From positions 1-64,000 of the forward strand of contig NZ_JAFDVE010000013.1 in the NCBI RefSeq assembly GCF_016888005.1: DNA of 64,000 bases. The letters run 5' to 3'. Shown here piece by piece: positions 1-64,000 of the stretch. Made by a program: the position numbers and the translations under genes. Source of the stretch: Phycicoccus sp. CSK15P-2 (GTDB lineage Bacteria > Actinomycetota > Actinomycetes > Actinomycetales > Dermatophilaceae). The stretch's first letter is position 1. Each line of letters opens with the position of its first letter. The notes under the pieces were generated by a model, which was given only the letters and a program-made list of their open reading frames with translations, made no database searches and was not told the origin of the DNA.

Positions 1-69
1 CCCTCGGTGGGACACCGGTTTCTGGCGGGGGGGGGGGCACCCGGGGGGCGGGGCGCGCATTCGCGCGAG

Positions 70-143
70 CGCCCCCGGCAGGACTCGAACCTGCGACCTA
101 GAGATTAGAAGGCTCTTGCTCTATCCAGCTGAGCTACGAGGGC
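70..143 (-). tRNA. tRNA-Arg (anticodon TCT)
   Basis: Cloverleaf on the minus strand: acceptor GCCCTCG pairs with CGGGGGC (one G-U), D arm, anticodon loop CTTCTAA reading TCT, and the T arm GGTTCGAGTCC. CCA is not encoded; the discriminator is G at 70. The 5' 23 nt overlap the tail of the FAD monooxygenase frame on the same strand, so the tRNA is probably co-transcribed with it or transcribed from a promoter inside it. The lower anticodon stem has one C-T mismatch. Positions 27-37 just beyond hold a run of 11 G and no convincing terminator. Confidence 0.95.
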
Positions 144-1359
144 TCGGCGCCGAGGCGCCCCGGCCAGTGTAGGGAGGTGTCCAGCGGCTCCACGGCGAGG
201 TGCGGTCGCCACACAACGTCCCGACGAGCAGGCGCGGCACCCCCGGCAGCCCACAGACGACGGGCGCCGCGAGGTCGCGCACCCCCGCCAGGGGGACCAG
301 GTCGCTCTGGAACACCGGCATCATCAGCCGGGTCCACCACTGGTACCAGCGCAGGTGTCGGCGGCGCGACGCCGCGTAGGTCTCGAGTGCCTCCCCCAGC
401 CGGGCCCGGCCCCGCCCTGCCTCCCCGACGCACAACGCCAACGTCCACGCGTCGGCGAGGGCGAGCGAGGCCCCCGTCCCCAGCTGCGGGCTCATCGCGT
501 GCGCCGCGTCCCCGACCAGCACGACCGCCGCACCGTCGCCGCTCATCCGGGACGGACGCCGGACCACGACGTCGCGGTACACCGCCGGGAGCAACCGGCC
601 GACCCGCTCCAGCAGGGGCTCGAGGCCGCTCGCGAACGGCTCGGCCTCCGCCCGCCAGGCGTCGAGCCCGGCGGCGAGGGTCGCACCCATCCGGTCCTGG
701 TGCACCGACCAGAACACCGACGCCCGCCCGGAACCGGTCGGGAGCACTCCCAGGTACTGCCGCGTCCCCCGAAGGCGCTGGTGCAGCGTCCCACCCGCGA
801 GGCCGTGCGGGTCGTCGACGACCGCCCACAGCGCACCGTAGCCGTAGGGGTGGTCCCGGCGCGTCACCCCCAGCGCCTCCCGCACGACCGACCGGGACCC
901 GTCGGCACCCACGACGAGGTCGAACGGTCCGCGGTGCCCCACCCCGGTGCCGACGACCAGCCCACCCGCCGCCGGAGCCACTCCGGTCACCCTGACGCCG
1001 GTCTCCACCGGGATGCCGCGCGCGCCGACGGCCCCCTGGAGCAGCCCGAACAGGTCCCCGCGGTGCACCCCGAGGGCCGGGACGGCACCGGGCAGGTCGT
1101 CGTAGCCGACCGCGACGAGCTGCCGGCCGGCGGCGGTCCGGACGTCGACCCGGTCCACCGGGGTCGAGACGGCCCGCAGCGCGTCGAGGAGGCCGAGCCG
1201 GTCGAGCACCGTCTGCCCCATCCCCTGGAGCCACAGCCCCGCCCCCACGGGCCCCGGGTCCGGCGCCTGCTCGAGCACCGTGACGTCGTGCCCGAGGTCG
1301 TGCAGCAGGGCGGCCACCGCCGCCCCGGCCGTGCCGAGACCCGTCACCGCCACCCGCAT
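121..1359 (-). CDS. FAD-dependent monooxygenase (UbiH/PHBH-like)
   Basis: 412 aa flavoprotein hydroxylase of the p-hydroxybenzoate hydroxylase fold. Seen: N-terminal Rossmann motif GLGTAG near residues 7-12 followed by an acidic strand end (VLEQ), a central VVGADGSRSVVR segment (DG motif) and the C-terminal FAD motif GDAAHAMSPQLGTGASLALA. Such enzymes hydroxylate aromatic or quinone-like substrates using NAD(P)H and O2; the substrate here is not visible. It lies 15 nt downstream of the M20 hydrolase and is probably in one operon with it. The stop codon lies inside the D-loop of tRNA-Arg, so the last codons are tRNA sequence. The true C terminus could be affected by that overlap. Confidence 0.85.
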   Translation of the reverse strand: MRVAVTGLGTAGAAVAALLHDLGHDVTVLEQAPDPGPVGAGLWLQGMGQTVLDRLGLLDALRAVSTPVDRVDVRTAAGRQLVAVGYDDLPGAVPALGVHRGDLFGLLQGAVGARGIPVETGVRVTGVAPAAGGLVVGTGVGHRGPFDLVVGADGSRSVVREALGVTRRDHPYGYGALWAVVDDPHGLAGGTLHQRLRGTRQYLGVLPTGSGRASVFWSVHQDRMGATLAAGLDAWRAEAEPFASGLEPLLERVGRLLPAVYRDVVVRRPSRMSGDGAAVVLVGDAAHAMSPQLGTGASLALADAWTLALCVGEAGRGRARLGEALETYAASRRRHLRWYQWWTRLMMPVFQSDLVPLAGVRDLAAPVVCGLPGVPRLLVGTLCGDRTSPWSRWTPPYTGRGASAPSPRSSAG

Positions 1360-1374
1360 CTCGCGCCGCCCGGG

Positions 1375-2586
1375 TCAGCTGACCGCCGCGCGCGAGCGGC
1401 GCAGCGCCATCTCGGCGAGCGCCGCCGCGACGTCCGGCACGACCGAGTCGTCGAAGGCCGCACGCGGGGAGTGGTTGTCCTCGGCCTGCCGGTGGTCGTC
1501 CAACGCGCACGCCGAGACGTTGAGGTAGGCGCCCGGGACCTGCTCGAGGACGAACGACATGTCCTCCGACCCGGCCTCCGGGTTCGTCATGTCGGCCCAG
1601 CGCCCCTCGCCGAACAGGTCGACGACGACACCACGCGCGAACGCGAACTCCGCCTCGTCGTTCACGGTGACCGGGTACCCGAACCCCATCTCGATCGTGG
1701 CGGTCGTCCCGTGCGCCGCGGCCACGCCGTGGACCACCTCGGCGACGACCTCCTGGGCCCGTACCCGCTGCTCACGAGAGAAGGTCCGCAGGGTCGCGGC
1801 GAGCACGGCCTCGTCCGGGATGATGTTGTCCTTGGTCCCCGCGGCGACCTTCCCCACGGTGAGCACCACCGGGTCCCAGATGCTGAAGCGCCGGGTCACC
1901 GCGGTCTGGAGGGCCAGGACCATCTCGCAGGCCACCGGCACCGGGTCCAGCGCCCGCTCGGGCGCAGCCCCGTGCCCGCCCGCGCCGCGCACGACGACGT
2001 GGATCTCGTCGGCCGCCGCCATGAGGGGGCCGGGGCGTCCGAACCACACCCCGCGCGGATGGTCGGCCGAGAAGACGTGCACGGCGTAGGCGGCGTCCAC
2101 CCGCCTCCCCGCCGCCTCGAGCAATCCCTCCTCGATCATCGGCTCGGCGCCCCCGGGACCCTCCTCCCCCGGCTGGAACATCAGGACGACGTCGCCGACG
2201 AGCTCGTCGCGCAGCTCGTGCAGCACCCGGGCGGCGCCGACGAGACCCGCGACGTGCAGGTCATGACCGCAGGCGTGCATCCGCCCCTGCCGTTCCGAGC
2301 GGTAGTCGACGTCGACCGCCTCGGTGACCGGCAGTCCGTCCATGTCCCCCCGGAGCAGCACGACCGGGCGCTCCCCCTCGTGCGGGGCGCGTCCACGCAG
2401 CACCCCGACGACGGACGACAGCCCCCGTCCGGTCGTCACCTCGAGGTCGAGGCCCTCGAGCTCCTCGAGGACGACGGCCTGGGTCTCCGGCAGGTCGAGG
2501 CCGAGCTCGGGGATGCGGTGCAGCCGCCGGCGCAGCGCGACGAGGTCGGGACCGATCGCCGCCGCGACCTCCAGGGACGTCGTCAT
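1375..2586 (-). CDS. M20-family amidohydrolase (aminoacylase/AbgB-like)
   Basis: 403 aa, the usual length for M20D metallopeptidases (hippurate hydrolase, N-acyl-amino-acid amidohydrolase). The metal-binding block MHACGHDLHVAG lies near residue 103, a QPGEEGPGGAEPMIEEG segment carries the catalytic Glu pair, and the C-terminal AGSEDMSFVLEQVPGAYL holds further ligands. The reaction is hydrolysis of an N-acyl or amide bond on an amino-acid-like substrate, with exact specificity unknown. The ATG at 2586 follows the PrsW stop by one base, so translation is likely coupled in the order PrsW, M20, monooxygenase. Confidence 0.87.
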   Translation of the reverse strand: MTTSLEVAAAIGPDLVALRRRLHRIPELGLDLPETQAVVLEELEGLDLEVTTGRGLSSVVGVLRGRAPHEGERPVVLLRGDMDGLPVTEAVDVDYRSERQGRMHACGHDLHVAGLVGAARVLHELRDELVGDVVLMFQPGEEGPGGAEPMIEEGLLEAAGRRVDAAYAVHVFSADHPRGVWFGRPGPLMAAADEIHVVVRGAGGHGAAPERALDPVPVACEMVLALQTAVTRRFSIWDPVVLTVGKVAAGTKDNIIPDEAVLAATLRTFSREQRVRAQEVVAEVVHGVAAAHGTTATIEMGFGYPVTVNDEAEFAFARGVVVDLFGEGRWADMTNPEAGSEDMSFVLEQVPGAYLNVSACALDDHRQAEDNHSPRAAFDDSVVPDVAAALAEMALRRSRAAVS

Positions 2587-2587
2587 C

Positions 2588-3745
2588 TCAGCCCTCCCGG
2601 GTGCCGACGAACTCGAGCCGGCGGGTGCTGAGCGCCATCAGCAGCTCCCGTTCCATGGCGAGGGCACGGGCGTCGGCGGCGTCGTGGTGCATCCGGCGGC
2701 GCAGCAGCGCCAGCTCGCTCGCGGTGTCCTGGAAGGCCCGCATCGACGACAGCCCGCGGGCCCCGGCGTTCGTGCGCGCCCACATCCGCGCCTCCCGCCG
2801 GCGCGGCATCGAGGCGAGCATCGCGACCTCCCCGGCCGAGACCCAGCCTGCGTCGGCGTACGGCCGCAGGAACTGGCCGATCAGCCGGCCCTCGCGACGC
2901 CGGGCCCACACCACGAAGGCCACGAAGGCGGCGAAGACCGGGACCTCCACGACGAGGTACACGACGACCAGCCCACTGCCGCCCGTGACCGCCGCGAGGT
3001 TCCACAGCGCGTGGAGCAGGACGGCGAGGACATAGCCGATGACCGGCGCGAGGAGCTTCGGGCCCCAGGTCCGGCTCGTCGCCGCGACCCCGACGCCGAC
3101 CCCGGTGAGCACCGTGAACATCGGGTGCGCGAACGGCGACAGGACGCACCGGGCGACGAACGTCGCCGTCAGTGCCTCGCCCCCGCCCTCGGTGTAGGCC
3201 TCGGCGAGGTACTGGATGTTCTCGGTGAAGGCGAACCCGGCCGCGCACACGCCGGCGTAGACCATGCCGTCGGTCATGCCGTCGAACTCGCGCCGCAGCC
3301 CCCACCACACGACGAGCACGAGCGCCCCCTTGAGAGCCTCCTCGACCACGGGGGCGACCACCACCGCGGTCACGGCGAGCGCGTCGTCCGGGGTGCTCGC
3401 GCTCTCGAGGACCGCCATGGCACTGGTGTTGAACACCGCCGCGAGCAGCGTGGCGACGAGTGCGCCCCAGAGGAAGGCACCGACCAGGTAACGCGTGGGC
3501 TCGGCCTCGAAGCGGTCGAGCCACATGAACGTCGGGATGACGATGCCCAGCGGGATGACCGCCACCGCGAGCGCGAGCAGCACCGTCTGGACCCCGAACG
3601 TGGCACCGAAGTAGGCCGAGACGACGAGCGCGGCGAGCAGGAAGCCGACGCCGGCGACGCCGGTGATGACCCAGGACCGGAGGGCCGAGCGCGTCGTCGG
3701 GTCGGCGCGCACCGGGAGTGGCGTCGTCGTGAGGTCCCCGGTCAT
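2588..3745 (-). CDS. PrsW-family intramembrane metalloprotease
   Basis: 385 aa polytopic membrane protein. It has the PrsW signatures [11 protein letters not shown] (EExxK), [15 protein letters not shown] and HALWN in consecutive membrane segments, which provide the Glu/His metal site. Family members perform site-1 cleavage of anti-sigma factors in Bacillus; the target here is unknown. A C-terminal soluble, basic region of about 120 residues is extra. The start at MTGDLTTT is preferred over the upstream ATG at 3802 because a TAGGGT hexamer ends 8 nt before it and the longer version would overlap the orn promoter. Confidence 0.85.
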
Positions 3746-3816
3746 GGACGAGAACCCTAGCCCCAGCCCGGCCAACCGAACCGCGGACCGTGCCGTCGCC
3801 ACCTACGATGGCCGGC
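3746..3816. promoter_or_regulatory. Divergent promoter region prsW/orn
   Basis: A 71-bp gap between divergent starts. On the plus strand TACGAT (3804-3809) sits 7 nt before the orn ATG. On the minus strand TAGGGT (3754-3759) sits 8 nt before the PrsW ATG. Both fit the actinobacterial -10 consensus TAnnnT and predict leaderless or nearly leaderless transcripts. No convincing -35 is seen. Confidence 0.5.
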
Positions 3817-4464
3817 ATGTCCTCGCCCGGTGACCGTGCCCGAACCGACCGGATCGTCTGGATCGACTGCGAGATGACCGGGCTCTCCCTGGAGGACGAC
3901 GCGCTGGTCGAGGTCGCCGCCCTCGTCACCGACTTCGAGCTCACGGTCCTCGGTGACGGCGTCGACGTCGTCGTCCGCCCGCCGGACGCGGCGCTCGAGC
4001 AGATGAACGACTTCGTCCGCGACATGCACACGACGTCCGGGCTCCTGGACGAGCTCGAGGCGGGCACGACGCTCGAGGAGGCACAGACGCTCGTCCTCGA
4101 CTACGTCCGCGAATGGGTGCCCGAACCGGGCAAGGCCCCGCTGGGCGGCAACACCGTCGCGACGGACCGCGCCTTCCTCGCCCGTGACATGCCCGACCTC
4201 GAGGGACACCTGCACTACCGGATCATCGACGTGTCGTCGATCAAGGAGCTGTCCCGGCGGTGGTACCCGCGGGCCTACTTCTCGGCCCCGACGAAGAGCG
4301 GCGGGCACCGGGCGCTGGCCGACATCCGCGAGTCGATCGCCGAGCTCCGGTACTACCGGGAGGCCGTATTCGTCGAGCGACCCGGTCCGTCGAGCGACGC
4401 CCTGCGCAACCTCGCGGCCCAGCACGTCGTCGACCACGGAGCGGTCCCCGGGGGCGGCGGCTGA
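3817..4464 (+). CDS. orn: Oligoribonuclease
   Basis: 215 aa DEDDh 3'-5' exoribonuclease that degrades 2-5 nt RNA and pGpG to mononucleotides in the cytoplasm. Motif Exo I is WIDCEMTGL, Exo II lies around [17 protein letters not shown], and Exo III is [11 protein letters not shown] with the catalytic His. Length is slightly above the usual 180-210 because of a short C-terminal tail. The ATG at 3817 is chosen because TACGAT ends 7 nt upstream, suggesting leaderless translation; an in-frame ATG at 3808 overlaps that hexamer and is less likely. Confidence 0.95.
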
Positions 4465-4566
4465 GCTCTCCCGGCCCGTGGTTCGGAGCACCCCCGCGCA
4501 CCCGGTACGATGGTCCGCGCTGCGGGCGCACGGCCCTCGTCCCGAGGACGCCATGCGCCCGCCGTG

Positions 4567-4642
4567 GTGGGTGTAGCTCAGCTGGTAGAGCATCGCGTTG
4601 TGGTCGCGAGGGTCGCGGGTTCAAGCCCCGTCACTCACCCCA
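4567..4642 (+). tRNA. tRNA-His (anticodon GTG)
   Basis: Acceptor GTGGGTG pairs with CACTCAC. The anticodon loop TTGTGGT reads GTG, and CCA is encoded at 4640-4642. A genomic G at 4566 opposite C73 provides the G-1 typical of tRNA-His. A TACGAT hexamer at 4506-4511 is a plausible -10 and would give a 5' leader of about 48 nt. Confidence 0.97.
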
Positions 4643-4646
4643 CGCA

Positions 4647-4684
4647 CGGAGAGCCCCCGACCCGGCCGGGTCGGGGGCTCTCCG
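4647..4684. terminator. Perfect 38-bp palindrome, bidirectional terminator
   Basis: Two 19-nt arms with no unpaired loop (centre GACCCGG/CCGGGTC). It lies directly after tRNA-His and before the convergent end of the SDR gene at 4704. It can terminate both strands; there is no U-tract, which is common for actinobacterial terminators. Confidence 0.85.
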
Positions 4685-4703
4685 CGTCCGGGGCCGGGTG
4701 GGC

Positions 4704-5411
4704 TCACCAGGGCAACGTCCCGTGCTGCGAGGTGTACGTGCCGGTCGGGCCGTCGGGAGCCAGCTGCGCCATCCGGACGATGGCCACGGCCCCCTCCTCG
4801 ACGGTCTGGGTGCCGGTGTTGCCGTTCAGGTCGGTCCGGGTGAAGCCCGGCTCGACCGCGTTGATCCGCATGCCCGGGAAGGCGTTGGCGTACCGGACCG
4901 TCAGCATGTTGACCGCCGCCTTGGACACCGGGTAGGCAACCCCCGGGTAGCCGTGGGTCGGCAGACCGTGCAGGGTCGCCAGGGTCAGCGAGGCGAGCCC
5001 GCTGCTCACGTTGACGACGACGGGCGCGTCCGAGCGCTCCAGCAGCGGCAGGAACGCGTGCAGGACCCGCACCTGGCCGACGACGTTGGTGTCGAGCATG
5101 CGGAGCATCTCGGGGCCCGTGAGGTCACGGGCGCCGACGATGCCGTTGTCCGCGGTGCGGCCCTCGATACCCGCGTTGTTGACGAGGACGTCGAGCCCGC
5201 CGGCAGCCGCGACAGCCTCCGCCGCAGCGGTGACCGAGGCGTCGTCGGTGACGTCCAGCTCGACGAAGCGGGCGCCCACCTCCTCGGCGGTGGCCCGCCC
5301 GCGCTCGGGGTCGCGAGCGGCGGCCCAGACGGTGTGGCCGGCGGCGACGAGCCGCCGAGCGGTCTCGAGGCCGAGGCCCTTGGTGGTTCCGGTGATCAGT
5401 GTGGTGGTCAT
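4704..5411 (-). CDS. SDR-family oxidoreductase
   Basis: 235 aa classical short-chain dehydrogenase: TGTTKGLG cofactor-binding glycine motif near residue 8, NNAGIE, the catalytic Ser in VNVSSGLAS, and YPVSKAAVN (YxxxK). It is an NAD(P)-dependent oxidoreductase with unassigned substrate. The start MTTTLITG at 5411 is preferred because the fold begins there; a longer frame from 5522 adds only unrelated residues and runs into the divergent CopC promoter. A weak CATCGT hexamer lies 7 nt upstream. Confidence 0.88.
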   Translation of the reverse strand: MTTTLITGTTKGLGLETARRLVAAGHTVWAAARDPERGRATAEEVGARFVELDVTDDASVTAAAEAVAAAGGLDVLVNNAGIEGRTADNGIVGARDLTGPEMLRMLDTNVVGQVRVLHAFLPLLERSDAPVVVNVSSGLASLTLATLHGLPTHGYPGVAYPVSKAAVNMLTVRYANAFPGMRINAVEPGFTRTDLNGNTGTQTVEEGAVAIVRMAQLAPDGPTGTYTSQHGTLPW

Positions 5412-5548
5412 GCCGTCGACGATGCGCCGGTCCGCGGGCTGCGGGGAGTACCCCGGCCGTCCCGGGACCACCGGGACCACCCTCGCCGCGTCGGGCGCCC
5501 GGCCGCCCCCTTCGCGCACCACCCCGCGACGGCTGCGAGACTGGGTGG

Positions 5549-6205
5549 GTGTTCACCCGCCGCATGTCCGTCGCCGTGACCGTCGTCATCGTGGCCCTCG
5601 TGACACTGGGCCTGGTCGCCTCCGCGCTGCCCGGCTTCGCGGCCCCGTCCGCTCTCCCCGGCCACGCCCGGCTGCTCGGGACGACCCCGGAGGACGGCGC
5701 GAGCGTCGAGTCGGCCGACGAGGTCGTGCTGTCGTTCAGCGAGGAGGTCGACGCCACGTTCCTCCAGGTCCGCGTCGAGGGTCCCGGAGGTGACGAGGCG
5801 GACGGGGACCCGGGTGCGGACGGCCGTGACGTCGTCCAGCCGCTCGTCGCGGACCTGCCCGCCGGTGAGCACACGGTGACGTACCGGGTCGTGAGCGTCG
5901 ACGGCCACCCCGTCTCCGGCTCGATGTCGTTCACCACGACCGCGTCCCCGGCCGAGGCCTCCCCGACGGCCACCCCCTCCGCGAGCGCGTCCCCGACGGC
6001 CACCGCCGGCACGGCCTCGACCCCCACGGCGACGACGCCCTCCGTGGCTGCCGCTCCCACCGCGTCGGACGACTCCGGCGGCGTGCCGACGTGGGTGCTC
6101 GTCGGGCTCCCGCTGCTCCTCCTGCTCGTCCTGGTCGGCGGTGGCCTCGCGATGGCCCGAGGCCGGAAGGAACCGGGCGACGGCGACCCCGACGGAGCCT
6201 CCTAG
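5549..6205 (+). CDS. CopC-domain copper-binding protein, membrane-anchored
   Basis: 218 aa. N-terminal signal segment (VTVVIVALVTLGLVASAL), then GHARLLGTTPEDGASV with the N-terminal CopC His, a beta-sandwich, and VDGHPVSGSMSF with the second conserved His. A 50-residue Ala/Ser/Thr/Pro linker and a C-terminal transmembrane helix (VLVGLPLLLLLVLVGGG) follow. CopC domains bind extracytoplasmic Cu(II). No CopD partner is adjacent, so the protein may act alone or with a distant transporter. The GTG at 5549 is chosen because GAGACT ends 6 nt upstream; ATG 5564 is the alternative. Confidence 0.82.
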   Translation: MFTRRMSVAVTVVIVALVTLGLVASALPGFAAPSALPGHARLLGTTPEDGASVESADEVVLSFSEEVDATFLQVRVEGPGGDEADGDPGADGRDVVQPLVADLPAGEHTVTYRVVSVDGHPVSGSMSFTTTASPAEASPTATPSASASPTATAGTASTPTATTPSVAAAPTASDDSGGVPTWVLVGLPLLLLLVLVGGGLAMARGRKEPGDGDPDGAS

Positions 6206-6234
6206 CCGATTTCGCCGGGGCCCGTCCAGGCTGC

Positions 6235-6240
6235 TAATGT
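6235..6240 (+). promoter_or_regulatory. -10 element for tRNA-Lys
   Basis: TAATGT matches TAnnnT and lies 10 nt upstream of the mature tRNA-Lys 5' end, giving a leader of only a few nucleotides. Confidence 0.5.
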
Positions 6241-6250
6241 CTCCCGTCGC

Positions 6251-6326
<76 letters not shown>

Positions 6327-6341
6327 CCGCTCACCGAGCAC

Positions 6342-6366
6342 GAGGCTCCCCGTTCCGGGGAGCCTC
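6342..6366 (+). terminator. Rho-independent-type hairpin after tRNA-Lys
   Basis: GAGGCTCCCCG and CGGGGAGCCTC form an 11-bp perfect stem around a 3-nt loop (TTC). It is placed between tRNA-Lys and the next gene and followed by a short pyrimidine stretch. Confidence 0.8.
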
Positions 6367-6395
6367 TCCCGTTTCGAGGCCGTGCGGAGGACGCC

Positions 6396-7412
6396 GTGAC
6401 GCAGCCCGAGCTCGCCGCATCGGTCGTCGTCCCCACCCACCGCGGCGCACACCGGCTCCCGGCCCTGCTGGAGGCCCTCGCGGCCCAGGACGCGACCGAC
6501 CCCTGGGAGGTGGTCGTCGTCGTCGACGGCGCCGACGAGGAGACCGAGGCCGTGCTGGCCGCCGCGCCGGGGGACCTCCCGCTCCGGGTCGTGCGGCACG
6601 ACGTCGCCCGGGGGGTCTCCGCGGCGCTCAACGCCGGCACCGCCGCCGCACGGGGCCGGGTCGTCGTCCGGTGCGACGACGACCTCTCCCCCGCGCCCGA
6701 CATGCTCCGGCGCCACCTGGCACACCACGTCGGCGACGAGCCGGTCGGCGTCGTGGGGCCCACCCGCGACGTGCTGCCCGACACCCCGTACGCCCGCGCC
6801 TACGGCCGGTCCGCCACGGAGCGCTCGGTGGCGGGCGTCCTCGCCGCGTCCGGGCCCGACCGCTGGCGGCACTGGGCGGCCCACTGCTCGGTGCGCCGCG
6901 ACGTCCTCGAGGCCATCGGCGGGTACGACGAGGCGATGGCCTACCGGGAGGACTCCGAGCTCGGGCTGCGGCTCGTGCGGCACGGCGTGCGGATCGTCGT
7001 CGACCCGGGTCTCGTCCTGCCCCACCGCGGCGCCCCGGCGGACGCCCGCACCCGCGTCGCCCGGGCCTGGGTGAGCGGCGCCTCGGAGGTCGCCCTGACC
7101 GCCCGGCATCCTGGGGTGACCGTGCGCGACGCGGCTCCCGCTGCCGGGCCCGCAGCCCGCGCGTGGTCGCTCGCGACCCTCGTCGCTGCCACCGCGATGC
7201 CTTCACGGGCGGCCGCGGCGCGGGTGGGCGGGCTGCTCGACCGCATCCTGCACCGCGTCGCGCCGACGTTCGGGGGTCGTCTCGTGGCGCTCGCCGTGGA
7301 GGCCGCGGCCAGGTCCGGACGGGACCACGGCACGGCAGACCAGGCCGGGTACGGCGGGCAGAAGGACGACGAGCTGCGCGCCGAGGGCCGCCGCGACCGC
7401 GGTCAGAGGTAG
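6396..7412 (+). CDS. Glycosyltransferase family 2
   Basis: 338 aa GT-A transferase. Seen: SVVVPTHRGAHRL at the N terminus, VVVVDGADEE (first nucleotide-binding Asp), VVRCDDDLSP as the DxD-like metal site, and YREDSELGLRLVRHG as the acceptor ED motif. About 80 residues at the C terminus may hold a membrane-associated helix. GTG start with GGAGG at 6386-6390. It is outside the main island but may serve the same surface glycan. Its 3' end overlaps the convergent GroES-like gene by 10 bp. Confidence 0.87.
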   Translation: MTQPELAASVVVPTHRGAHRLPALLEALAAQDATDPWEVVVVVDGADEETEAVLAAAPGDLPLRVVRHDVARGVSAALNAGTAAARGRVVVRCDDDLSPAPDMLRRHLAHHVGDEPVGVVGPTRDVLPDTPYARAYGRSATERSVAGVLAASGPDRWRHWAAHCSVRRDVLEAIGGYDEAMAYREDSELGLRLVRHGVRIVVDPGLVLPHRGAPADARTRVARAWVSGASEVALTARHPGVTVRDAAPAAGPAARAWSLATLVAATAMPSRAAAARVGGLLDRILHRVAPTFGGRLVALAVEAAARSGRDHGTADQAGYGGQKDDELRAEGRRDRGQR

Positions 7413-7732
7413 AGCCCGGTCGAGCCCTCCTCGACCCGCTGGGCCGCGACGGCGTGGATGTCGCGCTCGCGGAGGAGCACGTAGTCGGTCCCGCCGATCT
7501 CGACCTCGCCACGGTCCTGCGGGTCGAACAGGACACGGTCCCCGACCTCGACCTGCCGCACCGTGGGGCCCACGGCCACCGCGCCGCCCCAGGCCAGCCG
7601 GGTGCCGACGCTGGCGGTGGCGGGGATGACGATGCCGCCACCGGAGCGGCGCTCGCCGGCCTCCTCGAGGCTCACGAGCACCCGGTCGTGCAGCATCCGG
7701 ATGGGCAGGCCGTGCCGGCCCTCCTGTGCCAC
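7403..7732 (-). CDS. GroES/Cpn10-like co-chaperonin
   Basis: 109 aa with a Cpn10 beta-barrel pattern: IRMLHDRVLVSLEEAGERRS, a mobile-loop-like GGGIVIPATAS, then GDRVLFDPQ and YVLLRERDIHAV. It is divergent from standard GroES, whose genes are normally beside groEL; no groEL is here, so it is a second, specialised copy. The GTG at 7732 starts one base after the DUF3618 stop at 7734, which supports this start over the ATG at 7768. It is probably co-transcribed with bcp and DUF3618. Confidence 0.8.
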   Translation of the reverse strand: MAQEGRHGLPIRMLHDRVLVSLEEAGERRSGGGIVIPATASVGTRLAWGGAVAVGPTVRQVEVGDRVLFDPQDRGEVEIGGTDYVLLRERDIHAVAAQRVEEGSTGLYL

Positions 7733-7733
7733 C

Positions 7734-7997
7734 TCAGCGCCGGCGGTACGCGCGGTAGGCGATCGCACCGCCCACGACGGCGACGACCGCGACGACCATG
7801 GCGAGGCGGTCGACCCGCAGCTCGCCCTCGGGGGTCTCGGCGACGTCCGCGAAGCGGGCCTTGGCCTTGTCGACCTCGCGCTTGAGGATGGCCGACGGGG
7901 TGGCCTTCTCGGTGAGCTCGTCGACCGTCGCCGCGAGGCGCCGACGGCGTGCGACGACCTCCGCCTCGAGGCTGCTGATGGACTGCTTCTGGCTCAT
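7734..7997 (-). CDS. DUF3618-type membrane protein
   Basis: 87 aa. An N-terminal amphipathic, charged region (LEAEVVARRRRLAATVDELT) is typical of DUF3618, followed by one C-terminal transmembrane helix (MVVAVVAVVGGAIAY) and a basic end. The family's function is unknown; it often accompanies envelope-stress proteins. ATG with an excellent Shine-Dalgarno (GGGGAGGA) 3-4 nt upstream. Middle member of the bcp-DUF3618-GroES-like set. Confidence 0.8.
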   Translation of the reverse strand: MSQKQSISSLEAEVVARRRRLAATVDELTEKATPSAILKREVDKAKARFADVAETPEGELRVDRLAMVVAVVAVVGGAIAYRAYRRR

Positions 7998-8008
7998 GGT
8001 CCTCCCCG

Positions 8009-8479
8009 TCAGTCCAGGCCGAGGTCGCGGCGCAGCTTGGCGACGTGCCCCGTGGCCTTGACGTTGTACCAGGCGTGGCTCACCGTGCCGTCCTCGGCGA
8101 CGACGACGGTGCTGCGGATGACGCCCTCGACGACCTTGCCGTAGAGCTTCTTCTCCCCGAACGCACCCCAGGCCGTCATCACGGCCTTGTCCGCGTCGGA
8201 GAGGAGCGTGAGCGTCAGGGCCTCCTTGTCGCGGAACCGGGCGAGCTTCTCGGGCTCGTCCGGCGAGATCCCGAGGACGGTGTACCCGTCGGCGGCGAGG
8301 GAGTCGAGCGACTCGCTGAAGTCGCACGCCTGCTTCGTGCACCCCGGGGTCATCGCCGCCGGGTAGAAGTAGACGATGACCTTGCGTCCGCGCAGGTCGG
8401 AGAGGGTGACCTCGGACCCGGTGTCGTCGGGCAGCGTGAAGTCGGGAGCGGTGTCGCCCGGAGCGAGCCGGTCGCCCAC
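8009..8479 (-). CDS. bcp: Thioredoxin-dependent peroxiredoxin (Bcp/PrxQ)
   Basis: 156 aa. The TPGCTKQACDF segment carries the peroxidatic Cys and, five residues on, the resolving Cys of the atypical 2-Cys PrxQ class. The APDFTLPDDTG start and the C-terminal DHVAKLRRDLGL-like pattern fit the family. It reduces H2O2 and organic peroxides using thioredoxin. GTG start with AGGAGG upstream. First gene of a three-gene unit. Confidence 0.93.
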   Translation of the reverse strand: MGDRLAPGDTAPDFTLPDDTGSEVTLSDLRGRKVIVYFYPAAMTPGCTKQACDFSESLDSLAADGYTVLGISPDEPEKLARFRDKEALTLTLLSDADKAVMTAWGAFGEKKLYGKVVEGVIRSTVVVAEDGTVSHAWYNVKATGHVAKLRRDLGLD

Positions 8480-8552
8480 GTGAACCTCCTGGTGGTCGGC
8501 GGTGTGGGTGCCAACCTACCGCGCGGGAACGACCGCGCCGCGGACGACCTCG

Positions 8553-8634
8553 TGCGCAAGGCGGGACTCGAACCCGCACACCCGAAGGAACCAGGACCTA
8601 AACCTGGCGCGTCTGCCAGTTCCGCCACTTGCGC
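8553..8634 (-). tRNA. tRNA-Leu (anticodon TAG)
   Basis: Class II tRNA of 82 nt: acceptor GCGCAAG pairs with CTTGCGC. The anticodon stem CCAGG/CCTGG encloses TTTAGGT (TAG), followed by a short variable arm and the T arm GGTTCGAGTCC. The discriminator is A, and CCA is not encoded. Its -10 is the minus-strand reading of a symmetric hexamer at 8647-8652. Confidence 0.96.
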
Positions 8635-8644
8635 CGGGGCACCC

Positions 8645-8653
8645 CTACTGTAG
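8645..8653. promoter_or_regulatory. Symmetric -10 shared by tRNA-Leu and GT11 gene
   Basis: CTACTGTAG reads TACTGT on the plus strand (8646-8651, 6 nt before the GTG at 8658) and TACAGT on the minus strand (8652-8647, about 13 nt before the tRNA-Leu 5' end). One AT-rich core can therefore serve both directions. Confidence 0.55.
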
Positions 8654-8657
8654 TGAC

Positions 8658-9536
8658 GTGCCGCTGGTGTCCGACGCGAAGGCCAGACTCCTCGGCCTCG
8701 TCCGCCGTGGCCCCCGGACCGTGCTGTGGACGCGCCCGGAGTACGGCCTGGGCAACCTGCTGTACCTCCTCATGCACGCCCATGCCCGGCGTGGCCGGGG
8801 TGAGGACGTGCTCGTGCGCTCCACACCGACGCTCGAACGGTGGCTGCCGCTCGTCCCGGCCGCGCAGGACCTCGTCGTCGCCCCCGGGGACGTCCGGCTC
8901 ACGGACCGGCGTGACGTCCATCCGCCCTTCAGGTGGGGTCGGGACTGGGCGGCGGACGAGCTCGACCGCTTCCAGTCCGACGTGCTCGCCGGGTCTCCGC
9001 TGCTCGACCCCGAGGGCACGACCGCGCTGGGTCCCGACGACGTCGTGGTCGTCGTGCGCCGGGGGGACTACTGGTCGGTGCCCGAGCACCGTGCCACGTA
9101 CGCGTTCGACACGGTCGCGTACGTCCGCGCGGCGATGGCCCTCCAGCGCGAGGTCGGCGGTCCCGTCCCGCGGGTGCACGTCGTGTCGGACGGGCCCCGC
9201 TGGTGCCGGGCGCACCTCGGCTGGCTCGAGGAGTCCGCCCGGCTGACGTTCGTCGACCCCGACCAGACGCCCCGGGCCCAGCTCGCGACCCTGGCCGGCG
9301 CGTCGCGGCTGGTCGTGACGAACACGACGTTCGGGTACTGGGGCGGCTACCTCGCGGGCCACCGGAGCGGGCGGCCGGAGCTCGTCGTCGCGCCGCGCTT
9401 CCACGCCCGGGGGCCGTCGTGGGGCTCGGTCGCGACCCAGCTCGACCCGCGGTGGACCGTGCTCGAGGAGATCCCCGGCGGATGGGACGAACCACCGCCC
9501 GACCCGTGGGACGCCGGCGACGACGCCCCGGCCTAG
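8658..9536 (+). CDS. GT11-like (alpha-1,2-fucosyltransferase family) glycosyltransferase
   Basis: 292 aa. It shows the GT11 motif I as VVRRGDYWSV and motif III as VTNTTFGYWGGYLAG, with VHVVSDGPRWC between; this pattern is known for GDP-fucose transferases. An N-terminal RRGPRTVLWTRPEYGLGNLL segment matches the paralogue at 13135, so the two are duplicates. GDP-6-deoxyhexose precursors could come from the gmd genes at 28-30 kb. GTG start is predicted leaderless. The stop shares CTAG with the convergent rdgB stop (4-bp overlap). Donor specificity is inference. Confidence 0.75.
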   Translation: MPLVSDAKARLLGLVRRGPRTVLWTRPEYGLGNLLYLLMHAHARRGRGEDVLVRSTPTLERWLPLVPAAQDLVVAPGDVRLTDRRDVHPPFRWGRDWAADELDRFQSDVLAGSPLLDPEGTTALGPDDVVVVVRRGDYWSVPEHRATYAFDTVAYVRAAMALQREVGGPVPRVHVVSDGPRWCRAHLGWLEESARLTFVDPDQTPRAQLATLAGASRLVVTNTTFGYWGGYLAGHRSGRPELVVAPRFHARGPSWGSVATQLDPRWTVLEEIPGGWDEPPPDPWDAGDDAPA

Positions 9537-10168
9537 GAGCCCAGCAGGGCGCGCAGCACCGGCTCGAGCGCCCGGAAGGCGTTGCCGCGGTGGCTGACCG
9601 CGTTCTTCTCCTCGTCGGTGTACTCGGCGAGCGTGCGGGTGTCCCCGGTGGGGACGAAGACGGGGTCGTACCCGAACCCGTTCGTACCGCGCGGCTGTCG
9701 GATGACCACCCCTTCGACGCGCCCCTCGACACCCTCGACCCGGCCGTCCGGCATCGCGACGACGGCTGCGCAGACGAAGGCCGCGGAGCGGTGCTCGTCC
9801 GGGACGTCGGCCACCTGCTCGAGGAGCAGGGAGAGGTTGGCGCGGTCGACCTCGGCCCGCGGTGCGCCCGCCCCGGCGTGCGAGCCCGACCAGCGGGCGG
9901 AGAACACCCCGGGCGAGCCACCCAGCACGTCCACCGCGAGGCCCGAGTCGTCGGCGACCGACGGCAGCCCCGTGGCCTCGGCGAGCGCGACGGCCTTGAG
10001 CCGGGCGTTGCCGAGGAAGGTGACCTCGGTCTCCGGCACGTCCGGGGCGCCCTCGACGTCCGCGGCCCCGACGATCTCCAGCCCGAGGTCGTCGACCAGG
10101 CCCGCGAGGATCTGCCGCAGCTCGTGGACCTTGTGCTCGTTGCGGGTCGCGAGGACGAGCCGGCTCAC
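9533..10168 (-). CDS. rdgB: Non-canonical purine NTP pyrophosphatase (RdgB/HAM1)
   Basis: 211 aa, normal length. Motifs: [16 protein letters not shown] near the N terminus, [18 protein letters not shown] and SHRGNAF. It hydrolyses ITP, dITP and XTP to monophosphates and protects nucleic acids from inosine. The GTG start overlaps the rph stop (GTGA), as in the conserved rph-rdgB pair. Confidence 0.95.
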
Positions 10169-10911
10169 GGCACCCGCTCCCGCGCAGGGGCCGCCAAGGC
10201 CTCCTGCTGGCGGCCGGTCAGCTCGGCGCATCCGGCGGTCGCGAGGTCGAGCAGGCGCCCGAGGAGCTCGCGGTCGAACGGCACGCCCTCGGCGGTGCCC
10301 TGCACCTCGACGAAGCGGCCGTCGCCGGTCATGACGACGTTCATGTCGGTCTCGGCCGTGGAGTCCTCGGGGTAGTCGAGGTCGCACACGGGCTCGCCCG
10401 CGACGACACCGACGCTCACCGCGGCGACCGAACCCGTGAGCGGCTCCTTGCCGGCCTTGACGAGACCCCGTGCCTTGGCGTCGGCGACGGCGTCCGCGAG
10501 GGCCACGTAGGCGCCGGTGATCGCCGCCGTCCGGGTGCCGCCGTCGGCCTGGAGGACGTCGCAGTCGAGGACGATCGTGTTCTCCCCCAGCGCCGCGGTG
10601 TCGATGACGGCGCGCAGGCTGCGGCCGACGAGCCGGCTGATCTCGTGCGTGCGCCCCCCGACCTTGCCGCGCCGCGACTCGCGGTCGCTGCGGGTGTTCG
10701 TCGAGCGCGGGAGCATCTCGTACTCGGCGGTCACCCAGCCGGTGCCGCGGCCCTTGAGCCAGCGCGGGACCCCTTCGGTGAACGAGGCCGCGCACAGCAC
10801 CCGGGTGCGCCCGAACTCGACGAGCACGCTGCCCTCGGCGTGGTCGAGCCAGTTGCGGGTGATGCGCACCTCGCGCAGCGCGTCCGGGGTCCGTCCGTCG
10901 TGTCGTGTCAT
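10165..10911 (-). CDS. rph: Ribonuclease PH
   Basis: 248 aa phosphorolytic 3'-5' exoribonuclease for tRNA 3' trimming. [13 protein letters not shown] opens the protein, and [17 protein letters not shown] and [19 protein letters not shown] form the active-site region. TAGCCT at 10919-10924 ends 7 nt before the ATG, so a promoter internal to the murI-MBL-rph-rdgB string and a leaderless transcript are predicted. Confidence 0.96.
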
Positions 10912-10947
10912 GCCCCGCAGGCTATCGGCGGGGGGTCGGGCGCGTGC

Positions 10948-12210
10948 TCAGGTGTCGGCGTGCTCCGGCGGCCACACGACGCGGAACCGCTCGAAGCACA
11001 CGTCGAGGCCGTCGGAGAACTCGACGCCGATCCGGGCGCAGGAGCGCCGGAAGTAGCGGTGGTGCGCCTCGAGCCAGGACGCCAGGCTCCGGTCACCCTC
11101 GCCCTCGTCCCACGCGAACCGCTCGTCGACGCTCGACAGCGGGCCGACCCTCAGCTCGGTCGTCCGCAGCACGAGCCGCGGCGCCCCGGACCCGTCGCAC
11201 ACGACCCAGTGCCCGCCGACCCGGGGCAGCGGCTCACCGGCGGCCACGAGCTCGGCGACCAGCCCGGCAGTGGCGCGCTTGGTCCCCCCGAGGACGTACG
11301 CGAGGAGGGCGTCGGCGAGCTCCGGCGAGTCCCCGAACCACTCGACCGGCGGGTCGCCCTCGACCGGGAGCCCCGGCGTCGCGGCCCGGTACGCGGCCCA
11401 CATCCCGCGGGCCGCCGAGCGGTCCAGGGGGTCCGCGTCCGCCCCGACCTCGTACCGGGCCCCCGCGGCCGCGAGCTCGACCCGGCCCGGCCAGACCTCG
11501 TCCGCCTCGGTGCGCGCGGCCTCGAGGTCGTTCCAGGCCGGGACGTGGGTGAGGACGAGGCGGCGCACCCCACCGGCCCGCACCGCGGCCTCGGCGGCAC
11601 GCCGCGCCGTGAGGTGGATGCCGCGCGTCTCGTCCCGTCCCTCCACGAACGCCGCGTCGAGCAGTGCGAGGTCCGCGCCGCGCAGCAGCGGGTCGAGGGC
11701 CGGACAGTCGTCGGTGTCCCCCGTGAACGCCAGGACCGCGCCGTCCGCCTCGACCCGGTAGCCGTAGGCCTCGACCGGGTGGTTCACCGGATGGGGCGTG
11801 ACGCGGAACGGCCCCACGGTGAACGTCGTCTCGGCCTGGACCGTCACGATGTCGAACTCGCTCTCCATCCCGCCGGGCTCCAGCCCGTGGTACATCAGCG
11901 CCAGCCGTTCGGCGGTGCCGGCCGGTCCGTGCACGGGCATCCGCCGCGGCAGGGGCCCGTCGGGACGGTAGCGCCGCGTCACGTAGAGGCCGAGGAGGTC
12001 GGCGCAGTGGTCGGGATGGAGGTGGCTGAGCACGACGGCGTCGAGGTCGGCGAGGTCGACGTGGGACTGGAGCGGCCCGAGCGCCCCGCTGCCCAGGTCG
12101 AGCAGGAGGTTCCAGGTCCGCCCCTCGTGCTCGGTCTGGACGAGGTAGGACGAGGCGGCGGACCCCGGCCCGGCGAACGAGCCCGAGCAGCCGACGACGG
12201 TGAGCCTCAT
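10948..12210 (-). CDS. MBL-fold hydrolase fused to an ASCH domain
   Basis: 420 aa. Residues 1-265 are a metallo-beta-lactamase-fold hydrolase with [10 protein letters not shown] (HxHxDH), [18 protein letters not shown] and a final VLTHVPAW. The domain matches the actinobacterial Rv1339 type between murI and rph, which in mycobacteria is reported as an atypical cAMP phosphodiesterase. Residues 270-420 look like a separate ASCH protein: [36 protein letters not shown] and a C-terminal [12 protein letters not shown] domains bind RNA or nucleotides. The ATG overlaps the murI stop (ATGA). The fusion is unusual; no internal start or stop separates the parts. Confidence 0.82.
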
Positions 12211-13034
12211 CCGATGCCCGCCTTGACGACGACCGGTGGCGAGGTGAACACCGGCTCGACCGAGGACCCGACCCCGAGGAAGCGGACGGCCAGGCGGCGG
12301 AACTCCTCGGTGTCTCCCGTCGTCGTGAACCCGTGCCCCGGTTCCGGCAGGCCGTCGGGGCGCAGCAGGTCGTGGTCGGCCAACACGCGGTAGACGTCCT
12401 TGGCCGTCTCCTCCGCCGACGACACGAGCGTGACGTCGTCCCCCATGACGTAGGAGATGACGCCGGTGAGCAGCGGATAGTGCGTGCAGCCGAGGACGAC
12501 GGTGTCGACGTCCCGCGCCCGCAGCGGGTCGAGGTACTCGTGCGCGACGCCGACGAGCTCGGCCCCACCCGTGACCCCGGCCTCGACGAACTCGACGAAG
12601 CGCGGGCACGGCGTGCTCGTCACGTCGAGGTGGGGAGCGGCCGCGAAGGCGTCGAGGTAGGCACCCGACTGGTGCGTCCCGCGGGTGGAGATGACCGCCA
12701 CCCGGCCGGTGCGGGTGGCCGCGGCCGCACGGCGCACCGCGGGGCGGATGACCTCGACCACCGGCACGTCGTACCGCTCGCGGGCGTCGTGCAGCACGGC
12801 GGCGCTGGCGGTGTTGCAGGCGATGACCAACACCTTCACCCCGTGGTCGACGAGGCGGTCGAGGCACTGCAGCGCGAACTCCCGGGTCTGCGCGATGGGC
12901 CGGGGCCCGTAGGGCGCCCGGGCCGTGTCACCGAAGTACGCCACCGACTCGTGGGGCAGCTGGTCGAGGATCGCCCGCATGACGGTCAGGCCGCCGTAGC
13001 CGGAGTCGAAGACCCCGATGGGTGAGTCGGTCAC
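12207..13034 (-). CDS. murI: Glutamate racemase
   Basis: 275 aa cofactor-independent racemase making D-glutamate for peptidoglycan. Seen: [24 protein letters not shown], the catalytic Cys in [14 protein letters not shown] and the second Cys/His in [10 protein letters not shown]. The GTG at 13034 is chosen because homology starts at [10 protein letters not shown] and TACCGT (13041-13046) ends 6 nt upstream; a longer frame up to 13238 would overlap the opposite gene. First gene of the murI-MBL-rph-rdgB string. Confidence 0.95.
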
Positions 13035-13134
13035 GTGCCAACGGTAGGACAGGCTGCGGACGCACCCGCTCGGCCACGCGGGGTCGTCTCCGTCACGTCC
13101 ACGGTCGGGGCCGGTGCCGTGACACGATGAGGTC

Positions 13135-13965
13135 GTGCTCCGGTCAGCCCTGTACGGCGCGAAGTCGCGCGCGCTGTCCCTGGTGCGCCGGGGAGGCCGG
13201 ACCGTGCTCTGGGCCCCGGACTGGATGGGCTTCGGCAACTGGGCCTACCTGTGGCTGTGGGCCGACATCGGCCGCCGGGACGGGGAGGACCGGATGGTCC
13301 TGCGCCAGCCGGGGATGGACCGCTGGCTCACCGCGTTCCCGACCCTGCGCGAGCTGACGGTCGACCGGAGCGCCGTGCGCTTCACCGACGGCCGGCACAC
13401 CGAGCTCTTCGGGCACGGCATCCACGGCGAGAGCTTCACCGCCGACCAGCTGGCCCGCTTCGTCGAGGACCGCCTCCTGGACGCGGTGCGCTCCGGCCCG
13501 GCCACCGAGCCGGGCCTCGTCGCCGTGAACGTCCGTCGCGGTGACTACTACAGCAACCCCGCCTTCCGGGCCGAGTTCGGCTTCGACCAGGTGTCGTACG
13601 TGCTCGAGGCCGTCGACCGGCTCCAGGACCCCGTCGACGGCTTCCTCGTCGTGTCCGACGACCCGCAGTGGTGCACCGAGCACCTGGAGCGGCTCGGCCG
13701 CCGGGCGCCGCTGCGCTTCGTCACCGAGCGGGACCCGCTCGCCGACTTCCGTGCGGTGGCCACCGCACGGCGGGCGGTCCTGACGAACTCGACCTTCTCG
13801 TACTGGGCCGGGTACACCGCGACGGTCCACTCCGGCGGTGCTGCCCGGATCGTCGCACCGTCGTTCTTCAGCAGGGTGCAGAACGCGGGGCGCGCCTGGC
13901 ACCTCGACCCCTCCTGGGACGTCGTCGAGGTCGACCCCGGCCCGCCGGACACGGACTCCGGATGA
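13135..13965 (+). CDS. GT11-like glycosyltransferase (paralogue of the 8658 gene)
   Basis: 276 aa. GT11 motifs: [25 protein letters not shown] and [14 protein letters not shown]. The N terminus ([19 protein letters not shown]) matches the paralogue 4.5 kb upstream. A predicted fucosyl- or 6-deoxyhexosyltransferase of the surface glycan. GTG start with CACGAT (13123-13128) 6 nt upstream, suggesting leaderless translation. The stop overlaps the ATG of the next GT2 (ATGA). First gene of the polysaccharide island after murI. Confidence 0.75.
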
Positions 13966-14915
13966 CGGCCGTCCGACGGTTCAGGGAGTCCCTCGGGCAG
14001 GTGTCGTGGACCGCACGCCGCTACCCACCGAGCCGGATCCGGGTCCAGGCCGAGGTCGTCCGCCGGATGGACCTCCCCCGCCTTCCGTCACGGCGCACGG
14101 CCGGGCCGACGTGGGCCGTCGGCGTGGTGCGCGACGAGGCCGACGTCATCGAGGTGACGGTGCGTCACCTGCTCGGCCAGGACGTCGAGCACGTGCTCCT
14201 CGCGGACAACGGGTCACGTGACGGCACCCTCGAGCTGCTGCAGGACCTCGCGGCCGGCGACCCCCGGGTCCTCGTCGCCCACGACCGGCACCCGGCGCAC
14301 CACCAGGCCGAGAAGGTCACCTACCTGGCCCACCTCGCCTGGCGGCACGGCGCGCGCTGGGTCGTGCCCGTCGACGCCGACGAGCTCCACTTCGCGCAGG
14401 GGCGCACGGTCGGCGCGTTCCTCGCGACCCAGGACGTCGGCGTCGTCCGTGCCCGGTTCCACCACATGGTCCTCACCGAGCCCGGAGTGCCCCTGACCGC
14501 CGGCTCCGAGTTCGTGCTCGACAGCACCCCGAGCGACCCGGGGAAGGTCGTCGCGCGCTCCCATCCCCTGCTCGAGATCGGACCCGGCAACCACACCGCC
14601 GCCCGGGTCGGCGGTGTGGCGGACGGGCTGTTCATCGCGCACGCCATCTACCGGTCGCCGGAGCAGCTCGCCCGCAAGGTCCGGCAGGGCTTCGACGCCA
14701 TCATGGCCGGCACCGGCCGGTGGGCCGGGACGCACTGGGAGAAGGGGGCCCGGCTCGACGACGACCAGGTCGCCGACGCCTGGCGGAACCTGGCCGCCGG
14801 CCGCCCCGAGCCCCGGCTCGACTTCGCGGCGGCCGGGCCGATGGTGCGGGTCGCACCCCTCGCCTGGCGGACCTGGGACCCGGAGGGACAGGTGCCCGGG
14901 AGCGGCCCGGCCTAG
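13962..14915 (+). CDS. Glycosyltransferase family 2 (Glyco_tranf_2_4-like)
   Basis: 317 aa. WAVGVVRDEADVIEVTVRHL opens the catalytic domain, LLADNGSRDGTLELL is the nucleotide-binding segment, and VVPVDADELHF carries the DADE metal motif typical of this clade. A conserved tail IYRSPEQLARKVRQG is shared with the gene at 19089, so these are paralogues. Translationally coupled to the preceding GT11. Its stop shares CTAG with the convergent methyltransferase. Confidence 0.83.
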   Translation: MTAVRRFRESLGQVSWTARRYPPSRIRVQAEVVRRMDLPRLPSRRTAGPTWAVGVVRDEADVIEVTVRHLLGQDVEHVLLADNGSRDGTLELLQDLAAGDPRVLVAHDRHPAHHQAEKVTYLAHLAWRHGARWVVPVDADELHFAQGRTVGAFLATQDVGVVRARFHHMVLTEPGVPLTAGSEFVLDSTPSDPGKVVARSHPLLEIGPGNHTAARVGGVADGLFIAHAIYRSPEQLARKVRQGFDAIMAGTGRWAGTHWEKGARLDDDQVADAWRNLAAGRPEPRLDFAAAGPMVRVAPLAWRTWDPEGQVPGSGPA

Positions 14916-15586
14916 AGCTCGAAGACGGCGCCTTCCGAGCCCCCACGGCCCGGGGAGCCGACGATGACGACCTGCATCCACCTCGACGTGCCGACGACCC
15001 GGGAGAGCCACCGTCGCCGCCGCCACGGGTCCCAGGTGAAGCAGCTCTTGACGCCGGCGACGCGGGAGACGTCGAACCCGGCGCGGATGAACATGTCCGT
15101 CGCGGTCTTCCACGTGAAGAAGCGCAGATGGGTGCGGTCCAGGACGCCGGTGTCGACGTAGTCGAAGCGTGCGTGTCGGGCGAGGTCCCACAGCACCGGG
15201 AGGTACTGGACGTTCGGGATGGACGCCACGACGTGCCCGTCCGGGCCCACGAGGTCACGTGCCGCCGCCAGCGCCGTCCAGGGGTCGACCATGTGCTCGA
15301 GCACGTCGTTGAAGACGACGAGGTCGAAGCCGCCCTCGGGGACGTCGTCCGGGAAGAGCCCCTGGACGACCTCCGAGTAGGACCCGCTCGCGCGCGCCAG
15401 GGCCACCCCCTCTGGGTGCGGCTCGAGCCCCACCACGTGCACGGCGTCCCCGTACCGGCGTCTCAGCGTGCGGCCGAACCCACCCGCACCGCAGCCGGCG
15501 TCGAGCACCCGGGTGACACCGGCGGGCAGGAACGGCTCCACCTCGGCCCGGTCGTCGTCCTCGTACACGAAGTCGTCGTGGGACAT
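14912..15586 (-). CDS. SAM-dependent class I methyltransferase
   Basis: 224 aa. Motif I VLDAGCGAGGFGRTL, then VVGLEPHPEGVALA, and FDLVVFNDVLEHMVDP (motif II). This is the Methyltransf_23 type often found in O-antigen loci, where it modifies sugars. TAGGGT at 15593-15598 ends 6 nt before the ATG, so it may have its own leaderless promoter overlapping the end of the RgpF-type gene. The acceptor is unknown. Confidence 0.83.
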   Translation of the reverse strand: MSHDDFVYEDDDRAEVEPFLPAGVTRVLDAGCGAGGFGRTLRRRYGDAVHVVGLEPHPEGVALARASGSYSEVVQGLFPDDVPEGGFDLVVFNDVLEHMVDPWTALAAARDLVGPDGHVVASIPNVQYLPVLWDLARHARFDYVDTGVLDRTHLRFFTWKTATDMFIRAGFDVSRVAGVKSCFTWDPWRRRRWLSRVVGTSRWMQVVIVGSPGRGGSEGAVFEL

Positions 15587-15590
15587 GCGG

Positions 15591-16466
15591 TCACCCTAGG
15601 CCCGGTCGGCGCTCGGGCCGGAACCATTCGGGCTCGGTCGTGGAGCGCGCGGGCTGCGGCCCGAGCGAGGACACCGTCATCGACCATGCCCGCCCGGCCA
15701 GCTGGGCCCGCAGGCCCAGCACCCGTTCCAGGGCGTGGGCAGGCGTCCCGTCGATGAGCCCCTGCTCCCGTCGGAGCTCCTGGCCCCGCGGACGGGGGAC
15801 GGCGAGGGCCTCGTCCACGGACAGCCACATCATCGTCCCGGCGAAGAACCCGTGCTCCGCCGGGCGGGCCAGCACCCGCCCGGCCTCCGGGCCGACGGCC
15901 CTGCGTACGTACCGCTCGACGAGCGGACGGTTCCCCTCGAGCGCCACCGTCAGCGGGTAGTAGTGCGAGCGGGGCCCGACGACGTCGGCCCGGCCCCCGC
16001 GGACGACCTCGACCGCCTCGGCCCGGCGCGGGCCGAGGAGCTCCTCGAGGGTCGTGGCCAGCCAGGACGCCCCGATCGTGCTGTGCTCCGACCGCTTGGT
16101 GTGCACCTTGAGCACCGCGCGCACCCCCGCGCGACGCAGGCTGGGGGCCACGTGCAGGAAGGGGACGACGTCGCGCCCGCGGTTGGGCACCTCGACGACG
16201 AGCCCGTCGTGCTCGAGGGCGCGCCGCTGGGCGTCGGTGAGCGGCGCACCGTCCGGGACGGTGAGGACGACCGGGCCGCCCTCGACCGCCCCGAGCACGC
16301 GGTCCCGCATCTGCAGCCACTCGTCGGCGTACCAGACGTGCGCGACCGCGGCCACGTCTCCCGGGCATCCCCGGAGGCGGTGGTCCAGCCGTCGACGGGA
16401 CCGGACGTAGCCGGCGTCGAGCCGCAGCCCTGCGAGGGTACGGCGCAGCCGCACGGTCGCGGTCAC
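15591..16466 (-). CDS. RgpF-like (rhamnan synthesis F domain) glycan protein
   Basis: 291 aa. AHVWYADEWLQM, VVEVPNRGRDVVPFLHV and VLKVHTKRSEHS form the signature of the rhamnan synthesis protein F domain, seen in rhamnose-rich polysaccharide loci. In streptococci RgpF transfers rhamnose; activity here is inference. The GTG start overlaps the ABC transporter stop (GTGA). Confidence 0.75.
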   Translation of the reverse strand: MTATVRLRRTLAGLRLDAGYVRSRRRLDHRLRGCPGDVAAVAHVWYADEWLQMRDRVLGAVEGGPVVLTVPDGAPLTDAQRRALEHDGLVVEVPNRGRDVVPFLHVAPSLRRAGVRAVLKVHTKRSEHSTIGASWLATTLEELLGPRRAEAVEVVRGGRADVVGPRSHYYPLTVALEGNRPLVERYVRRAVGPEAGRVLARPAEHGFFAGTMMWLSVDEALAVPRPRGQELRREQGLIDGTPAHALERVLGLRAQLAGRAWSMTVSSLGPQPARSTTEPEWFRPERRPGLG

Positions 16467-18253
16467 CGGCCCGGGCCGTCCAGCGAGCCGAGCTCGACCA
16501 TCCGCGCGAAGGTCTCGCTGGCTGCCACGACCTCGTCGAACGTGCCGCTCGCGGCCACCCGCCCGCCCTCGAGGAAGAGGATCTGGTCGCACCGCCGGAC
16601 CGTGGAGAGCCGATGGGCCACGACGACGGACGTCACCTCCCCCTCGGCCCGCGCCAGCGCCGACGTGACCGCGTGCTCCGTGACGTTGTCCAGGGCGGAC
16701 GTCGCCTCGTCCAGGACGAGCACGCTCGGCCGGTGGTAGAGGGCTCGGGCGATGCCGATCCGCTGCTGCTGGCCCCCGGAGAGCCCGACCCCCCGCTCCC
16801 CGACCTCGACGTCGAGACCCCGCTCGGCGATGAGGTCGTCCAGCTCCGCGCGGTGCACCGCGTCCAGCAGCCGGTCGTCGTCGCCACGGCCCTCGTCGAA
16901 GACGATGTTGGCGCGCAGGCTGCCGTCGAAGGCGTAGACGAGCTGGGGCACGAGCCCGATCCCGAGCTGCCATGCCCGCAGCTCCTCGCCCAGCGGTCGC
17001 CCCCCGACCAGGATCCGGCCCGACGTCGGCGTCAGCAGCCCCAGCAGGAGGTTGACGAGGGTCGTCTTGCCGGAGCCGCTCGGGCCGACGATGCCCACCG
17101 ACGTCCCCCGGGGGATCGTCGCGGACACGTCGCGCAGCACCGGTCGCTCGGCACCGGGGTAGGTGAACCCCACCGACTCCAGGACGATGTCCCCCCCGAA
17201 CGCCGCCCTCGCGTCGGCACCGGCCTCCTCGGCCTCGTCCGTGGCGTACCGGGGCAGGTCGTCGCGGACGAGGCGGTACCCGAACAGCCCCGACCGCACC
17301 AGGGTGACCGCGGAGATCAGGCGGACGACGCTGGGGAGCACCCGGAAGCCGGCACCGACGAAGAGCGTGAGGCTCGTCGCGACGTCCGCGGAGCCGCCGG
17401 CGACGAAGGTCGCACCGGCGAGGAGCGCGATGCCCACGACGAACGCGAGCTCGAGGGCGTACTTCGGCGCCTCGGAGAGGAAGGCGATGTGGCGGCTCGC
17501 GCCCACCACCTCGTGCTGCGAGCGCGAGTAGCGGCGGACGAAGACCTCGCTGTTGTGGCGTACCGCGATCTCCTTGACCCCGCCGAGGGAGTGCAGCGCG
17601 GCGCGGAACCCCACGAGGCCCGACTCGAGCCGCCGTTCGCCCGCACGCAGCGCGCGCCGTCCGGTGAGCCGGGTCAGGACGAACGAGACGAGACCGACGT
17701 AGACGATGGCGATCACCGACGGGACGGGCGCGGTGACGAGCAGCACCACGGCCATGCCGAGGATCGTGAGGACCTCGGCCACGATCGCCAGGGACCCCCC
17801 GACGACGTTGGAGTACGTCTGGGAGACACCGTCCCCCAGACGGCGGAGGAGCTCGGACGTGGGACGCTCGAGGTGCATCTCGTACGGCGCCCTGAGGTAC
17901 CCCCGGAGCAGCATCGTGGAGGAGCGGGCAGCCTCGGAGGCGAGGAAGCCCAGCTGCCACCACCGCACCGTGAGCGTCAGCGCACTCTTGACGGCGAAGG
18001 CGAGCACGATGCCGACGCCCAGCACCGCGAGCAGACGTTCGTCCGACGCATCCCGACCGACGACGTCGGTGACGTACCCGAGGGCACCGCTGTCCCGGGG
18101 GGCGCCGGTGAGGACCTGCATGAACGGCACGAGTGCGGCCACCGCCGCGATGTCGAGCAGCGCCATGGCCACGCTGCCGAGGACCGAGACGACGAGCCGC
18201 CGCTTGATCGAAGGCCTGAGGAGGCTCACGGCCTCCCGGACGTCGCCGATCAC
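16463..18253 (-). CDS. ABC transporter, fused permease and ATPase (MsbA/PglK type)
   Basis: 596 aa half-transporter. A six-helix exporter domain (residues 1-330) is followed by an ATPase domain with GPSGSGKTT (Walker A), GLSGGQQQRIGIARAL (signature), VLVLDEATSALD (Walker B) and VVAHRLSTV (H-loop). The position among glycosyltransferases, and the absence of Wzx, suggest it flips lipid-linked glycan; that is inference. GTG start coupled (GTGA) to the upstream gene. Confidence 0.88.
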   Translation of the reverse strand: MIGDVREAVSLLRPSIKRRLVVSVLGSVAMALLDIAAVAALVPFMQVLTGAPRDSGALGYVTDVVGRDASDERLLAVLGVGIVLAFAVKSALTLTVRWWQLGFLASEAARSSTMLLRGYLRAPYEMHLERPTSELLRRLGDGVSQTYSNVVGGSLAIVAEVLTILGMAVVLLVTAPVPSVIAIVYVGLVSFVLTRLTGRRALRAGERRLESGLVGFRAALHSLGGVKEIAVRHNSEVFVRRYSRSQHEVVGASRHIAFLSEAPKYALELAFVVGIALLAGATFVAGGSADVATSLTLFVGAGFRVLPSVVRLISAVTLVRSGLFGYRLVRDDLPRYATDEAEEAGADARAAFGGDIVLESVGFTYPGAERPVLRDVSATIPRGTSVGIVGPSGSGKTTLVNLLLGLLTPTSGRILVGGRPLGEELRAWQLGIGLVPQLVYAFDGSLRANIVFDEGRGDDDRLLDAVHRAELDDLIAERGLDVEVGERGVGLSGGQQQRIGIARALYHRPSVLVLDEATSALDNVTEHAVTSALARAEGEVTSVVVAHRLSTVRRCDQILFLEGGRVAASGTFDEVVAASETFARMVELGSLDGPGR

Positions 18254-19092
18254 CGCCGCTCACCCACCCAGCGTGGTTGGCGCTGCCACGGCCTCCAGGT
18301 CCTGCCGGTGTTCGTGGCGAGCTCGTGCGACGACTCGACCCCGGCCTCGGCCAGGTACCTCTCCTGGAAGGTGTACTCGTCGGCGTCGTCGTACTCGGCA
18401 GCGACGGCCCCGTGGTGCCGGACGGGGGTCGCGTCCACGACGCCGAGCCGGAACCCGTCGCGCCGCACGAGGGTCCACGCGACGTCCAGACCCCACCCCA
18501 TCCGCGCGTCCGAGGGGAAGGGCAGCACCCGGTGGCGCACGCCGGGCGAGAACGCCACGACGGGACCGACCTCGACGAAGCGGGTCTCCCGCACCGTGCT
18601 GAGCGGGACGGCTCGGGTCACCCGGAACGAGTGGATGCTGTCGTGCACGTGCGCCGGCTGGGCGATGTCGAGCGCGCCGGCCGCCGCCAGACGGACGAAG
18701 GCCCCCACCTGCCCGCCCACGAAGACCGCGTCGTCGTCCGCGACCACCACCCACTCACCGTCGAGCGGAGGGTCACGGTCGACGAGGGACTGCAGCAGGG
18801 GCATCCGCCGGCCCGGGCCGTGCGAGGCCGTCCAGGCGGCGAGCTCCGGTGCCGACTCGTCGAGCGCGTGCAGCACGACGCGGGAGCCCGGCGGGCGGTG
18901 CTCGACGAGCCGGCGGACGGTGTCGGCGTTCCGGCGGCGGTACACGCAGTACAGGACCCACGGGACGGGGCCGTCGGCGCAGCGGTGCATCCGGGAGCCG
19001 GTCCTCGCGTCGAGCGCGACGAGCGCCGGTCCGACCCTCGGCTCGAGGTGTCGTCGCCAGGCGGCGAGCAGGTGGTCCTTGGACCCGGTCAC
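18250..19092 (-). CDS. Putative glycosyltransferase-like protein, unassigned family
   Basis: 280 aa. I do not recognise a definite family. WVLYCVYRRRNADTVRRL, WVVVADDDAVFVGG (GT-A-like DDD motif after a beta strand) and RMGWGLDVAWTLVRRDGF (GWGLD acceptor-site motif) look like a GT-A glycosyltransferase. The C terminus is Trp/Arg rich. GTGA overlaps at both ends tie it to the GT2 upstream and the ABC gene downstream. Confidence 0.6.
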   Translation of the reverse strand: MTGSKDHLLAAWRRHLEPRVGPALVALDARTGSRMHRCADGPVPWVLYCVYRRRNADTVRRLVEHRPPGSRVVLHALDESAPELAAWTASHGPGRRMPLLQSLVDRDPPLDGEWVVVADDDAVFVGGQVGAFVRLAAAGALDIAQPAHVHDSIHSFRVTRAVPLSTVRETRFVEVGPVVAFSPGVRHRVLPFPSDARMGWGLDVAWTLVRRDGFRLGVVDATPVRHHGAVAAEYDDADEYTFQERYLAEAGVESSHELATNTGRTWRPWQRQPRWVGERR

Positions 19093-20039
19093 GGTGCCTC
19101 CCCCGGCGCCTCGACCCGCTCGAGCACGCCGTCGGGGTCCCACGTCGTCCAGGTGGTCGGGTCGGCGTCGACCAGGTCGCCCCTGGGGTACCAGTGCATC
19201 CCCTCGGACCCGTGCCCGTCGAGCAGCGCCTCCCACTCGGCGACGAGCTCGTCGTCGGAGGCGCGGGCGAGAGAGCGCCAGTGGCCACCCAGGGTCCCCA
19301 CCGGGCGGACCCCCGAGTAGGCGTCGGCACCCTGCCGGACCTTCCGGGCCACCTGCTCGGGCGAGCGCCACGGCAGATGGGCGACCCGCAACGGAGGGGC
19401 CGCGCTCCGCGCCCCCGGACGGTCGACGCCGTGGTTGCCCTGGTGCAGCTGCGCCAGACGGTGCGCCCGGAACGCCACCTTTCCGTGCCAGTGCGGCTCG
19501 CGGTCGGCCACCCACCCGCCCCCGCGCCGTGGGAAGACGTTCGTCATGCGCGCCCCGGCGACGTCCGCGTCGAGCGAACGGAGGCGGTCGGCGAGCAGCC
19601 CCGAGTCGGCGAACCAGAGCTCGTCGGCGTCGAAGGGCACGACCCAGTCGGCCCCCGCGCGTCCGGCGGCGTGCGCGAGCAACGACATCTTCGCGGCCTG
19701 GTGGTAGGCGGGCTCGCGGTCGAGGGCGAGGAGCAGCCGGCCGTCGGCGGCCCGCGCCCGGAGCTCCTCGAGCGTGCCGTCGGTCGAGCCGTTGTCGGAG
19801 ACGAGCACCCGGTCGACCCCCTGCCGCTCGAGGTGGTCGAGCACCGCAGGCAGGACGTCGAGCTCGTCGCGGACCATCGCGACGGCCCAGACCTCGCCCG
19901 GGACACGCCGCCGCCGGGGCAACTCGGGCAGCTCGATGCCGCGGCGGGCCGCGCGGGCGGCGTGCCGGTGTGTCCGGGACAGCGCACGCCGCGCGCCCCG
20001 GCCGACGGTCCCCGCCGTCGTCCGCGCCATCAGCAGCAT
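19089..20039 (-). CDS. Glycosyltransferase family 2 (paralogue of the 13962 gene)
   Basis: 316 aa. VWAVAMVRDELDVLPAVLDH, VLVSDNGSTDGTLEEL, VVPFDADELWF (DADE) and WRSPEQVARKVRQGADAY match the gene at 13962. GACAGT (20047-20052, minus strand) lies 7 nt before the ATG at 20039; ATG 20030 is an alternative. First gene of a five-gene minus-strand run (GT2, GT-like, ABC, RgpF, methyltransferase) with overlapping ends. Confidence 0.83.
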   Translation of the reverse strand: MLLMARTTAGTVGRGARRALSRTHRHAARAARRGIELPELPRRRRVPGEVWAVAMVRDELDVLPAVLDHLERQGVDRVLVSDNGSTDGTLEELRARAADGRLLLALDREPAYHQAAKMSLLAHAAGRAGADWVVPFDADELWFADSGLLADRLRSLDADVAGARMTNVFPRRGGGWVADREPHWHGKVAFRAHRLAQLHQGNHGVDRPGARSAAPPLRVAHLPWRSPEQVARKVRQGADAYSGVRPVGTLGGHWRSLARASDDELVAEWEALLDGHGSEGMHWYPRGDLVDADPTTWTTWDPDGVLERVEAPGEAP

Positions 20040-20084
20040 GTCCACGACTGTCCCGATAGCCTTCCTGGAGTGAGCGAGGACCCG
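20040..20084. promoter_or_regulatory. 45-bp divergent promoter of the polysaccharide island
   Basis: This short gap must drive both arms of the island. Plus strand: TAGCCT at 20057-20062, 7 nt before an in-frame GTG at 20070. Minus strand: GACAGT at 20052-20047, 7 nt before the ATG at 20039. There is no room for separate long leaders. Confidence 0.5.
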
Positions 20085-20999
20085 ATGACCCGAGGGGTCA
20101 CCGTCGTCGTCCCACACTACGGCGACCCCGCCCCCGCCCTCGGGACCATCGCGGCACTGCGCGCCCAGGAGGGCGCCCCGACGCTGCAGCTCGTCGTGGT
20201 CGACGACCTCTCCCCCGTGCCGTTCCCCGACGTCGACGGCGTGGAGGTCGTCCGGAGGATGACCAACGGCGGGTTCGGTGCCGCGGTCGGCTCCGGCGTC
20301 GAGCGGGCGGCCCACCCGCTGCTCCTCGTCCTCAACAGCGACGTCGCGCTCGGTCCGACGTTCGTCGCCGACCTCGTCGCGGCGGCCGCCCCGTGGATGC
20401 CCGCGCTCGTCGGCCCGCTCGTGCTCGACGCGGACGGTCTGCCCGCCCCCACCGCCCGGCACTTCCCGACGGTCACCCACCAGGCCGTCGAGTGGCTGAC
20501 GCCGCTGGCCCGGTTCCGCGAGCACCGGCTGCTCCACGAGGCCGTCGGCCACGACACCCGTGCGGTCCCCGGCGCCGTGCTGCCCGTCGACTGGGTCGTC
20601 GGCGCCGCGATGCTGCTCCCCACGGAGGTCTTCCGTGAGGTGGGCGGGTTCGACGAGGGCTACGTGATGAACTCCGAGGAGGTCGACCTCCAGCGCCGGC
20701 TGCGCGACGTCGGGGTGCCGTCCGTCTTCGTGGGCACCGTGACGATGACCCACACCGGCGGCGGGTCCTCCGACCCCACCCGCCGCCGGGAGTGGCTCGT
20801 CGCCTCGCGGGCCCGCTACGCCGAGCGCTGGGGCGGCCCCGGGGCCCGGCTCCGGCTGACCACCGCGCTCACCGCGGCCACGGCCGTCAACGCCGTCGCG
20901 AACACCGCGCGCCGGCTGGCGGGCCGGCCCGTCGACCCGGTCGCGACGGCCCGCGAGGAGCTCCGGCTCGCGCGGCTGCGCGGCCCGGACCCGCGATGA
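20085..20999 (+). CDS. Glycosyltransferase family 2 (rhamnosyltransferase-like)
   Basis: 304 aa. VTVVVPHYGDP, LVVVDDLSPVP, NGGFGAAVGSGV, LLVLNSDVALGPTF (the NSD metal motif) and VNSEEVDLQRRL-like acceptor motif (seen as MNSEEVDLQRRLRDVG) give the WbbL/RfbN pattern known for dTDP-rhamnose transferases. The ATG at 20085 has GAGGA 4 nt upstream; GTG 20070, 7 nt after a -10-like TAGCCT, is an equally possible leaderless start. The stop overlaps the next ATG (ATGA). Leads the plus-strand operon to 31189. Confidence 0.83.
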   Translation: MTRGVTVVVPHYGDPAPALGTIAALRAQEGAPTLQLVVVDDLSPVPFPDVDGVEVVRRMTNGGFGAAVGSGVERAAHPLLLVLNSDVALGPTFVADLVAAAAPWMPALVGPLVLDADGLPAPTARHFPTVTHQAVEWLTPLARFREHRLLHEAVGHDTRAVPGAVLPVDWVVGAAMLLPTEVFREVGGFDEGYVMNSEEVDLQRRLRDVGVPSVFVGTVTMTHTGGGSSDPTRRREWLVASRARYAERWGGPGARLRLTTALTAATAVNAVANTARRLAGRPVDPVATAREELRLARLRGPDPR

Positions 21000-22006
21000 C
21001 CCCGCGCCGTGTCCTGCTCGTCGGGCCGCGCTTCCACGGCTACACGGGATCGGTGGCGTCCGCGCTCGGGACCCGTGGCCACGACGTCACGACCCACCTG
21101 TACGACGTCTGGCCGACGCTCGGCGCCAAGCTGCGCGGCAAGGTGCTCGAGGAGCTCCCGCAGCGGCTCGGGGCCGGCTCGTCGTGGCCCGCCGTGCAGA
21201 CCCGCACGACGGACGAGGCCCTGCGGGTGCTGTGCGAGGTCCGGCCGGAGGTCGTGCTGGCCATCAAGGCCGACGCGCTGACCCGAGGCTTCTGGGAGGC
21301 CGCCCGGACCTCGGGCGCGCTCACGCATCTCTGGCTCTACGACGAGCTGCGCCGGACGCGGGTCGACCCCGACGTCCTGCCGTCGGTCGACGTCCTCACG
21401 TCGTACTCCGCGCTCGACACCGCGGCGCTGCTGGCGGAGGGCCTGGAGGCCACCCACGTCGCGAACGGCTTCGACGACCACGTCCCGTGGACCACCCGGC
21501 AGGTCGCCGCGCTCGTCTTCGTCGGCGCCCGGTACCCGAACCGCGAGCGCCTCCTGGTCGAGGTGCACGCGCGCGGCGTCCCGGTCCTCGCCGTCGGCCG
21601 GGACTGGTCCGGGCACCCCCTCGACCGGCTCCGGACCTGGGACCTGCACCGACCCGCCCTCCCTGCTGCCCGCGACGTCGACCGTGCCGCCGCGTACGGG
21701 CTGATGGCAGGGGCAGCGGCGAACCTCAACGTGCACCACGACCAGGACGGCTTCACGATGCGCACGTTCGAGATCCCGGGTACGGGAGGTCTCCAGGTGG
21801 TGGACCGACCCGACGTCGCCGCGTACTACGACCCGGGCACCGAGGTCGTCGTCGCCGAGGGAGCCGACGAGGTCGCCGACGTCACCCGTCGTGCTCTCGC
21901 CGACCCGTCGTGGGCGCGGTCCGTCGGCGCCGCCGGCCGGCGCCGGACCCTCGCCGAGCACACGATGGCCCACCGGGTGGCCGAGCTGGAGGCGCTGTGG
22001 GCCTGA
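20996..22006 (+). CDS. CgeB-like glycosyltransferase
   Basis: 336 aa GT-B-like protein. VLLVGPRFHGYTGSVASALG opens the N-terminal domain, LWLYDELRRTRVDPDVL lies in the middle, and the C-terminal domain has NLNVHHDQDGFTMRTFEIP and GGLQVVDRPDVAAYYDPG. This pattern is typical of the CgeB/Glyco_trans_1_2 family, which acts on spore or envelope glycans. The 3' end overlaps the next gene by 10 nt. Confidence 0.78.
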   Translation: MTPRRVLLVGPRFHGYTGSVASALGTRGHDVTTHLYDVWPTLGAKLRGKVLEELPQRLGAGSSWPAVQTRTTDEALRVLCEVRPEVVLAIKADALTRGFWEAARTSGALTHLWLYDELRRTRVDPDVLPSVDVLTSYSALDTAALLAEGLEATHVANGFDDHVPWTTRQVAALVFVGARYPNRERLLVEVHARGVPVLAVGRDWSGHPLDRLRTWDLHRPALPAARDVDRAAAYGLMAGAAANLNVHHDQDGFTMRTFEIPGTGGLQVVDRPDVAAYYDPGTEVVVAEGADEVADVTRRALADPSWARSVGAAGRRRTLAEHTMAHRVAELEALWA

Positions 22007-23034
22007 ACCACCCCACCGACCTCGGGGCGTGGCGCCGCTGGCAGGACGCCCAGCAGCCGTGGAGCCGCAGGGTGCGCGCCGCCCTCGCGGCGCGACGAGG
22101 TCGCACGGACGACGCCGTGCTCACCGCCGGCGGCCCCGCGCCGCGGGTGGTCGTGGCCCTGGACGCGACGACGCCCACCGCCCTCGGGGCGCTGCTGCGC
22201 CCTGCGGTGTCGCTGGACGCCCCGGACGTCGCCGTCATCTCCCCCGGTCCGCTCGGCGACTCGGCCCCGGCCGGGTGGGACGGCCGCCGCGGCGCCGCGG
22301 CCGCCCTGCTCGACGAGGTGGTGGGGCCACGGACGGTCGTCCTCGCGCTCGGGCACTTCCTGCCCGTCGGCGCCCTCGCGCACGCCGCCGCACGCCGGGC
22401 GGGCGCCCGCTTCGTCACGGTGCAGCACGGACTGCTCACCCCGCACGCCCCACCCCTGCCCGAGGGCACCCATCTGCTCGCGTGGTCAGCGGCGGACGCC
22501 GAGTACTGGCGCAGCGGACGCACGGACGTCACGGCCACGGTCGTCGGGTCGCAGCTGCTCTGGGACGCCGCGGAGGCCGGTGCGACCCCCGCCGACCCCG
22601 ACGCCCCTCCGGTGTTCCTCGGCCAGCTGCACGGCGCGGAGCTCCCCCGCCAGGTGCTCGCGGCCACCGCCGAGCAGTTCTGCCGTGACACCGGCGCGAC
22701 GTACCGCCCGCACCCGTCCGAGAAGGACCGGCGCTCCCGCGCCACCCACGCCCGGTGGGAGCGCGCGGGCATCACGGTCGAACGGTCCGGCACCCCCCTG
22801 CGCGAGCTCGGCTCGCCGGTGGTGAGCGTGTTCTCCACCGGCGTCCTCGAGGCCGCCGCGGCCGGCCTACCCGCATGGGTGCACCTCGTCGACCCGCCGG
22901 GATGGGTCACCGAGTTCTGGGAGCGCTACGGCCTGAGCCGATGGGGCGGACGGCCGACATCCTCCCCCGAACGTCCCGCCCGGGCCCCGTCGATGGCGGT
23001 CGCGGCCGCGGTCCGGGGGATGATGGCCGGGTGA
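21997..23034 (+). CDS. Putative GT-B transferase (polysialyltransferase/capsule-type)
   Basis: 345 aa. FVTVQHGLLTPHAPPLPEG, YRPHPSEKDRRSR (HP motif) and VVSVFSTGVLEAAAAG (Ser/Thr motif near the C terminus) resemble bacterial sialyl- or capsule-polymer transferases that use CMP-activated donors. It sits directly before neuA and neuB, which suits a nonulosonic-acid transferase. Assignment is by motif and context only. GTG start; GTGA overlap with neuA. Confidence 0.6.
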   Translation: MGLNHPTDLGAWRRWQDAQQPWSRRVRAALAARRGRTDDAVLTAGGPAPRVVVALDATTPTALGALLRPAVSLDAPDVAVISPGPLGDSAPAGWDGRRGAAAALLDEVVGPRTVVLALGHFLPVGALAHAAARRAGARFVTVQHGLLTPHAPPLPEGTHLLAWSAADAEYWRSGRTDVTATVVGSQLLWDAAEAGATPADPDAPPVFLGQLHGAELPRQVLAATAEQFCRDTGATYRPHPSEKDRRSRATHARWERAGITVERSGTPLRELGSPVVSVFSTGVLEAAAAGLPAWVHLVDPPGWVTEFWERYGLSRWGGRPTSSPERPARAPSMAVAAAVRGMMAG

Positions 23035-23732
23035 GGATCCTCTGCGTCGTCCCGGCCCGTGGTGGGTCCAAGGGCGTTCCACGCAAGAACCTCCGTCCCG
23101 TCGCGGGCCGACCGCTCATCGCCTGGACCGTCGAGCAGGCGCTCGCGGCACGTCCCGCCATGGACGTCGTCGTCTCGACCGACGACGACGACATCGCCGC
23201 GGCCGCGCGCCAGGCCGGAGCCCTCGTCCCGTTCCTCCGCCCCGCCGAGCTCGCGCGGGACGACACCCCGACCGAGCCGGTGGTCCGGCACGCCGTCGAG
23301 GCGGCACGGGCGGCCGACGCCGCCCCCGACGCCGTCATGCTGCTGCAGGCCACCTCCCCGGTACGGCTCCCCGGCACGGTCTCGCGGGCGATCGCCCAGC
23401 TCGACGCCACCGGGGCCGACAGCCTCGTCGGTGTCGTCCCCCAGGCCCCGTTCCTCTGGGCCGACGACGGCAGCGGGCCCACGGCCGCCTACGACGTCAC
23501 CGCCCGCCCACGGCGCCAGGACCTCACGCCGCAGACCCTCCGCTACCGCGAGACCGGCTCGCTCTACCTCACCCGCACCTGGGTGTACGACGAGCTCGAC
23601 AACCGGATCGGCGGCCGGGTCGGCCTCTTCGTCATGGACGAGGTCGAGGGTGTCGACGTCGACACCGAGCACGACCTCGCGGTGGCCGAGCAGCAGCTCC
23701 TGGCCCTGACCCCCCTCGAGGACCCCGCATGA
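23031..23732 (+). CDS. neuA: CMP-nonulosonate (sialic-acid type) cytidylyltransferase
   Basis: 233 aa. CVVPARGGSKGVPRKNLRPV is the CTP-binding signature, LLQATSPVRLP and the VEGVDVDTEHDLAVAE tail complete the NeuA/PseF/LegF pattern. It activates a nine-carbon 2-keto sugar acid with CTP. Whether the sugar is Neu5Ac, legionaminic or pseudaminic acid cannot be told. Translationally coupled on both sides (GTGA, ATGA). Confidence 0.88.
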   Translation: MRILCVVPARGGSKGVPRKNLRPVAGRPLIAWTVEQALAARPAMDVVVSTDDDDIAAAARQAGALVPFLRPAELARDDTPTEPVVRHAVEAARAADAAPDAVMLLQATSPVRLPGTVSRAIAQLDATGADSLVGVVPQAPFLWADDGSGPTAAYDVTARPRRQDLTPQTLRYRETGSLYLTRTWVYDELDNRIGGRVGLFVMDEVEGVDVDTEHDLAVAEQQLLALTPLEDPA

Positions 23733-25969
23733 TCATCGAGCGCGCCATCGCGCCCTTCGTCGTCTACGGCGAGGACTCCGTCCTCCGGGCCCTCGAGAAG
23801 ATCACGGCGAACAAGGCGCGGATCGTCTTCTGCGTCACCGAGCACGGCCACCTCATCGGCTCGCTCACCGACGGCGACGTGCGGCGCTGGCTCGCCGGCC
23901 GCGCCGACATCGACCTCGGGCGCCCCTGTTCCGAGGCGGCCAACACCGAGGCCGTGCGCGCCTCCGCGGCGGCCGCGCCCGCGGAGATCCGCCCGCTGTT
24001 CGCCGGCGCCGTCGACCACGTCCCGCTCCTCGACGAGCGCGGCCACCTGGTCGCCGTCGCGGTCAACCGCAGTGACGCCTTCCGGGTGGGCCGCCACGAG
24101 GTCGGCAAGGAACGCCCGACGTTCGTCATCAGCGAGATCGGGATCAACCACAACGGCTCCGTGGAGCTCGCCAAGCACCTCGTCGACCTCTCCGCCGAGG
24201 CCGGAGCCGACGCGGTGAAGTTCCAGCTCCGGGACATGGCCGCGCTCTACCGGGGCGGCACGGGCAGCGCCGGGGAGGACCTCGGGCCGCAGTACACCCT
24301 CGACCTCCTCTCCCGGTTCAACCTGCCGGCCGAGCGCCTCTTCGAGGTCTTCGACCACGCCCGCGACCGCGGCATCGACGTCATGTGCACCCCGTGGGAC
24401 GCACCGAGCGTCGACGCCCTCGTCGAGTACGGCGTCCCGGCCCTGAAGATCGCCTCGGCGGACCTGACGAACCACACGCTCCTCACCCACGCGGCGGCGT
24501 CCGGCACCCCGCTCGTCGTCTCGACGGGGATGTCCACGGAGGCCGAGATCCGCGAGAGCGTCGCCCTGCTGCGCTCCACCGGGACCCCCTACGCGCTGCT
24601 GCACTGCCAGTCGACGTACCCGGCGCCCTTCAAGGACGTCAACCTCAGCTACCTGACCCGGCTCGCCGAGCTCGGTGACTGCCCGGTCGGCTACTCCGGC
24701 CACGAGCGCGGCTACCACGTGCCGATCGCCGCCGTGGCGCTCGGCGCGACGATCGTCGAGAAGCACTTCACCGTCGACAAGACGATGGAGGGCAACGACC
24801 ACAAGGTCTCGCTGCTCCCCCACGAGATGCGCGAGATGGTCGCCCGGATCCGCGAGCTCGAGGAGGCCTTGGGCTCCACCGAGCCCCGCCAGGTGTCGAC
24901 CGGCGAGATGATGAACCGCGTCAACCTCGCCAAGAGCCTCGTCGCCGCGCGCGACATCGAGGCGGGCGAGGTCATCGCCCGGGAGGCCGTGGACGTCAAG
25001 AGCCCCGGCCGCGGGCTCCAGCCCAACGCGCTCGACCGGCTCGTCGGCCGCACCGCCAACCGCTCGATGGCCGCGGGCGAGTTCTTCTACGCCTCCGACC
25101 TCGCGGACGCGGTGCCCAAGGGCCGCGCCTACGCCTTCCGCCGGCCCTGGGGGCTGCCGGTCCGGTACCACGACGTCGAGCCGCTGACCGCCGACTGCAC
25201 ACCGGACTTCCTCGAGTTCCACTTCTCGTACAAGGACCTCGAGATCGACCCGCACGAGGCCCTGCGCGAGCCGCTGCCCATGGGCTACGCCTGTCACGCC
25301 CCGGACCTCTTCGCGGGCGACTTCATCCTCAACCTCGCGAGCGAGGACGACGCGCACTGGGAGCGGTCGGTCGAGGAGCTCCAGCGGGTCATCGACATCA
25401 CCCGCTCGATGCGCGACCTCTTCACCCAGGAGGACGACCCGGTCGTCATCAGCAGCGTCGGCGGTTTCACCACCGACCGGCACGTGCCGCTCGACGAGAT
25501 CCCCGACATGTACGCGCGGGTGGCCGCCGGTCTGGACCGCGTCGACGACTCCGGTGTGCGGCTCGCCTGCCAGACGCTGCCCCCGTTCCCCTGGTACATG
25601 GGCGGCCAGCTGTACTGCAACCTCTTCGTGCGCCCGGACGACACCGCCGAGTTCGCGCAGCGCTACGGACGGCGCCTCTGCCTCGACGTCTCGCACTCGA
25701 AGCTGGCGGCGACCTTCCTCGGCGTCCCGTTCTCCCGGGCCGTCGACCTCCTCGCGCCGCACACCGAGCACCTCCACCTCGTCGACGCCGTCGGGGTCGA
25801 CGGCGAGGGCGTCCAGGTGGGCGACGGCGAGGTCGACTGGGCGGTGCTCGCCGAGCAGCTCGACGCGCACGCACCGGGCGTCTCGTTCATCCCCGAGATC
25901 TGGCAGGGGCACGTCAACCACGGCGAGGGCTTCTGGGTGGCCCTGGAGCGGCTCGAGCAGTGGTTCTGA
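23729..25969 (+). CDS. CBS-NeuB-SAF-TIM barrel fusion nonulosonate synthase
   Basis: 746 aa, about twice a normal NeuB. Residues about 8-120 form a CBS pair (SVLRALEKITANKARIVF, GHLIGSLTDGDVRRWL). Residues about 130-390 form a NeuB barrel with ISEIGINHNGSVELAKHL, DAVKFQ, STGMS, HCQSTYPAP, GYSGHERGYHVP and VEKHFTVDK, all expected active-site stretches intact. An SAF domain follows (SLVAARDIEAGEV, SPGRGLQPN). Residues about 475-746 are a xylose-isomerase/sugar-epimerase-like TIM barrel (CLDVSHSKLAATFLG, HLHLVDAVGVDGEG, FIPEIWQGH). NeuB condenses PEP with an N-acetylated hexose. The C-terminal barrel may make or check its substrate, and the CBS pair may sense a nucleotide; both are inference. 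Confidence 0.83.
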   Translation: MIIERAIAPFVVYGEDSVLRALEKITANKARIVFCVTEHGHLIGSLTDGDVRRWLAGRADIDLGRPCSEAANTEAVRASAAAAPAEIRPLFAGAVDHVPLLDERGHLVAVAVNRSDAFRVGRHEVGKERPTFVISEIGINHNGSVELAKHLVDLSAEAGADAVKFQLRDMAALYRGGTGSAGEDLGPQYTLDLLSRFNLPAERLFEVFDHARDRGIDVMCTPWDAPSVDALVEYGVPALKIASADLTNHTLLTHAAASGTPLVVSTGMSTEAEIRESVALLRSTGTPYALLHCQSTYPAPFKDVNLSYLTRLAELGDCPVGYSGHERGYHVPIAAVALGATIVEKHFTVDKTMEGNDHKVSLLPHEMREMVARIRELEEALGSTEPRQVSTGEMMNRVNLAKSLVAARDIEAGEVIAREAVDVKSPGRGLQPNALDRLVGRTANRSMAAGEFFYASDLADAVPKGRAYAFRRPWGLPVRYHDVEPLTADCTPDFLEFHFSYKDLEIDPHEALREPLPMGYACHAPDLFAGDFILNLASEDDAHWERSVEELQRVIDITRSMRDLFTQEDDPVVISSVGGFTTDRHVPLDEIPDMYARVAAGLDRVDDSGVRLACQTLPPFPWYMGGQLYCNLFVRPDDTAEFAQRYGRRLCLDVSHSKLAATFLGVPFSRAVDLLAPHTEHLHLVDAVGVDGEGVQVGDGEVDWAVLAEQLDAHAPGVSFIPEIWQGHVNHGEGFWVALERLEQWF

Positions 25970-27039
25970 CGGCGGCGCCGACCGCCCTGTGGGTCGTCCC
26001 GGTCGCCGAGCTCGGCGGGGTCGCCCGCCACGTCCTCGACGTCGCCGCCGTGGGCGTCCCCGGGTACCGCGTCGTCGTCGTGTGCCCAACCGGCCCGCTC
26101 GCGGACCGGCTGCGCGCGCTCGGTACCGCCGTCACGACCGCCCCGGTCGGGCCGGAGCACGGGGTCCGCGAGTCCGTCGCGGCGGTGCGGCACGCCGTCC
26201 GCGCACTGGGCCCGGCCGTCGTGCACTCGCACCTGTCCTGGGCGGACGTCGTCGCCGCGGCGGCGACGGTCGGCACCGGCGCCGCTCTCGTGACCACCGA
26301 GCACGGCATCGCCGACGACGACCTCGTCTACCACGGAGCCGCCTGGCGCTCCCGGGCCAAGGCCCTGCTGCACGCGGCCCGGCTGCGGCGGGCGGACGCC
26401 GTCATCGCCGTCTCGCACGCGACCGAGCGCAGCATCCGGCGCAAGTGGCACCCGGCGGCCGGCCTCCCGGTCGCCGTGGTCCCGAACGGGGTCGACCGCC
26501 CGGACGAGCCGACGCCGCGGTCCCCCGGGCTGCACGTCTGCTCCATCGCCCGGCTCGCCCCCGAGAAGCGTCTCGACGCACTGCTCGACGCGGTCTCGGT
26601 CCTCCGCGGGAGCCACCCGGACGTCCGCCTCACGGTCGCGGGGACGGGTCCGGAGGAGGACGCCCTGCGGAGGCGGGCGGGCACGCTCGGCCTCGACGAC
26701 GTGACGACCTTCGTCGGCCACGTCGAGCCCGCGCCGCTCCTCGCGACGGCCGACGTCCTCGTGCAGCTCTCGGTGTGGGAGAACTGCTCGTACTCGCTGC
26801 TCGACGCGCTCGTCCACGGGGTGGGGGTCGTCGCGACGGCGGTGGGCGGCAACCCGGAGGTCCTCCCGTCGGCCGCCCTCGCCCCGCACGACGACCCCGG
26901 CGCCGTCGCGCAGGCGGTCGCCCGGCAGGGGCTCGACCCCGCGCTGCGTCCGACCCTCCCGGAGACGTGGCCGACGCGCGTGGACACGGCCGCCCGCATC
27001 GCGCAGGTCTACGCCGGCGTGCTCGGGGAGCGAGGATGA
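25960..27039 (+). CDS. Glycosyltransferase family 4
   Basis: 359 aa GT-B retaining transferase. VAELGGVARHVLDVAAV near the N terminus, VIAVSHATERSIRRKW mid-protein, ARLAPEKRLDALLDAV and a C-terminal LLDALVHGVGVVATAVGG in the place of the usual EALACG segment. GTG start overlapping the neuB stop by 10 nt. Confidence 0.84.
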   Translation: MVLTAAPTALWVVPVAELGGVARHVLDVAAVGVPGYRVVVVCPTGPLADRLRALGTAVTTAPVGPEHGVRESVAAVRHAVRALGPAVVHSHLSWADVVAAAATVGTGAALVTTEHGIADDDLVYHGAAWRSRAKALLHAARLRRADAVIAVSHATERSIRRKWHPAAGLPVAVVPNGVDRPDEPTPRSPGLHVCSIARLAPEKRLDALLDAVSVLRGSHPDVRLTVAGTGPEEDALRRRAGTLGLDDVTTFVGHVEPAPLLATADVLVQLSVWENCSYSLLDALVHGVGVVATAVGGNPEVLPSAALAPHDDPGAVAQAVARQGLDPALRPTLPETWPTRVDTAARIAQVYAGVLGERG

Positions 27040-28079
27040 CGCGGGTCGTCCTCGCCGCGAACAACGCCGAGGTCGGCGGCGGTGAGGTCATGCTCCTCGC
27101 CACCGCCTCGCTGCTGCGTGACCTCGGCGAGGACGTCACCGTCGTCGGCCCGGACGCAGCCGACGGCGTCCTCGACCGCGCCGCGGCCGCGGGGTTCGCC
27201 GTCGAGCGGCTCGCCCCCGAGCGCCGGCGCTACGCCCACGAGCTCCGGGCCTGGCACGCGAGGCGCGACGACCTCCTCTGGTGCCACGGCCTCGTCCCCG
27301 CCCTCGCGACGTCGGGCCGGCCACGGCGGATCGTCCACCTGCACCAGCTGCCGACCCGGGCGCACCGGGCGGCGCTGCTCGCCGCGCGCAGCGGGGCCAC
27401 CCGGACCCTCGTCCCGTCCCGATGGCTCTCCGCGCGCGTGCCGCGCACGGTCGTGCTGCCCAACTGGACGCCCGAGCCGCAGGGGCGGGGTCCCGAGGCG
27501 AGCTCCGAACCGGGCCCCCCGTCCGACCGTCCGCGTCTGGGGTTCCTCGGCCGGCACACCGTCGCCAAGGGCCTCGTCGTGCTCGCCGAGGCCCTGCACC
27601 GGATACCCGAGGCCGACCGTCCGGTCCTCGTCCTCGCCGGCGCCCCGAGGTTCACCGACGTCGACGGCGAGCGGGAGGTCGCCGCTGGCCTGGAGCGTCT
27701 CGGGGACGGCGTCGAGCGCGTCGGCTGGGTCTCCCCGGGCCGCCTGCTCGGGGACGTCGACGCCCTCGTCGTCCCGTCCGTCGCCCCGGAGTCCTTCGGG
27801 CTCGCGGCGCTCGAGGCGATGGCCGCGGGCGTCCCGGTCGTCGTCTCGGACGCCGGGGCGCTCCCCGAGGTCGTCGGACCCCAGCACCCGTTCGTGGCCA
27901 CCGCCGGCGACGCGGGCGCCCTGGCCGACCGCCTCGAGGCCTGTCTCGCGCAGTCCGCCTCGACGCGCTCCGCCGTCGTGGCCGCGCAACGGCACCGCTG
28001 GCGCGAGGAGTACTCGCCGCACACGGCCCGGGACCGGGTCGCCGCCGTGGTCCGCGACGCCTCGCAACGGCCTGCCTGA
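27036..28079 (+). CDS. Glycosyltransferase family 4
   Basis: 347 aa. ANNAEVGGGEVMLLATASLL at the N terminus, GFLGRHTVAKGLVVLAEAL as the UDP/GDP-sugar binding loop, and PSVAPESFGLAALEAMAAG with the catalytic Glu motif E(x7)E. ATG overlaps the upstream stop (ATGA) after a GGAG-like ribosome site. A 64-nt gap to gmd follows. Confidence 0.85.
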   Translation: MTRVVLAANNAEVGGGEVMLLATASLLRDLGEDVTVVGPDAADGVLDRAAAAGFAVERLAPERRRYAHELRAWHARRDDLLWCHGLVPALATSGRPRRIVHLHQLPTRAHRAALLAARSGATRTLVPSRWLSARVPRTVVLPNWTPEPQGRGPEASSEPGPPSDRPRLGFLGRHTVAKGLVVLAEALHRIPEADRPVLVLAGAPRFTDVDGEREVAAGLERLGDGVERVGWVSPGRLLGDVDALVVPSVAPESFGLAALEAMAAGVPVVVSDAGALPEVVGPQHPFVATAGDAGALADRLEACLAQSASTRSAVVAAQRHRWREEYSPHTARDRVAAVVRDASQRPA

Positions 28080-28143
28080 CCACCTCGCGTCTGCGAGGAT
28101 GACCCCACCCGTCCCGCCCTGCACAGAAGGTCGCCGTCACCCC

Positions 28144-29124
28144 ATGCCCCGCGCACTCATCACCGGCATCACCGGCCAGGACGGCCTCTACCTGTCCGAG
28201 CTGCTGCTCTCCAAGGGCTACGAGGTGCACGGCATCGTCCGTGGTCAGAACAACCCGCGACGCGCCGTCGTCCGGCGAGCCGTGCCGGACGTCCACCTGC
28301 ACACCGGCGACCTCACCGACCTCTCGAGCCTCATCCGGGCGCTCGGCGCGAGCCACCCCGACGAGGTCTACAACCTCGGGGCGGTGTCCTTCGTCGCGTA
28401 CTCGTGGGACAACGCCCGCGTCACGACGGACGTCACCGGCAACGGCGTCCTCAACATGCTCGAGGCCGTCCGGTTGCACTGCGGCGACGACCCCTCGCGG
28501 GTCCGCTTCTACCAGGCGTCGAGCTCGGAGATGTTCGGCAAGGTCCAGGAGGTCCCCCAGCGGGAGACCACGCTGCTGTGGCCGCGCTCGCCCTACGGCG
28601 TGGCCAAGGTCTACGGCCACTACATGACGATCAACTACCGCGAGTCCTACGGCATGCACGCGAGCTCGGGCATCCTCTTCAACCACGAGTCCCCCCGCCG
28701 GGGACCGGAGTTCGTGACCCGCAAGGTGTCGATGTCCGTGGCCCGCATCGCCGAGGGCCTGCAGGACGAGCTCGTGATGGGCAACCTCGACGCCCAGCGC
28801 GACTGGGGGTTCGCCGGCGACTACGTCGAGGGGATGTGGCGGATGCTGCAGCAGCCCCGTGGCGACGACTACGTCCTCGCCACGGGCGAGACCCACTCGA
28901 TCCGCGACCTCCTCGACGTCGCGTTCGCGCACGTGGGCATCGACGACTGGTCCGGCATCGTGCGCCAGGACCCGCAGTTCATGCGGCCCGCCGAGGTCGA
29001 CCTCCTGATCGGCGACGCGGCGAAGGCGCGCGAGACCCTCGGCTGGGCACCGACCGTGTCCTTCGACCGCCTCGTGCGGATGATGGTCGACCACGACCTC
29101 GCGCTGCTGCGCGCGGCCCGGTGA
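28144..29124 (+). CDS. gmd: GDP-mannose 4,6-dehydratase
   Basis: 326 aa extended SDR. ITGITGQDGLYLSELL is the NADP-binding motif, SSSEMFG carries the catalytic Ser and Glu, SPYGVAKVYGHY the YxxxK pair, and NHESPRRGPEFVTRK and GNLDAQRDWGFAGDYVEGMW are Gmd hallmarks. It makes GDP-4-keto-6-deoxymannose, precursor of GDP-fucose, GDP-rhamnose or GDP-perosamine. An in-frame ATG at 28099 exists, but the fold begins at 28144. The following gene is a paralogue. Confidence 0.9.
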   Translation: MPRALITGITGQDGLYLSELLLSKGYEVHGIVRGQNNPRRAVVRRAVPDVHLHTGDLTDLSSLIRALGASHPDEVYNLGAVSFVAYSWDNARVTTDVTGNGVLNMLEAVRLHCGDDPSRVRFYQASSSEMFGKVQEVPQRETTLLWPRSPYGVAKVYGHYMTINYRESYGMHASSGILFNHESPRRGPEFVTRKVSMSVARIAEGLQDELVMGNLDAQRDWGFAGDYVEGMWRMLQQPRGDDYVLATGETHSIRDLLDVAFAHVGIDDWSGIVRQDPQFMRPAEVDLLIGDAAKARETLGWAPTVSFDRLVRMMVDHDLALLRAAR

Positions 29125-30074
29125 GCGTCGCCCTCGTCACCGGAGCGGCCGGCCAGGACGGCAGCTACCTCGTGGAGCGGCTCCTGGCGGAGGGCCACGC
29201 CGTCCACGGCGTCGTCCGCCGTGAGGACCTGGTCGGCCCGTTCCCCGAAGGCCTCGTCCTCCACGAGCTCGACCTCGGGGCCCCGGCCGGCGACGTCCGC
29301 GACCTCGTGACGACGGTCGCTCCGGACGAGGTGTACAACCTGGGCGGCATCACGTCCGTCGCCCAGTCGTGGGAGGACCCGCTGGGGACGGTGGCGACGA
29401 GCGGCACCGGGGCCCTGGTCCTCCTCGAAGCCGCCCTGCAGGCCCAGGAGGCCACCGGACGCCGGGTGCGGGTCCTCCAGGCCGCGAGCGCCGAGATCTT
29501 CGGCGAACCGGCCTCGAGCCCGCAGGACGAGACCACGCCCATCCGCCCGGTGAGCCCGTACGGCGCCGCGAAGGCCCTGGCCCACCACGGCGTCCACATC
29601 GCCCGCCAACGCGGGCTCTTCGCCTGCTCGGTCATCCTGTACAACCACGAGTCCCCACGGCGCCCGCCGCAGTTCGTCACCCGGAAGGTCACCCGCACCG
29701 TGGCCGCCATCGCGGCCGGCCGAACCGACCGGCTGGCCCTGGGCAACCTCGACGCCCGACGCGACTGGGGCTGGGCACCCGACTACGTCGACGCGATGGT
29801 CCGTGCGCTGCGGCACGACACCGCCGACGACTACGTCGTCGCCACCGGCGAGGCGCACACCGTCCGCGACCTCGTCGAGGCCGCCTTCCGCCACGTCGGC
29901 ATCACGGACTGGCAGCCGCACGTCGACGTCGACGACGCGCTCCTGCGCCCGGCCGACCCGAGCCTGCTCGTCGGCGACGCGAGCCGGGCCCGGACCCGGC
30001 TGGGCTGGGCCCCCACGGTCTCCTTCGACGAGCTCGTCGGGCGGCTCGTCGACGCCGAGGAGCCGGCGCCGTGA
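29121..30074 (+). CDS. Second Gmd-like GDP-mannose 4,6-dehydratase
   Basis: 317 aa. VTGAAGQDGSYLVERLL, AASAEIFGEP, SPYGAAKALAHH, NHESPRRPPQFVTRK and GNLDARRDWGWAPDYVDAM align along the whole upstream Gmd, so this is a tandem duplicate. The catalytic Ser, Glu, Tyr and Lys positions are kept. It may be a second dehydratase for a distinct sugar or may have moved toward the 4-reductase (Rmd) role, which is otherwise missing. GTGA overlap with gmd. Confidence 0.82.
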   Translation: MSVALVTGAAGQDGSYLVERLLAEGHAVHGVVRREDLVGPFPEGLVLHELDLGAPAGDVRDLVTTVAPDEVYNLGGITSVAQSWEDPLGTVATSGTGALVLLEAALQAQEATGRRVRVLQAASAEIFGEPASSPQDETTPIRPVSPYGAAKALAHHGVHIARQRGLFACSVILYNHESPRRPPQFVTRKVTRTVAAIAAGRTDRLALGNLDARRDWGWAPDYVDAMVRALRHDTADDYVVATGEAHTVRDLVEAAFRHVGITDWQPHVDVDDALLRPADPSLLVGDASRARTRLGWAPTVSFDELVGRLVDAEEPAP

Positions 30075-31189
30075 GCACCCGGCCCCGGGTCGCCATCGCA
30101 CACGACTACCTGACCCAGCGGGGCGGGGCCGAGCGGGTCGTGCTGTCGATGGCCCGCGCCTACCCCGAGGCCCGGATCTACACGACGCTCTACGACCCCC
30201 GGACGACGTACCCCGAGTTCCGGGACCACGACGTCGTCACCTCGGTCATCGACCGTCTGCCACCGTTCCGGAGGGACCACCGGGCCGCCCTGCCGGTCCT
30301 CGGTGCCGCCGCCGGCTCGCTGCGGGTCGACGCCGACGTCGTCCTCGTGTCGTCGAGCGGGTGGGCGCACGGTTTCCAGCACACCGGCAAGTCCCTCGTG
30401 TACTGCTACTCCCCCGCCCGCTGGCTGTACCAGACCGAGACCTACCTCGGCGGTCCGGCGACCCGCTCGTGGCGGGGCATGGGGCTGCTCGCGCTGCGGC
30501 CCGCCCTGCGACGGTGGGACTCCCGCGCGGCCCACCGCTGCGACCGCTACCTGGCCGTGTCCCGCATCGTGCGGGACCGGATCGCCGAGACCTACGACAT
30601 CGACGCCACCGTCGTCCCCGCACCGCACGGGATGGACCCGGAGGCGCCCCGCGCGGAGGTGCCCGAGCTCGTCGACTGGGCCGACGACGGCTACCTGCTC
30701 GTCGTGTCCCGGCTGCTGCCCTACAAGAACGTCGGGAACGTCGTGGAGGCCGTCCGCGGCACGTCGCACCGGCTCGTCGTCGTCGGCGCCGGCCCCGGGC
30801 GGGACGCCCTCCTCGCCCGCCGCCCGGACAACGTCCGCCTCGTCTCCGGCCTCTCCGACGACCAGGTGCGCTGGGTCTACGCACACAGCCGGCTGCTCGT
30901 CGCGCCGAGCCACGAGGACTACGGGCTCACACCGCTCGAGGCGGCCGCCTTCGGGGTGCCGAGCCTGACCCTCGGTGCCGGGGGCTACCTCGACACGGTC
31001 CGGGTCGGGGTGACCGGTCTCTTCGCGGCGGGCAAGGAGCCGCGCGACCTGCGCGAGGGCATCACCGCCGCGCTGGAGCACCCGTTCGAGGCCGACGCCG
31101 TCCGGGCCCACGCCGCGGAGTTCGACGAGCGACGCTTCCACGAGCGGCTGTACGCCGAGGTCGACGCGCTCCTGGAAGGACGCGAGTAG
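30071..31189 (+). CDS. Glycosyltransferase family 4 (mannosyltransferase-like)
   Basis: 372 aa. IAHDYLTQRGGAERVVLSMA is typical of WbaZ/mannosyl GT4s. YCYSPARWLYQTETYL, VSRLLPYKNVGNVVEAV and PSHEDYGLTPLEAAAFG (E x7 E) follow. It closes the plus-strand operon, GTGA-coupled to the second gmd, and probably uses a GDP-hexose. Confidence 0.85.
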   Translation: MSTRPRVAIAHDYLTQRGGAERVVLSMARAYPEARIYTTLYDPRTTYPEFRDHDVVTSVIDRLPPFRRDHRAALPVLGAAAGSLRVDADVVLVSSSGWAHGFQHTGKSLVYCYSPARWLYQTETYLGGPATRSWRGMGLLALRPALRRWDSRAAHRCDRYLAVSRIVRDRIAETYDIDATVVPAPHGMDPEAPRAEVPELVDWADDGYLLVVSRLLPYKNVGNVVEAVRGTSHRLVVVGAGPGRDALLARRPDNVRLVSGLSDDQVRWVYAHSRLLVAPSHEDYGLTPLEAAAFGVPSLTLGAGGYLDTVRVGVTGLFAAGKEPRDLREGITAALEHPFEADAVRAHAAEFDERRFHERLYAEVDALLEGRE

Positions 31190-31229
31190 GTCCTCGGCCC
31201 TGGTGACCGCGCACCGCGGTCCGACCGGA

Positions 31230-31250
31230 CCGTTCGGGTCGGCCGAACGG
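31230..31250. terminator. Inverted repeat after the GT4, possible terminator
   Basis: CCGTTCGG and CCGAACGG are 8-bp perfect arms around GTCGG, 40 nt after the operon's last stop. No U-run follows. It could terminate the plus operon or be a regulator site for the next gene. Confidence 0.45.
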
Positions 31251-31287
31251 ACGGAGACCCCACGGTGCGTCAGCGAGCCACCGGCGC

Positions 31288-31345
31288 GACACCGATGATT
31301 TGCAGAGCCAATACCTCTACTTTACGAAGTCATTACCTTCGCACC
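31288..31345 (+). promoter_or_regulatory. AT-rich promoter region of the sugar transferase
   Basis: About 45 nt here are only some 40% GC in a genome near 72%. TTTGCA (31299-31304) and TACCTT (31334-31339, a TAnnnT match 15 nt before the ATG), plus TACTTT at 31318, are candidate elements. Which pair is used cannot be decided from sequence. Confidence 0.45.
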
Positions 31346-31354
31346 GGGACCCCG

Positions 31355-32818
31355 ATGACCGTCCATGAGCTGCTCGCCCCTCGGCTGGCCGACCGCACGG
31401 CGCGGTGGAACCGCCGGGTCCCGGTCGTCGGCGCCGTGGTGGTGGACGCCGTCGTCATCGTCCTGGTCACCCTCGGCGCCGCCCTCGGCCGGATGCGCCT
31501 GCCCTTCTTCGCCGAGACCGGCGACGTCGACAACCTGCTGGCCATCGTGTTCGTCCCGATCGTCCTCGGCTGGGTCGTCTCGATCGCCCTGCACGGGGGC
31601 TACGCCTCGCACGTCCTCGGCGCCGGACCGCAGGAGTACAAGCAGGTGCTGCGCGCCACCCTGGTCGCCGCGGGCGCGACGGGCGTCGTCAGCTTCCTCG
31701 CCAAGTTCCAGTTCTCGCGCGGCTTCTTCTTCCTCCTCATCATCCTCGGCATCCCGGCCCTGCTGGTCGGCCGACACCTCCTGCGCCGGACCGTCCACGC
31801 GATGCGGCGGCGGGGCCACCTGGGCCACCGGGTGCTGCTCGCCGGGTCGGTCGCGCAGGTCGAGGAGATCGCCGCGGTCCTACGCCGTGAGCGGTGGCTC
31901 GGCTACGAGGTCGTCGGTGCGCTCGTCCCTCCGGCCTACGTGGGCACGGCCCTGACCGGCGACTTCCCCGTGCTCGGGTCGACCGCCCGGATCACCGCCG
32001 TGGTGCGCGACACCGACTGCGACATCGTGCTGTTCGGTGGGGGCGGCGCGGACTCGGCACAGGAGATGCGGCGCGCCGCCTGGGAGCTCGACGGCAGCGA
32101 CGTGCAGATCATGCTCGTGCCGAGCCTCACCGACGTCGCCACCGACCGGGTCCGGGTCCGTCCGGCCGCCGGCCTGCACCTCATGGAGCTCGAGGGCCCG
32201 CGCGCGCACCGCGCGAGCCGGGCGTCCAAGCGGGCCTTCGACATCGTGGGAGCCACGTTCGGGCTCGTCGTCGCGAGCCCCGTGCTGCTCCTCACGGCGC
32301 TGGCCGTCTTCTGGCACGACCGGGGCCCGGTGTTCTTCCGCCAGTCCCGCGTCGGCCGGCACGGCGACGTCTTCGAGTGCCTCAAGTTCCGCTCGATGGT
32401 CGTCGACGCGGACCGGATGGTCGACGCGGTCGCGACGGAGAACAAGCACGGCGAGGACCACGTCCTCTTCAAGGCGGAGCACGACACCCGGATCACCGGG
32501 CCCGGCAGGCTCATCCGCCGCCTCTCGATCGACGAGACCCCCCAGTTCCTCAACGTCCTCCGCGGCGAGATGAGCCTGGTCGGTCCCCGACCGCCGCTGC
32601 CCCAGGAGGTGGAGCGGTACAGCGAGGACGTCCGCACCCGGTTGGCGGTGCGCCCCGGCATGACGGGCCTGTGGCAGGTCTCGGGCCGCGCCGACCTCTC
32701 GTGGGAGGACTCGGTCCGACTCGACCTGTACTACGTCGACAACTGGTCGATCGTGCAGGACCTCGGCATCCTCTGGCGGACGGTCTCCGCCGTGGTCGGC
32801 GGCCGCGGCGCGTACTGA
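31355..32818 (+). CDS. Polyprenyl-phosphate sugar-1-phosphate transferase (WbaP/CpsE type)
   Basis: 487 aa. Four N-terminal membrane helices and a CoA-binding-like domain are followed by the bacterial sugar transferase domain: KRAFDIVGATFGLVVASPVL (membrane hairpin), FFRQSRVGRHGDVFECLKFR, LSIDETPQFLNVLRGEMSLV (catalytic DE) and VGPRPPLP, GMTGLWQVSGR. It starts the repeat unit by loading a sugar phosphate on undecaprenyl phosphate. ATG at 31355 just after an AT-rich promoter region; no clear Shine-Dalgarno. Confidence 0.92.
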   Translation: MTVHELLAPRLADRTARWNRRVPVVGAVVVDAVVIVLVTLGAALGRMRLPFFAETGDVDNLLAIVFVPIVLGWVVSIALHGGYASHVLGAGPQEYKQVLRATLVAAGATGVVSFLAKFQFSRGFFFLLIILGIPALLVGRHLLRRTVHAMRRRGHLGHRVLLAGSVAQVEEIAAVLRRERWLGYEVVGALVPPAYVGTALTGDFPVLGSTARITAVVRDTDCDIVLFGGGGADSAQEMRRAAWELDGSDVQIMLVPSLTDVATDRVRVRPAAGLHLMELEGPRAHRASRASKRAFDIVGATFGLVVASPVLLLTALAVFWHDRGPVFFRQSRVGRHGDVFECLKFRSMVVDADRMVDAVATENKHGEDHVLFKAEHDTRITGPGRLIRRLSIDETPQFLNVLRGEMSLVGPRPPLPQEVERYSEDVRTRLAVRPGMTGLWQVSGRADLSWEDSVRLDLYYVDNWSIVQDLGILWRTVSAVVGGRGAY

Positions 32819-32899
32819 CGGTCCCCGTCCCCGCCGGACGACCGGCCTGACCGTCTCCCGCCGTCGCCCGCGGCACCGACCCGACCGTCGCGACGGGCC

Positions 32900-34354
32900 T
32901 CAGGAGGCCCGGCGGATGCGCCGCTGTTTGCCGCCGCCCCCGTGCGCGGGCTCCGTTGTGGCGGACGCGTACCTGCGCTGCGTCGACGTGTCCGACCCGT
33001 AGGCCGCGTAACCGTAGGAGTACCCGTACATGACGCCGGCGGCGCGGCCCCGCGGTGCCATGTTGAGGACCACGCCGAGCACGCGCCCCCCGACCTGGGC
33101 CATCGTCCGCGCGACGAGCCGGGCCTGCTCGCGGTGGGTGCGCCCCACGGCGAAGACGAGCAGCGTGCCGTCACAGCTGGAGGCGAGGACGCCGGCGTCG
33201 GTCACCGGAAGGAGCGGCGGGGCGTCGAGGATGACGGTGTGGTGCACGCTCAGCTCGCGGACGAGCTCCTGCATCCGAGCGGACCCGAGCAGCTCGCTCG
33301 GGTTCGGCGGGGTCCGTCCGGAGGTGATCAGCCGGACGTTCTCCTGGTCGGTGGCCTGGAACGCGTCCGCGAGGTCGACCTGGTCCGACAGCACGTGTGA
33401 GAGGCCGACCCGGCCCTGCGCGTCGAAGATGTCGCCGAGCGTCGGTCGGCGCAGGTCGGCGTCGATGATGACGACGCTCTGCCCGGCCTCGCCGAGCACC
33501 CGGGCGAGGGTCGCGGAGACCGTCGACTTGCCCTCGTGCGCGTTGGCGCTCGTGACGACGATGCTGCGGGGCGGGTCGTCGACACCCACGAACCGCAGGT
33601 TGGTGCGGATCTGCCGGAACGCCTCGGAGGCGATGCCCAGGCGGTCGAGCCGACCGCGTCCGCGGGCCACCCGGAGCTCCTTGGTCATCGGCACGACCCC
33701 GAGGACGCTCGCGCCGGTCTCGGCCTCGACGTCGTCGGAGCTGCGCACCCGCGTGTCGAGCTGGCGGCGCAGGAAGACGAGCCCGTAGGCGACGGCGAGG
33801 CCGACGGCCAGGCCGATCATCAGGTTGCGGCGCGGGTTCGGAGCGATCTGCACACCGGGCAGCGCCGACTCGATCGGGACGATGCTGACGATCGAGGCCG
33901 ACGCGGCCTCGCCGGAGGTCTCGATCCGGTTGGCCTCCGTCGCCGTGGCCCGGATGAGGGCGTCCGCGAGGACCCGGGACTCCTCCGGGCTGGGGCCGGT
34001 GGCCCGGACCTTCATGATGACCGAGCTCTCGGCGACGCTCGCCGACACCCGGGCGGCGACGGCCGCGGGCGTGGCCTGGATCCCGGTCTCCTCGATGACC
34101 CGCTGCGCCACCGCGCGGCTCGTGACGAGAGGCAGGTAGGAGTCGGCCTTGGACCCCCCGAGCGAGGTGGCTGCGATGCCGTCGCCGGTGCTGGTGCCGG
34201 TGCCCTCGACCCGGACGTAGCCACTGGCGTCGGCCACGTAGACCTCGGGCATCCGCAGCGTGAGGCCGTACGCGACCGCCCCACCCACGAGGGTGAGGAA
34301 CACCAGGCTCAGCATGTGAGCACGGGTGAGGCGGACGAAGTCGAGCAGGGTCAC
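32900..34354 (-). CDS. Wzc-like polysaccharide chain-length protein with tyrosine kinase domain
   Basis: 484 aa. Wzz-type N-terminal half with transmembrane helices at about 15-35 and 180-200, then a BY-kinase: SANAHEGKSTVSATLARVL (Walker A), VVIIDADLRRPTLGD (Walker A') and VILDAPPLLPV (Walker B). The C terminus has a Tyr cluster (YGYSYGYAAYGS, RRYAS) for autophosphorylation, then a basic end. It controls polymer length and export. GTG start; TACGCT near 34418 could be its -10, giving a leader of about 55 nt. Confidence 0.9.
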   Translation of the reverse strand: MTLLDFVRLTRAHMLSLVFLTLVGGAVAYGLTLRMPEVYVADASGYVRVEGTGTSTGDGIAATSLGGSKADSYLPLVTSRAVAQRVIEETGIQATPAAVAARVSASVAESSVIMKVRATGPSPEESRVLADALIRATATEANRIETSGEAASASIVSIVPIESALPGVQIAPNPRRNLMIGLAVGLAVAYGLVFLRRQLDTRVRSSDDVEAETGASVLGVVPMTKELRVARGRGRLDRLGIASEAFRQIRTNLRFVGVDDPPRSIVVTSANAHEGKSTVSATLARVLGEAGQSVVIIDADLRRPTLGDIFDAQGRVGLSHVLSDQVDLADAFQATDQENVRLITSGRTPPNPSELLGSARMQELVRELSVHHTVILDAPPLLPVTDAGVLASSCDGTLLVFAVGRTHREQARLVARTMAQVGGRVLGVVLNMAPRGRAAGVMYGYSYGYAAYGSDTSTQRRYASATTEPAHGGGGKQRRIRRAS

Positions 34355-34504
34355 AGCGCGAGGTCCTCGGCACGGGCCGCCGCCGGATGCGGGCGACGCT
34401 GGGTGCCCCCGAGCGTATCCGCGGAGGGGTCGCGGTCCCGGCCGTCCGGCCGCATACCGGCCGTCCGGCCGACCCCGCGACGACGGGCGACCTAGAGTGC
34501 TCCC

Positions 34505-35371
34505 GTGTCCGAGGGCGCCGACATCCCCCTCCAGGCCCGCGTGGCGCTGGCGCACGCCGCGGTGCAGCGCCTCGCCGAGGGCTGCGGCGTCGACCTCCTG
34601 CACATCAAGGGCCCGGCCGTGGACCCGTCGCTGCGCGGCCGCCCGCGCACCGGCAGCGACGTCGACGTCATCGTCCGGCCGTCCGGGGTCGGACGACTCA
34701 TGACCGCCCTCGCCGAGCACGGCTGGCGCACCGAGACGACGTTCGACGCAGGGTCGGCGTTCGACCATGCCGCGAACCTCTACCACCCGGACTGGGGACT
34801 GCTCGACGTCCACCGGCACTACCCGGGGATGGACCGGGACCCCACGGCGGTCTTCGCGCTGCTGTGGGACGAGCGGGTCCACGCGGACATCGCCCACGTC
34901 CCCTGCCCCGTGCCGGAGCCGATCGCCCAGTCGCTCGTCCTGCTGCTCCACGCGGCCAGGTCCCGAGCCGTGGCCGAGCACCCGGACGTCGCCCCGAACT
35001 GGGACGACCGCACCGAGGCCGAGCGGGCGGCCATCCTCGACCTCGCCGACCGCACCGGCGCGCGCATCGCCCTGGCTGCGGCCACGGGAGAGCTCGCCGC
35101 GTACGCCGGGCACGCGGACGCCGCCCTGTGGGAGGTCTTCACCACCGGCGGCGACCGGCTCGACGAGTGGAGCGCCCGCTGGCGCGCCGCCCGAGGAACC
35201 CGGGCGAAGGCGTCGGTCGCGGTGCGCTCCCTCGCGGTCAACCGCTACTACCTGGGCCAGCGGCTCGGGCACGAGCCGTCCCGCCCCGAGGTGGCGACCG
35301 AGTTCTTCCGGCGCCTCGCCGCCGGCTGCCGGGCCGTCGGGGGGCGGCTGCGCCGCCGGGTGCGGCGATGA
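34505..35371 (+). CDS. Nucleotidyltransferase-fold protein (NTP_transf_5 type)
   Basis: 288 aa. HIKGPAVDPSLRGRPRTGSD leads into DVDVIV (the GSDxD pattern of the polymerase-beta nucleotidyltransferase fold) and LYHPDWGLLDVHRHYPGMD provides a further Asp. The family is uncharacterised and often paired with PqqD-like proteins in exopolysaccharide loci. Next gene overlaps (ATGA). GTG start is 6 nt after TAGAGT (34493-34498), so probably leaderless. Confidence 0.75.
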   Translation: MSEGADIPLQARVALAHAAVQRLAEGCGVDLLHIKGPAVDPSLRGRPRTGSDVDVIVRPSGVGRLMTALAEHGWRTETTFDAGSAFDHAANLYHPDWGLLDVHRHYPGMDRDPTAVFALLWDERVHADIAHVPCPVPEPIAQSLVLLLHAARSRAVAEHPDVAPNWDDRTEAERAAILDLADRTGARIALAAATGELAAYAGHADAALWEVFTTGGDRLDEWSARWRAARGTRAKASVAVRSLAVNRYYLGQRLGHEPSRPEVATEFFRRLAAGCRAVGGRLRRRVRR

Positions 35372-35646
35372 CGACGCTACGGGTGTCGGGGCATGCCGCG
35401 TGGGTCGGCGACGACGAGAAGGTCTACGTCGCTCGGGTCCCCGACGGCCCGCCGCTCGTGCTCGAGGGCTCCGCCGCCGTCGTCTGGGGAGCGGCCGTGC
35501 CCGGCGGGGCGCTCGACGAGGTCGTGGAGCGGGTCGCGCACACGACCGGGGTGTCAGCGGAGCTCGTCGCCGACGACGTCGTGGGGTTCGTCGACCAGCT
35601 CGTCGCTGCCGGCCTGCTCGAGACCCGACCTGCTGCGCCCGACTGA
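35368..35646 (+). CDS. PqqD-like (RRE-fold) small protein
   Basis: 92 aa. VYVARVPDGPPLVLEGSAAV, ALDEVVERVAHTTGV and a C-terminal DVVGFVDQLVAAGLLE helix give the PqqD winged-helix (RiPP recognition element) pattern. No precursor peptide or radical SAM enzyme is nearby. It likely works with the adjacent nucleotidyltransferase; the bound peptide or protein is unknown. The last 93 nt overlap the convergent VanZ gene. Confidence 0.75.
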   Translation: MTTLRVSGHAAWVGDDEKVYVARVPDGPPLVLEGSAAVVWGAAVPGGALDEVVERVAHTTGVSAELVADDVVGFVDQLVAAGLLETRPAAPD

Positions 35647-36024
35647 CCCGAGCAGAGCCCCGAGCAGTGCCCCGCCGGTGTTGCACAGGACGTCGACGAG
35701 GTCCGCGTTCCGCTGGAGCACGGGGACCAGCTGGACGGTCTCGACGACGGCACTGGCACCACCGAGGAGGGCCACGACGAGCAGCGGCCGCCAGCGCAGG
35801 AGCCGCACGCCGAGCCAGGCCGGCGGCACGAAGATCAGCACGTTGAGGACGGTGGCGTACCACTCGGGTGTCACGGCCCGGGGGACCCCGCGGTGCAGGA
35901 AGAAGAGGTAGAGCTCGAGGTTGGCGCGACGGACGACCTCGCCGTCGGGCCAGAGCAGCAGCAGCGCGAGGGCGACGGAGAGGGCGACACCGACGGCCAC
36001 CCCGACACGGCGGAACATCCTCAC
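35554..36024 (-). CDS. VanZ-family membrane protein
   Basis: 156 aa with four membrane helices: VAVGVALSVALALLLLW, WYATVLNVLIFVPPAWLGV, PLLVVALLGGASAVVETVQL and LCNTGGALLGALLG. The NVLIFVPPAWLG, ETVQL and D(L/V)xxNTxGxxxG features are VanZ-like. Function unknown (VanZ gives low teicoplanin resistance). The GTG start overlaps the DUF2017 stop (GTGA). A second VanZ gene is at 53360. Confidence 0.8.
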   Translation of the reverse strand: MRMFRRVGVAVGVALSVALALLLLWPDGEVVRRANLELYLFFLHRGVPRAVTPEWYATVLNVLIFVPPAWLGVRLLRWRPLLVVALLGGASAVVETVQLVPVLQRNADLVDVLCNTGGALLGALLGSVGRSRSGLEQAGSDELVDEPHDVVGDELR

Positions 36025-36620
36025 CGCTCCAGGAGGGCGGAGGCGAGGGTCTCCTGGAGCCAGGTCGTGAAGTCGTACAGCGCGACGAGCTGCACGAGCG
36101 GCTGGTCGGCGTCCAGGCCGTCGACGAGCGCCTCGAGGGTGTCGAGGTCGGTGTCGTCACGCAGCCCGAGCCGTTCGCCGAGGACGAGCCGGACGTCGGT
36201 GAGGGCGGTGAGGAACTGGTGCGCCTGCCCGGGGTCGAGGTCCACGTGGTCCTCGACCTCCAGGACGGCCACGGAGGCGGCGAGCGCCACGGCCTTGCGA
36301 TGCCGCAGACCGCCCTCGGTGAGCCGGCGGAACTCCGCGGCCGCCGCCTCGTCGTCACGGCTCGCGCTGGGCAGGAGACGGTCCAGGGCCGGGTCGCGCT
36401 CCTCCTCGGGCTCGGTGCGGTCCGGGGCGTCGCCACCGAGGGTGAGGCCCGCGACGATCTCGTCGAACCCGTCGTCGCCCGTGCCCACCGCCTCGGGAGG
36501 CTCGAGGAGGTCACGGACCTGGTTCATGAGCCCACCGACCACCTGGCGCTCGTCGGCGTCGAGCGTCGCGACGTAGCGGACGTGCTCGCCCCGGCCCCGA
36601 CGACGGAAGGCGCGGGCCAT
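36021..36620 (-). CDS. DUF2017 family protein
   Basis: 199 aa, acidic and helical, with VRYVATLDADERQVVGGLM near the N terminus and YDFTTWLQETLASAL at the end, typical of DUF2017. It follows clpS in most actinobacteria (Rv1332 in M. tuberculosis), suggesting a role near ClpCP proteolysis, not shown. Its ATG overlaps the clpS stop by one base (TGATG). Confidence 0.85.
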   Translation of the reverse strand: MARAFRRRGRGEHVRYVATLDADERQVVGGLMNQVRDLLEPPEAVGTGDDGFDEIVAGLTLGGDAPDRTEPEEERDPALDRLLPSASRDDEAAAAEFRRLTEGGLRHRKAVALAASVAVLEVEDHVDLDPGQAHQFLTALTDVRLVLGERLGLRDDTDLDTLEALVDGLDADQPLVQLVALYDFTTWLQETLASALLER

Positions 36621-36910
36621 CAGGCGTCCTTCTGGAAGGTGGCCCAGAGTCCGTACCCGTGCAGGGCCTCGGTGTCGGCCTCCATGGCCTCCCGCGGCCC
36701 GTTGGCGACGACCGCCCGGCCCTCGGTGTGGACCTGCATCATGAGCTTCTCGGCCTTCTTCCGCTCGTACCCGAAGTGCTGCTGGAGGACGAACGTCACG
36801 TACGACATGAGGTTCACCGGGTCGTTCCACACGATGGTGACCCAGGGGGTGTCGGGAGCCACGTCCCCCTCGGGGGTCACGACCTCCTCGGTCACGGGTG
36901 CGAGCGACAC
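36620..36910 (-). CDS. clpS: ATP-dependent Clp protease adaptor ClpS
   Basis: 96 aa. [40 protein letters not shown] and KKAEKLMMQ match ClpS, which delivers N-degron substrates to ClpC/ClpA. GTG start; TATCCT (36917-36922, minus) ends 6-7 nt upstream, so probably leaderless. It heads the clpS-DUF2017-VanZ run. Confidence 0.95.
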
Positions 36911-36938
36911 GCCCTACAGGATAGGAGGGGGCGACAGG

Positions 36939-38177
36939 TCAGCCGCGACCCCGGTTCCACGACCCGGCGTAGCGGCCGTCGTCGACCGCCCGGCCCCCCT
37001 CGCCGAGCTCGAGCGGGCGGAAGGTGTCGACCATGACGGCGAGCTCGTCGAAGGCCTCGACGCCGATCGAGGCCTCGGTGGCCCCCGGCTGTGGGCCGTG
37101 TGCGTGCCCGCCCGGGTGCACCGAGACCGAGCCCTTGCCGATGCCCGAGCCCTTGCGCGCCTCGTAGTCTCCGTCGACGTAGAACATGATCTCGTCGCTG
37201 TCGACGTTCGAGTGGTAGTACGGCACCGGGATCGCGAGCGGGTGGTAGTCGACCTTGCGCGGCACGAAGTTGCAGATGACGAAGTTCCATCCCTCGAAGA
37301 CCTGGTGGACCGGCGGCGGCTGGTGAACGCGCCCGGTGATCGGCTCGTAGTCCCGGACGTTGAACGCGTACGGGTAGAGGCAGCCGTCCCAGCCGACGAC
37401 GTCGAGCGGGTGGAACGGAAGCTCGTGCACGGTGCCGACGATCCCTCCCGGGCCGTTGCCCCGGTGCTTGATGTGGACCTCGCTCTCGTCGCCGGCCTTC
37501 GCACCGACGTCCTCGGCGAGCAGCGGACCCTGGGGCGCACGCAGGTCGCGCTCGCAGTACGGGGCGTGCTCGAGGAGCTGGCCGTACTTGCTGAGGTAAC
37601 GCTTCGGCGGGGCGATGTGGCTGTTCGCCTCGATGCAGTAGGCACGCAGCGGGTCCTTGACGGAGCGGCGTGGGAGCCACCGGTGCGTCGTGGACCGCGG
37701 GATGACGAGGTAGTCGCCCTCCGCGACGTCGAACGCGCCGAAGACGGTCTCGACGCGGGCCTTGCCGCGCTCGACGTAGACGCACTCGTCGCCGATGCCG
37801 TTGCGGTACCAGGGGCTCGGCTCGCCGGCGACGACGTAGGAGATGCGTACGTCGCCGTTGCCGAGGACGAGCCGGCGTCCGGTGACGACGTCGGTGTGCC
37901 TGACGTCCTTGGGGGCGAAGAGGTCGTGCAGCCGGAGGTGGCGGGGCTGGAGGGGGTGGTTCGGGGTCGTCGTGAGGTCGCCGGGGGTCCACTCCCGGGC
38001 GGCGGCGATCGTCGACGGGATGTTGCGGTGGTAGAGGAGGCTGGAGTCGCTGCTGAACCCCTCCTCCCCCATGAGCTCCTCGTAGTAGAGCTCGCCCTGC
38101 TTCCCGCGGCCGGCCGGGCGGCGGTGCTGGGTGTGCCGCTTCGGCGGGATGCTGCCCATCGCCTGGTAGTGCGCCAC
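36939..38177 (-). CDS. hmgA: Homogentisate 1,2-dioxygenase
   Basis: 412 aa. YHRNIPSTIAAAREW, DECVYVERGKARVETVFG, VIPRSTTHRWLPR and NFVPRKVDYHPLAIPVPYYH are homogentisate dioxygenase features carrying the Fe(II) His/Glu ligands. It opens the ring of homogentisate to maleylacetoacetate. Companion genes fahA (42882) and hpd (45351) are 5-8 kb away on different strands. GTG start with a GAGGTGG-like ribosome site. Confidence 0.92.
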   Translation of the reverse strand: MAHYQAMGSIPPKRHTQHRRPAGRGKQGELYYEELMGEEGFSSDSSLLYHRNIPSTIAAAREWTPGDLTTTPNHPLQPRHLRLHDLFAPKDVRHTDVVTGRRLVLGNGDVRISYVVAGEPSPWYRNGIGDECVYVERGKARVETVFGAFDVAEGDYLVIPRSTTHRWLPRRSVKDPLRAYCIEANSHIAPPKRYLSKYGQLLEHAPYCERDLRAPQGPLLAEDVGAKAGDESEVHIKHRGNGPGGIVGTVHELPFHPLDVVGWDGCLYPYAFNVRDYEPITGRVHQPPPVHQVFEGWNFVICNFVPRKVDYHPLAIPVPYYHSNVDSDEIMFYVDGDYEARKGSGIGKGSVSVHPGGHAHGPQPGATEASIGVEAFDELAVMVDTFRPLELGEGGRAVDDGRYAGSWNRGRG

Positions 38178-38211
38178 GGTGCTCGTCCACCTCGCTGTGG
38201 TCGGGGTCGGC

Positions 38212-38239
38212 GGCCCGATCGGGCCCTGCGCTCACCCTA
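38212..38239 (-). promoter_or_regulatory. hmgA promoter with palindrome
   Basis: TAGGGT (38234-38239, minus) is a plausible -10. GGCCCGATCGGGCC (38212-38225), a perfect 14-bp palindrome, covers the expected transcription start and could be an operator. The rest of the 244-bp gap to 38422 shows nothing else convincing. Confidence 0.45.
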
Positions 38240-38421
38240 GGCCGGTGGGCGGACACTGGCATCCCTGTCCGGTGGCGCCGGGTCAGGGTGGTCAGGAGTG
38301 TCCACGCCGGTCCGCGGTCGACCGGACATTCTGCTCACCGGACGTCGGCAGGGACGACCAGCCGACGGACGCCTCTGCCCCCACCGCGCGGGTGTCGGGA
38401 CGGTCCGCGACGATGGGTGGC

Positions 38422-38781
38422 ATGGACTGGCTCGACGCGCTCTTCTCCTTCGTCGGCGCCCTCGTCGGCGCGAGCGCCGCGTCGTGGGTCGCGCTACGGG
38501 GCCAGCGCCAGGACGCCCGCGGTGAGTGGCGGGTGCGTCTCGACCGCGCCATCGACCTCCTGACCTCCGACGACGACGCCGAGCAACAGATCGGGGACGA
38601 GCTCCTGGCCGACCTCATCGACTCCGACCTCGGGAGCGCGGACGACCGTGCCCTGGCCCTGCGGATCGCCCGGCTGCGGCTCGGTCAGCAGCTCGTCGGG
38701 AACGCCGATGAGCCCGAAGAGGTGGACCTCGCGCTCTCTCCGGGGGACAATGGCGGTGTCGAGCAGGAGGAGGCCACATGA
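38422..38781 (+). CDS. Small membrane-anchored protein, unknown
   Basis: 119 aa. One N-terminal hydrophobic segment (ALFSFVGALVGASAASWVAL) is followed by an acidic, helical cytoplasmic part with LRGQRQDARGEWRVRLDRAI. No family recognised. ATG at 38422 is chosen because GACGAT (38409-38414) ends 7 nt upstream. The stop overlaps the next gene's ATG (ATGA). Confidence 0.65.
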   Translation: MDWLDALFSFVGALVGASAASWVALRGQRQDARGEWRVRLDRAIDLLTSDDDAEQQIGDELLADLIDSDLGSADDRALALRIARLRLGQQLVGNADEPEEVDLALSPGDNGGVEQEEAT

Positions 38782-38939
38782 CCGCGACAACCCAGCAGGG
38801 TGGGATGTTCCGGCTCCCTTCGTCCACCGTCCGGTTGGCACGCGCCCTCGTCAAGGACGCCAAGCGCCGTGGCACCCGTGAGAACGAGCGGGTCGAGGAC
38901 GCCGCCCGGACGCCGCTCCCCGAGGACACCCAGCGCTGA
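38778..38939 (+). CDS. 53-aa basic small protein, unknown
   Basis: Short frame of 53 codons: hydrophilic N terminus, basic helix VRLARALVKDAKRRGTRE and acidic Pro-containing end. Good AGGAGG at 38766-38771 before the ATG and ATGA coupling to the upstream gene support it as real. No family recognised. Confidence 0.6.
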   Translation: MTATTQQGGMFRLPSSTVRLARALVKDAKRRGTRENERVEDAARTPLPEDTQR

Positions 38940-38972
38940 CTGTGCGCACCCACCTGTTCCCGTGACCTAGCC

Positions 38973-40058
38973 GTGGCCAGGGCCTTCCCGTTCGTCCTCC
39001 ACGTCGACCTCGACCAGTTCATCGCGGCCGTCGAGGTCCTCCGCCACCCCGAGCTCGCGGGCCGTGAGGTCGTCGTCGGCGGTCGCGGGGACACCACGGA
39101 GCGTGCCGTCGTCTCGACGGCGTCGTACGAGGCGCGCGAGCGCGGAGTGCGCTCGGGGATGCCGCTGCGGGTCGCCGCGCGCAAGGCCCCGGACGCGCTC
39201 TTCCTGCCCGTCGACGGGCCGCACTACCTCGCGGCGTCCGAGCAGGTCGTCGCCGCCGTCGGGGGGCTCGGCCTCGTCGTCGAGGTCCTCGGGTGGGACG
39301 AGATGTTCGTCGGCGGAGAGACCGACGACCCGGAGGACCTCGCGCGGCGCATCCAGGCAACGGTCCTCGAGGCGACCCGGCTGCACTGCTCGGTGGGTGT
39401 CGGGGACACCCGGGTGCGCGCGAAGATCGCCACCGACCTCGGCAAGCCGCGCGGGGTCTTCCGGCTCACCGCCGAGAACTGGCGGCAGGTCATGGGGCAC
39501 CGGCCGACGACGGCCCTGTGGGGCGTCGGGTCGCGGGTGGCCGCGCGCTTGGAGCGATGGGGAGTGCGCACGGTCGACGAGCTGGCCGCGGCCGACCCCG
39601 AGGTGCTCGTCGGCGAGTTCGGGCCGCGGATGGGGCCGTGGTACGGGTCGCTCGGTCGCGGGGAGGGCAGCGCGGAGGTCGACGACGCGCCGTGGGTGGC
39701 GCGCAGCCACAGCCGCGAGACGACGTACCAGGAGAACCTGACCTCGGCCACCGCGGTCGCGGAGGCCGTGCGCGTGCTCACCGACCAGGTGCTGGCCGAT
39801 GTCGCGCGCGAGGGTCGGCCGGTCGAGCGGGTCGGGGTGAAGATCCGCTACGCCCCGTTCGTCACGGTGAACCGCAGCCGCAAGCTCCCCGCGTCGACCT
39901 GCGAGGCCGCACGGGTGCACGACGCCGTCCAGGCGCTGCTCGCGGACCATCTCGAGGAGGGCAGGGAGGTGCGGCTGCTCGGGGTGCGTGCCGAGATGAC
40001 GATGCCCGAGGACGGTGGCGACGACGTCGAGCGCGCTCCGGTCCGCGGCCGCGTCTGA
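38973..40058 (+). CDS. dinB: Y-family DNA polymerase IV, DinB2-like
   Basis: 361 aa. HVDLDQFIAAVE (catalytic Asp), STASYEARERGVRSGMP, GWDEMFVGG (catalytic Asp-Glu), a thumb HhH (TALWGVGSRVAARLERWG) and little finger. The steric-gate position, Phe13 in E. coli DinB, is Ile17 here, matching mycobacterial DinB2 (Leu) that uses ribonucleotides. No C-terminal clamp-binding QLxLF is visible. GTG start. Confidence 0.9.
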   Translation: MARAFPFVLHVDLDQFIAAVEVLRHPELAGREVVVGGRGDTTERAVVSTASYEARERGVRSGMPLRVAARKAPDALFLPVDGPHYLAASEQVVAAVGGLGLVVEVLGWDEMFVGGETDDPEDLARRIQATVLEATRLHCSVGVGDTRVRAKIATDLGKPRGVFRLTAENWRQVMGHRPTTALWGVGSRVAARLERWGVRTVDELAAADPEVLVGEFGPRMGPWYGSLGRGEGSAEVDDAPWVARSHSRETTYQENLTSATAVAEAVRVLTDQVLADVAREGRPVERVGVKIRYAPFVTVNRSRKLPASTCEAARVHDAVQALLADHLEEGREVRLLGVRAEMTMPEDGGDDVERAPVRGRV

Positions 40059-40086
40059 GCCACCCGTCCGACGCCGGCCGGTGGGG

Positions 40087-41445
40087 TCAGGCGGCCGCGA
40101 GCAGGTCGGAGAGCCGCTGCTCGAGACGCGAGGGAGGGTCGGTGCCCCACCCGAGGAGTGGTGGCGCGGCGGAGCGGTACCGGTGCCCCGTCGGGGTACG
40201 GACCTCGATCTCGCGCGGGGAGCCACGAACCACGTGGACCCGCCAGCGCGGGGCCTCCTTGACCTGGTTGCAGCGCGCGCAGGTGCCCGAGCCGTTCTCG
40301 AAGCTGGTCCCGCCGTCGTGTCGGGCGGGGTGGGCGTGGTCGGCGTGCGCGATCGGGGCGTCGCACCACGGTGTCGCGCACACGTCGTCGCGGAGCACGA
40401 GCATCCGCCGCAGCAGACCGCCGAAGGTCCGGCGTCGTGAGTCCATCGCCACAAGGTCGCGCCCGTCCGGGCCCGTGTACAGCCGCCGCAGCCACACCGA
40501 TGCAGGTGCAGCGTCACGGACCCAGGCGCGAGCCACCGGCGCCGGCACCGGGCCGTGCCCGGGGAGGCGCGCCGGCTCCATGACGTCTCGCCCGTCGTCG
40601 CCCGTGCCGAGCAGCGACCGGTCGGTCATGACGAGCTGCACCTCGACAGGTTGGACCTGCCCCGGTTCCCTCCCCGACAGCAGCCGAAGCGCGGTGTCGG
40701 CGGCGACCGCACCCACACCTCTGCCGTCGGGCGTCTCGTCCGCCACCCGGCCGGCGACGACAGCCTTGGCCTTGGCCTGCATCGCGGCGTGTGCGCCGAC
40801 GACGTGCCGCAGCGGGCCGAGAACGGTGAGGTACGCCATGCCGTCGGGCGCCGGCCGTACGGTCACCCGCCGTGCGGACACCGCCTGCTCCATCCGCCGA
40901 ACGACGCCGGCGGCGTCGAGCTCGGCGGCCACCCGCCGCGCCGCCCGCCGTGCGGCGCGCCAGGACAGCCCCGCCAGGTGCGGGCCGACCCGGCGGTCGA
41001 CCTCGGCCCGGTGCTCGCGGCTCAGCGTGGCGGTCTCGCGGACCAGCTCGACGGCGTGCCGCTCCCCCGCCTCGCCGCGCTCGAGGGCGGCCATCGTCTC
41101 GGGCATCTCGTGCACGAGCGCGTCCGACATCCCGACGAAGCGGTCCCCGAGGGTCGGGGACTCCCGACGAGCCAACGCCACCTGCGACCCCACCGACCCG
41201 GCCGCGTCCTGGGGCAGCGCCTCCTCGTGCGAGCGGCGCAGCACGACGGTGGTCCGGGCCTGCGCTGCGCTCGCCGCTCCCTTGACCCGCTCGAGCTCGC
41301 TGACCAGCCCGACCCGCTCGTGGTCGTCGAGGGCGTCGGCGTCCACGGTCGCGAGCCACTGCCGGAACTCCTGCACCCGCGCCGCGGGACGGCACGGGTC
41401 GGCCTCCGACGGCGCCTCCGCGCACGGTGTCACCTGCGTCCCCAT
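40087..41445 (-). CDS. DUF222/HNH endonuclease (13E12 repeat family type)
   Basis: 452 aa. N-terminal DUF222 domain (VGLVSELERVKGAASAAQAR) and C-terminal HNH: CATPWCDAPIAHADHAHPA, GGTSFENGSGTCARCNQVK. These genes are multi-copy in actinobacteria and considered mobile-like. ATG after an AAAGGGGG ribosome site, with TAGAGT about 28 nt further up. Confidence 0.9.
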   Translation of the reverse strand: MGTQVTPCAEAPSEADPCRPAARVQEFRQWLATVDADALDDHERVGLVSELERVKGAASAAQARTTVVLRRSHEEALPQDAAGSVGSQVALARRESPTLGDRFVGMSDALVHEMPETMAALERGEAGERHAVELVRETATLSREHRAEVDRRVGPHLAGLSWRAARRAARRVAAELDAAGVVRRMEQAVSARRVTVRPAPDGMAYLTVLGPLRHVVGAHAAMQAKAKAVVAGRVADETPDGRGVGAVAADTALRLLSGREPGQVQPVEVQLVMTDRSLLGTGDDGRDVMEPARLPGHGPVPAPVARAWVRDAAPASVWLRRLYTGPDGRDLVAMDSRRRTFGGLLRRMLVLRDDVCATPWCDAPIAHADHAHPARHDGGTSFENGSGTCARCNQVKEAPRWRVHVVRGSPREIEVRTPTGHRYRSAAPPLLGWGTDPPSRLEQRLSDLLAAA

Positions 41446-41585
41446 GACGATCCCCCTTTCCCTGTGCCCACGACTCTAGGCGCGACCACCGACACACCCC
41501 TCGAGGCCCGACTCCCCGCCCGCCGCACCTGGGCCCAGGCCTTGCCCGGCGGGCAGCGCCCTCACTTGCAGCGGCGCACGGACCC

Positions 41586-42140
41586 TCACCGATCGTTTGG
41601 ACCATGGGACCCGGCGCCCACCCCGAACGTCACCCAGGTGTCCGGCGGCAGGTCCGGGCGGCTGGGCGATGACCGCAGCTCCCTGCGCCACCCGGCGTCG
41701 AACGTCGCGGCCACCGACGGCCAGAACGCGGCTGCGGCCCGGTTCTCCTGCTGGTAGGCGACCGCCCACCACCCCGGAGCGGACTCCAGCACCGTCCGCG
41801 CGACGTCGTGGCCGAGGTCGCGTCCACGGACGGGCGCCACGAGGAACAGGGCGCTCAGGACCCGCACCGGCCGGTCGAGGTCCCGGGTGACCGCCAGGCC
41901 GACGGGATGCGGCCCCGTGAGCACGAGCCACGCCCGCGTCTCCGGCAGGGATGCGTCGAGGGCCCGTTCGAGCCGTCCGGAGCGGTACGTCCCTTCGGAG
42001 GAGGGCAGCTCGCGGGTGAACCTCGACATGTGGCATCGGAACGAGTGCCATAGGCGACGGAGTGCGAGGTGGTCCGACGTGGTGGCGGGCCGCACGAGGA
42101 TGGGGTCCAGGAGGCCTGGGCGATGCGGAAGGAGGGTCAT
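41586..42140 (-). CDS. GNAT-like acetyltransferase
   Basis: 184 aa. ILVRPATTSDHLALRRLWHS starts a GNAT fold, APVRGRDLGHDVARTVLES is motif A (acetyl-CoA loop) and WWAVAYQQENRAAAAFWPSV motif B. Substrate unknown. ATG 42140 follows the terminator-like hairpin that ends the NYN transcript. Confidence 0.7.
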   Translation of the reverse strand: MTLLPHRPGLLDPILVRPATTSDHLALRRLWHSFRCHMSRFTRELPSSEGTYRSGRLERALDASLPETRAWLVLTGPHPVGLAVTRDLDRPVRVLSALFLVAPVRGRDLGHDVARTVLESAPGWWAVAYQQENRAAAAFWPSVAATFDAGWRRELRSSPSRPDLPPDTWVTFGVGAGSHGPNDR

Positions 42141-42145
42141 ACGAC

Positions 42146-42179
42146 AGAGCCTCGGTCGCAACCGGTGCGCCGAGGCTCT
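42146..42179 (-). terminator. Hairpin between NYN and GNAT genes
   Basis: AGAGCCTCGG and CCGAGGCTCT form a 10-bp perfect stem with a 14-nt loop that can fold further (CGCA/TGCG). Placed about 55 nt after the NYN stop on the minus strand. Confidence 0.6.
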
Positions 42180-42234
42180 CCGTCCATTCTCCCACAGCAC
42201 GACACCTCGGCGGGCGGCAGGAGCAGCCGCCCGC

Positions 42235-42795
42235 TCAGAGGAACTCGGCGGGGTCGAACTCGTCGATCGGGATGACCCGCACGCGCGGGAGCCGCTCGTT
42301 GAACGCACGGACGTCGTACTCGAGGTCGAACGCCTCCAGCCCCCGCTCCACGGACCGCAGGAACGCGCTGTTGCGGAACTCCGTGAACCCGACGATACCG
42401 ACCCGGCGTCCGTCCAGCAGCGCCTCGACCTCCTCGAGGAAGTCGCCGTCGTTGCTGACGAGCAGCACGTCGGCCTCCCGACCGCCGAGCTCGGTCAGAG
42501 TCCGTTGGATGCCGATGTCGACGACCTTCTCGTCCGCGCCCCCGGACAGCGGCACCGGCCGGTAGCCGAGGGCGAGCAGCGCCTGGACGAACGACATCGG
42601 CAGCTCGGTGCCCGCCGCGAGGAAGAACAGCCCGACGGCCGGCTGGCCCCACCGGGTCCGGGCGAACTCCAGCAGCCGCTCCCACCGCGGACGCTCCTCG
42701 GGCCGCGGCCGGCGCCCGAGGATGGAGGTGCCGAGCGTCGCGTCGATGTTCTCTCCGTCGACGAGCACGTAGGTCGTCCGCGGTGCGTCGCTCAT
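42235..42795 (-). CDS. NYN/PIN-like domain protein (LabA/DUF88)
   Basis: 186 aa. VLVDGENIDATLG, ADEKVVDIGIQRTL, VLLVSNDGDFLEEVEALL supply the acidic residues of a NYN metal-dependent RNase fold. Substrate unknown. TAGTCT (42802-42807, minus) ends 6 nt before the ATG, predicting a leaderless mRNA divergent from the fahA leader. Confidence 0.83.
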   Translation of the reverse strand: MSDAPRTTYVLVDGENIDATLGTSILGRRPRPEERPRWERLLEFARTRWGQPAVGLFFLAAGTELPMSFVQALLALGYRPVPLSGGADEKVVDIGIQRTLTELGGREADVLLVSNDGDFLEEVEALLDGRRVGIVGFTEFRNSAFLRSVERGLEAFDLEYDVRAFNERLPRVRVIPIDEFDPAEFL

Positions 42796-42837
42796 CGCCG
42801 CAGACTACGCCGGTCCGACCCGCGATAGGTTGGCGCC

Positions 42838-42885
42838 ATGTCGTCGCAGACCCCGGAGACGCTCCGCGCGCTGGACCGGCCATGA
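42838..42885 (+). CDS. 15-aa leader peptide coupled to fahA
   Basis: MSSQTPETLRALDRP then TGA. TAGGTT (42826-42831) ends 6 nt before its ATG, so it would be translated from the 5' end of a leaderless transcript. Its TGA overlaps the fahA ATG (ATGA). It has no Tyr or Phe run, so it is not an obvious amino-acid attenuator. Function inferred as delivery of ribosomes to fahA, which lacks its own Shine-Dalgarno. Confidence 0.5.
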   Translation: MSSQTPETLRALDRP

Positions 42886-44090
42886 CCTGGCTCGACCTGC
42901 CCGACGACCATCCCTTCGGCCTGCACAACCTCCCCTACGGCGTCTTCTCCGTCGGGCCCGACGGAGAGCATCGGGTCGGCGTCCGCGTCGGCGACCACGT
43001 CCTCGACCTCGCCGCCTGCGCCGAGCGTGCCGGGATGGAGTCCGCCGCGGTCTGGCGCGACGGCAGCCTGGACGCCTTCCTCGCCGAGGGCCGCCCGGCC
43101 TGGACCGCCGCTCGGGACTGGCTGCAGGAGCACCTGGCGAACGAGGCGCAGCGGGACTGCGTCGAGCCCGACCTCGTGCCGGTGCGGGACGTGACGATGC
43201 ACCTGCCGTTCGCCGTCGCCGACTACGTCGACTTCTACGCCAGCGAGCACCACGCGTCCAACGTCGGCCGGATGTTCCGCCCCGACTCCGAGCCACTCAC
43301 CCCGAACTGGAGGCACCTCCCGATCGGCTACCACGGCCGCGCCGGCACGGTGGTGGTCTCCGGTACCGACGTCGTCCGGCCGACCGGCCAGCGCAAGCCC
43401 CCGTCCGAGCCCACACCCACGTTCGGGCCGAGCACCCGGCTCGACATCGAGGCCGAGCTCGGGTTCGTCGTCGGCGGGGCGACCGCGCTCGGCGACCGGG
43501 TGGCCGTCGCGGACGCGGACGACCACCTCTTCGGCGTCGTCCTGCTCAACGACTGGTCAGCGCGGGACCTCCAGGCGTGGGAGTACGTGCCGCTGGGCCC
43601 GTTCCTCGGCAAGTCGTTCGCGACGAGCGTCGGCCCGTGGGTCGTCACCACCGACGCGCTGCGCGCGGCCCGCGTCCCGCTCCCCGGTCAGGACCCCGAG
43701 CCGCTCCCCTACCTGCAGGGGGACGGCGCGTACGGCCTCGACATCCACGTCGAGGTCGAGTGGAACGGCACCGTCGTCTCACGCCCCGAGTTCCGCGACA
43801 TGTACTGGTCCCCCGCCCAGATGCTCGCGCACCTGACCGTCAACGGTGCCACGGTGAGGCCGGGTGACCTCTTCGGCTCCGGGACGATCTCGGGCCCCGA
43901 GCCCAGGCAGCGCGGCTGCTTCCTCGAGCTCACGTGGAGCGGCCGGGACGCCGTGACCCTCGACGACGGCAGCGAGCGCACGTTCCTCGAGGACGGCGAC
44001 ACGGTCGTGCTGCGCGCCACCGCGCCAGGTCCGGACGCCCGGCCGGTCGGCTTCGGCGAGTGCGTCGGGACGGTCCGCCCCGCGCGCTGA
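42882..44090 (+). CDS. fahA: Fumarylacetoacetase
   Basis: 402 aa. VDFYASEHHASNVGRMFRP, GQRKPPSEPTPTFGPST, LLNDWSARDLQAWEYVPLG and GPFLGKSFATSVGPWVV are FAH motifs binding Ca/Mg and the catalytic His. It hydrolyses fumarylacetoacetate to fumarate and acetoacetate. ATG 42882 lies at the end of a short leader peptide rather than behind a ribosome site. Confidence 0.93.
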   Translation: MTWLDLPDDHPFGLHNLPYGVFSVGPDGEHRVGVRVGDHVLDLAACAERAGMESAAVWRDGSLDAFLAEGRPAWTAARDWLQEHLANEAQRDCVEPDLVPVRDVTMHLPFAVADYVDFYASEHHASNVGRMFRPDSEPLTPNWRHLPIGYHGRAGTVVVSGTDVVRPTGQRKPPSEPTPTFGPSTRLDIEAELGFVVGGATALGDRVAVADADDHLFGVVLLNDWSARDLQAWEYVPLGPFLGKSFATSVGPWVVTTDALRAARVPLPGQDPEPLPYLQGDGAYGLDIHVEVEWNGTVVSRPEFRDMYWSPAQMLAHLTVNGATVRPGDLFGSGTISGPEPRQRGCFLELTWSGRDAVTLDDGSERTFLEDGDTVVLRATAPGPDARPVGFGECVGTVRPAR

Positions 44091-44097
44091 GCCGGCG

Positions 44098-44514
44098 TCA
44101 AGCGCCGCGGTCCGGCGCGGACGGCGGCAACAGGTCGAGGAGCTCGGGCGCGAACATCGTCGCCGCCTCCCGGGCGGTCGGCGTCCCGGCGTCCGGGTCG
44201 GCGCCGGCCTCGACGAGCGCGTGGACGACCTCGTGTTCGCCCTTGAACACCGCACCCGCGAGGGGCACCTGGCCACGCAGGTTGGCACGGTCCGCATCCG
44301 CCCCACGCTCGACGAGACCGCGCACCAGGAGCGGATGACCGTGGTACGCCGCGAGCATGACGAGCGTGTCCCCCGACCCGTTGGTCAGGTCGACCGGTGC
44401 CCCGGCGTCCACGTAGGAGAGCAGCTCGGGGGCCCCGGCGCGGGCGAGGTCGAAGAGGCGGCCGGCGAGGTCGGCGACCTCGGCCGACATCCCGTCCGGC
44501 AGCGGCTCGCTCAT
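44098..44514 (-). CDS. Ankyrin-repeat protein
   Basis: 138 aa with about three ankyrin repeats: GDTLVMLAAYHGHPLLVRGL, GADADRANLRGQVPLAGAVF and HEVVHALVEAGADPDAG. Protein-binding, target unknown. ATG overlaps the RDD gene stop (ATGA), so the two are co-translated. Confidence 0.85.
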   Translation of the reverse strand: MSEPLPDGMSAEVADLAGRLFDLARAGAPELLSYVDAGAPVDLTNGSGDTLVMLAAYHGHPLLVRGLVERGADADRANLRGQVPLAGAVFKGEHEVVHALVEAGADPDAGTPTAREAATMFAPELLDLLPPSAPDRGA

Positions 44515-45281
44515 CGGCGCACCACGACCGTCTCGGCCACCTTGTCGTGCAGCGTCTGCCGTTTCGGGTCGTACAGCAGCCAGGCCGGGTCGACGACCCA
44601 CAGCACCCTGCCGAGCAGGTTGAGGACCGGGTTCAGCGCACTGAGCCCGGTGAGCACGCGGATGGCCTGCCGGCGCATCGCCACGCCCCACGAGATCCGG
44701 CCCGGTGCGTCGGCCGGTCGCACGACCGTCCCGAGGAGCATCTTCCCGGGTGTGGCCGCACGCCACACGAGGAACGCGGTCTCGTAGAGGAGCGACACGG
44801 CGAGGCCGATGAGCGTCACCGGCAGCACCGCACCCTCGAGGGCGTTCTGCAGCGGAGTGACGTCGGGGCTCTCACCGCGCAGGACGGCCTGGAGGTAGCC
44901 CTCGAAGGCCTCGAGGTAGTCCGTGAGGAAGGGCAGCGAGAGGAGCCCGGCGACGATGTTCGTGAGGAAGAGGTCGACCAGCCGGCCGAGCAGGCGACGC
45001 CACCACTCGGCGAGCGGGGCCCCGTCGTCCGTCGTCGCGCCGGCGGGGGCCTGCTGCCACGGGTACCCGGCGGGACCGGCGCCGGGCTGCGCGGTGCCAC
45101 CGTGCGCCCGGGCCGAGACGGCCGGGTCGGGGACCTCGGGAGCGCGTCCGATGGTCGAGGCCCCGGCCGTGGGCGAGCGCAGCGGGGTGCGGTGGGCGGT
45201 CCACACGATCCCGTCGAAGTACCGCAGCTGGTCGGCGTCCTCGGGGTCGGGGTACCAGCCCGGGGTGGTCGGCTCGCTCAT
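44511..45281 (-). CDS. DUF2510-RDD family membrane protein
   Basis: 256 aa. N-terminal DUF2510 (PGWYPDPEDADQLRYFDGIV), then RDD: LAEWWRRLLGRLVDLFLTNI, three hydrophobic helices and RISWGVAMRRQAIRVLTG. RDD proteins may be transporters; function unknown. Confidence 0.85.
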   Translation of the reverse strand: MSEPTTPGWYPDPEDADQLRYFDGIVWTAHRTPLRSPTAGASTIGRAPEVPDPAVSARAHGGTAQPGAGPAGYPWQQAPAGATTDDGAPLAEWWRRLLGRLVDLFLTNIVAGLLSLPFLTDYLEAFEGYLQAVLRGESPDVTPLQNALEGAVLPVTLIGLAVSLLYETAFLVWRAATPGKMLLGTVVRPADAPGRISWGVAMRRQAIRVLTGLSALNPVLNLLGRVLWVVDPAWLLYDPKRQTLHDKVAETVVVRR

Positions 45282-45304
45282 GGGGCAAGCATCACACGCC
45301 CGAC

Positions 45305-45340
45305 GGCGCCCGGGTCGGAGGGTCCGACCCGGGTGGCGCC
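45305..45340 (-). terminator. Bulged 15-bp hairpin after hpd
   Basis: GGCGCC-CGGGTCGGA pairs with TCCGACCCG-(GGT bulge)-GGCGCC around a GGG loop, 10 nt downstream of the hpd stop on the minus strand. Confidence 0.65.
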
Positions 45341-45350
45341 GCGGGCTCGG

Positions 45351-46696
<1,346 letters not shown>

Positions 46697-47188
46697 ATGG
46701 CACGACACGTCGGCGTAGACGCCTTGGACGCCCGGATCATCGCCCTGTTCACCGAGGACCCGCACGTGGGGGTGCTGGGAGCCTCGCGGCGCCTCGGTGT
46801 GGCCCGGGGCACCGTGCAGGCGCGGCTCGACCGGCTGCAGGAACGGGGCGTCATCGCCTCCTTCGCCCCCCAGGTCGACCCGGATGCGCTCGGCTACCCG
46901 GTCACCGCGTTCTGCACCCTCGAGATCCGCCAGCGCCAGGGCCACGCTCCGGTCGTCGCACATCTGTCGGCCATCCCGGAGGTGCTCGAGATCCACTCGA
47001 TCACCGGGGTGGGCGACCTCGTCGTGCGGGTCGCCGCCCGTGACAACGCCGACCTCGGCCGGGTCATCGACGAGATCATCGACGACGTGCACGTCCTCCG
47101 CGCCAACACCGCGATCTGCCTCGTGACCCACCTGGCCCACCGCACGGGCCCGCTCGTCGAGACAGCGGCAGCGGGGGACGAGACGTAG
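46697..47188 (+). CDS. Lrp/AsnC-family transcription regulator
   Basis: 163 aa. N-terminal HTH (ALDARIIALFTEDPHVGVLG, VARGTVQARLDRLQERGV) and a C-terminal RAM/AsnC ligand domain (VLEIHSITGVGDLVVRVAA). Being divergent from hpd, it probably controls tyrosine/homogentisate catabolism; the ligand may be tyrosine, phenylalanine or a derivative (inference). Confidence 0.9.
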   Translation: MARHVGVDALDARIIALFTEDPHVGVLGASRRLGVARGTVQARLDRLQERGVIASFAPQVDPDALGYPVTAFCTLEIRQRQGHAPVVAHLSAIPEVLEIHSITGVGDLVVRVAARDNADLGRVIDEIIDDVHVLRANTAICLVTHLAHRTGPLVETAAAGDET

Positions 47189-47229
47189 CCGGCGGCAGAC
47201 CGGCCGGCGTCGGTCGGTCCCGGCCCGGC

Positions 47230-48996
47230 TCAGCGCCGGCCGACGAACCAGCGGCGGATCGTCGCGACCCGCTCCTGCACCTGCTCCCCGGTGGCACTCG
47301 CGAGCTCGGGGCCACCACACGACCGCCGGAGGTCCAGGTGGATGGTCGCGTGCGGGGTTCCCGTCTTCGAGGAGTACGCCGCGACGAGCTTGTTGAGCTC
47401 CTTGCGCTGGGCGGCAAGGGCACGATGGGCCGCGACGGGCGTCGGGGCGCCCGGCTGCGGACGGGCCCGGCCGCTGCTCGCCTGCTTCGTCTGCCGCTCG
47501 TGCAGCAGCAGCGCGACCTGGTCGGGCTCGAGCAGCCCCGGTAGGCCGAGATAGTCCTGCTCCTCCTCGGAGCCGGCCTCGGCGTGCAGCCCGTACTGCT
47601 TGGCGTCGAAGAGGACGTGGTCGAAGTGCGCGTCGGACTCCAGCGCCTCGAAGCGGCTCTCGTCCTCGAGGCCGGTGGTGCGCTCGGTGCGGTTGGCGGC
47701 GGCGAGCATCCCCTCCTCCTCGGCCCAGATCGAGCCCTCGTGGTCGGCTGCGGACGGTCGGTCGAGGGCGTGGTCGCGCTCCTCCTCCATCGTCGCGGCG
47801 AGCTGCAGGATCACGGGCACGGAGGGGAGGAACACCGAGGCCGTCTCGCCCCGCTTGCGGGCCCGCACGAAGCGTCCGACCGCCTGGGCGAAGAACAGTG
47901 GGGTCGAGGTCGACGTGGCGTAGACCCCGACGGCGAGCCGCGGGACGTCGACGCCCTCGGACACCATCCGGACCGCGACCATCCACCGGGACTCGTCGTT
48001 CGCGAACTGCTCGATGCGCGCGCTCGCCCCGGCGTCGTCGGAGAGGACGACGGCCGCGGCCTCACCGGTCACCGCCTCGAGGATCCGGGCGTAGGCACGG
48101 GCCGAGGTCTGGTTCGAGGCGATGACCAGGCCACCGGCGTCCGGGACGTGCCGCCGCACCTCGGAGAGCCGCTTGTCGGCGGCAGCGAGCACGGCCGGGA
48201 CCCACTCGCCCTTGGGGTCGAGCGCCGTGCGCCAGGCGTGCGCGGTCTGGTCCTTGGTCAGGGGCTCCCCGAGACGGGCGGCGACCTCGTCCCCGGCCTT
48301 GGTGCGCCAGCGCATGGCCCCGCCGTAGGCGAGGAACAGCACGGGGCGGACGACGCCGTCGCGCAGTGCGGCCGCGTAGCCGTAGGTGAAGTCGGACGCC
48401 GAGCGGAGGACGCCGTCGTGGTCCATCTCGTAGCGCACGAACGGGATCGGGTTGGTGTCCGAGCGGAACGGGGTGCCGGTGAGGGCCAGGCGCCGCGTCG
48501 CCGGGGTGAAGGCCTCACGGATGCCGTCGCCCCACGAGCGCGCGTCACCGCCGTGGTGGATCTCGTCGAGGATGACGAGCGTCGGCTCGGTCTCGGTGCG
48601 GCGGCGGTGCAGGGCGGGGTTGGCCGCCACCTGGGCGTAGGTGACTGCCACGCCGTCGTACTCGCTCGACTGCACCCCCGCGGAGTTCGAGAACGCCGGG
48701 TTGAGCTGGATGCCCACGCGCCCGGCCGCATCGGCCCACTGGGTCTTCAGGTGCTCCGTGGGGGCCACGACCGTGACCGCCCGGACGACACCGCGGTCGA
48801 GGAGCTCGGTGGCGATCCGCAGCGCGTAGGTGGTCTTGCCCGCACCCGGCGTGGCGACCGCGAGGAAGTCGCGCGCCTCACCGCGCAGGTAGGCCGCGAG
48901 AGCCTCCTCCTGCCACGCCCGCAGCTTCGCCGCGGTACCCCACGCGGCCCGCTCCGGGTAGGCGGGTGGCAGGTGTCCGGCGGCAGAGGTACTCAT
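47230..48996 (-). CDS. SF2 DEAD/DEAH-box helicase
   Basis: 588 aa. Walker A ATPGAGKTTYALRIA, Walker B as VILDEIHHGG, motif III LALTGTPFRSD, and helicase C with FFAQAVGRFVRARKRG. It resembles the SSL2-like actinobacterial helicase; nucleic-acid target unknown. The start at 48996 (MSTSAAGHL) is used because a longer frame would run into the terminator hairpin at 49030. Confidence 0.88.
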   Translation of the reverse strand: MSTSAAGHLPPAYPERAAWGTAAKLRAWQEEALAAYLRGEARDFLAVATPGAGKTTYALRIATELLDRGVVRAVTVVAPTEHLKTQWADAAGRVGIQLNPAFSNSAGVQSSEYDGVAVTYAQVAANPALHRRRTETEPTLVILDEIHHGGDARSWGDGIREAFTPATRRLALTGTPFRSDTNPIPFVRYEMDHDGVLRSASDFTYGYAAALRDGVVRPVLFLAYGGAMRWRTKAGDEVAARLGEPLTKDQTAHAWRTALDPKGEWVPAVLAAADKRLSEVRRHVPDAGGLVIASNQTSARAYARILEAVTGEAAAVVLSDDAGASARIEQFANDESRWMVAVRMVSEGVDVPRLAVGVYATSTSTPLFFAQAVGRFVRARKRGETASVFLPSVPVILQLAATMEEERDHALDRPSAADHEGSIWAEEEGMLAAANRTERTTGLEDESRFEALESDAHFDHVLFDAKQYGLHAEAGSEEEQDYLGLPGLLEPDQVALLLHERQTKQASSGRARPQPGAPTPVAAHRALAAQRKELNKLVAAYSSKTGTPHATIHLDLRRSCGGPELASATGEQVQERVATIRRWFVGRR

Positions 48997-49029
48997 GGGC
49001 GCTGGCCACGATAGGCGGCGCCGCGACGA

Positions 49030-49072
49030 CATGCCGAAGGCCCCCGCGAAACTCGCGGGGGCCTTCGGCATG
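49030..49072 (-). terminator. 20-bp perfect stem terminator
   Basis: CATGCCGAAGGCCCCCGCGA pairs perfectly with 49053-49072 around AAC. It lies 32 nt after the M43 protease stop and 34 nt before the helicase start. Confidence 0.85.
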
Positions 49073-49103
49073 TGCTAGCGGGAACGAGGCTCCGCCGGTG
49101 TGC

Positions 49104-50069
49104 TCAGGACGCTCGGTACGTCGTCCACGCCGACTGCATCCGGGTGGTCTGCCCAGCCGTGAACTCGTACATGCAGGCGTCGTACGTGTAGTCCATGAAG
49201 TTGTGGATCGGGTCGACCCCGCTCTGCCGCCGGCACGAGTCGCGCCCGGTCGGGCAGCCGTACGCCGGGGACGCCTCGGCAGGGGTGTCGCTCACGTAGT
49301 CACCCTGACCGTTACAGCCGCCCTGGAACGTGTGGTACAGCCCGAGCCAGTGGCCGACCTCGTGGGTCCCCGTGTCGCCCCGGTTGTAGTTCGTCGCGCT
49401 ACCACCGGGAAGGCTCTCGTCGAGCAGGACGACACCGTCCATCGGGTCGACGCTCGACTTCGGGAAGGTCGCCCAGCCGAGGAGGTCGTCCCCGAGGTCC
49501 GCGGTGTAGATGTTCAGGGCGTCCTTGCCGCCCTCGTGCAGGGCGTTCTTCATCTGACGCTCGGCGCTCGAGCCGTTCGTGATGCCGTTGTACCAGCTCG
49601 GGTTGTTCGTCGAGTCGGTGGAGACGAGCGAGAACGAGAACCCGGTACCGGAGTACGCCGAGTTGAGGACACTGATCTGGCTGTTGATCTCGGCCGAGGA
49701 CAGCTGGCCCCTGGAGCCGTCGGTGATCGTGTGCCAGTACACCGGCACGGTGGCACTCGCGAACGCCGCGGCGCTTCCCGCCTTGCCCTCGGTCATCACC
49801 TTCCCGTTCGAGGCGACCGACACGCCCTGGGCGCTCATCGCCCGCTTGAGGGCCTGGTCCATGGCGGCGGCCTGGGCGTCGCTCAGCTCGTGGGGGTCGC
49901 GCCGCTGCCCGTCGGCGCGGCCGCCGACGGCGTCGGAGTGGGTCGTGCACTCGGCGTCGACGCTCGCCGAACCGGCGGCGGTGCGGGCCTGTGCGGGGGC
50001 GAGGGGCAGCACGGACCCGGCGACACCGAGGGTGAGCGCGGCCAGGGCCGTCAGGGATCGAGTACGCAT
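49104..50069 (-). CDS. Secreted M43 (pappalysin-like) zinc metalloprotease
   Basis: 321 aa. Signal peptide ([20 protein letters not shown]) with AQA cleavage site, prodomain-like region, then [11 protein letters not shown] (HExxHxxGxxH) and a Met-turn in [14 protein letters not shown], with disulfide Cys pairs. The family cleaves extracellular proteins. ATG 50069 with GAAGGA upstream. The 197-bp upstream gap shows no gene. Confidence 0.92.
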
Positions 50070-50266
50070 GAGCGTCCTTCCGGTGGGTCTCACCCGGCCG
50101 GTTCGGCCAGGCTCCGCAAGGACGGTAGGCGCCGAGTGGGGTCGGTGGGGTCTGCCGGCCGTCAGGGTTGGGTAAGACCTGCCGGCTCGTACTCCCCCGA
50201 CGTCAAGGACGGGTCAGGGCCGCGTCAGGCTTCGTCAAGGATGGAGGGCGGAGACCGTGACCTGCG

Positions 50267-50578
50267 TCACTCGCCGCCGTCCTGAGGTGCGCGCAGCCCC
50301 TCGTAGATCTCCTTGCACATGGGGCACACCGGGAAGCGGTCGGGGTTGCGGCCGGGCACCCACACCTTGCCGCAGAGCGCGGTGACGGGCTCGCCGGTCA
50401 CCGCGCTCTCGACGATCTTCTCCTTGCGCACGTAATGGGCGAAGCGCTCGTGGTCGCCCGGCTCGGCGACCTCTGGAACGGTCTCGGTGCGCTCGAGGAC
50501 TGCCGTCTGGGTCTGCGGGCCGTCCGGGCCCTCGGGGCCGCCCGGGGCCCCCGGCTCCTGCGGGGTGGTCTCGCTCAT
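50267..50578 (-). CDS. DUF3039 family zinc-ribbon-like protein
   Basis: 103 aa. Acidic, Pro-rich N terminus, then FAHYVRKEKIVES and VTALCGKVWVPGRNP plus FPVCPMCKEIYEGL with a C...CxxC zinc-binding set. A conserved actinobacterial protein of unknown function. TACGCT (50585-50590, minus) ends 6 nt before the ATG. Confidence 0.87.
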   Translation of the reverse strand: MSETTPQEPGAPGGPEGPDGPQTQTAVLERTETVPEVAEPGDHERFAHYVRKEKIVESAVTGEPVTALCGKVWVPGRNPDRFPVCPMCKEIYEGLRAPQDGGE

Positions 50579-50600
50579 GCCCCGAGCGTACGCCGGGTGC

Positions 50601-51161
50601 TCAGTTGTGCTCGGGTTCGGGCGGGAACCACGCGTACCACCGCAGCGGTTCCCGCTGCCGACGCAGGACCCTCTGCCACAGGCCCTCGGGCTCTGCGCTG
50701 AAGGCATCGCCGCTCTCGGCGTCGACGACGAACCACGAGCCGGTCGCGACCTCCTCCTCGAGCTGGCCCGGTGACCAGCCCGCGTACCCGGCGAAGATCC
50801 GCAGCCCGGACACCTCCGCCGCGACGAGGATCGGCGGGGTGTCGAGGTCGACGAGCGCGACCGCACCGAAGAGCCGGCGCACCCCCGCCGGCTCCGGGGA
50901 GTCTCCCGGGACGGCGACCAGCCCGAGGGCGGAGTCGAGCTGGACCGGGCCACCCTGGAACATCGTCGCCGGATGGCTCGCGTGAGCCTGCCAGCCGGGC
51001 AGCACGCTGTTGATCTCGGCCTCGACGGGCCGGTTGAGGACGATCCCCTGAGCACCGTCGTCCGCGTGGTGGAGGACGAGCACGACCGAGCGACGGAAGA
51101 CCCCGGCCTCGATCTGCGGGGTCGCGACGAGGAGCCTCCCCGTCACGAACTCGGCACTCAC
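50601..51161 (-). CDS. YqgE/AlgH family protein
   Basis: 186 aa. VTGRLLVATPQIEAGVFRRS, GAQGIVLNRP, FQGGPVQLDSALGL and FAGYAGWSPGQLEEEV are AlgH features. Cellular role unclear. GTG start overlapping the DEAD helicase stop (GTGA). Confidence 0.9.
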   Translation of the reverse strand: MSAEFVTGRLLVATPQIEAGVFRRSVVLVLHHADDGAQGIVLNRPVEAEINSVLPGWQAHASHPATMFQGGPVQLDSALGLVAVPGDSPEPAGVRRLFGAVALVDLDTPPILVAAEVSGLRIFAGYAGWSPGQLEEEVATGSWFVVDAESGDAFSAEPEGLWQRVLRRQREPLRWYAWFPPEPEHN

Positions 51162-53134
51162 CCGCCCATTCTGCCCCCGCGCCCGCTGCCGCGTCCGGCA
51201 CTCGACGAACGACCACGGCCACCGTCCCGACGGCCGGACCGGGGTGCGCCTCGGCGCTGTCCCCGCCCGCCAGCGCGGCCCCGGCGCGGGTCGCCCTCGA
51301 CGACAGGCTTCCACACCTCGTCCGGGACCGGGACCCCGCTCGGGGCCCGGCCACCCAGGGCCCGGACCGCGGCGTCGCCGGGAACGACGGACGTGGTCTG
51401 CGCCTCGGCGCCGGCACCCTCGATGATCCGGGTCGTCATCCGACGCTGGTGCGGGAGTGCGAGCATGACGACGACGCCCTGCTCGCCGGCCCGCGCGGTG
51501 CGCCCGGCCCGATGGAGGTAGTCCTTGTGGTCCTTCGGAGGGTCGACCTGGACGACGAGGCCGATGTCGTCGACGTGGATGCCGCGCGCCGCGACGTCCG
51601 TCGCGACGAGCACCGGCACCCGGCCGTCCCGGAACGCCCCGAGGACGCGGTTACGCACGTTCTGCGACAGTCCGCCGTGCAGCGCCGCCGCGAGGACGCC
51701 GCGCTCGCGCAACTCCCGGGCGATCCGGTCGGTGCCGAGCTGGGTGCGGGCGAAGACCACGGTGCGTCCCTCGCGGCCGGCGAGCTCGGCGGTGAGCGCC
51801 TTCTTGTCGTGCGGCGCGACGAGGAGCACGTGGTGGCTCATCGTCGACACCGTGGCCTGGGCCTCGTCGGTGGAGTGCGTCACCGGGTCGACGAGGTAGC
51901 GCTCGACGAGGGTGTCGACGCCACGGTCGAGCGTCGCCGAGAAGAGCAGCCGCTGGCCGCCCTCGGGGACCGCGTCGAGGATCCGGGTCACCTCGGGGAC
52001 GAAGCCCATGTCGGCCATGTGGTCCGCCTCGTCGAGGACGGCGACCTCCACGTCCCCCAGCTCGACGGCGCCGCGCTCCATGAGGTCGACGAGGCGCCCC
52101 GGCGTGGCGACGAGCAGGTGGACGCCGCGCTCGAGCGCCTTGATCTGGCCCTCGTAGGACAGCCCACCGGCGACCAGCCGGTGCCGCAGCCCGGTGACGT
52201 GCACGAACGGCTCCAGGGCGTCGCTCACCTGCATCGCGAGCTCACGCGTCGGGACGAGGACGAGCGCGCGGGGACGGCGGGGGGCCGGACGAGCGCCGTC
52301 GGCGAGCCGGGCGACGGTCGGCAGGCCGAACGCCAGCGTCTTGCCCGAGCCGGTCCGGGCCCGGCCGAGCACGTCCCGCCCCGCGAGTGCGTCGGCGACG
52401 GTGGCCCGCTGGATGGGGAACGGGTCGGTGATGCCGTCGCGGGCCAGCCGCTCGACGAGGCGCTCGGGCAGCCCGAGTGCGGCGAACCCGTTGTCGGCGG
52501 TGACCTCTCGCGGCCCACCCGCCGCGGTGGAGCGGTAGGTGGTCCAGGTGTCGGCCTCGGCACGCTCGGCCTCGGCCTCCTCGAAGCTCATCGGCCGCTC
52601 GTCGTCCCACCCGCGGTCGGCGTGGCGCCCCTCGTGCCGGTCGCGGCGTGCGGGGTCGGCGACGCGAGGGCCGCGGTCGCGGACCGGCCGCTCGCCGCGC
52701 TCTCGACGCGGGCGTCCGTCGTGCGGCCGCTGCGTGTGCCGGGGACGCTCGCCGTCGCGCCGGCGGTCCTCGCGACGGTCGGAGCGCTCGCGGCGCTCCG
52801 GACGCTCAACTCGCGGGCGGTCGTCCCCACGCCGCCCGTCCCAGGTGCGGTCGTCGCGGCGGCGGTCGTCCGGGCGCCGGTCTCCCCAGGTGCGGTCGTC
52901 CGACCGGCGCTCGTCGCGCCGCCGGTCCTCCCGGCCCGGCGCGCCGCCGCGGCGGGGGTCCTCGCGGTCCCAGCGGGCGGAGCGCTCGGCGCGGGGGCGC
53001 TTGGGTCGCTCGGTGTCGGTCGGGCGGCTGCTCGTCGGGCCCTGGCCGCGGTGCGGCTTCTTCGCGGCCTTGCGGGCCTCCGCCTTGCGGGCAGCGGTCC
53101 AGCGGGCCTTCGGCCCGGGTGCCTTCTTCGGCAT
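51158..53134 (-). CDS. DEAD-box RNA helicase with long charged N-terminal extension
   Basis: 658 aa. Residues about 1-180 are Arg/Asp/Glu-rich low-complexity sequence with repeats of the type RRDDRTWDGRR and RRSDDRTWGDRR. The helicase core follows: ARTGSGKTLAFGLP, PTRELAMQV, LDEADHMADMGF, LLFSATL, and HRAGRTARAG. The end is Gly/Arg rich (RGG-like). It unwinds RNA; role in ribosome or mRNA metabolism likely. MPKKAPGPK at 53134 is chosen; 53182 is an upstream alternative. Confidence 0.9.
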   Translation of the reverse strand: MPKKAPGPKARWTAARKAEARKAAKKPHRGQGPTSSRPTDTERPKRPRAERSARWDREDPRRGGAPGREDRRRDERRSDDRTWGDRRPDDRRRDDRTWDGRRGDDRPRVERPERRERSDRREDRRRDGERPRHTQRPHDGRPRRERGERPVRDRGPRVADPARRDRHEGRHADRGWDDERPMSFEEAEAERAEADTWTTYRSTAAGGPREVTADNGFAALGLPERLVERLARDGITDPFPIQRATVADALAGRDVLGRARTGSGKTLAFGLPTVARLADGARPAPRRPRALVLVPTRELAMQVSDALEPFVHVTGLRHRLVAGGLSYEGQIKALERGVHLLVATPGRLVDLMERGAVELGDVEVAVLDEADHMADMGFVPEVTRILDAVPEGGQRLLFSATLDRGVDTLVERYLVDPVTHSTDEAQATVSTMSHHVLLVAPHDKKALTAELAGREGRTVVFARTQLGTDRIARELRERGVLAAALHGGLSQNVRNRVLGAFRDGRVPVLVATDVAARGIHVDDIGLVVQVDPPKDHKDYLHRAGRTARAGEQGVVVMLALPHQRRMTTRIIEGAGAEAQTTSVVPGDAAVRALGGRAPSGVPVPDEVWKPVVEGDPRRGRAGGRGQRRGAPRSGRRDGGRGRSSSAGRGSGRGGRMGG

Positions 53135-53362
53135 GGGTGGTCTCACCTGTGTTCCGTCGTCGGGTGTCGTGTGGACAGACACGTCGTCGGCCGGTGGCGA
53201 AACAGCGAGTACAACGGGTCTCCGGACCGTCTGTGGTCCTGGGCGGCCGGTTCGACCGAGGCGATGTCACCGACGAGCACCGGGTGGATGGCAGTGGAAC
53301 CACGCTCTGTGGTCGAGGGGACGCGGCCAGGCGTCCGCACCTCGGTGCGACCGCCCATCCTA
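53135..53362 (-). promoter_or_regulatory. Long 5' leader of the DEAD helicase
   Basis: TAGGAT (53357-53362, minus) overlaps the VanZ stop and predicts a start near 53350, giving a leader of about 215 nt without any ORF. No known riboswitch is recognised. Long leaders are known on cold-shock RNA helicase mRNAs. Confidence 0.45.
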
Positions 53363-53740
53363 CCAGCGCGTGGAGCCGCTCCCGACCACTCGGCGGCGCT
53401 CGACGGCGCGGGCGAGCAGCACCCCGATGCCGACCCCCACGAGGTCGGCGACGGCGTCCCAGAGGTCGCCGGAGCGGTCCGGAAGCAGCGTCCCCTGCAC
53501 GACCTCGCTGACCACCGCGTGCGCGGCGAGCGCCGGAACCACGCCGCGGACCGGCAGCCGCGCGAGCAGCGCGAGCACGGTCGGCACGAGGAACACCGTG
53601 AGGTGCACGACCTTGTCGGCACCGGCGAACGGCGCCTGTCCCGGGCCTTCCGGTGCGTAGAGGACGACGACCTGCACGACGAGCGCGAGGACGAGGCCGG
53701 CCAGCAGCACGGTCCGGACGCGCGCGCCGGGTCCGGTCAC
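53360..53740 (-). CDS. VanZ-like membrane protein
   Basis: 126 aa, helices at LLAGLVLALVVQVVVLY, VHLTVFLVPTVLALLARL, VVPALAAHAVVSEVVQG and LVGVGIGVLLARAV. GADKVVHLTVF and RSGDLWDAVADLVGVGIG fit VanZ. GTGA overlap with the malic enzyme stop. Function unknown. Confidence 0.78.
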   Translation of the reverse strand: MTGPGARVRTVLLAGLVLALVVQVVVLYAPEGPGQAPFAGADKVVHLTVFLVPTVLALLARLPVRGVVPALAAHAVVSEVVQGTLLPDRSGDLWDAVADLVGVGIGVLLARAVERRRVVGSGSTRW

Positions 53741-55185
53741 GGCGTCTGCAGGGCGTTCGTCGCCGCCTGCGCCGCGGCCTGCGGGGGCTCGCCCTGGACG
53801 GTCCGCCGCACCGCATCGGCGACGACCGTCGTGACGTCCGGGTGGAAGACGCTCGGGATGATGTACGTCGCGTTGCGCTCCTCGTCCGTGACGACGTCGG
53901 CGAGCGCGCCGGCCGCGGCGAGCAGGACGTCCGTCGTCACGAGTCGGCTCGCGGCGTCGATGAGCCCGCGGAACACCCCGGGGAAGACGAGGACGTTGTT
54001 GATCTGGTTGGCGAAGTCCGAACGGCCGGTCGCGACGACCGCTGCGTGCCGGGCGGCGACCTCGGGGTCGATCTCGGGGACCGGGTTCGCCATCGCGAAG
54101 ACGACGGCACCCGGTGCCATCGAGGCGACGTCGTCCTCGGTGAGGACGTTCGGCGCGGAGACGCCGAGGAAGACGTCCGCGCCGCGCACGGCCTCGCTCA
54201 GCGAGCCCCGGACGTCGTCGGGGTTGGTGTGCTCGGCGATCCACGCGTGGTTCGGGTGGTCGCCGGACAGGACGTCGGCCCGCTGCCGGTGGACGACGCC
54301 GTGGACGTCTGCGACGACCACGTGCCGGGCGCCGGCCTGCAGGAGCAGCTTGAGGATGGCCGTGCCCGCGGCGCCGGCCCCGCTCATGACGAGCCGGACG
54401 TCCGCGAGCTCCTTGCCGACGACCCGCAGCGCGTTGCGCAGCGCCGCGAGCGCGACGATGGCCGTCCCGTGCTGGTCGTCGTGGAAGACCGGGATGTCGA
54501 GCTCGGCGCGCAGCCGGGCCTCGACCTCGAAGCAGCGCGGTGCCGAGATGTCCTCGAGGTTGATGCCCGCGAACCCCGGCGCGATGGCCTTGACGGTGCG
54601 GATGATCTCCTCGGTGTCGGTCGTGTCGAGGCAGATCGGGAAGGCGTCGATGTCGGCGAAGCGCTTGAAGAGCGCGGCCTTGCCCTCCATGACCGGCATG
54701 GCGGCGAGCGGGCCGATGTCGCCGAGGCCGAGGACGGCGGTGCCGTCGGTGACGACGGCGACGGTGTTGCGCTTGATGGTCAGGCGCCGGGCGTCCTCGG
54801 GGTTGCGGGCGATGGCCTGGCACACCCGCGCGACCCCGGGGGTGTAGACGAGCGAGAGGTCGTCGCGGGTACGGATGGGGACCTTGGACTCGACGGTCAG
54901 CTTGCCCCCGAGGTGCATGAGGAACGTGCGGTCCGACACCTTGCCGATCTCGAGCCCCTCGACCGCGCGCATCGCCGCGACGATCTCGTCGGCGTGATCG
55001 GGGTCCCGGGTGAGCATGGTGACGTCGACGCCGAGCCGGGCGTGCCCGGAGCCCGTGACGTCGAGACCGGTGACCACTCCCCCGGTGCGCTCGATGAGTC
55101 CGGTCATCTCGCTGACGGCCGTCGGGCTGGCCGGGAGGACGAGGCGGACGGTCACGCTGTTGGCGATGGACGGTGCGGCGGGCAT
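53737..55185 (-). CDS. NAD(P)-dependent malic enzyme with N-terminal ACT domain
   Basis: 482 aa. ACT-like N terminus (about 1-85), then SLVYTPGVARVCQAIA, PVMEGKAALFKRFADIDAFP, VFHDDQHGTAIVALAALRN (metal site) and MSGAGAAGTAILKLLLQ (NAD binding), FANQINNVLVFPG. It decarboxylates malate to pyruvate. Pyruvate carboxylase is 4.5 kb away. Confidence 0.93.
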   Translation of the reverse strand: MPAAPSIANSVTVRLVLPASPTAVSEMTGLIERTGGVVTGLDVTGSGHARLGVDVTMLTRDPDHADEIVAAMRAVEGLEIGKVSDRTFLMHLGGKLTVESKVPIRTRDDLSLVYTPGVARVCQAIARNPEDARRLTIKRNTVAVVTDGTAVLGLGDIGPLAAMPVMEGKAALFKRFADIDAFPICLDTTDTEEIIRTVKAIAPGFAGINLEDISAPRCFEVEARLRAELDIPVFHDDQHGTAIVALAALRNALRVVGKELADVRLVMSGAGAAGTAILKLLLQAGARHVVVADVHGVVHRQRADVLSGDHPNHAWIAEHTNPDDVRGSLSEAVRGADVFLGVSAPNVLTEDDVASMAPGAVVFAMANPVPEIDPEVAARHAAVVATGRSDFANQINNVLVFPGVFRGLIDAASRLVTTDVLLAAAGALADVVTDEERNATYIIPSVFHPDVTTVVADAVRRTVQGEPPQAAAQAATNALQTP

Positions 55186-55268
55186 GGGGTCGATCTAACC
55201 GCGTACCGGCAGGTAGCCCGAACGCGGGCGTCGGGAGGGGAGGCCTCCGGAGGCCTACAGTGACGTCC

Positions 55269-55889
55269 ATGACCGATCACATCGAGGTCGTCGGGACCGG
55301 GACCGCCGTCGCCACGCCGGACGTCGTCGTCCTCGACGTCCGGGTCAGCACGGAGGCCGACGATGTCGCCGGAGCGCTCGGTGCGCTGACCGACCGGCTC
55401 GACGGCGCGATGCAGGCGGCCGCCGACCACGGCGTCGCGGCCGCGGACCGGCGGACGACCGGGATGGGCCTCGTCCCGCGCTGGCACCCCGAGCGGCAGC
55501 GCACGGACGGATTCACGGCGTCGCAGTCGGTCCGGCTGCGGGTCCGGGACCGCGACCGGCTGGGCGACCTCGTCGCCGCGCTCGCCGGTGCGGCCGGGGA
55601 CGCGCTCGGCATCGACGGCGTCACGGCCGAGGTCGCCGACCCCGGCCCGCTGCGCGAGCGGGCCCGGGCAGCGGCCTTCGCGGACGCGTGGGCACGCGCC
55701 GGGCAGTACGCCGGCCTCGCCGGCCGACACCTCGGTCCCGTCCTGCGGGTCACCGAGGAGACGGGCGAGCCGGGCGGCCACGCCCCGCAGGTACGGCTCG
55801 CCGCTGCCGAGACGGCGCCGGGGGTCGAGACGGGCTCCACCGAGATCGCCGTCGTCGCGCGCGTCCGCTTCGCCCTGGGACCGGCGTGA
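55269..55889 (+). CDS. SIMPL-domain (DUF541) protein
   Basis: 206 aa. IEVVGTGTAVATPDVVVLDV, VSTEADDVAGALG and a C-terminal EIAVVARVRFALG beta strand are SIMPL features. No signal peptide. TACAGT (55256-55261) ends 7 nt before the ATG, so leaderless. GTGA overlap with the next gene. Confidence 0.85.
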   Translation: MTDHIEVVGTGTAVATPDVVVLDVRVSTEADDVAGALGALTDRLDGAMQAAADHGVAAADRRTTGMGLVPRWHPERQRTDGFTASQSVRLRVRDRDRLGDLVAALAGAAGDALGIDGVTAEVADPGPLRERARAAAFADAWARAGQYAGLAGRHLGPVLRVTEETGEPGGHAPQVRLAAAETAPGVETGSTEIAVVARVRFALGPA

Positions 55890-56494
55890 CCTGGGTCGAC
55901 GCCCTGGGGTGGTTCGGCTCGGCCCTGCTCGTGTTCAGCCTGCTCCAGGCCCGCATCCTGCGGCTGCGGGTGCTCAACACCGTGGCCTGCGCCATCCTCG
56001 TCGTCTTCAACGCGGCGCTCGCGGTGTGGCCGATGGTGGCGATGAACGTCGTGCTGGCGGTCATCAACGGCGTGTTCATCGTGCGGCTCCTGCGCGAGCG
56101 CCGCTCGGACGACGGGTACGCGGTCCTCGAGGTGGCCGAGGACGACGCCTACCTGGCCCACTTCCTGCGCGTCCACCGGCACGACATCGCGAGGTTCTTC
56201 CCGGAGTTCGCCGCGGGGGCGGGACGGGCGGCGTACCTCGTCCAGCGCGGGGACGAGACGGCCGGCGCCATCCTCGTGCGGGACGTGGGTGGCGGCACCG
56301 CCCAGGTGGAGCTCGACTACGTCACGCCCCGCTTCCGCGACCTCGCACCCGGCGAGTTCGTGTACCGCCGCTCGGGGCTGTTCCGCACCCGCGGCTTCGA
56401 GCGCGTCCTCACCCCGCCGGGGATGGTCGAGCCCTACTACGGCCGCCTCGGGTTCGCCCGGGACGGCGACCACTACCGGCTCGACGTAGCGTGA
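55886..56494 (+). CDS. YgjV-like membrane protein with GNAT-like C terminus
   Basis: 202 aa. Two to three N-terminal helices (WFGSALLVFSLLQARILRL, VLNTVACAILVVFNAALAVW), then a soluble part with VAEDDAYLAHFLRVHRHDI and PYYGRLGFARDGDHYRL, resembling an acyltransferase. Function unknown. GTG start, translationally coupled. Confidence 0.75.
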   Translation: MTWVDALGWFGSALLVFSLLQARILRLRVLNTVACAILVVFNAALAVWPMVAMNVVLAVINGVFIVRLLRERRSDDGYAVLEVAEDDAYLAHFLRVHRHDIARFFPEFAAGAGRAAYLVQRGDETAGAILVRDVGGGTAQVELDYVTPRFRDLAPGEFVYRRSGLFRTRGFERVLTPPGMVEPYYGRLGFARDGDHYRLDVA

Positions 56495-56584
56495 CAGGCA
56501 TCTCCCCAGGCGACTGTTCGCCCAGCTGCTCGTGGCGGCCACGGGTTACGCGGGAACCGACCCGTTCAGGTCCCGGAGAAGGCG

Positions 56585-56655
56585 GTCGCACAGCGGCGAA
56601 ATGGGCCATGGTGTAGCCGAACAGGTCGCACGGCGACGGGTGACGTCGCACGGCG
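56585..56655. repeat. Three GTCGCACRGCG direct repeats upstream of yefM
   Basis: GTCGCACAGCG at 56585, GTCGCACGGCG at 56625 and 56645: spacing 40 and 20 bp. The middle unit extends to the palindrome GTCGC-ACG-GCGAC. They lie just before the TA promoter. The rest of this 212-bp gap has nothing recognisable. Confidence 0.5.
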
Positions 56656-56664
56656 CACATTTTC

Positions 56665-56684
56665 GCTGAAATGTACAGTTCAGC
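56665..56684. promoter_or_regulatory. TA operator over the yefM -10
   Basis: GCTGAAATGTACAGTTCAGC is palindromic at 18 of 20 positions (core TGTACA, outer GCTGAA/TTCAGC) and contains the -10 TACAGT (56674-56679). Placement fits autorepression by YefM, with or without RelE. Confidence 0.6.
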
Positions 56685-56706
56685 TGCCATGGCGCACCGT
56701 GGGGTC

Positions 56707-56970
56707 ATGAGTGAGATCACCGTGAGCGACGCCCGGGCTCGGCTGGCCGATGTCGTCGACTCCGCCCGCGTCGGGCACGATCCCGTCTACCTGACCCGGC
56801 GCGGCCAGCGGGTGGCTGCCGTGATCGACGCCGACGACCTGGACCGGCTGATCGCCGCCGCGGAAGACTTGGCCGACATCGAGGCCGCCGCAGCAGCCCG
56901 CGCCGAGATCCAGGACGGCGAGGCGGCGATCCCGTGGGAGCAGGTCAAGGCCGACCTCGGCCTGGCATGA
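56707..56970 (+). CDS. YefM/Phd-family antitoxin
   Basis: 87 aa. EITVSDARARLADVVDSARV is the Phd/YefM DNA-binding fold, then YLTRRGQRVAAVIDADDLDRL and a C-terminal toxin-binding acidic tail. ATG 56707 agrees with the family start; ATG 56689 is an upstream option 9 nt after the -10. ATGA overlap with the relE remnant. Confidence 0.87.
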   Translation: MSEITVSDARARLADVVDSARVGHDPVYLTRRGQRVAAVIDADDLDRLIAAAEDLADIEAAAAARAEIQDGEAAIPWEQVKADLGLA

Positions 56971-57215
56971 CGTACCGGATCGAGGTCGCCCCCGCCGCGT
57001 TGCGTCAGCTCCGGAAGGTGGGCCCTGCCGCGCGGCGCCGCGTCCAGGCGGCCATCGAGCTGCTTGCCGACCAGCCGCGCCCGAGTGGTGCCAAGAAGCT
57101 GGTCGGTGGGGACGGGGGGTGGCGCTGCTTGTGCGATGGCCGCGACGACGACGAGTTCCTCGACAGTAGATGCGGAGACGGCGATGAGGCCGTGGGCTAC
57201 TCCAAAGTGGCCTGA
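56967..57215 (+). pseudogene. RelE-family toxin, disrupted
   Basis: The first 51 residues are normal RelE (YRIEVAPAALRQLRKVGPAA, then VQAAIELLADQPRPSGAKKL). After GGDGG at a run of six G (57114-57119) the frame continues as unrelated residues to 57215. In another frame from 57119 to 57169 the reading VALLVRWPRRRRVPRQ-stop resembles a RelE C terminus. About 15-18 codons, including the usual GDYR segment, are absent. A deletion with frame loss is the simplest reading. The antitoxin gene remains intact. Confidence 0.75.
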
Positions 57216-57221
57216 GCGGGA

Positions 57222-57605
57222 TCATCTGATCCGAGGCTCGGTACCTGCCCTGATGCGGGCAGCGATGTCCGGGACGTCATCGAGCTCTCCCGACGCGACC
57301 TCGATGACGAGCGTGTAGGCCTCGTCGTTGGTGAGGGTGAGCCGGTACCCGTTCAGCCCCAAGAACGCGATGGTGCCCGCGAGGGCCAACCGCTTGTTGC
57401 CGTCGACCAACGCATGGTTGCGCGCCAGCGAGTGCAGCAGCGCGCCCGCCTTGTCCGCGAGCCCTTCGTAGGCGTCCGCGCCGAAGGCGGTCGCCTGCGG
57501 TCGCGCCAGCGCTGACTCCAGCAGCCCGTGGTCGCGCACCGGCACCTCGGGTCCGAGCGTCCGCTCGGCGACGTGCAGGAGTTCGGGCAGGGTCAGGTAG
57601 ATCAC
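57222..57605 (-). CDS. Doc/Fic-family toxin (death-on-curing)
   Basis: 127 aa. LTLPELLHVAERTLGPEVPV and the Fic/Doc motif HALVDGNKRLALAG (usual HxFxDGNKR; Phe is Leu) indicate a kinase-like Doc toxin that phosphorylates EF-Tu in E. coli P1. GTG start overlaps the antitoxin stop (GTGA). Convergent with the relE remnant. Confidence 0.88.
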   Translation of the reverse strand: MIYLTLPELLHVAERTLGPEVPVRDHGLLESALARPQATAFGADAYEGLADKAGALLHSLARNHALVDGNKRLALAGTIAFLGLNGYRLTLTNDEAYTLVIEVASGELDDVPDIAARIRAGTEPRIR

Positions 57606-57805
57606 TGACCGAGCCGCTCCAGGGCCTCGGCGTACCGGGGCAGCTCCTCGTCGAGGACCTGGTCGAGCAGCTCGGCCCTACTGTGGCTCTCCACGTACTC
57701 GCGAACGGCCTGTCGGGCCACGTCCTGCATCGAACGGGACTCGAGCTGCGCGCGGCGACGCAACGCCTCGGACTCCTCGTCGGTCAGTCGGAGGGTCATC
57801 GCCAT
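57602..57805 (-). CDS. Ribbon-helix-helix antitoxin of the Doc module
   Basis: 67 aa. MTLRLTDEESEALRRRAQLE and MQDVARQAVREYVESHSRAE are a CopG-type RHH DNA-binding fold, with a C-terminal toxin-binding tail. ATG 57805 used because TACCAT (57812-57817, minus) ends 6 nt upstream; ATG 57799 also possible. Confidence 0.82.
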   Translation of the reverse strand: MAMTLRLTDEESEALRRRAQLESRSMQDVARQAVREYVESHSRAELLDQVLDEELPRYAEALERLGQ

Positions 57806-57811
57806 GACGAA

Positions 57812-57851
57812 ATGGTATCACCTGTGACACCAGATGTCGGCGTGGTGTCAC
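57812..57851. promoter_or_regulatory. Operator repeats of the Doc antitoxin promoter
   Basis: Three related half-sites: TGGTATCAC (57813-57821), GTGACACCA (57824-57832) and TGGTGTCAC (57843-57851). The latter two are perfect inverse copies, 10 bp apart. The first overlaps the -10. This is a likely autorepression site. The remaining 57852-58055 stretch has no recognisable feature. Confidence 0.65.
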
Positions 57852-58078
57852 GACGCCCGGACGTGCTCGGCAGGCGGCGGTGTGGGGTCAGCGTGCCAAC
57901 CAGACCTTCAGCAGTCTCACTGCCCTCACAGCCTGCCTGTGTCGCCCGTGTCAGTTTCCTGGCGTGATCGGATCGGTCTCGACGTGGCACCCTGTGTCCG
58001 TAGGGCGAAGACGCCTGACCTGGCTTATTTGTGCAGGTAAAGCATCTCTTGTGCCTGAACAGCGTGGGAGTGCGCCGA

Positions 58079-58447
58079 TGGTGGAGGTGGCGGGAATCGA
58101 ACCCGCGTCCACTGACACGTGACCAGGGCTTCTCCGGGTGCAGTGCGCTGAGGATTTTCTCGGCCCCGGGGCTCGCGCGCACACGTTCCCCGACAGGCCC
58201 AGCCGAGGTGGGAGTCCCGCGTCGCCCCTCGGCGCGACGACGCAGCAAGATCTCTAGATGACGCTGGTGACTAGGCCGAGATCATGCCCAGGCCAACGGA
58301 CTTCGGGCTCGCTCAGGCGGCGAGGGCGAAGTCGGTGCGCTTGGAATCGGCACCTGTTGGTTTGCACGGATCGTTGTACGAGATGACCGTGCGTCCTCGA
58401 CCCGCTTCCCACTGACCAGCACGTCAATGTCGAAACCGATCACCCCC
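58079..58447 (-). ncRNA. ssrA: tmRNA (ssrA)
   Basis: 369 nt. 5' end GGGGGTGATCGGTTTCGAC pairs through GGGGGTG with CACCTCC near the 3' end, which ends in GGTTCGATTCC (T arm) and CCA (58081-58079). Tag ORF at 58351-58313: resume codon GCC, tag ADSKRTDFALAA then TGA. It rescues stalled ribosomes with SmpB. Confidence 0.95.
58313..58351 (-). other. tmRNA proteolysis tag reading frame
   Basis: Twelve codons from GCC encode ADSKRTDFALAA followed by TGA. The LAA end is the ClpXP degron. Confidence 0.9.
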
Positions 58448-58471
58448 GTGAGGGGCTCACTCCCACGCTGT

Positions 58472-59470
58472 TCACTTGTTGCGGCGGGCGCCACGATGAC
58501 ATGTGCGGTCGGTGGCGTCAACCGACCTGTGGAACGCCGCACATGCCTTCCCTGTTCCCCGGCTCTTGGCGCGGGCGTGCGCCGCCGTGCGGGACGAGCC
58601 CTTCCGGTTCGTCGCCGAGGCCTTGCGCGAGGCGCCCCTCGCCTTGGCCGCCGACTTCCGGGAGCCGGCCTTCGCCTTGGCCGCCGACTTGCGCGAACCG
58701 GCCTTCGCCTTGGCCGCCGACTTCCGGGAGCCGGCTTTCGCCTTGGCCGCCGACTTGCGCGAGCCGGCCTTCGCCTTGGCCGCCGACTTCCGGGAGCTGC
58801 TCCTCGCCGTGGACGACTCGGCCACCGACGGTCTGGTCACGTTCCTCGCGCGCACCGGGTCGTTCAGGGCGGCGGTCCTGCCCGTCGAGTCCGTGGCCGC
58901 CGCCGGCTCGGAGGTCGGCTTGGTCCGCCCGTTCCCGGGACGCGTGGGCTCGGCGGTCGGCTTTCCGGGCTTGCTCGGCTGGGCCGTCGGGCGTGGCGGC
59001 TGGGCGGTGCGGCCCGGCGGGACGGCACCACCGCGCGACGGGATGCCTGACGACCGCGGCGCGGGGTCGTCCGCCGTGTCGTCGGTGCCCTGCTGCGCGT
59101 CGTCGGAGCGGTCGTCACGCTGCTGCGCCGGGGTGGTCGAGCCCGAGTCCCCCGGTGAGGTCGGTGTCCGGGAGGGAGGCGCCGTGCTCGGGGCCTCGGT
59201 CGGGCTCGGCTCGGGCGGGGTCTCCGTCGAGGGGATGTCGCCCGGGCCGAGGACGATCGGCGAGCCGGGCTCGCTCAGCAGGTCCGGGATCCCGCTCTCC
59301 TCGTAGATGTACGCCGGGACCTTCGTGATGATCCCGAGGGCCGTCAGGGCGTCCGGCTGCAGCGCGACGGCGCTGCCGAGGGCCGCGACACCGGCACAGG
59401 CGACACCGGCCGCCTGGAGCGCGCTGATGCGCGTCGGAGCGGCCGGGCGTCTCTTCCCCGGCTGGGCCAC
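58472..59470 (-). CDS. Membrane-anchored protein with histone H1-like repeat tail
   Basis: 332 aa. Basic N terminus, one hydrophobic helix (LQAAGVACAGVAALGSAVAL), a 130-residue Pro/Ser/Thr/Asp linker, then five copies of an 11-residue unit SRKSAAKAKAG and a basic, Cys-containing end. The tail composition is like histone H1/Lsr2-associated Lys-Ala repeats. No family recognised. The positive-inside rule suggests the tail is outside; it could bind DNA, teichoic acid or glycan. GTG start; TAGTGT (59477-59482, minus) ends 6 nt upstream. Confidence 0.72.
   Translation of the reverse strand: MAQPGKRRPAAPTRISALQAAGVACAGVAALGSAVALQPDALTALGIITKVPAYIYEESGIPDLLSEPGSPIVLGPGDIPSTETPPEPSPTEAPSTAPPSRTPTSPGDSGSTTPAQQRDDRSDDAQQGTDDTADDPAPRSSGIPSRGGAVPPGRTAQPPRPTAQPSKPGKPTAEPTRPGNGRTKPTSEPAAATDSTGRTAALNDPVRARNVTRPSVAESSTARSSSRKSAAKAKAGSRKSAAKAKAGSRKSAAKAKAGSRKSAAKAKAGSRKSAAKARGASRKASATNRKGSSRTAAHARAKSRGTGKACAAFHRSVDATDRTCHRGARRNK
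58635..58799 (-). repeat. Five 33-bp tandem repeats
   Basis: Units begin at 58635, 58668, 58701, 58734 and 58767. Two variants alternate (TTCCGGGAG and TTGCGCGAR at the same position), giving a 66-bp higher-order period. They encode the SRKSAAKAKAG units. Confidence 0.9.
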
Positions 59471-59651
59471 GCGCGCACACTACCGGTGGAAGGCCCCCGT
59501 AGGGAGGGGTGTGGGCACCCGTCCGACCGTTCGTCCGAGGCAGGACCGGCCGTCTCGGTGGACGGTCAGGTGGAGGGCGCGGAGCCGCCCGTGCGGGCGG
59601 TCTCACTAGGGTGGTCTCCCGTCCTCGCGTCGCCGACTCGGAGGTCCGTCC

Positions 59652-62600
59652 GTGTTCCAGAAGATCCTCGTCGCCAACCGCGGGGAGATCGCCGTCCGCG
59701 CCTTCCGCGCGGCGACCGAGCTCGGGGCCAAAACCGTCGCGGTCTTCCCCCACGAGGACCGAACGAGCGAGCATCGGCTGAAGGCCGACGAGTCGTACGA
59801 GATCGGCGAGGAGGGGCACCCCGTCCGGGCCTACCTGGACCACGAGAACATCGTCCGGGTCGCGGCCCTGTGCGGCGCGGACGCGGTGTACCCCGGCTAC
59901 GGCTTCCTCTCCGAGAACCCCGACCTCGCCGAGGCCTGCGAGGCCCACGGCATCACCTTCATCGGCCCTCCGGCCTCGGCGCTGCACCTCGCGGGCAACA
60001 AGGCGCGGGCCATCGCGGCCGCGCGGGAGGCCGGGCTGCCGACGCTGCGCGGTGCCGAGCCGACGACAGACCTCGACGCCCTCACGACCGCGGCCGAGGA
60101 GATCGGCTTCCCGGTGTTCGTCAAGGCGGTCTCCGGGGGCGGCGGGCGCGGGATGCGCCGGGTCGACGGACCCGAGACGCTGCGCGATGCCCTCGAGTCG
60201 GCCCAGCGCGAGGCGGACGCCGCCTTCGGCGACCCGACCCTCTACCTCGAGGAGGCCGTCGTCCGGCCGCGGCACATCGAGGTCCAGGTCCTCGCGGACG
60301 CCGAGGGGCAGGTGCTGCACCTCTACGAGCGCGACTGCTCGGTGCAGCGGCGGCACCAGAAGGTCGTCGAGATCGCGCCGGCCCCGAACCTCGACCCCGA
60401 CCTGCGCGCGAGCATCTGCGCCGACGCCGTCCGCTTCGCCCAGGCCATCGGGTACCGCAACGCGGGGACCGTCGAGTTCCTCCTCGGCGAGGACGGCCGC
60501 TACGTCTTCATCGAGATGAACCCGCGCATCCAGGTCGAGCACACGGTGACCGAGGAGGTCACCGACGTCGACCTCGTCGCGAGCCAGATGCGGATCGCCG
60601 CCGGAGCCACCCATGCCGACCTCGGGCTGCGCCAGGACGAGATCCGAACCCGGGGGGCGGCGCTGCAGTGCCGGATCACGACCGAGGACCCGGCCAACGG
60701 CTTCCGCCCGGACGCGGGGACCATCACCGTGTACCGGTCCGCGGGCGGCGGTGGCGTTCGGCTCGACGGCGGGACGGTGTTCGTCGGCGCGCAGGTCAGC
60801 CCGCACTTCGACTCGATGCTCGTCAAGCTCACCTGCCGCGGGCGCGACTTCGAGGCCGCGGTCCGCCGGGCCCGCCGGGCGCTGGCCGAGTTCCGCATCC
60901 GTGGCGTCTCGACGAACATCCCGTTCCTCGCCGGTGTGCTCGACGACCCGGCGTTCCGCCGCGGCGAGGCGACGACGTCGTTCATCGACGAGCGTCCGGA
61001 GCTGCTCGAGGCCCGTACCCCCGCCGACCGCGGCACCAAGCTCCTCCAGTACCTCGCGGACGTCACCGTCAACCAGCCGCACGGGCCGGCGCGCACCCAC
61101 CTCGAGCCGCGGACCAAGCTGGCCGAGCTCGACACCGACGCACCCCTGCCCCCGGGCAGCCGCGACCTGCTGCAGCGGCTCGGGCCGGCCGGGTTCGCGG
61201 CGCAGCTGCGGGAGCGCACCGACGTCCCGGTCACCGACACGACGTTCCGGGACGCCCACCAGAGCCTCCTCGCGACCCGGATGCGCACCCGCGACCTCCT
61301 GCAGGTGGCCAGGCACGTCTCGCGGACGACGCCGCAGCTGCTGTCGGTCGAGGCGTGGGGCGGGGCCACGTACGACGTCGCGCTGCGCTTCCTCCACGAG
61401 GACCCGTGGGAGCGGCTGGCCCTGCTGCGCGAGGCGATGCCGAACGTCCCGCTGCAGATGCTGCTCCGCGGTCGGAACACCGTGGGCTACACGCCGTACC
61501 CCACCCGGGTGACCGACGCGTTTGTCCACGAGGCTGCGCGCACCGGGCTCGACATCTTCCGCATCTTCGACTCGCTCAACGACGTCGACCAGATGCGCCC
61601 CGCGGTCGACGCCGTGCTCGAGACCGGCACGGCCGTCGCCGAGGTGGCGCTCTGCTACACCGGCAACCTGATGGACCCGGGCGAGGACCTCTACACCCTC
61701 GACTACTACCTGCGGCTCGCCGAGGCGATCGTCGGCACCGGCGCGCACGTCCTGGCGATCAAGGACATGGCCGGGTTGCTGCGGGCCCCCGCGGCGCGCC
61801 GGCTCGTCACCGCACTGCGCGAGCGCTTCGACCTGCCGGTGCACCTGCACACCCACGACACCGCGGGCGGGCAGGTCGGGACGTTGCTCGCGGCGATCGA
61901 CGCGGGTGTCGACGCCGTGGACGCCGCGACCGCCACGATGGCCGGGACGACGAGCCAGCCGAGCCTGTCGGCCCTCGTCGCCGCCACGGACGACACCGAC
62001 CGGGAGACCGGCCTGGACATCGACGCCGTGTTCGCCCTCGAGCCGTACTGGGAGGCCGTACGCCAGGTCTACGCACCGTTCGAGTCGGGCCTGGCCTCCC
62101 CCACCGGGCGGGTGTACTTCCACGAGATCCCGGGCGGCCAGCTGTCCAACCTGCGCCAGCAGGCCATCGCGCTCGGCCTGGGCGACCGCTTCGAGGACAT
62201 CGAGGACATGTACGCGGCGGCCAACCGCATCCTCGGCAACCTCGTCAAGGTCACCCCGTCCAGCAAGGTCGTCGGTGACCTCGCGCTCGCCCTCGTCGGC
62301 GCCGGGGCCGACCCGGCCGACTTCGAGGAGAACCCGACCTCCTACGACATCCCCGACTCGGTCATCGGCTTCCTCGAGGGTGAGCTCGGCGACCCGCCCG
62401 GCGGATGGCCGGAGCCGTTCCGGTCCAAGGCTCTCGAGGGGCGCAAGGCCAAGCCCCGGGTCACCGAGCTCACCGACGAGCAGGAGAAGGCGCTCGTCAC
62501 GGACACCCGACGCACCCTGAACACCCTGCTCTTCCCGGGACCGACCGAGGAGTTCGAAGAGACCCGCGAGCTCTACGGCGACCTGTCCGTCCTCGGGACC

Positions 62601-63032
62601 ACCGAGTTCCTCCACGGCCTGGAGTACGGCGAGGAGTACGAGGCGGAGATCGAGGCCGGCAAGCGCCTGCTCCTCGGCATCAGCTCCGTGGGCGAGGCCG
62701 ACCGACAGGGGATGCGCACCGTGATGTGCACCCTGAACGGACAGTTCCGCCCGGTGCAGGTGCGTGACCGCTCGGTCGAGGTCGAGACCAAGGCCGCCGA
62801 GAAGGCCGACCCCTCGAACCCCGGTCACGTCGCCGCGCCGTTCGCCGGGGTCGTCACCCCCGCCGTGGCCGAGGGCGACACCGTCGAGCCCGGCGGCGTG
62901 GTCGCGACCATCGAGGCGATGAAGATGGAGGCCAACATCACCTCCCCCACCGGAGGCACCGTCGAGCGCCTCGCGATCGACGGCCACCAGCAGGTCGAAG
63001 GCGGCGACCTCGTCCTCGTCGTCTCGGGCTGA
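59652..63032 (+). CDS. pyc: Pyruvate carboxylase
   Basis: 1126 aa. Biotin carboxylase (KILVANRGEIAVRAFRAATE, VKAVSGGGGRGMR, EMNPRIQVEHTVTEEV), carboxyltransferase (TDTTFRDAHQSLLATRMRT, FDSLNDV), allosteric-linker and biotinyl domain with EAMKMEANI (biotinylated Lys). It carboxylates pyruvate to oxaloacetate. GTG start with GGAGGT upstream; TAGGGT at 59606-59611 is a possible -10. Confidence 0.97.
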   Translation: MFQKILVANRGEIAVRAFRAATELGAKTVAVFPHEDRTSEHRLKADESYEIGEEGHPVRAYLDHENIVRVAALCGADAVYPGYGFLSENPDLAEACEAHGITFIGPPASALHLAGNKARAIAAAREAGLPTLRGAEPTTDLDALTTAAEEIGFPVFVKAVSGGGGRGMRRVDGPETLRDALESAQREADAAFGDPTLYLEEAVVRPRHIEVQVLADAEGQVLHLYERDCSVQRRHQKVVEIAPAPNLDPDLRASICADAVRFAQAIGYRNAGTVEFLLGEDGRYVFIEMNPRIQVEHTVTEEVTDVDLVASQMRIAAGATHADLGLRQDEIRTRGAALQCRITTEDPANGFRPDAGTITVYRSAGGGGVRLDGGTVFVGAQVSPHFDSMLVKLTCRGRDFEAAVRRARRALAEFRIRGVSTNIPFLAGVLDDPAFRRGEATTSFIDERPELLEARTPADRGTKLLQYLADVTVNQPHGPARTHLEPRTKLAELDTDAPLPPGSRDLLQRLGPAGFAAQLRERTDVPVTDTTFRDAHQSLLATRMRTRDLLQVARHVSRTTPQLLSVEAWGGATYDVALRFLHEDPWERLALLREAMPNVPLQMLLRGRNTVGYTPYPTRVTDAFVHEAARTGLDIFRIFDSLNDVDQMRPAVDAVLETGTAVAEVALCYTGNLMDPGEDLYTLDYYLRLAEAIVGTGAHVLAIKDMAGLLRAPAARRLVTALRERFDLPVHLHTHDTAGGQVGTLLAAIDAGVDAVDAATATMAGTTSQPSLSALVAATDDTDRETGLDIDAVFALEPYWEAVRQVYAPFESGLASPTGRVYFHEIPGGQLSNLRQQAIALGLGDRFEDIEDMYAAANRILGNLVKVTPSSKVVGDLALALVGAGADPADFEENPTSYDIPDSVIGFLEGELGDPPGGWPEPFRSKALEGRKAKPRVTELTDEQEKALVTDTRRTLNTLLFPGPTEEFEETRELYGDLSVLGTTEFLHGLEYGEEYEAEIEAGKRLLLGISSVGEADRQGMRTVMCTLNGQFRPVQVRDRSVEVETKAAEKADPSNPGHVAAPFAGVVTPAVAEGDTVEPGGVVATIEAMKMEANITSPTGGTVERLAIDGHQQVEGGDLVLVVSG

Positions 63033-63139
63033 GCCGCACGATCGGCCCCGTTCGGTGCCGCCGCGGCCTACGGTGGAGGGACCGCACCCGGTCAAGAAGC
63101 GGCCCTGTGCGCCCGTCACCGCAGACGAAGGAGAACGCG

Positions 63140-63313
63140 ATGGGTTTCGACGACAAGATCGAGAACGCCAAGATCGACGCCGAGGGCAAGACCAAGGAGG
63201 CCGCCGGGAAGGCGACCGACGACGAGCGGCTCGAGACCGAGGGCAAGTCCAAGCAGGCCGAGTCGGACATCCGCCAGGCCGGCGAGAAGGTCAAGGACGC
63301 CTTCAAGCACTGA
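63140..63313 (+). CDS. CsbD-family stress protein
   Basis: 57 aa, charged: DDKIENAKIDAEGKTKEAAG, ATDDERLETEGKSKQAE and VKDAFKH match CsbD. Members are general-stress induced. ATG with GAAGGAG upstream; TACGGT (63069-63074) is a possible -10. Terminator follows. Confidence 0.9.
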   Translation: MGFDDKIENAKIDAEGKTKEAAGKATDDERLETEGKSKQAESDIRQAGEKVKDAFKH

Positions 63314-63318
63314 CCCGT

Positions 63319-63353
63319 CCGGCTGAGGCCGGCCCGGGGCCGGCCTCAGCCGG
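63319..63353 (+). terminator. 15-bp stem terminator after csbD
   Basis: CCGGCTGAGGCCGGC and GCCGGCCTCAGCCGG, 5-nt loop CCGGG, 5 nt after the stop. It may also end the convergent gene at 63362. Confidence 0.85.
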
Positions 63354-63361
63354 GAGCATGA

Positions 63362-64000
63362 CTACCAGCTGCCGCCGGACGAGCCACCGCCACCGCCGCC
63401 GGAGAAGCCTCCGCCGGCGCTGAAGCCCGAGGTCCCGGAGGAGCCCGGTGTGGAGACCATCGTCCCGGCGGCCACGGTGGAGAAGGAGTCCATGCTCGCG
63501 GCGACGTCGCCGAACCCGCCGTCGTTCCACGAGCCCCCGTACCAGACCGGGACGCCGATCGTGTGCCCGGCCGCTGCGGCGGCGGCCGCGACGTCCTCGA
63601 ACACCGCGGCCCACCGGTCCGCCACGCCGAAGACGATGGCGTACGGGAGGAACCGGCTGAAGACGTCCTGGGCCTCCTCCCAGCGGATCTGGTTGGCCTC
63701 GGCGGTGACGAGGTACTGCTGGAAGCCGCGGGACTGGGCGAGCACGGCCGATCCCTCGGCGGTTCTCGCCGCCATCCGCCGGCCGAGCGAGCGGATGACG
63801 AGACCGGTGGCGACGAGCCCGCCCGTCAGCACCCAGGTGGGCATCCCGGGGAACCCGACCACGCCGCTGAAGACGGACCCGAGGAAGACGGCCACCACCA
63901 CGGAGACGACGACGCTGCCGAAGGCCAGCAGGGTGCCGAAGACCATCCAGCGGGCGCGCTGCTGCTCCGGGCTCGCGCGGAACCAGCCGCGCTCGGCCAC
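63362..64000 (-). CDS. DUF2207-family membrane protein, C-terminal part
   Basis: At least 212 aa; the frame is open to the window edge, so the N terminus is missing. Two membrane helices (VVVSVVVAVFLGSVFSGVVG, TWVLTGGLVATGLVIRSLG), then GFQQYLVTAEANQIRWEEAQ, FSRFLPYAIVFGVADRWAAVF, and a Gly/Ser-rich end (GGGGGGSSGGSW), all typical of DUF2207. Function unknown. Confidence 0.85.
   Translation of the reverse strand: MAERGWFRASPEQQRARWMVFGTLLAFGSVVVSVVVAVFLGSVFSGVVGFPGMPTWVLTGGLVATGLVIRSLGRRMAARTAEGSAVLAQSRGFQQYLVTAEANQIRWEEAQDVFSRFLPYAIVFGVADRWAAVFEDVAAAAAAAGHTIGVPVWYGGSWNDGGFGDVAASMDSFSTVAAGTMVSTPGSSGTSGFSAGGGFSGGGGGGSSGGSW

What the first reader, a model, noticed from the sequence alone, without database searches (positions are those of the whole stretch)
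58056..58474. 17-bp perfect inverted repeat enclosing the tmRNA gene: possible pre-tmRNA processing stem
Seen: TGAACAGCGTGGGAGTG at 58056-58072 recurs exactly inverted at 58458-58474, 6 nt beyond the 3' CCA and 10 nt beyond the 5' end of ssrA. In the primary transcript leader and trailer would form a long stem outside the acceptor stem, like RNase III processing stems around rRNA. Known tmRNA maturation in E. coli uses RNase P and exonucleases and has no such stem. One arm starts with the TGA of the upstream repeat-tail gene, so the ends of two genes are linked.
Basis: partly seen in the sequence, partly recalled or inferred. Interest (0 to 1): 0.72.

Follow-up and report, generated by a model that had tools for sequence, protein, structure and literature searches.

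The report
rRNA-style processing stem around tmRNA
In this actinobacterium, apparently a Phycicoccus, the RNA that frees stuck ribosomes is transcribed inside a base-paired clamp that evolution has kept paired by matching changes on both sides, and the clamp looks like the one around the same organism's ribosomal RNAs, so both kinds of RNA may be cut out by the same route.

Summary
It is not chance. Of 81 tmRNA genes read from the window's family, 78 leaders carry a conserved box, and in 75 of those 78 leader and trailer pair for at least 9 bp beginning at that box (mean 26 of 78 with trailers of other genera, 4 of 78 with shuffled trailers). The stem needs at least 125 Watson-Crick to Watson-Crick pair changes on the tmRNA tree, against 4-22 with swapped trailers. 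The box resembles the one that begins the 16S and 23S leader-trailer helices of the same genome and of relatives. Best reading: pre-tmRNA here uses the rRNA-type 'box plus leader-trailer helix' unit, most likely cut by RNase III before RNase P and trimming. Outside this family the box usually abuts tmRNA itself (110 of 177 leaders), mostly without an extra stem. RNase III cutting and NusA binding are inferred, not shown; the link to the upstream gene's stop codon is not conserved. It is a known kind of element on an RNA for which my literature searches listed no such description.

The parts
58079..58447 (-). ssrA (one-piece tmRNA, tag ADSKRTDFALAA, CCA encoded)
   Evidence: ARAGORN; RF00023 129.4 bits; only RF00023 hit over the cut-off in the genome (1 of 7 hits)
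58458..58474 (-). leader (5') arm of the leader-trailer helix
   Evidence: covarying in relatives
58056..58072 (-). trailer (3') arm of the leader-trailer helix
   Evidence: covarying in relatives
58468..58482 (-). rrn-type box GCAACAAGTGAACAG (boxC-like), overlapping the start of the leader arm
   Evidence: coordinates; scores at least 12/15 (row L001); the pattern AACTSAACAGYGTG with up to 1 mismatch has two places in the genome: the 16S leader (0 mismatches) and this one (1)
58448..58457 (-). 10-nt leader linker (AGCCCCTCAC) between helix and acceptor stem
58073..58078 (-). 6-nt trailer linker (TCGGCG) between CCA and helix
58533..58558 (-). sigma-R-like promoter GGAAC-N18-GTT (consensus recalled); a start from it would lie upstream of the stem
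   Evidence: same arrangement in 11 of 11 congeneric tmRNA genes (shuffled expectation 0.1)
58493..58521 (-). possible weak vegetative promoter TTGACG-N17-CATCGT
   Evidence: positions; NOT found by the consensus scan; 53 of 78 family leaders carry a recognisable -10 hexamer upstream of the box (1 of 78 shuffled), this one does not
58472..59470 (-). upstream ORF (332 aa, Lys/Ala-rich 11-residue repeat tail) whose TGA is the first triplet of the leader arm; not thought to be part of the device
   Evidence: no Pfam hit at E 0.001; stop-arm overlap not conserved

Best explanation
The inverted repeat encodes a leader-trailer helix of the tmRNA precursor. The transcript starts upstream of the leader arm, carries a single-stranded rrn-type box (boxC-like, probably a NusA contact), runs through tmRNA, and the trailer arm then pairs back to the leader right at the box. 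This brings the two ends of a ~370-nt RNA together beside the acceptor stem and makes a duplex (17 bp here) that RNase III most likely cuts on both strands; RNase P and 3' trimming finish the ends. It is the same design of unit that brackets pre-16S and pre-23S rRNA in this genome. Shown here: the helix, its conservation through paired changes, the shared box, the rRNA parallel, the presence of an RNase III gene. Inferred: start site, RNase III cutting, NusA binding, order of steps.
For: Helix exact in the window. Own genus: all 11 tmRNA genes over the cut-off (12 genomes) have both arms. Family f1: uninterrupted helix of at least 9 bp starting between box position 11 and 4 nt past the box in 75 of 78 boxed leaders, versus 18-34 of 78 with other-genus trailers and 0-8 of 78 with shuffled trailers (40 repeats each); duplex energy -30.3 native versus -20.6 swapped; minimum 125 WC-to-WC pair changes on the tmRNA tree versus mean 13 (4-22) in 20 swapped sets. 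RNAalifold on 16 chosen whole precursors gives an 11-bp leader-trailer helix with two-sided changes in 4 of 11 pairs. Box at 12/15 or better in 216 of 258 leaders versus 7 of 258 shuffled leaders and 5 of 258 trailers. Own 16S and 23S helices (16 and 18 pairs) begin in the box; likewise 9 of 9 16S and 8 of 8 23S helices tested in 9 genomes, in a scan limited to starts near the box. RNase III gene present (PF14622, E 4.4e-39). Literature: boxC lies in the RNase III processing duplex of pre-16S and NusA binds boxC in M. tuberculosis (PMC6614801 introduction); in E. coli the pre-16S leader-trailer helix, with boxC in its 5' strand, is essential for active 30S (PMC10250234 passages).
Against: No RNA end mapping, no RNase III or NusA data for this family. 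Most other families read have no such stem, so tmRNA does not need it in general. Both members of genus g27 that I read (G037, G105) have neither box nor stem. Three boxed f1 rows fail the helix criterion (L135, L137, L157). The ffs and rnpB genes of the same genome show neither box nor stem. Only 20 of 78 leaders have no other-genus trailer that pairs as well, since many genera share the core. Only 4 of 24 genomes have their ssrA box within one mismatch of TTGAGAACTNNANAG: the tmRNA box usually reads TTGACAACT, so it is similar to the rRNA box, not identical.
Confidence: 0.74

Rival explanations
1. The helix is real RNA but its job is to close the two ends and guide folding of the tRNA-like domain (or to guard the ends against exonucleases); cutting by RNase III is incidental or absent.
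For: For E. coli pre-16S the leader-trailer helix acts independently of RNase III (PMC10250234 passages). The helix sits just outside the acceptor stem and bridges ends ~370 nt apart. Uninterrupted length varies from 8 to 20 pairs, and the shorter ones would be poor RNase III substrates (recalled general knowledge).
Against: The helix must be removed to give the mature ends. In a related actinobacterium, P. acnes, the complementary regions flanking 16S and 23S rRNA show staggered cuts that its authors call likely RNase III (PMC3848588 passages).
Confidence: 0.2
2. The repeat acts as DNA: two inverted operator-like sites for a regulator that loops the gene.
For: Arms are perfect in the window, and the 5' strand core is strongly conserved among the 16 closest sequences.
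Against: Isolated imperfections in the family's arms are G-U more often than A-C (9 versus 3, with 3 others; small numbers). Arms diverge in sequence between genera while pairing is kept. The helix start is tied to a box that is also followed by helices in rRNA. One arm lies downstream of the gene.
Confidence: 0.03
3. Chance, a duplicated remnant of a mobile element, or part of a terminator.
For: None beyond the bare repeat; the consensus scan sees no intrinsic terminator at 57850-58700, so a terminator role of unusual form cannot be fully excluded.
Against: Present with compensatory changes across 48 genera and far above shuffled and swapped controls; the 17-mer occurs nowhere else with up to 2 mismatches; arms about 385 bp apart.
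Confidence: 0.02

Closest known systems
Pre-16S and pre-23S rRNA leader-trailer helices with boxC, cut by RNase III (bacterial rrn operons)
   Same: [quoted passage not shown] near-identical box letters in the same genome (AACAGCGTG shared by the own tmRNA and 16S leaders); pairing kept by covariation
   Different: Encloses a single ~370-nt tmRNA with its own promoter-like region; short linkers (10 and 6 nt here); 5' maturation presumably by RNase P; box usually TTGACAACT instead of TTGAGAACT
E. coli pre-tmRNA maturation (RNase P at 5'; RNase III or E, then RNase T and/or PH at 3'; PMC3968760 passages)
   Same: One-piece tmRNA with leader and trailer removed
   Different: No leader-trailer stem and no box around E. 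coli K-12 ssrA (best helix 7 bp, box score 10/15)
B. subtilis pre-scRNA (SRP RNA), cut by RNase III in a stem formed by its flanks (recalled, not looked up)
   Same: A small stable RNA released from a flanking duplex
   Different: Different RNA; ffs in the present genome shows neither box nor stem
M. tuberculosis NusA-boxC RNA complex (cited in PMC6614801; the RNA sequence itself is recalled, the original paper was not held)
   Same: The recalled boxC resembles the box seen here
   Different: That complex concerns rrn RNA; binding to a tmRNA leader is untested

Membership tests
rRNA-type leader-trailer processing helix | complementary sequences flanking the mature RNA form a long helix outside it | tested here: met
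   17 bp in the window; 75 of 78 boxed family members
rRNA-type leader-trailer processing helix | helix supported by compensatory change | tested here: met
rRNA-type leader-trailer processing helix | conserved rrn box at or in the 5' strand | tested here: met
   box in 78 of 81 family leaders; similar box starts 16S and 23S helices
rRNA-type leader-trailer processing helix | RNase III present in the organism | tested here: met
   one PF14622 hit, open frame of 323 aa
rRNA-type leader-trailer processing helix | staggered RNase III cuts in the helix | not testable with these tools
   no RNA data for this family
rRNA-type leader-trailer processing helix | NusA (and other Nus factor) association | not testable with these tools
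   only sequence similarity of the box
rRNA-type leader-trailer processing helix | encloses 16S or 23S rRNA in an rrn operon | tested here: not met
   encloses tmRNA; hence a variant that works like it, not a member of the rrn helices
E. coli-type tmRNA precursor | leader and trailer without leader-trailer stem | tested here: not met
circularly permuted (two-piece) tmRNA precursor | 5' and 3' segments in swapped order | tested here: not met
   RF00023 model matched from 1 to 374 in order
intrinsic terminator | short hairpin followed by T run | tested here: not met
   none found in 57850-58700

The most novel reading that the evidence does not exclude
In Actinomycetia, tmRNA belongs to the rRNA processing and transcription class: the same boxC-like, NusA-type element is followed at once by a closing helix on 16S, 23S and tmRNA precursors. 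In most families that helix is tmRNA's own acceptor stem; in Dermatophilaceae and some other families a separate leader-trailer helix has been inserted. tmRNA synthesis and maturation would then be coupled to the Nus-factor/RNase III route of ribosome assembly.
Probability: 0.45. Interest if true: 0.82.

Novelty: new variant of a known kind. Interest (0 to 1): 0.66.

Why it matters
Leader-trailer helices with boxC are known from ribosomal RNA precursors. Finding the same design, box included, around the ribosome-rescue RNA suggests that a bacterial family makes tmRNA with the rRNA machinery. That would tie ribosome production and ribosome rescue together, and it would let the role of boxC, which PMC10250234 calls unclear, be tested on one small RNA instead of an rrn operon. 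It also marks a widespread element at the 5' edge of actinobacterial tmRNA that my searches did not find described.

Tried and rejected
Terminator reading: no hairpin with T run in 57850-58700. DNA-operator reading: see rivals; the G-U versus A-C count (9 versus 3; 8 versus 3 when counted once per genus and position) leans to RNA but is small. General stable-RNA feature: two testable rnpB copies and ffs of the same genome have no box and at most 8 pairs (the third rnpB hit is cut by a contig end). E. coli control: no stem, no box. Gene-link idea (shared TGA): 7 of 10 congeneric loci have a homologue of the ORF at E below 1e-4, and in 6 of those 7 it stops 62-105 nt before the box.

Weak points and dropped rows. 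The first coordinate parser found 0 of 258 because of a wrong pattern; one search found 253 of 258; one search takes the best candidate for all 258. In a few genes whose 3' end is not CCA (L016, L069, L166 by the alignments) the parser sets the tmRNA end 3 nt early, so its CCA flags are unreliable. L283 (short trailer) was dropped. Three of 81 f1 leaders below box score 12 (L054 at 11, L149, L171) were dropped; L054 nevertheless has a 20-bp helix, L149 and L171 have none. The box consensus and the -10 hexamer list were drawn up by eye from these leaders, so their counts are not an independent test; shuffled leaders and trailers are the control. In one search, counting contiguous helices only, 64 of 81 f1 rows pass the 2% level against trailers of other families; outside f1, f5, f12 and f19, 10 of 158 rows also pass where about 3 are expected, with helices mostly far from the gene, which I did not examine. 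In one search, 20 of 78 leaders have no other-genus trailer that pairs as well and 33 of 78 are in the best 5%. The stem register is chosen by best pairing; apply the same choice to the controls. For one search I chose 16 of the sequences (11 congeners and 5 others with a similar arm); a 22-sequence alignment with six more divergent ones (with L069 on the wrong strand) was made but not folded; four cells of the helix are broken or gapped. The rule that a helix follows at once wherever the box is displaced holds strictly in 16 of 26 cases outside f1 (12 leader-trailer, 6 local hairpins, 2 of them both) against 3.1 expected, so it is a tendency. Not every tmRNA found was fetched: 258 flanks were read; some contig-edge and surplus genes were left out. 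Of the phylum sample (55 of 60 genomes outside the class) 28 new loci were read; 7 of 28 have a box at 12/15, at 0 to 57 nt from the gene, and some of these gene ends are uncertain.

Full report
What is there. On the minus strand of the window ssrA runs from 58447 to 58079 and is a one-piece tmRNA with encoded CCA. Ten nucleotides before it and six after it lie the arms of a perfect 17-bp inverted repeat (58474-58458 and 58072-58056). At up to two mismatches the 17-mer is found nowhere else in the 3.9-Mb assembly. Folding of the region gives the 17-bp helix, a 1x1 loop, three more pairs, a 6x6 loop and then the acceptor stem (z -3.83).

Where it comes from. Six congeners have tmRNA contigs of the same length as six named records: P. 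sonneratiae, P. flavus, P. jejuensis, Phycicoccus sp. HDW14, an uncultured Phycicoccus and Nostocoides sp. Soil756 (lengths, records). The window is therefore apparently a Phycicoccus-like organism. I take its family (f1 here) to be Dermatophilaceae and its class Actinomycetia; both names are inferred, as the genome handles carry none, and one of the nine records is labelled a Nocardioidaceae MAG.

Conservation. All 11 tmRNA genes over the cut-off in the genus (12 genomes; G010 has none) carry both arms. I read flanks of 81 tmRNA genes from 80 genomes of f1 (count), out of 145 found plus one. 78 of 81 leaders contain a box at 12 of 15 positions or better. In 75 of those 78, from 48 genera, leader and trailer form an uninterrupted helix of 9 to 20 pairs that starts in the last five box positions or within 4 nt after the box. 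With the same search applied to trailers of other genera 18-34 of 78 (mean 25.8) reach this, and with shuffled trailers 0-8 (mean 3.6). Mean duplex energy is -30.3 kcal/mol with the own trailer and -20.6 with other-genus trailers; 57 of 78 lie more than 3 sd below shuffled trailers. The stem sequences differ widely between genera: GCGTGGGAGTG, GTGGGATGA, CAGTGCGACGTGT, CAGTGTGAGACAC, GAGTGACATGCCCG and others, each with its partner. On a tree of the mature tmRNAs at least 125 changes from one Watson-Crick pair to another are needed over the stem positions; in 20 sets with trailers swapped between genera the same count is 4-22, mean 13. RNAalifold on whole precursors of 16 f1 members that I chose as alignable returns the helix (columns 38-48 with 441-451) with two-sided changes in 4 of its 11 pairs. 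So the helix is an RNA structure under selection.

The box. At the start of the leader arm is a box close to TTGASAACTSMACAG. Among 258 tmRNA leaders of f1 and 47 other families it scores at least 12/15 in 216, against 7 shuffled leaders and 5 trailers. In the own genome AACTSAACAGYGTG with up to one mismatch has two places, the 16S leader and ssrA (16S confirmed). A search of 24 genomes for TTGAGAACTNNANAG shows what the box is: in nine of them (G002, G008, G009, G024, G045, G062, G180, G210, G228) all 36 exact hits form 18 pairs about 2 kb apart; for five of these nine (G002, G024, G045, G062, G210) one pair each was checked and is the 16S leader and 23S spacer. The other 15 genomes also have unpaired exact hits (for example G050, G074, G278, G315), some at contig ends, which I did not examine, and G152 has no exact hit. 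One exact hit, in G092, lies 19 nt upstream of its tmRNA; G062, G020 and G349 have one-mismatch hits at 19, 47 and 0 nt from theirs. In the other 20 genomes the ssrA box differs more from the rRNA form.

The rRNA parallel. In the own rrn operon the 16S leader box continues into a 16-pair helix with the 16S trailer (ACTCAACAGCGTGTCA with TGACACGTTGTTGGGT), and the 23S spacer box into an 18-pair helix with the 23S-5S spacer (CACAGTGGACGCGAGCAT with GTGTTCGCGTCCACTGTG). The letters AACAGCGTG are common to the own tmRNA and 16S leaders. Published work places boxC in the RNase III duplex of pre-16S and describes NusA binding to boxC in M. tuberculosis (PMC6614801, introduction read), and shows that the E. 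coli leader-trailer helix with boxC in its 5' strand is essential for active 30S, apparently independent of RNase III (PMC10250234, passages read).

Other families. Outside f1, 110 of 177 leaders, in 33 of 47 families, have the box directly against the first G of tmRNA (distance -1 to 1), and there leader-trailer helices are rare (exceptions under tried and rejected). Where the box is displaced, a leader-trailer helix of at least 9 pairs follows it in 6 of 6 boxed f19 leaders, 5 of 8 f12 leaders and 1 of 2 f5 leaders, and a local hairpin in some f16, f44 and f48 leaders. Thus the box tends to be followed at once by a helix, be it the acceptor stem, a local hairpin or the leader-trailer stem. 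The simplest history is that the box at the edge of tmRNA is old in the class and that a separate helix was inserted in some lineages. Polarity is not proven.

Transcription. A sigma-R-like promoter GGAAC-N18-GTT (consensus recalled) lies at 58558-58533 (-); the arrangement GGAAY-N17-20-GTT is in 11 of 11 congeners (shuffled expectation 0.1), 57 of 80 f1 leaders long enough to test (1.4) and 82 of 176 others (2.5). Streptomyces work names ssrA among SigR regulon members (PMC4921905, one passage read). A recognisable -10 hexamer stands upstream of the box in 53 of 78 f1 leaders (1 when shuffled), though in the window only the weak TTGACG-N17-CATCGT is seen and the consensus scan did not accept it. 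Starts from these would lie upstream of the leader arm; none is mapped.

How it likely works. RNA polymerase makes the box and leader arm first; the box may hold NusA; when the trailer emerges it closes the helix next to the acceptor stem; RNase III, whose gene is present, cuts the duplex; RNase P and 3' trimming make the mature ends. Only the RNA elements and the gene are shown; the proteins' action is inferred. A rival is that the helix mainly brings the ends together for folding.

Literature. Searches of the held library with tmRNA, RNase III, precursor and 10Sa RNA (20 of 110 papers listed), pre-tmRNA, processing, leader and trailer (20 of 660), tmRNA, leader-trailer, RNase III and Actinobacteria (15 of 19), tmRNA, NusA, boxC, boxA and ssrA (12 of 36), and tmRNA precursor, pre-tmRNA and RNases III, P and E (12 of 115) listed no paper that, by title, start of abstract or the passages I read in some, describes such a stem or box around tmRNA. 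Most subscription papers are not held, so earlier description cannot be excluded. For E. coli a review states 5' cutting by RNase P and 3' cutting by RNase III or E followed by RNase T and/or PH (PMC3968760, passages).

Verdict.

Noticed in passing
window 58533-58558 (-): Sigma-R-like promoter GGAAC-N18-GTT upstream of ssrA, conserved in 11 of 11 congeners and seen in 82 of 176 leaders of other families; fits SigR control of tmRNA mentioned for Streptomyces.
   Followed up: partly
L303, L304, L305 (G000:C35:82774-83147, C2:82889-83197, C35:83914-84302): Three RNase P RNA (RF00010) matches above cut-off in one genome, two of them about 1.1 kb apart; duplication, assembly artefact or contamination (the genome is rated 4.36% contaminated).
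   Followed up: no
L154 and L155 (G045); L097 and L237 (G243): Two tmRNA genes in one genome. The G045 pair have near-identical leaders and stems; the G243 pair differ.
   Followed up: no
L149, L171 (G037, G105): The two members of genus g27 that I read have lost both box and stem.
   Followed up: no
L205, L210, L280, L287: In other families a displaced box can be followed by a hairpin inside the leader instead of a leader-trailer helix.
   Followed up: partly
window 58443-58460 (-): GTGAGCCCCTCAC just before tmRNA's G run could form a small hairpin, and its C run could pair with the G run, competing with helix and acceptor stem; many f1 leaders have a C-rich linker there.
   Followed up: no
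window 58581-58844 (-): 33-nt tandem repeats coding a Lys/Ala-rich 11-residue repeat tail in an ORF without Pfam match; homologues in congeners end in other tails.
   Followed up: no
window 56671-56970 (+) and 57222-57605 (-): Phd/YefM-type antitoxin and Fic/Doc-type toxin genes near ssrA.
   Followed up: no
flanks read: Several families (f7 0 of 8, f10 0 of 8, f9 1 of 8 by the parser) do not encode CCA in ssrA, while most f1 genes do; at least L016, L069 and L166 of f1 do not, though the parser flags them as CCA.
   Followed up: no
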